From NCBI RefSeq assembly GCF_003585935.1, contig NZ_NRJG01000004.1, forward strand, positions 1 to 36,632: DNA of 36,632 nucleotides. The letters are read 5' to 3'. Positions 1-36,632 of the stretch are shown here, one piece after another. The position numbers were made by a program, and so were the translations under genes. Origin of the DNA: Psittacicella hinzii. Lineage in GTDB: Bacteria; Pseudomonadota; Gammaproteobacteria; Enterobacterales; Psittacicellaceae. Under the pieces are notes generated by a model. That model was not told the DNA's origin. It did no database searches and saw nothing but the letters and a program-made list of their open reading frames with translations. The number at the start of each line of letters is the position of its first letter. Position 1 is the first letter of the stretch.

Positions 1-35
1 TACCGCCCACCATTTTTACAATACATTGAATTGCT

Positions 36-111
36 AGGGGAGTAGTTCAATTGGCAGAGCATCGGTCTCCAAAACCGAAAGTTGTGAGTTCGACCCTCAC
101 CTCCCCTGCCA
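36..111 (+). tRNA. trpT: tRNA-Trp (anticodon CCA)
   Basis: This is a complete 76-base tRNA cloverleaf. The 7-bp acceptor stem pairs 36-42 with 101-107, the discriminator base is G at 108 and the CCA end is encoded at 109-111. The anticodon stem pairs 62-66 with 74-78 around a loop with anticodon CCA at 69-71, so it reads tryptophan codon UGG. The T arm carries GTTCGA-type loop sequence. It closely resembles the gammaproteobacterial tRNA-Trp as I know it. A rho-independent terminator follows 17 bases downstream, so it is the last or only gene of its transcript. Confidence 0.96.
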
Positions 112-127
112 CTATAAACAAGTTTTC

Positions 128-163
128 AGCTATAGGTGATTCACTTATAGCTTATTTTTTTTT
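128..163 (+). terminator. Intrinsic terminator after tRNA-Trp
   Basis: An 11-bp stem (128-138 with 142-152, one G-T pair) has a three-base loop and is followed by TTATTTTTTTTT. It ends the tRNA-Trp transcript. Confidence 0.85.
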
Positions 164-238
164 GAAACTAAATGTGTTAGTGTTTAGTTTTGATTTCATG
201 GTAATAACTCCTTAAAGTTGATATTGTTGATTGTATTC

Positions 239-263
239 AGAGCTACTTAGGTAGCTCTTTTTT
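239..263 (+). terminator. Second plus-strand terminator hairpin
   Basis: A perfect 8-bp stem (239-246 with 251-258) with a TTAG loop is followed by a run of T. No gene lies between it and the terminator at 128, so it may back up that terminator or be the remnant of a lost gene. Confidence 0.7.
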
Positions 264-333
264 AATATCTGGAATTTGCTAATCTGAAGTGTAGGTTAGA
301 TATTAGTATGATGAAATTATAAAGAAATTGTAA

Positions 334-362
334 AAGGCTTAAGAGGTTTACTCTTAAGCCTT
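334..362. terminator. Hairpin at the 3' end of the MFS gene
   Basis: A perfect 12-bp stem (334-345 with 351-362) has a 5-base loop. Read on the minus strand it lies about 75 bases after the stop of the exporter gene and is followed by TTTT, so it probably terminates that gene. The T run is short. Confidence 0.6.
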
Positions 363-435
363 AAATTGTGTAATTTTTGGTGTATTTTGTAACTTGTATG
401 AGCTAAAACGGAACTTGTATGTGCTAAAGTTTAAT

Positions 436-1944
436 TTATTTACTAGTAATAGTCTGCGCTCTTTTAGCTACATACGGACGAGTAATATAAATATAAATCA
501 AAGTTCCTACAGTACAAATGGTAGCAATTAAACTATCGATATAAATAACACTTGCTCCTTTGTGGTTAGGTAATAGTGCTGTACTAAAGACACAACAGCC
601 AGGTATTACTAAACGCGCAAAAGTTAATAATGAGTTAGCTGTTGCTAACATTTGTGGAAAGATCATTAAGTATAGCGATGTAATATTTGCTAAGAGCATA
701 CCTGTAAAGAAGTAACTAATAGCAAAACACATAATAATGGTGTAAGGACTTAAAAAGAAATAAGTAATTACAATGTTGAATATAATACAGCCACTTTGGC
801 AAAGACTAGCATGTAGCCAAACTTGTCTAGGTTGCCATTGACGACGCATTAGGTATACGTTTAGCCTATTGCCTAAAATAGTTGTAAGCATAGGAATTAA
901 AAAGCATGTACCTACAACTAAGGGAGAGATTTGGTACTGTTTAATTAAGATACTAGGAACTATAACCGGAAAAGAGAAAATACATACCGAATAGCCTGCA
1001 GTAAAAGCAATTAAGCTAATAGCACGAGGATTCTTTAGAATTGTAAAATAGTTATGCCAAGTATTGCTTAAGTTATAGTTAAGTTTGTGTTTTTGAGCAA
1101 GAGTTTCAGGAACTTTCAGTAAATAGATGCTTAAAGCAGCAATTAAACCTATAGTTAAACTGTAAAATATTGCTCTCCAACCAAAAAACGAAGTAATAAT
1201 CCCACCCCAAAATGGACCAAGACCTGGAGCAAACATATAAAACAAAGTTATCCAAGAGTTGTAAATTATAAATTTACGAGGAGGATAAATATCTTTAAGA
1301 ATTACGCTTGCGACCAGTCCTAATCCTGCAAAGGTAAAACCTTGCCACATTCTAAAACAATATACTTGCCAACCTGGTTGCACATGGACAAAAAAGATAT
1401 TAGCAATAATACCTAAGCTAGCACAAACTAAGGTTACAGGTTTGCGTCCCCAGTTATCGAGTAAAGGACCCCAGACAAGTTGTCCGATCCCCATAGCAAA
1501 GATGAAAAAAGCTTGCAAGGCAACAATATTTATTTGTAGTTCATTACTCAGTTGTCCGATTGACGGAGAAAAGGAAGTATTTTCAAGACCTGGAATTACA
1601 GAAAAAGCTACCATCAAACTAATAAGTAACCATTTAGCTGGTAAGTGTTGCTGTAAGTTTTGTTGATGCGGCGTTAGCGCATCGTAATCAGGTTGCTCTT
1701 GTTGCTGATCATTGAAACCACGAGCTTGAGGGATTTCTTGTTCAGGTTGTCTTGTTTCTTGCTCTGGCTTTTTTGTCACTTGCTCGGATTGTCTTGCTTC
1801 TTGTTCAGGCAGTGTTGCTTCTTGTGCGGATTGTACTTTTTGTTGTTCCGATTGTATTGACTCTTGATCCTGTTGCGAGCTTTGATTAGGCTGATTATTA
1901 GTTGCCTGTTGCATATAAATAGAGGTAAATAAACTATGGCTCAT
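436..1944 (-). CDS. Bcr/CflA-type MFS drug exporter with Gln/Glu-rich N-terminal tail
   Basis: A 502-residue inner-membrane transporter of the major facilitator superfamily, DHA1 type, that would export drugs or metabolites in exchange for protons. The membrane part starts near residue 104. MFS motif A is visible as GQLVWGPLLDNWGRKPV between segments 2 and 3, and the drug-antiporter motif C as APGLGPFWGG in segment 5. Both fit the Bcr/CflA family, whose members are near 400 residues. The extra length is a hydrophilic tail of about 100 residues, rich in Q and E, with imperfect repeats of the type PEQE-x-RQ. The start ATG at 1944 has only a weak ribosome site; an in-frame ATG ten codons on has none better. 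The substrate cannot be read from sequence. It is transcribed alone, away from the helicase. Confidence 0.88.
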   Translation of the reverse strand: MSHSLFTSIYMQQATNNQPNQSSQQDQESIQSEQQKVQSAQEATLPEQEARQSEQVTKKPEQETRQPEQEIPQARGFNDQQQEQPDYDALTPHQQNLQQHLPAKWLLISLMVAFSVIPGLENTSFSPSIGQLSNELQINIVALQAFFIFAMGIGQLVWGPLLDNWGRKPVTLVCASLGIIANIFFVHVQPGWQVYCFRMWQGFTFAGLGLVASVILKDIYPPRKFIIYNSWITLFYMFAPGLGPFWGGIITSFFGWRAIFYSLTIGLIAALSIYLLKVPETLAQKHKLNYNLSNTWHNYFTILKNPRAISLIAFTAGYSVCIFSFPVIVPSILIKQYQISPLVVGTCFLIPMLTTILGNRLNVYLMRRQWQPRQVWLHASLCQSGCIIFNIVITYFFLSPYTIIMCFAISYFFTGMLLANITSLYLMIFPQMLATANSLLTFARLVIPGCCVFSTALLPNHKGASVIYIDSLIATICTVGTLIYIYITRPYVAKRAQTITSK

Positions 1945-2828
1945 TAACTTTTGTTAATAAATCTATAGTTATAAGTGGTAAAAGTATTTCAGATTCTCTT
2001 ATAGCAAATAGTCGACTCTGTATTGAGAATATTGTAATTAGTATTAAAGCACTTTCAATATTACAAATATAGGGAGTATGAATACTCTTTGCTAAGAGAT
2101 TAATAGTTGCTATTTTACAAAATCTCTTAGGAAAAAGTTCAAGTCTAACTAATTACGAACCTTAAACCAGTTACTCATTGATTGAGCTCTGTGGTACAGC
2201 TATCACTTTCTCAACTTGTTAGTAGTTAGCTTTAGTTTGATTCAAGATTAATCTCGAATTGATCTAAGGTGAATTAGTTCTTAATAAAAAGTAAGTAACT
2301 AAATGTTTTTAAGGTTAAGAATTTTATTCTAAAACTTATAGTTTGTGCGGTTTTTCTTGCTAGGCGTGGTAAAATAGTAGTACTTTTTTGCTTTGTCAGA
2401 AATTTAAAACTTGTAAGATTAGCGATAAATTATAAGTCACCATAACCCTTAAATTTAGTTCTTTTGCGTGTTATTTTACTCTACTTTAGAGCTTTAAGCT
2501 TGTTAAGCAGTTATCGTACATAGAGATAAGCTAACTTATCAAATATTCTTGAAAAATATGCTTATCAGATAAACTTGTCAAATACGCTTATAGATAAAAG
2601 ATAAAATATCTAAACCTTAATCTTGTGAAGGTTGTTGGTAGGTTTTAGGTGTGTAAATCCAAGCTTTTATGACTTCTAGGTAAGTTTTACTAAATTTAAG
2701 TGCATTTTAATTACTTTTTACTTTTTTGCTTTCTGACAGTAAAGCCGATACATATTAAGATTAAGATAAATAGCTTAGCGGCTTTAAATTACAATTACTT
2801 TTTTGAACTTATTTGCGTGTCGCACTTT
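1945..2828. other. Non-coding gap between MFS gene and helicase
   Basis: About 880 AT-rich bases hold no convincing gene. The gap must contain the divergent promoters of the exporter and the helicase. A long imperfect inverted repeat spans 1994-2099 (outer arms CTCTTATAGCAAA and TTTGCTAAGAG), with a small palindrome GAGTATGAATACTC inside it. I could not assign a promoter with confidence. Confidence 0.5.
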
Positions 2829-5800
2829 ATGACTAATGTGGATAATTTTTCCAATTCAAATGTAGAGGTTTCAGAACCAACTAACGAACGTTCTTTTGGA
2901 CGTTTTGAGTTTAGTTCTTTAGAAACTGTGCGTAATCGTTTAATAAACCTTACGCGTAACAACCGTCTTATAAATTTTCATTCTAGTCGCGCTGTTCTTT
3001 TAGCTGATAAAAGCTTAAATCAAATGGTACAACGTTTTAGTGGTGCCAAAGAATACACAGTACAGTTTTTTCCCCGTTTAACTTATGCGCAATTTCAAGC
3101 TTATTTAGATTGGTTACTTGCAGATAACCAACGTGTGGCTTGTTATCAAGTACAAGTACAAAATGGCAAACTGGTATTAGCTCAAGCTTCAGCTGATAAT
3201 GAACAAAAAACAACGGCTTTTAATGAATCATTAATTGCTAGTCTCAAAGCTCAAGTTGCTGATAAACGTGACCAGAAAGAAAAGACCCACCAAGTAGTAG
3301 CGCAAGTTCTCGCACAACAAGAACAAAGTGATTCTCTTGTTACTCATAATAACTATGCTCTAAGTGAAGTCGATGATGATCTAGAAGACTTTATGCCTTG
3401 GGATTCAATCGAACTCGAAGATGAAGAGCAAGTTTCTCATGCCCTACAAGAGCAAGCACAATTACAAAAACAGTTTGCTGCGAATGAACTTAAGCCTGAA
3501 CAACTAATTCCCCTTTTCTTAACTAATCCGCAAGCTCGTGCGGCTTATTTTGCGAGCAAAGATGATAAAGCTTTAATTTCTGAAACTTTAGAAAAAAGCA
3601 TTAATTTAGCTAGCTATGCTCAATATGCCTTACAGTTAGATAGTGTTACTTTAGGTTTAGAGCAAAGTGCTAATCCAAATGTAAACTTAGCTAAATACGA
3701 TTCACGCGTACAAGTATTAGGCTGGGAACAAAAAGCAGGTAAACAAGTTTACAACTTTTGTCGTAATAACCAAAAATCGATTAAAGAAATCGGGGCTGGG
3801 ATTGTCTTTTTAAGTGTAGGCATGCTGGAGTATATTGATATAGATAATACTTCTTGCTTTGCACCTTTATACTTAATTCCTGTAACTTTAAAAGAACGTA
3901 ATGCGACTAAAGGTAATGCTGTATACAGTATGGTGTATACAGGCGAAGAGATTATCGAAAACGTATCTCTAGCCGAAAAATTACGTACAGATTTTAAAGT
4001 TTACCTCCCTAAAATTAATCGTAAAGAAGATCTGTTACTCGAAAAGAAAAAACTTAAACTGCAAGTGCCTACTTCGTACACCGAACAAAGCATTGCTGAA
4101 GAACTTGCGAGTTTGGAAAATGATGCAAGTTATAGTTTTTTAGAGTATGTACAACGTGTACAGCAAAGTCTTGCAGAACAAAATTATGAATTTGCGCTGC
4201 ATGAACAAGCTTACTTAGCAACCTATCAGTTTGCTAAGCAACGCATGTACTTAGATCTTGATCCTGAAGAATGGCCGGTTCATGCCAGTCTTGATCAGCA
4301 CCCGTTAATCAATGAACTGTTCAATGAGAAAACCGGTGATAAAGAATACGCGGTTGGAGAAATCGATCAAGAATATAACATCGATGAAATCGAGCATATT
4401 CATGATTTATATCCAATTCTAGCTGAAGCCGATTCATCACAGCACTCGGCATTAATTGACGTAGTGCAAGGTAAAAACTTAGTAATCGAAGGTCCGCCTG
4501 GTACTGGTAAATCGCAGACGATTACGAACATGATTGCAGCCTTAATGAAGCAAGGCAAAAAAGTCTTATTCATTGCCGAGAAAATGGCTGCGCAAGAAGG
4601 TGTATTACGTCGTTTACAAGATTTAGGTCTAGGTGACTTCTGTCTTGATTTACATGATACGCATTCGAGTAAAAAAGATGTTTTCACTTCGATTGCTCAA
4701 CGTATTGAAACCTTAAATAAGTTTAATTATCCTGAAAATTTACCTAATGCCATTGCGCAATATGAGTTACATAAAAATACTCTAAATAGCTATGCGCAAG
4801 AAATAAATAAACCGTTTAATCAAACTGGATTTACGCAACAAGAGATTCTTGCGGCTGCCGGTTACTATAAACAGTTTAGTTTTGCTAATGGTGGTTTAGG
4901 TTTATTTGATGAACAAGTTACTAAAGACGAACAAGCAACTACTGCCTTTTTCACTAAAACTAACTATCAAAACATTATTACCGAGTTAGATAGTTTCACC
5001 AACATTATAGCCGGCTTAAAAGAGTCTTTAGTACGTCAATCACGTTACTTAGCTAATACCCAACAGCATACGGACCCAGTAATGGCTCTGCTTGAACGTG
5101 CTGATCAAACGAGCCAATATGACTCTGCAAGTGCAATTAATTTAGGGCAAAATCAAAGCTTTAAATTAGGTGGTAAGGCTTCGAGCACGCAAATGTCACT
5201 AAGTGCGCAAGAGCTTGAGAACTTACGCATTCGTGATCATCTATGGTACGGAATTAGTTCTAAAGAACTAAATAGCTTAAATAGTAGTGACATTACTCAA
5301 GCGCTATTTGTATGGCAAAAAAGTTTAGTAGAAATTAAAAACTTCCTACAAACTTTATTACGTACGCACCAAGTGCCACAAGATGATGTCGTTGGTCCTA
5401 ATGGTGATTTATTAGCGCGTGGTAGTAGCTCGGCTGACCTTGAGTTAGCGCATTTAGACTTATTAGCTCTAGATGTATTTGCGCAAAAATTTGCACAATT
5501 ACCACTAGCAGCCATTAGTGAGTATTTAGATTTTACGTTGCTGCAAGAGTTACTAACTAATCCTTTAGCAAGTGATTCAGCCTTTGCGCAACTGCAAACA
5601 GATCTAGAGCACTTAGAGCGCTATTTAAGTTTTAATGCGGCGCAATCGCAAGGCTTATTTAACTATGCCTACTTAGAATGTGTAGTAATGGCAGCTTCAC
5701 AGCAAGAACAAGAGTTAGATTATAGTAAAGTAACTTCGATTCCAGAATTACGTACTAAACACTATTCGCTGCGTGATCGTCAACAAATTCTAAGCAATCC

Positions 5801-8800
5801 GCACATTGGTAAACTGTTTGCCTATTTAGCTAAACAGGTTAAGCTTTGTAGTCAGTATATTGCTAATCTAGGACAAATTAGCCAATTACAAAAAGTAAAC
5901 AACGCACTCGAAGTTTACTTAAAACGTGATGTGGAAAACCAACGTACGGCTAATGACTTTATGTCGCGTTTAACCGCAAGACTAGCTGGGACGTTAGAGC
6001 TTAATTACTCACAATTAGTAAAACTAGCGCAACTATTAAGTGAATTACCTCCAAATTTAGTGAAATATCGTCACATTAACTATTTAAGTCCGTTAATGGA
6101 GACTAATTTCTCGGAGCTTAAAGAATCACTTAATCAGTTAAACTATGAAATTGCGGCTCTACAAATGGATTATGACCTAGCCCACTTATCTTCATATGAA
6201 GAATTTGTGGCAATGCGTCAAAGTTTAATTAATAAGCCTAATTTCATTATGCGCATGTTTAGTAGTGAGTATAAGAATGCTAAACGTCGCTTGAGTTTAG
6301 TAACTCGCGGCATTAGCTACGACGATATTACAACTGAGCGTATTCTGGCGCGTATTGATTCTTATTATGCTAAATTACGTCAACTGCAACATGCAAGTAC
6401 GTTTAAAGAGTTCTTTGGATCACTATATAACGGTTCAGAGACTAAACTTGAACACATTGACATTCTGCGTCAATGGACAAATAAAGTTGTAGATTTTTGT
6501 CGTAATGAGCTTAATAACTCACAACTAAGTCCAGTAATTGCTTATTTACTAAGCGAAGAAGAGTTCTTTGGCGTAGTTGAAACTGGGCAAATTATTGCCG
6601 ATGACTTTAATCGTCTGCATCAAGCTGCCCAAGAAGTAAACTCGTACTTAAGTTCGTCAATTCTTGATTACAATCAATTAGCCGTAATTGCGCAGCAATT
6701 ACATCCAGCTTGTCAAACCATTCTTAAACTAGTTAATATTGATTTTAATCCGACGGATTTAATTACGCTGTTCCAAGATGGCTTAGCTTTATTCCATGAA
6801 CCACAATATGCCTCAAGCAGTGCTTACACTTATCAGTCACCATATTTACCTGAAAGTGTAATTGAACAATTAGCTTCTTATGACTTAAGTCTAGGTGATT
6901 TACATGGAATTGCTGTAGATCAAGAGGCACAAAGTGAAGTTAAACAACGTCTAACCCAAGAGCGTCCACTTGGTTTTGTGGCTGCAAATACGTGGTATAT
7001 TGCGCAACAGCTTTTAGGCTTATCTCGCTTACTAGGAGACTTAAAAGCTTCGAATATGCAAGCGATTGCTGGTAATCGTCAACAAATGGACGATTTAGAA
7101 ACGCAATTACAAGTAGGTTTAAGCCTCAAGGAAGTATTACGTACTGCGCGTAGTCAACAAAAACAAGCAATCTTAGCGCCGATTGAGTTAAATATTACTT
7201 CGCGCGGTATTCTCAATATGTTTATTGCCTTTAATGGTATTGCCGAGTTTGTGAAAGCGCAAGATAAGATGGCAAGCCTTAGCAATAGCATTAAGAATGC
7301 ACGTCAAGCATTTGCGGCGTTTGTGCAACTAACCGATTTACAAGAAAAGTTATGGATTGGTCAAAGTACTAATAGTTTAATCGACTTAATTGTACGCAAC
7401 CAGTTAGCTTTAGACTGTGCTGATGGTTTAGTTGAATGGTTAGACTACTTAAATGCAACCCAAGATCTTGATCGTCTAGGTATTAGAAAAATTGCTCATT
7501 ATGCCGAGCAAGTGCCTAACTTAGGAGATCATCAACTTGCGGATATGTTCTCGCAAATTTTCTTTAATTTCTTAGCGTGGAAAGTGATTGAAACTTCGCC
7601 AATTTTACGTGATTTTTCATCAATTAACCACAATGCAATTATTGAAAAATTCATTCGCGCGGACGTAGAATTAATGTATGCGCAGCGTCAAAGTACAGCT
7701 CATGCTATTGACATGAATACGCGTCCATTGCCTGGTAATGAAGCGAAACGTCCGGCCGAATTAACGGAAATGGCATTGCTTAATTACATTGCCAAACATC
7801 CAAATTCGCGCGCTTCGATTCGTGACATTATCTTTAGAGCGGGTAATTCGTTACAAGCTTTAAAACCTTGTTTTATGATGTCGCCGGCTTCGGTAGCGCA
7901 ATTCTTAACTCCAGGTTCAATAGCCTTTGACGTCATGATTATGGACGAAGCGTCGCAAGTAACTCCAGAATATGCTTTAGGTGCTATTGCGCGTACCAAA
8001 CAAGTTGTAATTGTAGGTGACCCGAAACAGTTACCACCAACCAACTTCTTCCAACGCAGCAACGAAGAAGCAAGTGCTAATCCAGAAGAGATGTTAGTAA
8101 CTGAAAGTGCTAAATCGATTCTCGATGTAGCTACGACTATGTTCCCGACCCGTGTCCTACGTTGGCACTATCGTTCAAAACATGAGTCGTTAATTGCTTT
8201 CTCGAACCAACAATTCTATGGCAGTAAGCTAGTTGCCTTCCCATCTCCATATGCTCATCATCCTGATTATGGAGTTAAATTTACTCCAGTAGCTGGTAAC
8301 TTTACCAGTAAGTCAGGTAACCTAACCGAGGCTAAAGCCGTAGCACAAGCGATGATTAATCACTTAATCACCCATGAAAGCGAAAGCTTAGGGGCTGTAG
8401 GGATGAACCAACGTCAAGCAAGTTTAATCGAACGTGAGTTCAATAAACTCTTGGCAACCAATCCTCAAGCCCAAGCGGTGTATGAAAAATGGGAAACAAC
8501 AGTTGAGCCGGTATTTGTGAAAAACCTTGAAAACGTACAAGGTGACGAGCGTGATGTTATTATCATTAGTTGTACATATGGTCCAACTAAGGCTACGAAT
8601 AAAATGCTTGAAAACCATGCCCAAGGTTTAGCATACTTAGGTGATAATCTATTGCCACAAAGATTTGGTCCGATAAATATGGCAGGCGGTAGTAAACGTC
8701 TAAACGTTCTATTTACGCGTAGTAAAAAACGGATGGAGATTTACAGCTCGTTTGGTTATGAGGACGTAAAAGATAAAAGCGATACTGTGGATTCAGGAGT

Positions 8801-9218
8801 AAATGATTTACGTATTTTCTTAAAATATGCGCAAACTGGCATTCTTGATAATCCACAAGCTACAGCAGCGCATAAAGTTGATAGCACTCCAAATTACATT
8901 ACTCGCTCGTTAGGTTATGCATTAAGCGACACTTATCAAGTGGAGTCTAATGTTGGAGTTGCAAACTATCATCTAGACTTAGCTTTCCGTTTACCTCAAG
9001 GGGAACGTTACCTCTTAGGTCTAGAAACCGATGGTGTAACTTACGCGGCTGCTAAATCGGCACGTGATCGTGATCGCTTACGTACTTTAGTATTAAAACG
9101 TTTAGGCTGGAACGTAGAACGTCTGTGGACGGTTGACTGGTTTAAATACTCGCAACAAGAAATTACTGATGATGTACGTCATATGCTTTTACGTTTAGCA
9201 CAAAATAATCAACAATAA
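2829..9218 (+). CDS. Giant DUF4011 / SF1 helicase / Vsr-like nuclease protein
   Basis: A 2129-residue cytoplasmic protein that probably unwinds and cuts nucleic acid, most likely against foreign DNA. An N-terminal DUF4011-type segment (about residues 25-50) reads LINLTRNNRLINF. A superfamily-1, Upf1-like helicase follows: Walker A GPPGTGKS 555-562, Walker B DEAS 1706-1709, GDPKQLPP 1730-1737, WHYRS near 1779, VQGDERD 1903-1909 and NVLFTRS near 1959. About 1140 mostly helical residues separate motifs I and II. The C-terminus is a PD-(D/E)XK nuclease of the Vsr/MTES_1575 kind, with D2050, then E2066-T-D2068-G, then RDRDRLR and GWNVERLWTVDWF. All key residues are present. I chose the ATG at 2829; a GTG at 2700 would add 43 hydrophobic residues unlike the family, though neither start has a clear ribosome site. 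Proteins of this architecture recur in defence islands. Confidence 0.88.
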   Translation: MTNVDNFSNSNVEVSEPTNERSFGRFEFSSLETVRNRLINLTRNNRLINFHSSRAVLLADKSLNQMVQRFSGAKEYTVQFFPRLTYAQFQAYLDWLLADNQRVACYQVQVQNGKLVLAQASADNEQKTTAFNESLIASLKAQVADKRDQKEKTHQVVAQVLAQQEQSDSLVTHNNYALSEVDDDLEDFMPWDSIELEDEEQVSHALQEQAQLQKQFAANELKPEQLIPLFLTNPQARAAYFASKDDKALISETLEKSINLASYAQYALQLDSVTLGLEQSANPNVNLAKYDSRVQVLGWEQKAGKQVYNFCRNNQKSIKEIGAGIVFLSVGMLEYIDIDNTSCFAPLYLIPVTLKERNATKGNAVYSMVYTGEEIIENVSLAEKLRTDFKVYLPKINRKEDLLLEKKKLKLQVPTSYTEQSIAEELASLENDASYSFLEYVQRVQQSLAEQNYEFALHEQAYLATYQFAKQRMYLDLDPEEWPVHASLDQHPLINELFNEKTGDKEYAVGEIDQEYNIDEIEHIHDLYPILAEADSSQHSALIDVVQGKNLVIEGPPGTGKSQTITNMIAALMKQGKKVLFIAEKMAAQEGVLRRLQDLGLGDFCLDLHDTHSSKKDVFTSIAQRIETLNKFNYPENLPNAIAQYELHKNTLNSYAQEINKPFNQTGFTQQEILAAAGYYKQFSFANGGLGLFDEQVTKDEQATTAFFTKTNYQNIITELDSFTNIIAGLKESLVRQSRYLANTQQHTDPVMALLERADQTSQYDSASAINLGQNQSFKLGGKASSTQMSLSAQELENLRIRDHLWYGISSKELNSLNSSDITQALFVWQKSLVEIKNFLQTLLRTHQVPQDDVVGPNGDLLARGSSSADLELAHLDLLALDVFAQKFAQLPLAAISEYLDFTLLQELLTNPLASDSAFAQLQTDLEHLERYLSFNAAQSQGLFNYAYLECVVMAASQQEQELDYSKVTSIPELRTKHYSLRDRQQILSNPHIGKLFAYLAKQVKLCSQYIANLGQISQLQKVNNALEVYLKRDVENQRTANDFMSRLTARLAGTLELNYSQLVKLAQLLSELPPNLVKYRHINYLSPLMETNFSELKESLNQLNYEIAALQMDYDLAHLSSYEEFVAMRQSLINKPNFIMRMFSSEYKNAKRRLSLVTRGISYDDITTERILARIDSYYAKLRQLQHASTFKEFFGSLYNGSETKLEHIDILRQWTNKVVDFCRNELNNSQLSPVIAYLLSEEEFFGVVETGQIIADDFNRLHQAAQEVNSYLSSSILDYNQLAVIAQQLHPACQTILKLVNIDFNPTDLITLFQDGLALFHEPQYASSSAYTYQSPYLPESVIEQLASYDLSLGDLHGIAVDQEAQSEVKQRLTQERPLGFVAANTWYIAQQLLGLSRLLGDLKASNMQAIAGNRQQMDDLETQLQVGLSLKEVLRTARSQQKQAILAPIELNITSRGILNMFIAFNGIAEFVKAQDKMASLSNSIKNARQAFAAFVQLTDLQEKLWIGQSTNSLIDLIVRNQLALDCADGLVEWLDYLNATQDLDRLGIRKIAHYAEQVPNLGDHQLADMFSQIFFNFLAWKVIETSPILRDFSSINHNAIIEKFIRADVELMYAQRQSTAHAIDMNTRPLPGNEAKRPAELTEMALLNYIAKHPNSRASIRDIIFRAGNSLQALKPCFMMSPASVAQFLTPGSIAFDVMIMDEASQVTPEYALGAIARTKQVVIVGDPKQLPPTNFFQRSNEEASANPEEMLVTESAKSILDVATTMFPTRVLRWHYRSKHESLIAFSNQQFYGSKLVAFPSPYAHHPDYGVKFTPVAGNFTSKSGNLTEAKAVAQAMINHLITHESESLGAVGMNQRQASLIEREFNKLLATNPQAQAVYEKWETTVEPVFVKNLENVQGDERDVIIISCTYGPTKATNKMLENHAQGLAYLGDNLLPQRFGPINMAGGSKRLNVLFTRSKKRMEIYSSFGYEDVKDKSDTVDSGVNDLRIFLKYAQTGILDNPQATAAHKVDSTPNYITRSLGYALSDTYQVESNVGVANYHLDLAFRLPQGERYLLGLETDGVTYAAAKSARDRDRLRTLVLKRLGWNVERLWTVDWFKYSQQEITDDVRHMLLRLAQNNQQ

Positions 9219-9377
9219 CGCAAGAACAAGTTTGCATAGTTTGCTAGCCAATGTTATTAGTTTGTATCATTTTTGGGGTACAGCTCAAACTTAGATCATT
9301 TAGATTCTTAAGATCTAACTGATTTAAATTGCTTAACTATGCACGAATGTAAGTTCTTAGATTAAAGTTTCGGTTAA

Positions 9378-9407
9378 TTGTGCCTTAAACCTTAAATTAG
9401 ATATAAT
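9378..9407 (+). promoter_or_regulatory. Predicted promoter of the glycosyltransferase gene
   Basis: A perfect -10 TATAAT lies at 9402-9407 with a weak -35 TTGTGC at 9378-9383, 18 bases apart. The expected start, near 9413, falls inside the left arm of the terminator hairpin that follows, leaving a leader of about 35 bases. Confidence 0.45.
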
Positions 9408-9437
9408 AAAAGCAACCATATCGGTTGCTTTTATTTT
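9408..9437 (+). terminator. Terminator of the helicase gene
   Basis: A perfect 10-bp stem (9408-9417 with 9423-9432) has a 5-base loop and a T-rich tail. It ends only about ten bases before the next start codon, so promoter, terminator and start codon are packed together. Confidence 0.75.
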
Positions 9438-9447
9438 TATATGCCCC

Positions 9448-10530
9448 ATGACAGAAGTTAAATTTTTTAATTTACCGCCTGCTTATAAAGACCTAGCACA
9501 GCAGACGGTGCAACAAATTTTTCCGCATTTTCCGAAAAAACTAGAAATTTATTTTCCGTATAGTAAAGGATTTGCCAGTCTTGGTTTTACGAACCTTAAA
9601 GCGTTTAAAGATTTTTATATCCAAGACATTCCTGAATATAGAGAGCCTTTAAGTAAACGAGATACTTTACGTATTTGTTATTCTCCTGTAAGTGTCGTAA
9701 GCAGCCCCATTAGTTCTGAAGCTGCAGAATACTGCAGTTACCACATGGATATAGCGATTGGTGCAGAGAATGTTGAACGTGTTCCACGAGAAAATTATTT
9801 CCGCTTACCTAGTTGGTGCGTAAGACTATTTGGTTTTTGTCCAACTATTGCACAAATTCAAGAAAAAATTAATCAGCTTGAAGCTAAACGTCAAGCTAAT
9901 CCGTTTTTACGTAATGAGTTTATGGGATGCGTACAAAATAGTAATCGAGCTTACTTTGCTAAAGGTGTTTTAAACTTAATAAACATTTCGTTAATGGCAG
10001 ATGGTGTTTTTAAACATTTGCCGGTATGTTTTGCTGGACGTTTTAATCATAATGATCTACGCCTAACGCAACAATATGCAGGTGATCAAGTAGCATATTT
10101 AGAAAACTTTACTTTCTGCTTATGCCCTGAACGCCTTAACATCCATAGCATTGTTGGACAAGACCTAGCTATTGCTTGGGAAGCTGGTTGTATCCCACTT
10201 TATTGGGGAGATCTAGGTTTAGATCAAGAGTTTATTAACCGTAAGGCTTTAATTGAATTTAGTACGGTAGAACGTCAGCAACATCTTAAAGCCCTATACC
10301 ATGCTCTTGCCGAGCCTGAAGCTATACTGTCGCAACCTATTTTCAACGAAAATGCTGCACAACTAATTTATCAACGTATATATGCTCCGATCTATGCATA
10401 TCTAAGCAAGATCTTACAAGTTGATATTTTAGATTATAGCGATTTAGGTGATCCTGCACGAGCGGCGCAGCAATTTAGCCACGATGAGGCTAAACCTGAA
10501 AATTGGTTTATCTTTACCCACAATACTTAA
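9448..10530 (+). CDS. GT10-like (alpha-1,3-fucosyltransferase-like) glycosyltransferase
   Basis: A 360-residue soluble protein that matches the layout of CAZy family GT10, whose bacterial members add fucose to surface glycans such as LPS O-chains. The N-terminal half has the family pattern of a strand followed by R..YFRLPSW (114-123). The middle shows F-x-G-C-V-Q-N-S-N-R (158-167), like the FxxSN..R segment. The C-terminal half has FTFCLCPER (221-229) and AWEAGCIPLYWGD (243-255), matching the Y/F-x-F-x-L-x-F-E-N and A-G-x-V-P-V-x-Y-G blocks. Two expected features are altered: the FENS block reads CPER, and the TEK of the donor-binding motif reads GQD (237-239). Donor or acceptor may therefore differ from fucose and LacNAc. 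It is a single gene, with no sugar-nucleotide genes nearby and no ribosome site apart from the T-rich terminator tail. Confidence 0.7.
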   Translation: MTEVKFFNLPPAYKDLAQQTVQQIFPHFPKKLEIYFPYSKGFASLGFTNLKAFKDFYIQDIPEYREPLSKRDTLRICYSPVSVVSSPISSEAAEYCSYHMDIAIGAENVERVPRENYFRLPSWCVRLFGFCPTIAQIQEKINQLEAKRQANPFLRNEFMGCVQNSNRAYFAKGVLNLINISLMADGVFKHLPVCFAGRFNHNDLRLTQQYAGDQVAYLENFTFCLCPERLNIHSIVGQDLAIAWEAGCIPLYWGDLGLDQEFINRKALIEFSTVERQQHLKALYHALAEPEAILSQPIFNENAAQLIYQRIYAPIYAYLSKILQVDILDYSDLGDPARAAQQFSHDEAKPENWFIFTHNT

Positions 10531-10632
10531 AAACCTCAGATTTAAGATCTTAAGTTAAAAGCTCTGTGGGAGTATGTAAAGATGTCTATTAAATCCCAAT
10601 ATAACAATTACTAAAATCTAGACCGAGTGCTA

Positions 10633-12418
10633 CCTAAATTCCTAAAATAAAATCGAGTTTACAATAAGAAAATCTATGGCATACCTTGATCGCTTAGCTA
10701 AGTTACCATCATGTAATATTACCTATCTGAAATACAAAGATAAGTATTACTATGTAATTTATAACTATGACTATAAACGAAATAGTAAAGGCATTCCTCA
10801 ATCTAAGAAATTAACTATAGGCAAAATTGCGAATCCTAAAGATGAATATTTTCATCCTAATGAGAACTATGTAAAAGTCTATGGCGATAAGGTTGAGTTT
10901 GTTAATGCCAAGCCTGCATTTAATGAACCTAAAGCAGATATAGAAAAGGAATATGATCTACGAAACCAGCCGATTAAAAGCATTGAATATACTCAGCCGG
11001 TAGGATTACATCTTGCTGTAGAACATCTAGCAATGACTGCAAATCTTTATAAGATTTTACGTAAAGTATTTAACAACTCAGCGCCACTTATTTTCTCATT
11101 AGCGACTTATATCCTAAGCAAAGGTAATGCAATATCTGGTTATGAAAAGTGGGCGCAAAAGCACTACCTTGCTCCAGAGTTAATTATTGATAAGAGAAGA
11201 ATTTTAGATTTCTTTGTTTGGGATATTAAGGAAGAGAAAATCCATGAGTTTCTAGAGCTATGGCAAAAAAGTACGCATGATGAGGAATTTGTAGCATACA
11301 ATGCAACCTCAAGATTAACCCTTAGTCAGATGATAGGAACTGAGCGTAGCTATAACGAGGAGAACGACTTTACGAAACAAATAAATGTCGGAGTTGTTTA
11401 TGGCTACAACTCAAAATTAACTTTGCACTACTCATGGAATTAAGAAATAGTTGATTATGAGACAGACTCTTTTTTCATGTTAAAGTTAACTTCAGCTTTT
11501 AATGAGAGAAGAACTAAATTTGTTATTAATCAAGATAACTACTCTGAAGGTAATCTTAAAACTTTCGACGATCATAACCATAGTTTTATAAGCTTCATTC
11601 CAAGTGCAACTTCTTTAGGCAAATCATCTATTGATCAAGCTATTGAAATTAAATTAGGTTATGAGCACTGTTTACCTGGAATTCCTGAAGTAAAAGCTAT
11701 GGTTAAAGAAGCAGTAATCAATGGGGTTAAATGTAAAGTACATACCTATTTTGATGAGATGCAAAGAGTAGAAGCTTTGCTTAGTTTTGACTCAGAGATT
11801 AAATTTTATGAAGCAGAGATAAAGAGTCGCATTACAGCAAAACAGCAAGTAAAATCAAACAAATACTTCACCGTGCATTGTTTATCAGGTGATAAGCAGC
11901 AATATACGTATGAAAGAAACCTAGAAGCAATCAAAAAAGAATATGCAAAATTAGGATATTTCTGTTTAGTTACTAACGAACTAGATTTAACTTCATTAGA
12001 AGTTCTTAATCTTTATCACAGTAAAGAGATGGTTGATAAATCTTTTAAAGATGTAAGTCATATACTGCAAAGAAGAATTAAACCCGAGGATATAGACACT
12101 GCAAACGGTAGAATGTTCGTTTTCTTTATCTCTTTAATTCTACTTAGCATGTTGCAAAATAAAATTGCTCAAAGTGGCAGTAAGATTAAAGTAGCAATCG
12201 AAGAAATCATTGCAGAATTAGACGATATCAAATACTTTGTAACGCACAATGAAAAAATTCTGCACCCTCTTACAACTTTACAGAAATCTCTTATCGAAGC
12301 TTTAGGTTTGAATTTAGATTTGAGTCTAGATTTAAATTTAGATTTTGTTTAGACATTGCATAAAGATCTCATGCTGTCTAATAGTTGGTGAACTAAATTT
12401 ATATTTTAGGAATTTAGG
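10633..12418 (+). mobile_element. Degenerate IS1634-like insertion sequence with 17-bp inverted ends
   Basis: A 1786-bp element bounded by perfect 17-bp inverted repeats: CCTAAATTCCTAAAATA at 10633-10649 and its exact complement at 12402-12418. The left end lies 26 bases before the transposase start and the right end about 50 bases after its last stop, which is where IS ends should be. I saw no clear target-site duplication. The repeats are AT-rich, so a chance match is possible but unlikely at these two places. The transposase within is inactive by several criteria. Confidence 0.72.
10676..12352 (+). pseudogene. Broken IS1634/IS4-type transposase
   Basis: Two open segments, 10676-11443 (255 codons) and 11477-12352 (291 codons), lie in the same frame and are split by one TAA at 11441-11443. 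The codons between the TAA and 11477 read on sensibly, so this is one old gene with an in-frame stop. The stop falls where the family has N-G-S/T-I (here N-stop-E-I-V-D). The catalytic residues are also lost. The first Asp in the YDxTS motif is Asn (YNATS, residue 209). The second, in VxDRGFYS, is Asn (VINQDNYS). The Glu of the Y-2-R-3-E signature is Asp (Y180-K183-D187 of the second half). The N-terminal domain (residues 10-65) is an intact small binding domain with the motif SKKLTIGKI. An inactive transposase is far more likely than a domesticated one. Confidence 0.85.
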
Positions 12419-12457
12419 ATTTTGAGATTTTAGGATTTTAAATTTAGATATATACGC

Positions 12458-12487
12458 AAAAAGACGAGGCTAAGCCTCGTCTTTTTT
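12458..12487. terminator. Bidirectional terminator between the IS and ychF
   Basis: An 8-bp GC-rich core (12463-12470 with 12474-12481) is flanked by AAAAA on the left and TTTTTT on the right, so it works in both directions. It ends four bases before the stop codon end of ychF and serves that gene on the minus strand. Confidence 0.88.
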
Positions 12488-12491
12488 AGGA

Positions 12492-13583
12492 TTATACGTT
12501 AAATCTAAAGTGCATTACATCACCGTCTTGCACAATATATTCTTTACCTTCTAAACGTAGTTTACCTTTTTCTTTTGCACCTTGCTCACCATTACATGCT
12601 ACGAAATCATCATAAGCAGTAACTTCAGCACGGATAAAGCCACGTTCGAAATCAGTGTGAATTACACCTGCAGCTTGTGGAGCTGTAGCACCTACTGGAA
12701 TAGTCCAAGCACGTACTTCTTTAACTCCAGCTGTGAAGTAAGTTTGCAATTGTAATAGTTTATAACCAGCACGAATTACACGATCTAGACCAGATTCTTC
12801 TAAACCTAAATCAGCTAAGAATGCTGCTTTTTCTTCTTCGTCTAATTGTGCGATTTCAGCTTCAATAGCAGCACAAATAGGTACAACAACTGAGCCTTCT
12901 TTAGCAGCTAAAGCTTCTACTTTTTCTAAGTAAGGGTTATCTGTAAAACCAGATTCATTTACATTCGCAATGTACATCACAGGTTTTAAAGTTAAGAAGC
13001 TGTAACTTTTAATAAGTTTTTTCTCATCTTCACTTAAACCGATTGCACGTAAAGAAGTACCTTCAGCTAGAGCTGCAGCACATTTATCGATAACTTCTAA
13101 TTCTGCTTTAGCATCTTTATCGTTACCTTTAGCACGTTTAATTAGACGTTGTTGTGCACGTTCACAAACTTCTAAGTCTGCTAATACTAATTCAGTGTTA
13201 ATAGTTTCAATATCATCTAGAGGATCGATACGACCATTAACGTGAATAATATCATCATTTTCAAAGCAACGTACTACGTGACCGATAGCTTCTGTTTCAC
13301 GGATGTTAGCTAAGAATTTATTACCTAAACCTTCACCTTTTGAAGCACCGGCAACTAGACCAGCAATATCCACGAACTCCATAGTAGTTGGAATTACACG
13401 TTCAGTTTTTACAATATCTTGTAAAACATATAAACGTGGATCTGGCATAGGAACGATACCAGTGTTAGGTTCGATTGTACAGAATGGATAGTTTTCGGCT
13501 TGAATGCCTGCTTTTGTTAGAGCATTGAAGAGGGTTGATTTACCAACGTTTGGTAGACCAACAATACCACATCTAAAACCCAT
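12492..13583 (-). CDS. ychF: Redox-regulated ATPase YchF (Obg-family)
   Basis: A 363-residue P-loop NTPase of the Obg family that binds ribosomes and prefers ATP over GTP. The P-loop GLPNVGKST lies at residues 8-16. The G3 region DIAGLV follows, and the specificity motif reads NVNE in place of the usual NKxD, the family's mark of ATP preference. A coiled-coil region sits in the middle and a TGS domain at the C-terminus ends HFRFNV. Length matches E. coli (363). The start ATG has AAGGAT about ten bases upstream. It lies 273 bases downstream of pth on the same strand, the order seen in Enterobacteria and Pasteurellaceae. Confidence 0.97.
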
Positions 13584-13856
13584 GGGGAAAATCCTTATTT
13601 GTTCAAAATGAAAGGATCATCTGGCAATGAGCTTAGGATGATCCTCTAAAAAAATCTTTGCTGCTGTATTATAGCAAGTATTTCATTTCTCTGCTGATTT
13701 ACCCAGCAGCTAAGGTAAAGAAGTTAAGAACACTTTAGTTACGTATTAAGTGATTACGTATTAAATAAGTGTTTGTAATTACTAGTCTTGCTAAGTATTA
13801 GCTTTATAAATTGTTAACTTTAGGAATTATTAAATTAACAATGATAAAGCTAATAA

Positions 13857-14435
13857 TTATTTACCTTTTTGATTAAAAGTATTCATAGTTTTATCAAGAC
13901 CTTGTGAAAAGGCATCTTCGATACCACGTGCAGCTTTCTCAACCGCTTGCGCTAATAAAGGTCGTTGTTCAGCAGATGGCTTACCTAGTACATAACCAGA
14001 TACTTTATTTTTATCGCCTGGATGACCAATACCTACTCGTAAGCGCCAGTATTTATCACCTGCAAAACGATGGATATCACGTAAACCATTATGACCTGCA
14101 TGACCGCCACCAAATTTAAAACGCACTTCACCTGGCTCAAGTGCCATCTCATCATGAATAACTAACACTTCTTCTGGAATGATGTTATAGAAATTCATAA
14201 ATGGCTCTACGGCTTTACCTGAAGCATTCATGTAAGTATTTGGGCAAATAATGCGTACGCGATGATTATAAATCATAATTTCACCGACGTCGGCAAAGAA
14301 TTTTTTATCAGTTTTTAATTGACCATTAAAACGATCTAAAAGGGCATCGATAACCCATTTACCCGCATTGTGGCGAGTTTCTTTATATTCATTACCCGGA
14401 TTGTTTAATCCGACGATTAACTTAATTTCTGCCAT
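13857..14435 (-). CDS. pth: Peptidyl-tRNA hydrolase
   Basis: A 192-residue esterase that frees tRNA from peptidyl-tRNA dropped by ribosomes. Family motifs are present: GLNNPGNEY at residues 9-17, catalytic His in TRHNAG (21-26), Asn in PNTYMNASG, the catalytic-dyad Asp in IHDEMALEPG, and the substrate-binding GGGHAGHNGLRDI. Length fits E. coli (194). The ribosome site is not clear. The linkage to ychF, with pth upstream, is conserved in gammaproteobacteria. The 273-base spacer between them has no obvious terminator, so co-transcription is possible. Confidence 0.97.
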   Translation of the reverse strand: MAEIKLIVGLNNPGNEYKETRHNAGKWVIDALLDRFNGQLKTDKKFFADVGEIMIYNHRVRIICPNTYMNASGKAVEPFMNFYNIIPEEVLVIHDEMALEPGEVRFKFGGGHAGHNGLRDIHRFAGDKYWRLRVGIGHPGDKNKVSGYVLGKPSAEQRPLLAQAVEKAARGIEDAFSQGLDKTMNTFNQKGK

Positions 14436-14573
14436 ATGGTTAGATCGAGAGGGTGAAACAATTATTTCGCTATAAGTTCTCTATAGTTCGTACAAAATTA
14501 GTATACGAATTATTATAAGAAATTTTGCTTTTAGTTTACGCAAAACAGCACGATTATCTCGTGCTGTTGACTA

Positions 14574-15131
14574 TTATCTCATACTAAAAGGTTTAGTTGT
14601 AGTTAGACGTTTTGGTTGAATGCTGCGCACTTGTGAAACTAACACTAAAATTGCAATAACTGCTAGAGTTACAAAAAGAACAGCAGTCCACTCAACAAGG
14701 TTTAGACCCATATAACTTGGACCACCTGCATTACAGTTACCGATTGGAGTAAAAATATTAGGGAAGTATTTTTGTGGTAAACCGTAGAAGTGATCGAATA
14801 CTAACGGGCATGAGTCTAAAGTAAATGGGTTTTGTTTAAATTTAGCAATTAAATTTAAGTGTAAGTACGAATAGTAAGTACCCATTAATGAACCATAGAC
14901 AAAGGCTAAACAAGCAACTAAGCGTAAAAATAAATTACGCGGATTAATCATGCCGATAATACCACCTAAAGCCACAATGTAGAGGTAAAAGCGATCTATT
15001 ACGCAGTAATAACAAGGCATTTCATGGAAGTAGGTTTGAATGATATAGGCGTAGGCATTAGTTCCTGCACCAATAAAAAACACTAAAAACCATGGAAAAC
15101 GGTGTAAACTCCAACGCTTTAAAAATTTCAT
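14574..15131 (-). CDS. DsbB/DsbI-type membrane disulfide oxidoreductase
   Basis: An inner-membrane protein of about 185 residues with four predicted segments that would reoxidise a DsbA-like periplasmic thiol oxidase with quinone. The first periplasmic loop has MPCYYCVIDR, the C-x-x-C plus downstream Arg typical of DsbB. The second loop has two more cysteines, in LDSCPL and IGNC, separated by 27 residues, as in DsbB/DsbI. The start is uncertain. The ATG at 15131 gives the best-fitting N-terminus; a TTG at 15149 would add six residues. The only strong ribosome site, GGAGGAG near 15166-15172, is too far from either unless the leader folds (arms GTAGGC and GCCTAC). No dsbA lies in the window. 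Confidence 0.85.
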   Translation of the reverse strand: MKFLKRWSLHRFPWFLVFFIGAGTNAYAYIIQTYFHEMPCYYCVIDRFYLYIVALGGIIGMINPRNLFLRLVACLAFVYGSLMGTYYSYLHLNLIAKFKQNPFTLDSCPLVFDHFYGLPQKYFPNIFTPIGNCNAGGPSYMGLNLVEWTAVLFVTLAVIAILVLVSQVRSIQPKRLTTTKPFSMR

Positions 15132-15149
15132 GTAAAGTATAGTAGGCAA

Positions 15150-17777
<2,628 letters not shown>

Positions 17778-17789
17778 TTTACCCTTTAA

Positions 17790-17817
17790 AAGGAGAGCCC
17801 GAAACGGCTCTCTTTTT
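17790..17817 (+). terminator. Terminator of pyrG
   Basis: A 7-bp GC-rich stem (17793-17799 with 17806-17812) has a 6-base loop and is followed by TTTTT. Confidence 0.9.
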
Positions 17818-18923
17818 GCGTTTATGCACTACTAAAAGTTCTTTAAATGTAACAAGGTATTTGTGAAACTTGTGTGAATTTTATAAAATTGTTAAATTTT
17901 ATGTAAATATTTGTGAAATCTTTTATTGCTTTAGCTTAAGATCACATAAAAAGCATAAAAGTTAAAGTCTATTGAGACATATTTCACAAATAATACTCTT
18001 GCTTAAGGCTGATTTGGCTAGATTTAAGCAAGAATTAGTCCAATAAATATCAGTACCAGCAAAGATCTAGTAATGACTTTACTATAGATTGTCTAAAAAG
18101 ATTTTACGAATTTAATTTTGTCCGTTGAGCTTGCTTTAGTAGGGGTATCTAAGAGGATAGGGGTAATAAGTTGTTATGCATGCATGATTAGTTACTCTCG
18201 GTAATCTCGGTTAAGTGTTAGAAGAATAAGCGATAAAAATTGAATAAGAATAAGCGATAGAAATAGACTACGTAGCTTTTATCATTTTTTAGATACGGTG
18301 TATCTCAAGTACAGTCTAAATCAAGATAAAGACTGAAGTTAAAACTATCTTATATTCTAATTTGTTTCTTAAAAATATTAAGTCCGGATAAAGTAATCTA
18401 GGATACAAAAAGATAAGGCATATAGAAACAAGGCTCACTGATAATACTGTTTAAAGTCGCTAATTACAAACCTCAAACTACTTATTGCTAACTATTAAGC
18501 CTTAGCTATTAATCAATAATCACCAACTATAGCTAAATAAATCTCCATAATATTTTTTTAGACAGCCTTCTCTACCTAGTTTAGACAACTGAAGCTAATC
18601 TTTTCTAAGAGTATAATTTTACTGGACTAGAGCGTCATTAAGAGCCAAATCTTCCTATTAAAACGGCTTTAAAGTTAATTAAAATTCTAAAGTTAATAAG
18701 TGTACAAGATTTTGTAAACCTTACGAGTTTTAGGGATAAACCTAGTTAGGTATATGGTTATTTACAAGCGTGGTAAAACCTTAGTTAAAATTTTTAATTT
18801 CATAAATTAGATCTTACACTTCTTTACACTAAAAAGTTTCTATTTTGCAGTCTATACAGTAAAATACAACGGCAAATAACCATAAATAAAAGTAAGTGTT
18901 TAATGTTAATCGCATGTTATTTT

Positions 18924-18953
18924 TTACCACTAAGACGTGGGATAGGTTATAAT
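18924..18953 (+). promoter_or_regulatory. Predicted promoter of eno
   Basis: A perfect -10 TATAAT at 18948-18953 and a -35-like TTACCA at 18924-18929 are 18 bases apart. It would give a leader of about 118 bases containing a hairpin at 18994-19012. Confidence 0.5.
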
Positions 18954-18993
18954 ATGCGAAATTAATCAACCGCTGAAGCTTATTCTCAGGTGG

Positions 18994-19012
18994 GTCTACA
19001 TTAGGAGTAGAC
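18994..19012 (+). promoter_or_regulatory. Hairpin in the eno leader with GGA in the loop
   Basis: A 6-bp stem (GTCTAC with GTAGAC) closes the loop ATTAGGA. A GGA in a hairpin loop is the core of CsrA/RsmA sites. It lies about 65 bases upstream of the start codon, so any effect would be on RNA stability rather than directly on ribosome binding. Confidence 0.3.
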
Positions 19013-19056
19013 AATTTAGCAAACTTTTTCTTTGTACTGGGAATAGGTTAAGTTAA

Positions 19057-20382
<1,326 letters not shown>

Positions 20383-20403
20383 TTAATTTATAATTAATTA
20401 CTT

Positions 20404-20433
20404 AGAACCCAGAGAGAAGTCTCTGGGTTCTTT
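20404..20433 (+). terminator. Terminator of eno
   Basis: A perfect 12-bp stem (20404-20415 with 20420-20431) has a GAAG tetraloop. The T run after it is short and interrupted (TCTTTG). Confidence 0.8.
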
Positions 20434-20564
20434 GTTATGTAAAAATTATGGATTAGTTAATGACAATCCGTAGAAAAAGGAGTACAATAAAAAAGACACA
20501 GAATTTTTTATTTCTTAAACCTCACTTTTAGCAGTGAAAGTTTATGCTCTTAAGGATTTAAAAA

Positions 20565-21920
20565 ATGGTTAAAATTAATGTTATTCCGTCTTTAGTACCA
20601 GAATATGCTAAAGGACAAAACCCAATTTTAGTGCTAAACGAACAAGAACAAAGCTATAACGTTTATGTACTTAAAGAAAATGCTGCAGGACAGCCGGAAA
20701 AAATTTCAGTTGAAGAACGTATAGAACTGTTTCGTAAACTAGGTCGTACTTGTCGTACTTCTCCATTTAGTGAGTTTGAGTTAGACGAAAAAATGTGTTT
20801 ACGTGCTTGTACGGCTTTTGCGCAAGGTTTCTATGAACCAAACTTTGATTTACAAGCTAAGAAAACCTTTACGATCCCAGCTGCGGTAAAAGAAGATTTT
20901 GAGCGCGTAGACAGTCACTTAACTTTCTTACGTAACTTAGTAAACGAACCTGCTGAAACTTTAACTCCAGAAGCTTTAGCAGCTAAAGCGCAAGAACGTA
21001 TCTTAGCTTCAGCGCAAGCGGTAGGTAAAGAGCAAGCTTTAACCTTTACTTTAACTAAGTTTGATCAATTATTAGAAAAAGGCTACGTAGGGGTGCATAC
21101 AGTAGGTCGTGGTTCACAAAATAAACCATGCTTACTTGAAGTTGACTTTAACCCTACAGGTAAAGCAGATGCTCCAGTAACTTTTGCTCTTGTAGGTAAA
21201 GGTATTACCTTTGATACAGGTGGTTACTCATTAAAACCAAGCGATGGTATGTCAACCATGCGTTCGGATATGGGTGGTGCGGCTTTAATGACTACAACCT
21301 TAGCTTTAGCTATTGCTTCAGGTCTTGATAAACGTACTAAACTATTTATTAGTTGCGCTGAAAACATGGTGGGCTCAAATGCTTTCCGTTTAGGTGACAT
21401 TATTCGTTATCCAAATGGCGTAACTGTAAGTGTTGATAATACAGACGCAGAAGGTCGTTTAGTATTAGCAGATGCTTTACAATTAGCTTCAGTTGCTAAT
21501 AACGGTGAACGTCCGGCTGTGATCTTAGACGCAGCAACATTAACAGGTGCTGCTAAAGTAGCAGTGGGTACGGATTATCATAGCTTATTAAGTTTTGATG
21601 ATGCTTTAGTAAATCAAGTGCTTGCTGCAGCAGATGAAACTAAAGAATTATTCTGGCGTTTACCATTAGCTGAATTCCACCGTAAACAAATAAGCTCACC
21701 AACAGCAACTATTAGTAACACAGGTTCAGTAATGCAAAGTGCTGGTGCTTCAACTGCTGCTGCATTCTTAAGTTACTTTGTTACTGATTACAAACAAGGT
21801 TGGTTACATATTGATGCTTCAAGTACGTTTAACCGCCGCGGTGGTAATGAGTTTGCCGTAGGGGCAACGGGTAAAGGTTTACTGACTTTAAGCAAATTCT
21901 TACTTGATTACCAAGCATAG
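20565..21920 (+). CDS. pepB: Peptidase B-type M17 aminopeptidase
   Basis: A 451-residue metallo-aminopeptidase of family M17 that removes N-terminal residues from peptides in the cytoplasm; E. coli PepB has 427. The catalytic C-terminal domain shows the metal and active-site block VGKGITFDTGG with its Lys and Asp, then SDMGGAA. The signature NTDAEGRLVLADAL carries the remaining Asp, Glu and catalytic Arg. The reading SLKPSDGMSTMRSDM after the first block resembles PepB more than PepA. The N-terminal 130 residues are less conserved. The start has AAGGATTTAAAA in front of the ATG. It sits alone between the eno terminator and a very long terminator hairpin. Confidence 0.9.
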   Translation: MVKINVIPSLVPEYAKGQNPILVLNEQEQSYNVYVLKENAAGQPEKISVEERIELFRKLGRTCRTSPFSEFELDEKMCLRACTAFAQGFYEPNFDLQAKKTFTIPAAVKEDFERVDSHLTFLRNLVNEPAETLTPEALAAKAQERILASAQAVGKEQALTFTLTKFDQLLEKGYVGVHTVGRGSQNKPCLLEVDFNPTGKADAPVTFALVGKGITFDTGGYSLKPSDGMSTMRSDMGGAALMTTTLALAIASGLDKRTKLFISCAENMVGSNAFRLGDIIRYPNGVTVSVDNTDAEGRLVLADALQLASVANNGERPAVILDAATLTGAAKVAVGTDYHSLLSFDDALVNQVLAAADETKELFWRLPLAEFHRKQISSPTATISNTGSVMQSAGASTAAAFLSYFVTDYKQGWLHIDASSTFNRRGGNEFAVGATGKGLLTLSKFLLDYQA

Positions 21921-22076
21921 TTAAGCAGTACTCAAGTATTACTTAAGCAGTATTAAGCAGGTACTCAAGCAAGTATTTAAATAATTTATTTTTCTATAGT
22001 TGTTTGCATAACGCTTAAATAATAAGCTGGACTAAAGCAACTATTACAAAATGAGTTGATTAGTTGGATACAACTA
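21921..22076 (+). repeat. Imperfect direct repeats after pepB
   Basis: TTAAGCAGTACTCAAGTATT at 21921-21940 returns with small insertions at 21953-21977, giving a run of AAGCAG/CTCAAG words right after the stop codon. The rest of this 3' stretch is featureless. Confidence 0.5.
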
Positions 22077-22129
22077 GAGATTTATAATCCCTAGATTAAC
22101 GTTTCTAGGGATTGTAAATCTCAATTTTT
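22077..22129 (+). terminator. Very long terminator hairpin after pepB
   Basis: A 19-bp stem (22077-22095 with 22104-22122, one G-T pair) has an 8-base loop and is followed by AATTTTT. It lies about 160 bases after the pepB stop. Confidence 0.88.
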
Positions 22130-22278
22130 CTAAATAGCAATTTTAGATATTACTTCGATAAGTGCGTTGAAAAGGATTAAAGTTTTACTTAAAAAAGCTA
22201 GAGTTGTCTGTTACTAAATATGCCTGTAAATGTATAAAAAACATAGACAATAAAAACATAATTATGTCGCAGCTAGCT

Positions 22279-22307
22279 ATTACATTGAGGTTAAAAGCTG
22301 GTATAAT
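22279..22307 (+). promoter_or_regulatory. Predicted promoter of the gene at 22396
   Basis: A -10 TATAAT at 22302-22307 and a -35-like ATTACA at 22279-22284 have a 17-base spacer. Confidence 0.5.
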
Positions 22308-22317
22308 ATAACCTAGT

Positions 22318-22370
22318 TTGTCGTTAGGCTAGAGCTCCGTAGACGACAAGTACCTCTAAGAGTTTAGAGG
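22318..22370 (+). promoter_or_regulatory. Two-hairpin leader RNA
   Basis: Hairpin 1 pairs TTGTCGT (22318-22324) with ACGACAA (22343-22349). Hairpin 2 pairs CCTCTAA (22353-22359) with TTAGAGG (22364-22370) and is followed by ATTTT. Together they nearly fill the leader between promoter and ribosome site. Hairpin 2 could act as an attenuator. Confidence 0.5.
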
Positions 22371-22395
22371 ATTTTAGGAGAATAAAATACCAATT

Positions 22396-22935
22396 ATGAT
22401 TACGCAAATTAGCATTGCTATAATTGTGCTCATAGTAGTAGGTGTTATTAGCTTATATGTTTTCCGCGTGCGTACCGGTCGTGATGACTTTAAAGGTTCG
22501 CAAATGCAAGCTATCTATACTATGGCAAGTCAATTAGCAGATCGTGAGTTTTTAGATGCTAGTTTCCTAGAAATTTATCATACCGCGATCACTCATACTT
22601 ACGATTTACCTCAAAAAGTACTAACCGATAACCTTAGTGCTTTAAAACGTTGTTTTAACGATAAAGAATTAGCCTTACAGATCATTACTGATTGTTGTAA
22701 AGATTTACCAGCTGGGGATAAAGCCAATCTTTTAGCCCGTGCTATTAGCTTAACCGGACAAATTGAAGGGCATGCCTCAGTATTTAGTAAACAAATTCGT
22801 ATTCCGAATTCACGTGTAACTCAAAGTTATCGTGAGCTTTTACAACTATTACAAATTTCAAGTGAACAAGTAAAAAACGCTTTACAAGAGCTTAATCAAA
22901 AAAGCAAAAAAGCGTCTAAAACTGTACAAGCTTAA
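22396..22935 (+). CDS. Single-pass membrane protein of unknown function
   Basis: A 179-residue protein I do not recognise. Residues 3-23 form one hydrophobic segment, followed by basic residues (FRVRTGR), so the chain most likely crosses the inner membrane once with its body in the cytoplasm. The body is predicted helical, with a stretch QLADREFLDASFLEIYHTAI and a second RAISLTGQIEGHAS. These faintly recall the paired helical layout of TerB/DjlA-type domains, but I would not assign that. The tail is Lys-rich. The AGGAG site at 22376-22380 is 15 bases from the ATG, longer than usual, with no closer start. It is a single gene with its own promoter and a structured leader. Confidence 0.75.
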   Translation: MITQISIAIIVLIVVGVISLYVFRVRTGRDDFKGSQMQAIYTMASQLADREFLDASFLEIYHTAITHTYDLPQKVLTDNLSALKRCFNDKELALQIITDCCKDLPAGDKANLLARAISLTGQIEGHASVFSKQIRIPNSRVTQSYRELLQLLQISSEQVKNALQELNQKSKKASKTVQA

Positions 22936-23050
22936 ACTTGCATTAGAACTTAAAGTACTGGTTTTACTTGCCTAAAGCAATTAGCTACTTGAATTAAGTA
23001 ATATTAGATTTAGTCTACACTGCTAATTTATAACAATTTATTAACAATTT

Positions 23051-23076
23051 AAACGCACTTTGGTGCGTTTTTATTG
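23051..23076 (+). terminator. Terminator between the 22396 gene and the LysE pair
   Basis: A perfect 8-bp stem (23051-23058 with 23063-23070) has a 4-base loop and a T-rich tail. It ends only about 17 bases before the next start codon. Confidence 0.75.
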
Positions 23077-23092
23077 TTTGTTTGGATAATGT

Positions 23093-23785
23093 ATGGCTTA
23101 TGATTTATTAGTTGGCTGGATGCTATTGGTTATAGTAGGTAATGCTATGCCAGGAGCTGACTTCTTCTGTATCACTTCCGTAAGTTTACGCTCACGTCAT
23201 CTAGGGATTTTGTGTGCTTTAGGCTTACAGACTGGGGTAATCTGTCAATCGCTGATTGCTTGTTTTGGTACTATAACCATTGCTAATTACAATATGACAG
23301 CCTTTAAAGCAATTCAAGTTATAGGTTCGTTATATTTACTTTATTTAGCTTATAAGATTTTAGTTTCGGTATTTAAACGTGAACGAGAAATTAAAATCCT
23401 CTATGCCCAAGCACAGGCCGAGGGTAAAGATTTAAAAGCCTTAGATAAAGATTTACAAATTGAAGCTTCAGCAAGTATGAATGGCTGGCAAGCTTATCGT
23501 ACAGGTTTTCTTTGTAATATTTTTAATCCTAAATGCTTTATCTTTATGGCGACTGTATTACCGCAATTTGTGGATACCAGTTTAAATAATGTCGGCTATC
23601 AAGAATTTATTTTATGTTTGGTGAATTTAGTCCTTGGGATTATTCATTGGATTTGTTTAGCATTTTTAGTTAGTTATCTAGCTAATAAGTTTGCTTCGGC
23701 TATGTTCAGAGTGCGCCTTGAAAAAATTGGCGGCTTCTGTCTGGGCATTATTGGTTTAGGATTACTCGTTTCTTTAGTGTTTTAA
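23093..23785 (+). CDS. LysE/RhtB-family amino-acid exporter, copy 1
   Basis: A 230-residue inner-membrane protein with about six hydrophobic segments, of the LysE/RhtB family that exports amino acids such as lysine, threonine or homoserine lactone. The family mark near the N-terminus, normally NxxPGPD, reads NAMPGADF. Conserved blocks of segment 2 (GLQTGVICQ) and segment 3 (IGSLYLLYLAYKI) follow. A charged cytoplasmic loop (about residues 95-130) precedes GFLCNIFNPKCFIFM, the N-P-K block of the family. The substrate cannot be told. It is 26 bases upstream of a paralogue with similar layout, so the two are probably one operon and may form a heteromer. Confidence 0.9.
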   Translation: MAYDLLVGWMLLVIVGNAMPGADFFCITSVSLRSRHLGILCALGLQTGVICQSLIACFGTITIANYNMTAFKAIQVIGSLYLLYLAYKILVSVFKREREIKILYAQAQAEGKDLKALDKDLQIEASASMNGWQAYRTGFLCNIFNPKCFIFMATVLPQFVDTSLNNVGYQEFILCLVNLVLGIIHWICLAFLVSYLANKFASAMFRVRLEKIGGFCLGIIGLGLLVSLVF

Positions 23786-23811
23786 GCTAATGTTAGATCT
23801 AGGATGGTGTT

Positions 23812-24531
23812 ATGAGTTATGAATTATTAATTGCTTGGATAGTGATATCCATAGTAGCATTAGCTTTACCAGGTCCGGACTTTGTATATATTACGTCGGT
23901 TTCATTAAAAGAACGTCGTTATGGGATTTTTGGGGGCTTAGGTATTCAATTAGGGATTTGCTGTCACCTATTTTTAACTTATATTGGTGCAGTAACTCTC
24001 TTTAAAAATTACCCTTTACTCTTTAAAGGGATTCAAGCTTTAGGTGCGGCATTCTTAATTTACCTTGCAGTAAAAATTATTGCTGGTTCAATTGGTGAAT
24101 TACGTAAAATTAAAGCTGCAAGTAAAGCGGCGCAATTAGCAGCTGAAACTCCAGATGCTGACTATTATAAATTAGATAAAAACGAAGAAATTTCGAATAT
24201 GGCATGTTTTAAACGTGGCTTTTTCGTAAATATTCTTAATCCTAAAGCTCTAATTTTCTTATTTAGTTCGGTATCGCAATTTTTACGTACTGATTCTAGT
24301 TTTTCAGAAACAACGCAATTTCTAATTCTAAGTGTGGTACACGTAGCTTTAGGGATTATGTGGTGGACTTTTTTAGCAACGGCAGTAAACTTCTTATCAC
24401 GTCGTTTTGCAATTCCATCATTTAGATGTAAGATCGAAATCGGTTCTGGAGCAATTATTTTCTTTATTGCTTTAGCTCTACTAATTCGTGTAGTTTATAC
24501 TATCTACACTGGTGATAACTCAGGTTTATAA
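23812..24531 (+). CDS. LysE/RhtB-family amino-acid exporter, copy 2
   Basis: A 239-residue paralogue of the preceding gene with the same layout: YELLIAWIVISIVALALPGP near the N-terminus (canonical PGPD motif kept), GLGIQLGICCH in segment 2, AAFLIYLAVKI in segment 3, a charged loop, then GFFVNILNPKALIFLF. The two copies are clearly diverged, so the duplication is old or the genes came together separately. The start ATG follows AGGATGGTGTT, giving an AGGA ribosome site. It ends at a bidirectional terminator shared with the converging metal-transport genes. Confidence 0.9.
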   Translation: MSYELLIAWIVISIVALALPGPDFVYITSVSLKERRYGIFGGLGIQLGICCHLFLTYIGAVTLFKNYPLLFKGIQALGAAFLIYLAVKIIAGSIGELRKIKAASKAAQLAAETPDADYYKLDKNEEISNMACFKRGFFVNILNPKALIFLFSSVSQFLRTDSSFSETTQFLILSVVHVALGIMWWTFLATAVNFLSRRFAIPSFRCKIEIGSGAIIFFIALALLIRVVYTIYTGDNSGL

Positions 24532-24564
24532 AAGTAGAATAGATCTTACTACATTCTTAATATC

Positions 24565-24604
24565 AATAAAAAGCTCGAGTTTAAAAACTCGATCTTTTTA
24601 TTGA
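24565..24604. terminator. Bidirectional terminator between converging genes
   Basis: A stem of 18 bp plus one mismatch (24565-24583 with 24586-24604) has A-rich and T-rich outer arms. It sits between the stop of the second LysE gene and the stop of the NicO-family gene. Confidence 0.88.
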
Positions 24605-25927
24605 TTAATCTTTAGGAGTAGGCGGTAAGGTTTTAGGACTTGAATTATTTTGTTGTAAAAGAGGTTTGTTTTGCGCACGGGTATAAATACGTAAATTATC
24701 TTGTGATTGATAACTTGTATATGCCGTATGTCCAGCTACTATTAATAGCGCTAAAGAAATAGCCGCTACAACCCCTTGCACAAACATAGAATTACCAGCG
24801 CTAGGTTTACCAGCAAAGCGATTAAAGCCTAAACGTTTAATAATATTTACAATCTCAACCGTAAAAATTAAACCAATACCAGTCCCCACTGCCATAGTCA
24901 TAGCTGAAGCTACACCCCACCACCATAAATCAAGAGCATAACCTAAAACTAATATAGCTAAAGCTCCAGAACAAGGACGGAGAATAATTGACAGTGACAT
25001 AAGAATACGATCACGTAAATTATCAAGTTTGTTAAATTCGTCCCAGTTTATATGGTTATGACACGAACAAGATTGACCATGCTCATGATGGTGTTCACCT
25101 TGCTTCCCATCTTGTTGTGTATGTGCTGAAGTATGCGAGTCATGCTTATGTTCAGGACAAGAGCATGCTTCATGAGTTTTATGCTCATCATGCTGGAGTG
25201 AGCTGCAATGATGCTCTTTAGGTTCGTCATGATGATGCGAACAGCAATGATGCTCTTTATGCTCCTCATGCTGGTGCGAGCAACAATGATGAGCTTTATG
25301 CTCTGCATAACTATGTTCATGACTATGTTCATGTGAGCATTGGCTATGATTACAACTGGTACTTGTTGTGTTCTTGGTTGGGGTATTATTTGTCGTTGAG
25401 TTTGTAGCTGTATTGGCTGCTGTAGTGGCATGTTGCTTACTTAAACGATAAATCTTCACTAAACGTATAAGACTACGCACTAACCAAAATATAGCTAAGG
25501 TACTTAACATCAAGCCACTAATTAGCCCTAAATGATCATTAATGGCAAAAACATAAGCCGAAGAACTCGTAAATAAGTATAAAACTACTGAACCAATAAC
25601 TACCGCTGTTACCCCTTGTAACAGTGAAATAGTAAAGCCAAGACTAGCCAGTTTCCAAAACTTTGGATTAGTTGCAAGTGAATAAGAACTTAAGACAAAT
25701 TTACCATGTCCTGGTCCTACAGCATGTAATACACCGTAGAGAAAACTAATTCCCATGAGAATAAAACCTGCATGAGGATTGTTCTTGGCTTGCATTAAAA
25801 AGTTAGCTAAAGTATTGTTAAAGTTACTAAGAACATTAACAATCCGAAAATAAATAGCATTAAAACCAAAGAACGTAATAAATAAAATTACTACTATAGC
25901 AATAATGGCATAGATATATTTTTGCAT
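24605..25927 (-). CDS. zevB: NicO-family metal permease with Cys/His-rich loop (ZevB-like)
   Basis: A 440-residue inner-membrane metal permease of the NicO/RcnA group. The signature HAVGPGHGK is at residues 68-76, and a second block, RPCSGALAILVLGYALD, is at 317-333. Segments 2-4 and 5-7 flank a cytoplasmic loop (193-292) that is extremely rich in His and Cys and includes tandem 13-residue repeats of the form EHKxHHCCSHxHD. Such loops bind zinc, nickel or cobalt. The DUF1007 gene four bases upstream makes this pair match ZevAB, a zinc-related system reported in Haemophilus influenzae. RcnA-like nickel/cobalt efflux is the main alternative. Gene symbol is by analogy of the pair. Confidence 0.85.
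   Translation of the reverse strand: MQKYIYAIIAIVVILFITFFGFNAIYFRIVNVLSNFNNTLANFLMQAKNNPHAGFILMGISFLYGVLHAVGPGHGKFVLSSYSLATNPKFWKLASLGFTISLLQGVTAVVIGSVVLYLFTSSSAYVFAINDHLGLISGLMLSTLAIFWLVRSLIRLVKIYRLSKQHATTAANTATNSTTNNTPTKNTTSTSCNHSQCSHEHSHEHSYAEHKAHHCCSHQHEEHKEHHCCSHHHDEPKEHHCSSLQHDEHKTHEACSCPEHKHDSHTSAHTQQDGKQGEHHHEHGQSCSCHNHINWDEFNKLDNLRDRILMSLSIILRPCSGALAILVLGYALDLWWWGVASAMTMAVGTGIGLIFTVEIVNIIKRLGFNRFAGKPSAGNSMFVQGVVAAISLALLIVAGHTAYTSYQSQDNLRIYTRAQNKPLLQQNNSSPKTLPPTPKD
25172..25303 (-). repeat. Tandem 39-bp repeats coding the Cys/His loop
   Basis: Three to four degenerate copies of a 39-bp unit lie inside the permease gene and code for E-H-K-x-H-H-C-C-S-H-x-H-D type units (residues 209-252). 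The unit is a multiple of three, so copy-number change would keep the frame. Confidence 0.75.
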
Positions 25928-25931
25928 GTTG

Positions 25932-26681
25932 TTATGGAGTATATGGACAACCTACATACACCGTTTGGGTAAAATATTGTCCAATGTTAGGGTCATTAGG
26001 ACTAGCATCTGGTGGTAAGGAATTGGCGTAATCCACCATAGCTGCGTTTGGAGAAGCTAATTCTAACCCTGCTGAACATTGAGGAATTGTTTTAGGATTA
26101 GAAAAAGTTATAGATTTGTGATTAACGTAAGACATATCAATATAATATGACGGATCATAGGTTTGTAACATAATATAGTCTTTATCGCTTAAGATCACTG
26201 CATTTTTAAATGGTGCAAAATAAATCACTTCGACCCGATTTTGTTTATTGATTTTAATATCTACCATACTAATTGCATGCGCAAACTCAAGATTTTTAGC
26301 TTGCTTAGATAAACCATTTAGTTTAGCGATTGTAAAGAATTTGTTATCTTCAATGCTAGTAGCAATTTCAGCCCAGAATAAATCTGTACCTTTTTTCACA
26401 TCCGCTAATACAGGTGCCGAAGAAATATTATCTAGCTCCATAGTAAAGAGCAGACCATAAATGGCTGTATGGTTAGCTTGCAATTTAAACGTAGGGTAAA
26501 CTACTTTATCCCCATAGTCACGTGAATTGAGTTTTAAATTTGCAGGTGGTTCATTAACTACCACCAGTTTTAATCTTGTCCAAGCGTGGGGGTGTGCTTG
26601 TAGGGGACTAAGATTTAAATGTAAAAAGAAGAAAATTAAAGGAAGAGATATAAAACGTAAAAAACGAAACATCTGGTTCAT
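25932..26681 (-). CDS. zevA: DUF1007 periplasmic metal-binding protein (ZevA-like)
   Basis: A 249-residue exported protein. Residues 1-29 are a Sec signal peptide (basic start, hydrophobic core, LQA cleavage site). The mature chain would begin HPHAW, the hallmark of DUF1007, so a free N-terminal His could bind metal. The remainder is beta-rich with two late cysteines (IPQCSAG, VGCPYTP) that may form a disulfide. It lies four bases upstream of the NicO-type permease, and the two are surely one operon. In Haemophilus the pair is ZevAB, linked to zinc; DUF1007 proteins also accompany nickel permeases. The protein probably hands metal to or from the permease on the periplasmic side. Confidence 0.82.
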   Translation of the reverse strand: MNQMFRFLRFISLPLIFFFLHLNLSPLQAHPHAWTRLKLVVVNEPPANLKLNSRDYGDKVVYPTFKLQANHTAIYGLLFTMELDNISSAPVLADVKKGTDLFWAEIATSIEDNKFFTIAKLNGLSKQAKNLEFAHAISMVDIKINKQNRVEVIYFAPFKNAVILSDKDYIMLQTYDPSYYIDMSYVNHKSITFSNPKTIPQCSAGLELASPNAAMVDYANSLPPDASPNDPNIGQYFTQTVYVGCPYTP

Positions 26682-26752
26682 AAAGTAAACAAAAATAAGA
26701 GAAAAAGTTTGCTTTATTATAGCCTAAAAATCTTAAGCGACTAGAATAATCA

Positions 26753-26780
26753 AAGCCTCACTAGCATTATAGTGAGGCTT
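26753..26780. terminator. Hairpin after ilvD
   Basis: A perfect 11-bp stem (26753-26763 with 26770-26780) has a 6-base loop. It lies about 135 bases after the ilvD stop on the minus strand. The T run is poor in both directions. Confidence 0.6.
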
Positions 26781-26915
26781 AAGTAATTTATATTTTAATA
26801 AAAGACGGTTTATGTACTTTGGAGTAAGTTATTTTTACTGTATGAGCTGTATTACAATATTAGTTTAATTATTATTTTAGTCTAAGCTTAGTTTAAGTCG
26901 ATTTTAAACTTGAGC

Positions 26916-28766
26916 TTAAGCTAGTTTACTTTTATCGCGCACGGCTCCTTTATCAGCTGAAGTTGCAAAATGCACATAAATCTTCAGAGCCGTACTCACT
27001 TGGCGTTGACGGTTTAACGGTTGCCATGCTTTCTCATTCCGTGCAAGCATAGCCTGACGACGTGCAGCAAGTTCTTCTTGGCTAATATTTAAATGAATAC
27101 TACGTTTAGGGATATCAATCGTGATTAGGTCATCGTTTTCGACTAAGGCGATATTGCCTCCTGAAGCTGCCTCGGGAGAAATATGTCCAATTGATAAACC
27201 AGATGTACCACCAGAGAAGCGCCCATCGGTAATTAAAGCACAAGCCTTACCTAACCCCATGGATTTTAAATAAGAGGTAGGATAAAGCATTTCTTGCATA
27301 CCAGGTCCACCTTTAGGACCTTCGTAACGAATTACGACTACATGTCCAGCTTGCTCTTTACCGCCAAGAATACCTTCTACTGCTTGTTCTTGACTTTCAA
27401 AGACAATAGCTTTACCGGTAAAAGTAAAAATACTTTCATCCACTCCAGCAGTTTTAACAATACAGCCATTTGGTGCAAGATTACCAGATAATACTGCTAA
27501 ACCTCCATCTGGGAAAATACAATGCTCGATATCACGAATACAGCCTTTAGCACGATCTAGATCTAGATTATCCCAACGACAATCTTGATTGTAGGCTTTA
27601 GTGGTGCGAATACCTGCCGGACCAGCTTTAAAGAAGTGATGAAGGGCTGGATCATTATTTTGCATTACATCATAGGTTGCTAATTGTTGCTCTAGAGGCA
27701 TGCCTAGAACCGAGAAAGTATCTAAGTGTAAAAGATTTGCACGAGCAAGTTCTCCCATAATCGCCATAATTCCACCAGCGCGATGAACATCTTCGATATG
27801 GTACTGATTAGTATTAGGAGCAAGTTTAGCAAGATATGGAACTTTACGGCTTAAAGCGTCGATATGTTCCATGGTAAAGTCGACTTCGGCCTCTTGTGCA
27901 GCAGCGAGTAAGTGGAGAACGGTGTTTGAAGAGCCTCCCATAGCAATATCGACACACATGGCATTAGTAAAAGCTTTAAACGAAGCAATATTACGTGGTA
28001 ATACTCGCTCATCATCTTGGAAGTAGTATTGTTCACATAAGTCAATAATACGCTCGGCTGATTGCAAGAACAGATTTTTACGTTCTACGTGAGTAGCTAA
28101 ACAAGTACCATTACCTGGTAAACTTAAACCTAAAGCTTCTGTTAAACAGTTCATCGAGTTAGCTGTAAACATCCCCGAGCATGAGCTACAAGTTGGACAA
28201 GCTGATTTTTCAATGGCAGCAATTTCTTGATCGTTACAAGTAGGATTAGCCGCTTGGATCATGGCATCAACTAAGTCTACACGAATAATTTTATCCGAGA
28301 ACTTAGTTTTGCCGGCTTCCATTGGACCACCTGAAACAAAAATAGTAGGGATATTTAAACGCATGGCAGCCATAAGCATGCCTGGAGTTATCTTATCGCA
28401 GTTAGAGATACATACCATGGCATCGACACAATGGGCATTAATCATATATTCTACTGAATCAGCAATCAAATCTCGCGAGGGTAAAGAATATAACATTCCT
28501 TCATGTCCCATCGCAATGCCATCATCTACGGCAATAGTATTAAATTCTTTAGCAACAGTACGTCCAGATTTATTTATGTGATCTGCAATTAATTTCCCTA
28601 CTTCACGTAAATGGACATGACCTAGTACAAATTCGACAAATGAGTTTACAACGGCAATAATAGGTTTACCAAAATCATTGTCTGTCATTCCTGTTGCACG
28701 CCATAAAGCACGTGCCCCAGCCATATTGCGACCTTGCGTACTAGTCGCTGATCTTAAAATTGGCAT
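26916..28766 (-). CDS. ilvD: Dihydroxy-acid dehydratase
   Basis: A 616-residue iron-sulfur enzyme, the same length as E. coli IlvD, that makes the 2-oxo acids of isoleucine and valine. It starts [20 protein letters not shown]. Cluster-ligand cysteines appear in CISNCDK and in [32 protein letters not shown] and [19 protein letters not shown] are all present. An upstream in-frame ATG at 28799 would add 11 residues, but the ATG at 28766 has GGAGAG five bases ahead and matches the family. No other ilv genes lie in the window. Two adjoining hairpins sit in the leader. Confidence 0.98.
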
Positions 28767-28814
28767 TTTTCTCTCCATCAAAAACAAGCAAATAAACAAT
28801 AAGTAAATAAAATT

Positions 28815-28870
28815 CTACGATAGTAATGCCAAAAAAAGCATTACTATCGTAGGTACTAAAGATTAGTACC
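28815..28870 (-). promoter_or_regulatory. Tandem hairpins in the ilvD leader
   Basis: A perfect 15-bp inverted repeat (28815-28829 with 28838-28852) has an 8-base loop that is nearly all T on the RNA strand. It abuts a second hairpin with arms GGTACT (28852-28857) and AGTACC (28865-28870). Both lie within about 105 bases upstream of ilvD. I found no Ile/Val/Leu-rich leader peptide, so classical attenuation is not supported. Confidence 0.6.
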
Positions 28871-29149
28871 GTCTATTAAAGATTAGTACAATCTAAATTA
28901 AAAGAGCCCTCTTAGTTGGATAAATAACTCTTATAAATTATTTGTCAGCAAGAGACTCACTTATATAACTTAGCACATGCCAAGGTAAGAGTAAATAGGG
29001 AGTTTATGATCTTAAGCGCAATTTATTCCAAGATTTTAGCCCAAATATGATAAAATTAGAGCAAATAAACGATGTTTCACAAGTTACACCCTAGTCAAAA
29101 GTAACTTACTTAAATATATATTTGCATTCAAGAAAAGGCCATATCCGAT
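28871..29149. other. Divergent gap between ilvD and mtnN
   Basis: About 280 AT-rich bases must contain both promoters. AAAGATTAGTAC occurs twice (28858-28869 and again about 20 bases on). No clear -10/-35 pair stands out. Confidence 0.4.
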
Positions 29150-30055
29150 ATGAGCATTAAAGATACCCAATATGACTTAGCTTTTATGATTGCCATGGAA
29201 GAAGAAGCTATGAGCTTAATTCGCCAAGACAATTATTTATTGGAAAGACTAGAAGCTAGCGTAGAAGCTGGTCAATTTGATAATGTAGAAGACGCATTAC
29301 AAGACTTTGTTGACTCGGCTGAACGTATTGGTAACACCAGATTTTTAACTATTGAACTTGTAACCGAAGTTCGTGACGTAGAAGTAAAAGTAAAATGCTT
29401 AGTATGCCTAATGGGCATTGGTAAAGTAAATGCAGCCATGGCAACTACCTTAGTTTGTTCACAATTTAAAGTGGATATGCTAATTAACTATGGTTTTGCT
29501 GGTGCTATTGGTCCATGCTTACCAAATACCATTTACTTAGCTGATTCTGTAAGCTATGGTGACGTAGATGTACGTGGTTTTGATTATCAATTTGGTCAAG
29601 TGCCACGTGATGAAGTTTTCTATAAAATGCCAGCTAAATTTACCGCTCGCTTATTAGAAGACTACAAACGTTACTCTGGACGTTGTGCAATGGGACGTAT
29701 TATTACAACTGATATGTTCATTAATGACACAGCCCTAAAAAATCGCATTGTAGAAAATGTCAAAGAAGCTCAAATAGCAACAGGTTCAACTAGTGAACTA
29801 TTATGCTTTGATATGGAATGTGCTGCGATTGCGCAAGTGGCTAAAGCTTACAACAAATCTTTACTAGTATTTAAAGAAGTATCTGATAGCGCAGATGAAA
29901 CTGCTAACGAATCATTTAAAGAATCTGCATACGAAGGCGCAAATCAATCTTTACAACAAGCGATTAACTTTATTTTTATCTCATTACCAAGCATTTGTAT
30001 TGGGTTAGAAGTTAAACGTGAAAATGCTCGTCGTTTAGCGCAACAAGCTGCATAA
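29150..30055 (+). CDS. mtnN: MTA/SAH nucleosidase-like protein
   Basis: A 301-residue nucleoside phosphorylase-fold protein that should cleave 5'-methylthioadenosine and S-adenosylhomocysteine, feeding methionine recycling and AI-2 formation. Matches to E. coli MtnN (232 residues) include AMEEE (15-19) with the catalytic Glu, GIGKVNAA, INYGFAGA, FGYEYGQ-like FDYQFGQ, DMFIN, DMECAAIAQVA with the ribose-binding Glu, and VSDSADE with the catalytic Asp. It departs from the family in an acidic insertion of about 32 residues after AMEEE, a tail of about 25 residues, and TTD where SGD is usual. AAAAGG precedes the ATG by eleven bases. Activity is likely, though substrate preference may be altered. 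Confidence 0.85.
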   Translation: MSIKDTQYDLAFMIAMEEEAMSLIRQDNYLLERLEASVEAGQFDNVEDALQDFVDSAERIGNTRFLTIELVTEVRDVEVKVKCLVCLMGIGKVNAAMATTLVCSQFKVDMLINYGFAGAIGPCLPNTIYLADSVSYGDVDVRGFDYQFGQVPRDEVFYKMPAKFTARLLEDYKRYSGRCAMGRIITTDMFINDTALKNRIVENVKEAQIATGSTSELLCFDMECAAIAQVAKAYNKSLLVFKEVSDSADETANESFKESAYEGANQSLQQAINFIFISLPSICIGLEVKRENARRLAQQAA

Positions 30056-30064
30056 GTAAAATGC

Positions 30065-30134
30065 TATAAGTTAAATACTTTAAGCAAAATACTTTAAGCG
30101 AAATGCTTTAAGCGAAATGCTTTAAGCGAAATGC
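30065..30134 (+). repeat. 14-bp tandem repeat after mtnN
   Basis: Five units of TTTAAGCGAAATGC run without gaps: three exact (30093-30134), one with two changes (30079-30092) and one more degenerate (30065-30078). The array starts ten bases after the mtnN stop. GCTTTAAGC at each junction is nearly palindromic. Confidence 0.9.
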
Positions 30135-30174
30135 TCTCGACACAAACGTCAAGCTCATAAATTTTACATAAGTT

Positions 30175-30206
30175 AAAGGCACTATCGGATGATAGTGCCT
30201 TTAAAA
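30175..30206 (+). terminator. Terminator of mtnN
   Basis: A perfect 12-bp stem (30175-30186 with 30191-30202) closes a GGAT tetraloop. The tail is TTAAAATT rather than pure T. Confidence 0.75.
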
Positions 30207-30339
30207 TTATTTAATTTTTGTAAAAGAGTTGTAGTAAGTGGTACTACTCAAAGTTGGTAGTTTAAACTAAAATTTATAGCTTAAGTAAAAACGACAAATA
30301 AACAGTACCCTAAAAACGATACTTACTTTAATCTCTAGT

Positions 30340-30819
30340 TTATGCAACAGCAGCCTCAAGCATACTTTGCTCTAGTTTTTTTAATACCGCTGGTTTACGT
30401 CCACGGCGCGCTTGAGGTTTTTTGAGCGCTTGTTCTTGCGCTTTGGCTTTGGCTTTGGCTTTGGCTAAACGTCTTTTTTCACGCGCAACTGCACGAGCTT
30501 GTTGTTTTTGTTCTTGGTAAGCTTGCATTTGCTCGTAAGCTTTAGCAAAGCCTTTACTGCGCGCAATATATTCTTCGGCAGTAAACATAAGTGCATTAGG
30601 AAAGAGTTCAGGAAAGCGCTGATTACATTCGATGTACATAGTACTTCTACCGACAAATTTGCCAATACAAACGCGTTTAGAAGTTACATAAGTACCAGTA
30701 TTGTCTTTTTTATTGCAGCGTTGAAATTCAACGGCATAATAAACATAACGAGTGCGTCCTCGGCGCGTAACTTTAACTCTTGTTGGTGGACGCATCGCAT
30801 AATAACGTTCTTTGGTCAT
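30340..30819 (-). CDS. Small basic protein: transposase-like N-terminal domain plus Lys/Ala tail
   Basis: A 159-residue, strongly basic protein. Residues 10-75 match the N-terminal domain of the IS1634-like transposase at 10676 in layout: a PP/LP turn, YVYYAV against YYYVIY, then TSKRVCIGKFVG against SKKLTIGKIAN. The catalytic region is absent. Residues 84-135 form a charged helical stretch ending in AKAKAKAQEQ, coded by a 6-bp CTTTGG repeat at 30441-30466. Residues 138-143 (RRGRKP) resemble an AT-hook, which binds the minor groove of AT-rich DNA. The frame is open with no debris of the rest of a transposase beside it. It may be a free-standing DNA-binding protein derived from a transposase, or a fossil. 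No ribosome site is clear. Confidence 0.65.
   Translation of the reverse strand: MTKERYYAMRPPTRVKVTRRGRTRYVYYAVEFQRCNKKDNTGTYVTSKRVCIGKFVGRSTMYIECNQRFPELFPNALMFTAEEYIARSKGFAKAYEQMQAYQEQKQQARAVAREKRRLAKAKAKAKAQEQALKKPQARRGRKPAVLKKLEQSMLEAAVA
30441..30466 (-). repeat. 6-bp microsatellite inside the basic protein gene
   Basis: CTTTGG repeats four times plus two bases, coding alternating Lys and Ala. Being a multiple of three, length changes keep the frame. Confidence 0.85.
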
Positions 30820-30874
30820 AAAGATACGAAGGCAATATTAAGTTAGGACTATTGAGACAAGATTATAGTCTTTA

Positions 30875-31603
30875 TTAAAAACTATAATTGAAACCAATAT
30901 GTAAGGTTAAGAGGTAATATGCAGCATGATCTCCATGTTTAAATACATATGTTCCTTTTAAACCAGCGGTAAAACTATCAAGATCATAACCTACACCTAA
31001 AGAGGTGTATGGTGTTAGGATATTAGTTTTTACTTTATAAAAATGGCTTGCAAACTCACTATTGGTCATAGTCGCTGATTCAGAACCAAAGGTTTGGTTA
31101 TAACCTAAAGAATATTTTAAATATACCGTGTCCCAAAGATAATAGCGGAAAAACCCACCTAAATTAATGAGGTTTTTATGCGCTTGAGACTTATAGTAAG
31201 TCGTGCCCGTTTCTGTATTCACTACAGTTTGGGAGTCTGAACTATTTAAATAAGCGTATGAGAGTTCGGCTCCAACGACAAACTTACGAAAAGCTGTATC
31301 TTTAAGGCTTGGGGTATTATAAAAGGTATATAAACGTCCAAATTCTAGACTAAAACCATAAGCAGCATTTTTACTACTGGTAAATGAATTAGTGAACTTA
31401 GTAAGTCCTTGTCCACGATTATGCGAGTAAGTCCCATAAAATGTCGTGGCATGAAGATTCCATTTATCAAACGTAAAAGCCTGACTAGTTTGACTTGTAG
31501 CTAGTAAGGTTGTTAAGGCTGCAGTGCTTAAAAATGTAAGTTTAGAAAGAAATGAAAAGTTAAAAATTTTCGGCATATGTAATGTCTGGAAAAATTTGTG
31601 CAT
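30875..31603 (-). CDS. Outer-membrane beta-barrel protein
   Basis: A 242-residue predicted outer-membrane protein. The N-terminus is a signal peptide with the likely cleavage site SQA before FTFDKW, near residue 42, or 33 if the second ATG (31576) is used. The mature part alternates polar and hydrophobic or aromatic residues in about eight to ten strands (LINLGGFFRYYL, VYLKYSLGYNQ, LTPYTSLGVGYDL) and ends in Phe (FNYSF), the C-terminal signal for the BAM insertion machinery. It resembles small OmpA-like or Opa/OmpW-sized barrels, but I cannot place it in a named family. The ribosome site GGTAAG lies 13 bases from the first ATG. Transcribed in the same direction as the small basic gene, 55 bases downstream. 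Confidence 0.8.
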   Translation of the reverse strand: MHKFFQTLHMPKIFNFSFLSKLTFLSTAALTTLLATSQTSQAFTFDKWNLHATTFYGTYSHNRGQGLTKFTNSFTSSKNAAYGFSLEFGRLYTFYNTPSLKDTAFRKFVVGAELSYAYLNSSDSQTVVNTETGTTYYKSQAHKNLINLGGFFRYYLWDTVYLKYSLGYNQTFGSESATMTNSEFASHFYKVKTNILTPYTSLGVGYDLDSFTAGLKGTYVFKHGDHAAYYLLTLHIGFNYSF

Positions 31604-31662
31604 ATGACTTATATATCTTACCTTAAATTGAAAACCTCAACTTAAGTTTTTGCAGCAAATGC

Positions 31663-31694
31663 AAAAAATAGTCGCCAGTAAATAACTGACGACT
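31663..31694 (-). terminator. Terminator of the carbonic anhydrase gene
   Basis: A 10-bp stem (31670-31679 with 31685-31694, one G-T pair) has a 5-base loop, followed on the minus strand by ATTTTTT. Confidence 0.85.
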
Positions 31695-31713
31695 TATTTT
31701 TACTGTAAAAATC

Positions 31714-32469
31714 TTAATAGTAATAACTTAGAGGAAACTCTTCGTTTGACTCATCTTCTTCATTTGCAGCCATATCTTGACGATGACGTTCAATGATTTC
31801 AGCGTCTAGATCTTGGTCGGTTAAAGTTAAGAGACGAGCTAAATAATTACGGTAATTAGTCTCTAAGTTTTCAGGACTAGTAGCTTCAACACCCTCTTCG
31901 AGTAAGTGTCCGTCTTCAATGTTATACACTAGTCCGGTAATAGTTAATTCTTGTCCACGAGCCCATGCGTCTTGAATAATCGAACTACGTCCAAGATTCC
32001 AAATTTGTTCGGCAACATTAAGGCGCGTCAACACTTCGAGCATGTGCTCTTCAGTTAAAGAGTTAAGTAAAGTTTGATTACGCGTATACAAATCTTGAAT
32101 GTGCATTAACCAATTTGAAATTAAGCCTGTAGCTTTTTTACTGGCTGCAGCTTTAATTCCTCCACAATTGCTGTGTCCACAAATAATAATATCTTTTACT
32201 TTTAGGGATTCAACAGCGTATTGTACTACTGACATACAATTTAGATCTGTATGGATAACCATATTAGCAACATTACGGTGTACGAATAATTGCCCAGGAT
32301 GATTACCTGTAAGCGTTTCGGCTGGTACACGTGAATCCGAACAACCTATCCATAAAGTATCTGGCGTTTGTCCGTGTGCCATTTCTTTAAAGTAATTCGG
32401 ATTATGTTTAATGCGTTTTCTTGCCCAACGTTGATTATTACGAATCATCTCCGTAACTTTTCTATCCAT
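31714..32469 (-). CDS. can: Beta-class carbonic anhydrase
   Basis: A 251-residue cytoplasmic zinc enzyme that interconverts CO2 and bicarbonate, supplying carboxylases. Zinc ligands and partner residues lie in WIGCSDSRVPAE (Cys, and the Asp-Arg pair) and ICGHSNCGG (His, Cys). HRNVANMVIHTDLNCMSVVQYA closely follows E. coli Can (220 residues). The C-terminus has an acidic extension of about 30 residues ending SYYY. I chose the ATG at 32469, because GGGAGG lies five to six bases ahead of it and the family starts there; the ATG at 32487 would add six residues. A hairpin in the leader could cover that ribosome site. Confidence 0.96.
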   Translation of the reverse strand: MDRKVTEMIRNNQRWARKRIKHNPNYFKEMAHGQTPDTLWIGCSDSRVPAETLTGNHPGQLFVHRNVANMVIHTDLNCMSVVQYAVESLKVKDIIICGHSNCGGIKAAASKKATGLISNWLMHIQDLYTRNQTLLNSLTEEHMLEVLTRLNVAEQIWNLGRSSIIQDAWARGQELTITGLVYNIEDGHLLEEGVEATSPENLETNYRNYLARLLTLTDQDLDAEIIERHRQDMAANEEDESNEEFPLSYYY

Positions 32470-32482
32470 AGAGGCCTCCCTT

Positions 32483-32514
32483 AACACTAGTCGAGGATAG
32501 GGGATACTAGTGTT
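32483..32514 (-). promoter_or_regulatory. Hairpin beside the can ribosome site
   Basis: An 8-bp inverted pair, AACACTAG (32483-32490) with CTAGTGTT (32507-32514), lies directly upstream of the GGGAGG site. Its loop is pyrimidine-rich on the RNA strand (CCCCUAUCC). Confidence 0.4.
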
Positions 32515-32610
32515 CTCTTTGAATTTGGTGTATAGTCTTAAACTGTTAATAATAGGTAGAAAATGCTATTAAAAACGTTTGTTATTATATCAAAAGCTCC
32601 AAGATGGTAA

Positions 32611-32645
32611 ATAAAAAAGAGATCTAGCATTAACTAGATCTCTTT
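32611..32645 (-). terminator. Terminator of pta
   Basis: A perfect 12-bp stem (32616-32627 with 32634-32645) has a 6-base loop. On the minus strand it is followed by a T-rich tail. Confidence 0.88.
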
Positions 32646-32691
32646 AAGCATTAAAAGAATTGTTACAAATATTTTATAAATGAATTTTTAC

Positions 32692-34302
32692 TTATTTAGT
32701 AGCGTTAATTGCTTGTACTGCTGTTAAGCAAATAGTGTACACAATATCTTCTACTAAAGCACCACGACTTAAGTCGTTAACAGGTTTACGCATACCTTGA
32801 AGCATCGGACCAATTGATACTACATCGGCCGAACGTTGTACAGCTTTATATAGTGGGTTACCACAGCTTAAGTCTTTGAAGATAAATACGTTTGCTTTAC
32901 CTGCTACTTTAGAGTTAGGTGCTTTTAAAGCTGCTACAGTTTTGTCAACAGCTGCGTCGTATTGTAATGGACCTTCAACGCTGATATCTGGACGTTTTTC
33001 ACGTACTAGAGCTGTAGCTTCTTTTACTAAATCAACATCTGGACCTGAACCAGAATCAATAGTTGAGTAAGAGATCATTGCTACACGTGGGTCTAAACCA
33101 AATGCTTTAGCGTTGTCAGCTGATTGAATAGCAATATCAGCTAATTGTTCTGCGCTTGGATTTGGGTTTACCGCACAGTCACCATATACGTATACGTCTT
33201 CAGGCATTAACATGAAGAAAATTGAAGAGATAATTGAAGCACCTGGTGCAGTTTTAATAATTTGCATTGGTGGACGAATAGTATTAGCCGTCGTGTGTAC
33301 CGCACCTGATACTAAACCGTCAGCTTCGTTAGCTTCAAGCATCATAGTACCTAAAACAACGTTATCTTGTAGTTGTTTAACTGCTAACTCTTCAGTCATG
33401 CCTTTAGCTTTACGTAACTCTACTAAACGTGCTACATATTTGTCACGTACGTTTGCTGGGTCGATAATTTTTAATTCAGTAGGTAAAGTTAAACCTAATT
33501 TATCTGCTTGCGCACGTACAGCATCGCGTGAAGCTAAAAGAATACATTCAGCAATTTTACGTTCTGTACATTGAATCGCAGCTTTAACTGTACGTGGTTC
33601 GTCACCTTCTGGTAATACGATACGTTGTAAGTTTGACGCTGCTAAAGAAGTTAATGAAGAACGGAAACGTGCTGGAGAAATACGTGGGTATTCGTGTTCA
33701 ATTTTAGTTAATTCACCAAGTAAATTATCTAAAACTTCGTAATCTTGACCGTCTTTATTTACTGCTAATAACGGTAGATTTTTAAGATTCCAGTCTTGTT
33801 GTAAGTAGCTTGCTAAATTAGAAGTTACTACAGCTCCTAATAAACGATCAGTGTTTTTACCGTTTAAGCTTTGGGCAACAAATGCACCTAATTGCGCACT
33901 TAAAGCGTTGTAAGTAGCAGCTAAGCTCTTATCTACAACTACAATATCAGCGTCTAAAGTTGTAGCTACTGAGTAGTTGAAATCAGTACCTAATAGGTAA
34001 TGTAATTCACCAACTACTAAGAGAACTTGTGTATCAGCTGCAAAAGAATCTTGCAGGTTAACTAGTTTATCGAAAAGAGCATCTGTATCATTAGCTGCAG
34101 TTTTTTCTACTGCTTTTTGTAATGAGAATGCGCTTTTAACTTCAAAACCGGCAGCAGCTAGAGGATCATTTTCAACCTCAAATACACGTAAAATAGCTAC
34201 TTTATTACCACGATCTTGATGTTTTTTAGCAACAAATTGAACTAAGTTTTCTACTTGTGCTTCTTTGTTCGTAGGAGCGAACAGTACTGTTCTTAATGAC
34301 AT
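32692..34302 (-). CDS. pta: Phosphate acetyltransferase, shortened form
   Basis: A 536-residue enzyme that turns acetyl-CoA and phosphate into acetyl phosphate, which AckA uses to make ATP. The catalytic PTA_PTB domain (about residue 207 to the end) is complete: [68 protein letters not shown] and [16 protein letters not shown]. coli Pta has 714 residues, with a BioD-like domain and a DRTGG domain before the catalytic part. Here only about 206 residues remain: a BioD-like fold with an altered loop ([10 protein letters not shown] where PTGTSVGxTS is expected) and no DRTGG domain. Allosteric control by NADH or pyruvate, tied to the N-terminus in E. coli, may differ. It lies 261 bases downstream of ackA. 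Confidence 0.96.
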
Positions 34303-34394
34303 TTTTAATAAACCAATAAAATATTAAAAAAAATATGTAATACAGCCAAGCAAAGGGTGATTGATTATATTCTGTTGTATTACTAGTATTGTTA

Positions 34395-34522
34395 TTACTG
34401 ACTAGAGTTGCCTTGATAAACTCTAGTCAGTAACCTAAAAGATTTTTAGCTAACAACCTAGTAGTTCTTGGTTGTATCTACCTTGAATAAGAGGCTCAAG
34501 TCTGGAGTAATCCAGACTTGAG
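34395..34522 (-). promoter_or_regulatory. Three hairpins between ackA and pta
   Basis: The spacer holds a perfect 12-bp hairpin with GTAA loop (34495-34506 with 34511-34522), a 6-bp hairpin (34453-34458 with 34470-34475) and a perfect 15-bp hairpin (34395-34409 with 34419-34433). None has a good T run on the minus strand, so they may stabilise or process a joint mRNA or act as weak terminators. Confidence 0.65.
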
Positions 34523-34563
34523 TTGTAAATAGGATTTGTAAATAGACAAATGCTCGAATGCAA

Positions 34564-35769
34564 TTATGCGCGAGTTAATGCGAATGTATCTTGAGCGATT
34601 AGTAATTCTTCGTTTGTAGGAATTACCATAATTACTGGAGTGTTATCTTTAGAGATTACACCTTCTTTACCAAATTTAGTATCAGTGTTACGTTGATCAT
34701 CAATTTGGTAACCTAATAGACGTAATTTATCGATTACTAATTTACGTACGTGTGGAGCGTTTTCACCAATACCACCTGTGAAAGTAATAGCGTCGATGTA
34801 GTCTACGTTTAGGATAGCTAAGTAACCACCAATGTATTTAGCTACGCGGTGAGCAAATACATCTAAAGCTAATTTAGCACGTTTGTCAGTGTAGTAGTTG
34901 TCTTCAGCATAACGACAGTCTGAAGATACACCAGTAATACCTAATAAACCTGATTGTTTGTTTACTAAGTTATCAAATGAATCAGCAGTTAAGTTTAATT
35001 TGTTGAATAGGTATTTGATTGCACCTGGATCTAAGTCACCAGAACGAGTACCCATTACTAAACCTTCAGTGGGAGTAAAGCCCATTGAAGTTTCAACAGA
35101 TTCACCATTACGTACTGCACAAATAGATGCACCGTTACCTAAGTGACAGTTAATTAAGTTCACTTCGTTAACTGGTTTACCGATCATTTTTGCTAAAGTC
35201 TCGGTAATGTATTTGTGTGAAGTACCATGCATACCGTAACGACGAACACCATGTTTTTCATATAGTTCGTAAGGGATTGCATAAGTGTATGCTTCTTCTG
35301 GTAATGTTGAGTGGAATGCTGTATCAAATACTGCAACTTGTTTGTCTGCTAAAGCTGGGAATAATTCAGTTGCAACTTTAATACCTAGTAATGCAGCTGG
35401 GTTGTGTAAAGGTGCATATTCTGCAGCTTCTTGGATTTGTGCTACAACGTCATCAGTAATTAATACTGATTTAGTTAATTTCTCACCACCATGTACTACA
35501 CGGTGACCGATAGCTACTAAACCTTCTAATAATTCTGGTTTAGCTTTTAATAAATTCTCTACTACGTAGTTTAGTGCTTCAGCATGACCAGCGCCAGCAC
35601 CTAAGTTTTGTTCACCTTTTTGACCGTCAAGTTTCCATTTAATACGTGCTTCAGGTAAGCATAAAGCTTCAGCTAAACCTGATAAGAAAACTTCACCACT
35701 TTCAGGGTTCATAATTGCAAATTTAATTGAAGAAGAACCACTATTAAGGATTAAAACTAAATCTTTCAT
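34564..35769 (-). CDS. ackA: Acetate kinase
   Basis: A 401-residue enzyme (E. coli 400) that makes ATP and acetate from acetyl phosphate. Family blocks are present: [13 protein letters not shown] at residues 6-18, [13 protein letters not shown] with the active-site Arg, [10 protein letters not shown] with the catalytic Asp, [44 protein letters not shown] and [14 protein letters not shown] lies about eight bases before the ATG. It is the first gene of the ackA-pta pair, read toward pta as in E. coli. Confidence 0.98.
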
Positions 35770-36632
35770 TAAAAATACCTTGTTGTGAGGATATGATTAA
35801 AAATATGTAAAACAGAAACGGCAATAATTACTTTAACCTTAGTTACAGTAAAAATAAGCGTAGGCAAAATATCTAGCCAAAGCTTAAAGTTTTTTTTAGA
35901 AGCTTAAAGGTTAAGAATAAATTGATGGTTATTTTTGTTTGTTCATAAGATAGAGTTTTGTCAAAAAATGATAAAACCCCAGTCGGATCACAAAAAATAA
36001 AACCTTTAACCTAGCGTATGTAATTAAGTGTTAAAAGTAACAAATCTAACTTAAGAGCTTACTAAAGTTTAACTTTTGTGTAATCTTTAGTAAAAAGTAA
36101 CTTAAGTTTTGCCATAGTATCCTAGTGTTGTTTTTTAGAACCTTATGCTCAAAAACCGCAATTCTCTGTACCTAAATACAAACTAAGGGGTAGAAAATGT
36201 TATAGGTATTTTTGGTGGTCTGGGATCTAAGGTAAACACAAATTTTTTTGTATTTTATCATATTTTGAGCAATAAGGTCTTAATTTTGGCAATAGACGCA
36301 AGGTAAAATTTGGTAAATTTAGGGAGTAAAAGTTTAATTTTAGGTCTAATTTCACCAAAGTTAACACGCTATATTTTATAAGTCTATATGCCTAAGAGTT
36401 GACTGTGGTGTCCCCCAAATGATATACAAAATTCATACTTTCAATGAACGAAAATATGTCAAATGAAAGCATTTTTTTTATAATTTTGGGTTAACTAATT
36501 TTTAAATTTAATGTATAAATCCTATGACTGTAGTTTATTTCTAATTTATTGAACTAAGTCTTAATGGGGTTTAATTTTTACATTTGGGAAAGACCTAATT
36601 GAATAAGCCCTCCCCCAAATTCGTACAAAAAT
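35770..36632. other. Non-coding region upstream of ackA to the window edge
   Basis: About 860 AT-rich bases contain no credible gene. They must include the ackA promoter. The right end holds two copies of TCCCCCAAAT, each followed by a TACAAAAT-like word, exactly 200 bases apart (36411 and 36611). There is also a weak hairpin with arms CTTTCA and TGAAAG followed by a T8 run near 36438-36480. Confidence 0.45.

What the first reader, a model, noticed from the sequence alone, without database searches (positions are those of the whole stretch)
2829..9218. Giant helicase-nuclease protein with a defence-island architecture beside a tRNA
Seen: DUF4011-like start, all main SF1 helicase motifs, and a C-terminal PD-(D/E)XK nuclease of the Vsr/MTES_1575 kind with its acidic residues intact, in one 2129-residue chain. 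Known: DUF4011-helicase-Vsr proteins recur in phage-defence islands. Inferred: this is a single-gene or core defence factor carried in the accessory block next to tRNA-Trp. No methylase or partner gene is nearby, so it would act alone or with distant partners.
Basis: partly seen in the sequence, partly recalled or inferred. Interest (0 to 1): 0.62.

Follow-up and report, generated by a model that had tools for sequence, protein, structure and literature searches.

The report
Lone core Hhe-like helicase, degraded nuclease
The giant protein is real and related to known anti-phage helicase-nucleases, but in this bird-associated genus it is a permanent, lone chromosomal gene among housekeeping genes whose cutting domain has lost key residues, so it looks like a defence protein that was kept and altered rather than a mobile defence-island gene.

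Summary
The ORF, the DUF4011 domain, the SF1 helicase motifs and the Vsr-like MTES_1575 domain are confirmed at 2829-9218. The protein belongs to the Hhe/ProA/PDC-S37 superfamily of anti-phage helicase-nucleases. It scores below both NCBIfam equivalog cut-offs and forms its own clade beside Hhe. The 'accessory block / defence island' reading fails. All four held genomes of the genus (Psittacicella) carry a 60-62% identical orthologue in the same place, between tRNA-Trp and ychF-pth-dsbB-pyrG-eno, with signs of purifying selection and no defence gene nearby. Relatives elsewhere in the order are patchy, and some lie beside R-M, HEC-06, SIR2-HerA or Septu genes. 'Acidic residues intact' is only partly right. 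Asp2050, Glu2066 and Asp2068 are present, but the active-site His (69 of 77 relatives) is Ala/Thr and the helix-1 Glu (71 of 77) is Ile in all four species. Helicase motifs are untouched and the nuclease fold is still predicted. Best reading: a vertically inherited, defence-derived SF1 translocase whose Vsr-fold domain probably binds nucleic acid without efficient cutting. Whether it still acts against phage is untested. The 360-aa neighbour is a GT10 fucosyltransferase-like gene behind a terminator, an unlikely partner. New variant of a known kind.

The parts
2829..9218 (+). Hhe-like DUF4011 / SF1 helicase / Vsr-like protein, 2129 aa
2937..3983 (+). DUF4011 domain (aa 37-385); signature LLDLTxRN altered (D40N, R44N) as in all four species
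4491..4514 (+). Walker A GPPGTGKS (aa 555-562)
7944..8039 (+). Helicase motifs II (DEAS 1706-1709) and III (GDPKQLPP 1730-1737)
8931..9167 (+). MTES_1575 Vsr-like nuclease domain (aa 2035-2113); E2066 and D2068 kept, active-site His replaced by A2073; helix-1 Glu just upstream replaced by I2024
9405..9435 (+). Intrinsic-terminator-like hairpin directly after the gene; equivalent hairpin in L012 9162-9193
9448..10530 (+). GT10 alpha-1,3-fucosyltransferase-like gene; conserved downstream neighbour in the genus, not a likely partner
36..111 (+). tRNA-Trp, conserved upstream landmark (three of four species; contig of the fourth starts too late to show it)
12492..13583 (-). ychF, conserved downstream landmark

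Best explanation
A divergent Hhe-superfamily protein (DUF4011 + SF1 helicase split by a long insert + Vsr-fold domain) that was present in the ancestor of Psittacicella and is fixed in its core genome. It is made from its own transcription unit and most likely works alone. The intact SF1 motor hydrolyses ATP to load on and move along DNA (or RNA). The DUF4011 N-terminus and the C-terminal Vsr fold contact nucleic acid. Because the conserved His and helix-1 Glu are gone, the Vsr fold probably binds or gates rather than cuts, or cuts only weakly. The likely output is motor-driven displacement or sensing of foreign or aberrant nucleic acid, that is, a fixed, altered intrinsic defence factor. Shown by tool results: domains, vertical descent, fixed locus, residue losses and predicted fold. 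Inferred: motor activity, loss of cleavage and biological role.
For: Domains and superfamily. Own clade, 100% support, sister to a clade containing Klebsiella Hhe. Four of four held genomes at the same locus. Branching pattern as in pth and dsbB, and pN/pS 0.25-0.40 with saturated dS (neighbouring genes 0.04-0.61). Helicase motifs intact. Near-invariant family positions changed in all four species: helicase 6/121, nuclease 9/31 (Fisher p 4e-4), DUF4011 7/20. Active-site His kept in 69/77 relatives and 0/4 here; helix-1 Glu 71/77 and 0/4. Fold predicted at pLDDT about 90 across most of the domain, matching I-Bth0305I (Z 11.1), the RAP domain of FASTKD4 (10.4), 3hrl (10.0) and Vsr (9.8). Terminator after the gene in two species. 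No defence neighbours.
Against: Asp2050, Glu2066 and Asp2068 remain and the nuclease region still shows purifying selection (pN/pS about 0.25-0.46), so some cutting is possible; Lys2076 could stand in for the lost His. Only four genomes of the genus are held, and four related sequences are not four independent losses. No activity data exist for this protein. Nothing shown here excludes a non-defence role.
Confidence: 0.5

Rival explanations
1. An ordinary, fully active Hhe-type single-gene defence helicase-nuclease that merely became fixed in this genus; the missing His and Glu are tolerated or compensated (for example by Lys2076).
For: Superfamily membership; metal-binding acidic residues kept; a DUF4011 gene is reported as a core gene flanking a defence hotspot in every P. 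aeruginosa isolate (PMC10250203), so core position alone does not exclude defence.
Against: His and helix-1 Glu are replaced in 4/4 species while 69/77 and 71/77 relatives keep them; changes are concentrated in the nuclease and DUF4011 parts.
Confidence: 0.25
2. A domesticated housekeeping DNA/RNA maintenance helicase of Psittacicella (repair, R-loop or RNA role) with no remaining anti-phage function; the Vsr fold has become a RAP-like nucleic-acid-binding domain.
For: Same housekeeping locus in all four held genomes, degraded active site with retained fold, structural match to RAP domains.
Against: Superfamily otherwise patchy and in part defence-associated; the gene diverges faster than core information-processing neighbours (60-62% versus 93-94% for ychF).
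Confidence: 0.2
3. A horizontally acquired member of a tRNA-anchored accessory or defence island.
For: tRNA-Trp 2.7 kb upstream; IS1634 remnant downstream; close relatives beside R-M genes.
Against: Identical locus in four species, no second tRNA 3' end in the window, no defence genes among the neighbours, base composition like its neighbours.
Confidence: 0.05

Closest known systems
Hhe (NCBIfam NF042953 / PADLOC Hhe), e.g. Klebsiella plasmid protein WP_319793446
   Same: Same domain order, all helicase motifs, Vsr-like C-terminus; nearest clade in the tree.
   Different: 1212 bits against a cut-off of 2000, whereas true Hhe scored 2394-2739. Middle region 16% identical. Nuclease His and helix-1 Glu lost. 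Chromosomally fixed rather than plasmid- or island-borne.
ProA (NCBIfam NF058533) and PDC-S37 (PADLOC)
   Same: Same superfamily and architecture; PDC-S37 is the top PADLOC hit (941 bits).
   Different: 858 bits against a cut-off of 1500 for ProA; L049, which passes the ProA cut-off, lies outside the Hhe + Psittacicella clade.
P. aeruginosa core DUF4011 gene flanking cDHS1 (PMC10250203)
   Same: A DUF4011 gene fixed in a species' core genome.
   Different: It borders a defence hotspot; here there is none. Its sequence and nuclease residues were not compared.
Vsr / I-Bth0305I / DUF559 nucleases and RAP domains
   Same: C-terminal fold.
   Different: His and helix-1 Glu of the family are missing here, as expected of a binding-only domain; that RAP domains are catalytically degenerate is my own knowledge, not tested.

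Membership tests
Hhe (NF042953 equivalog) | Score at or above curated cut-off (2000 bits) | tested here: not met
   1211.7 bits; reference Hhe proteins 2394-2739
Hhe | DUF4011 + SF1 helicase + MTES_1575 in one chain | tested here: met
Hhe | Intact Vsr-like nuclease site (helix-1 Glu, Asp, Glu, His) | tested here: not met
   Asp and Glu present, helix-1 Glu and His absent
Hhe | Phylogenetic placement inside the Hhe clade | tested here: not met
   Separate sister clade, stem length 1.47; the Hhe side has 97% SH-aLRT
Hhe | Anti-phage activity | not testable with these tools
   needs plaque assays
ProA (NF058533 equivalog) | Score at or above curated cut-off (1500 bits) | tested here: not met
   857.8 bits
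SF1 helicase | Walker A, DExx, GDPKQLPP and motifs IV-VI present | tested here: met
SF1 helicase | ATPase or translocase activity | not testable with these tools
   needs biochemistry
Vsr/PD-(D/E)XK fold | Fold match | tested here: met
   pLDDT about 90 across most of the domain; 1vsr Z 9.8, rmsd 2.7 over 98 residues; I-Bth0305I Z 11.1
Defence island | Other defence genes nearby | tested here: not met
   0 of 28 neighbouring proteins with a PADLOC hit at E 1e-10
tRNA-anchored genomic island | Variable presence between relatives and an att-like repeat of the tRNA 3' end | tested here: not met
   4/4 species at the same locus; no att-like copy in the window

The most novel reading that the evidence does not exclude
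A phage-defence helicase-nuclease was domesticated in the ancestor of Psittacicella: fixed in the core genome, cutting lost, motor kept, with the Vsr fold converted into a RAP-like nucleic-acid-binding module serving genome or RNA maintenance. The recurrence of similar active-site losses in other DUF4011 helicases (L034, L039/L040, L066, L069, L095/L096, L120) would make this a repeated evolutionary route.
Probability: 0.25. Interest if true: 0.65.

Novelty: new variant of a known kind. Interest (0 to 1): 0.42.

Why it matters
Defence-finding pipelines call DUF4011-helicase-Vsr genes as anti-phage systems from domain content. This case shows a fixed, genus-wide, probably nuclease-impaired form outside any defence island, and about 10% (8 of 77) of the other sampled nuclease domains in the superfamily have lost the active-site His. 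Annotation by domain alone may therefore overstate active defence, and nuclease-dead DUF4011 helicases make the role of the motor itself testable.

Tried and rejected
The 360-aa downstream ORF was considered as a conserved partner. It has no Pfam hit to a related family even at E 10; a profile search links it to H. pylori alpha-1,3-fucosyltransferase (E 0.0024). It is separated by a terminator and has paralogues elsewhere in three of the four Psittacicella genomes, so it is rejected as a functional partner. Its structure prediction failed (pLDDT 35). Island integration at tRNA-Trp was rejected (and gene order). The phage collection held only two weak matches. Literature on how Hhe works was not found in the open library. 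Counts of defence neighbours around relatives come from pooled family tallies (142 proteins from 20 loci; a few rows are fragments of the homologue itself) and lack a matched random control outside this locus.

Full report
WHAT WAS CHECKED. The open reading frame at 2829-9218 (+) encodes 2129 residues without interruption. Pfam places DUF4011 at 37-385, SF1 helicase domains AAA_11 and AAA_12, and the Vsr-like MTES_1575 domain at 2035-2113, all above curated cut-offs. An alignment with 21 homologues shows Walker A, motif II, motif III and motifs IV to VI intact.

WHAT FAMILY. PADLOC's best models are PDC-S37 (941 bits) and Hhe (789 bits). NCBIfam's Hhe model scores 1212 bits and ProA 858, both below their equivalog cut-offs of 2000 and 1500. 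Reference Hhe proteins score 2394 to 2739 bits and a ProA-type protein 1548. A maximum-likelihood tree puts the window's protein and its three orthologues in one clade (100%), on a long stem (1.47 changes per column), beside a clade that contains the annotated Klebsiella plasmid Hhe; ProA-type and other members lie outside. It is a member of the superfamily, not of Hhe or ProA as curated.

WHERE IT SITS. The genus is Psittacicella: the P. gerlachiana contig L002 has the same length and match coordinates as one of the three orthologue-bearing genomes. All four genomes held for the family carry an orthologue at 60-62% identity. In each, the same genes follow in the same order: the large gene, a roughly 360-aa gene, ychF, pth, dsbB, then pyrG where the contig reaches. 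tRNA-Trp lies upstream wherever the contig reaches it. Further along the window are enolase and an M17 aminopeptidase. Identities, pN/pS and branching order fall within the range of the neighbouring genes, and base composition is ordinary. This is vertical inheritance at a fixed housekeeping locus. None of 28 proteins around the gene in these genomes hits a defence model at 1e-10. By contrast, neighbours of homologues in other families of the order include type I R-M, type II methylase and HEC-06 and SIR2-HerA and Septu, and the family is patchy there. The tRNA 3' end has no second copy in the window. The accessory-island reading is therefore not supported inside this genus.

THE NUCLEASE. In the alignment, E2066 and D2068 are conserved throughout the genus and D2050 in three of four species (Glu in the fourth). 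But the His that follows in the family motif ECDGxxYH is Ala, Ala, Ala, Thr in the four species, and the Glu of the first helix (DSxFE) is Ile in all four. In a wider survey of 81 distinct nuclease domains, 69 of 77 others keep the His and 71 of 77 keep the Glu. Of family positions that are near-invariant in 18 full-length relatives, all four Psittacicella proteins changed 9 of 31 in the nuclease and 7 of 20 in the DUF4011 part, but only 6 of 121 in the helicase (the four sequences share ancestry, so the p-values are descriptive). The fold itself is predicted confidently and matches I-Bth0305I, RAP domains, a DUF559-like protein and Vsr. The nuclease region still shows purifying selection within the genus. 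The straightforward reading is a retained nucleic-acid-binding fold with impaired or lost cutting. Residual activity cannot be excluded, because the acidic residues remain and Lys2076 could substitute. That the His and helix-1 Glu are catalytic is inferred from their conservation and from the Vsr family, not tested.

LONE GENE. A strong terminator-like hairpin follows the gene in the window (9405-9435) and at the equivalent place in a second species. The conserved next gene is a GT10 fucosyltransferase-like protein with paralogues elsewhere in three of the four genomes, so an operon partner is unlikely.

MECHANISM. The best-supported mechanism is an ATP-driven SF1 translocase of defence origin that is fixed in the genus and acts by motor-driven binding, displacement or sensing of foreign or aberrant nucleic acid, with the Vsr fold as a binding or gating module. 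The motor activity, its substrate and the anti-phage role are inference. A fully active fixed Hhe-type nuclease and a domesticated maintenance helicase are the main rivals. A DUF4011 gene being core in P. aeruginosa beside a defence hotspot (PMC10250203) shows that core position alone does not exclude defence. Giant SF1 helicase-Vsr proteins were earlier proposed to act without a modification partner (PMC3710099).

RECURRENCE. Eight other nuclease domains in the survey also lack the His, some also the catalytic Glu (L034, L039/L040, L066, L069, L095/L096, L120). Loss of cutting may be a repeated path in DUF4011 helicases; how many independent losses these represent was not tested on a tree.

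Noticed in passing
window 9448-10530: GT10 alpha-1,3-fucosyltransferase-like gene, missed by Pfam; conserved neighbour in all four Psittacicella genomes, with paralogues elsewhere in three of them; otherwise nearly absent from 99 genomes of the order.
   Followed up: partly
window 10676-12352: IS1634-family transposase split into two ORFs, between the GT10 gene and ychF; no other full copy in the genome and absent from this locus in the other three species.
   Followed up: partly
L034, L039, L040, L066, L069, L095, L096, L120: Other DUF4011-helicase proteins with lost nuclease His, several also lacking the catalytic Glu: recurrent nuclease degeneration in the superfamily.
   Followed up: partly
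window 112-2828: Segment between tRNA-Trp and the helicase gene differs between species: an MFS efflux gene in three of four, extra small ORFs in two, nothing in L014; no defence hits.
   Followed up: partly
L043 6911-12581, L053 7527-12329: Two homologues in other families are broken (stop codons or split frames), consistent with turnover of this gene elsewhere.
   Followed up: no
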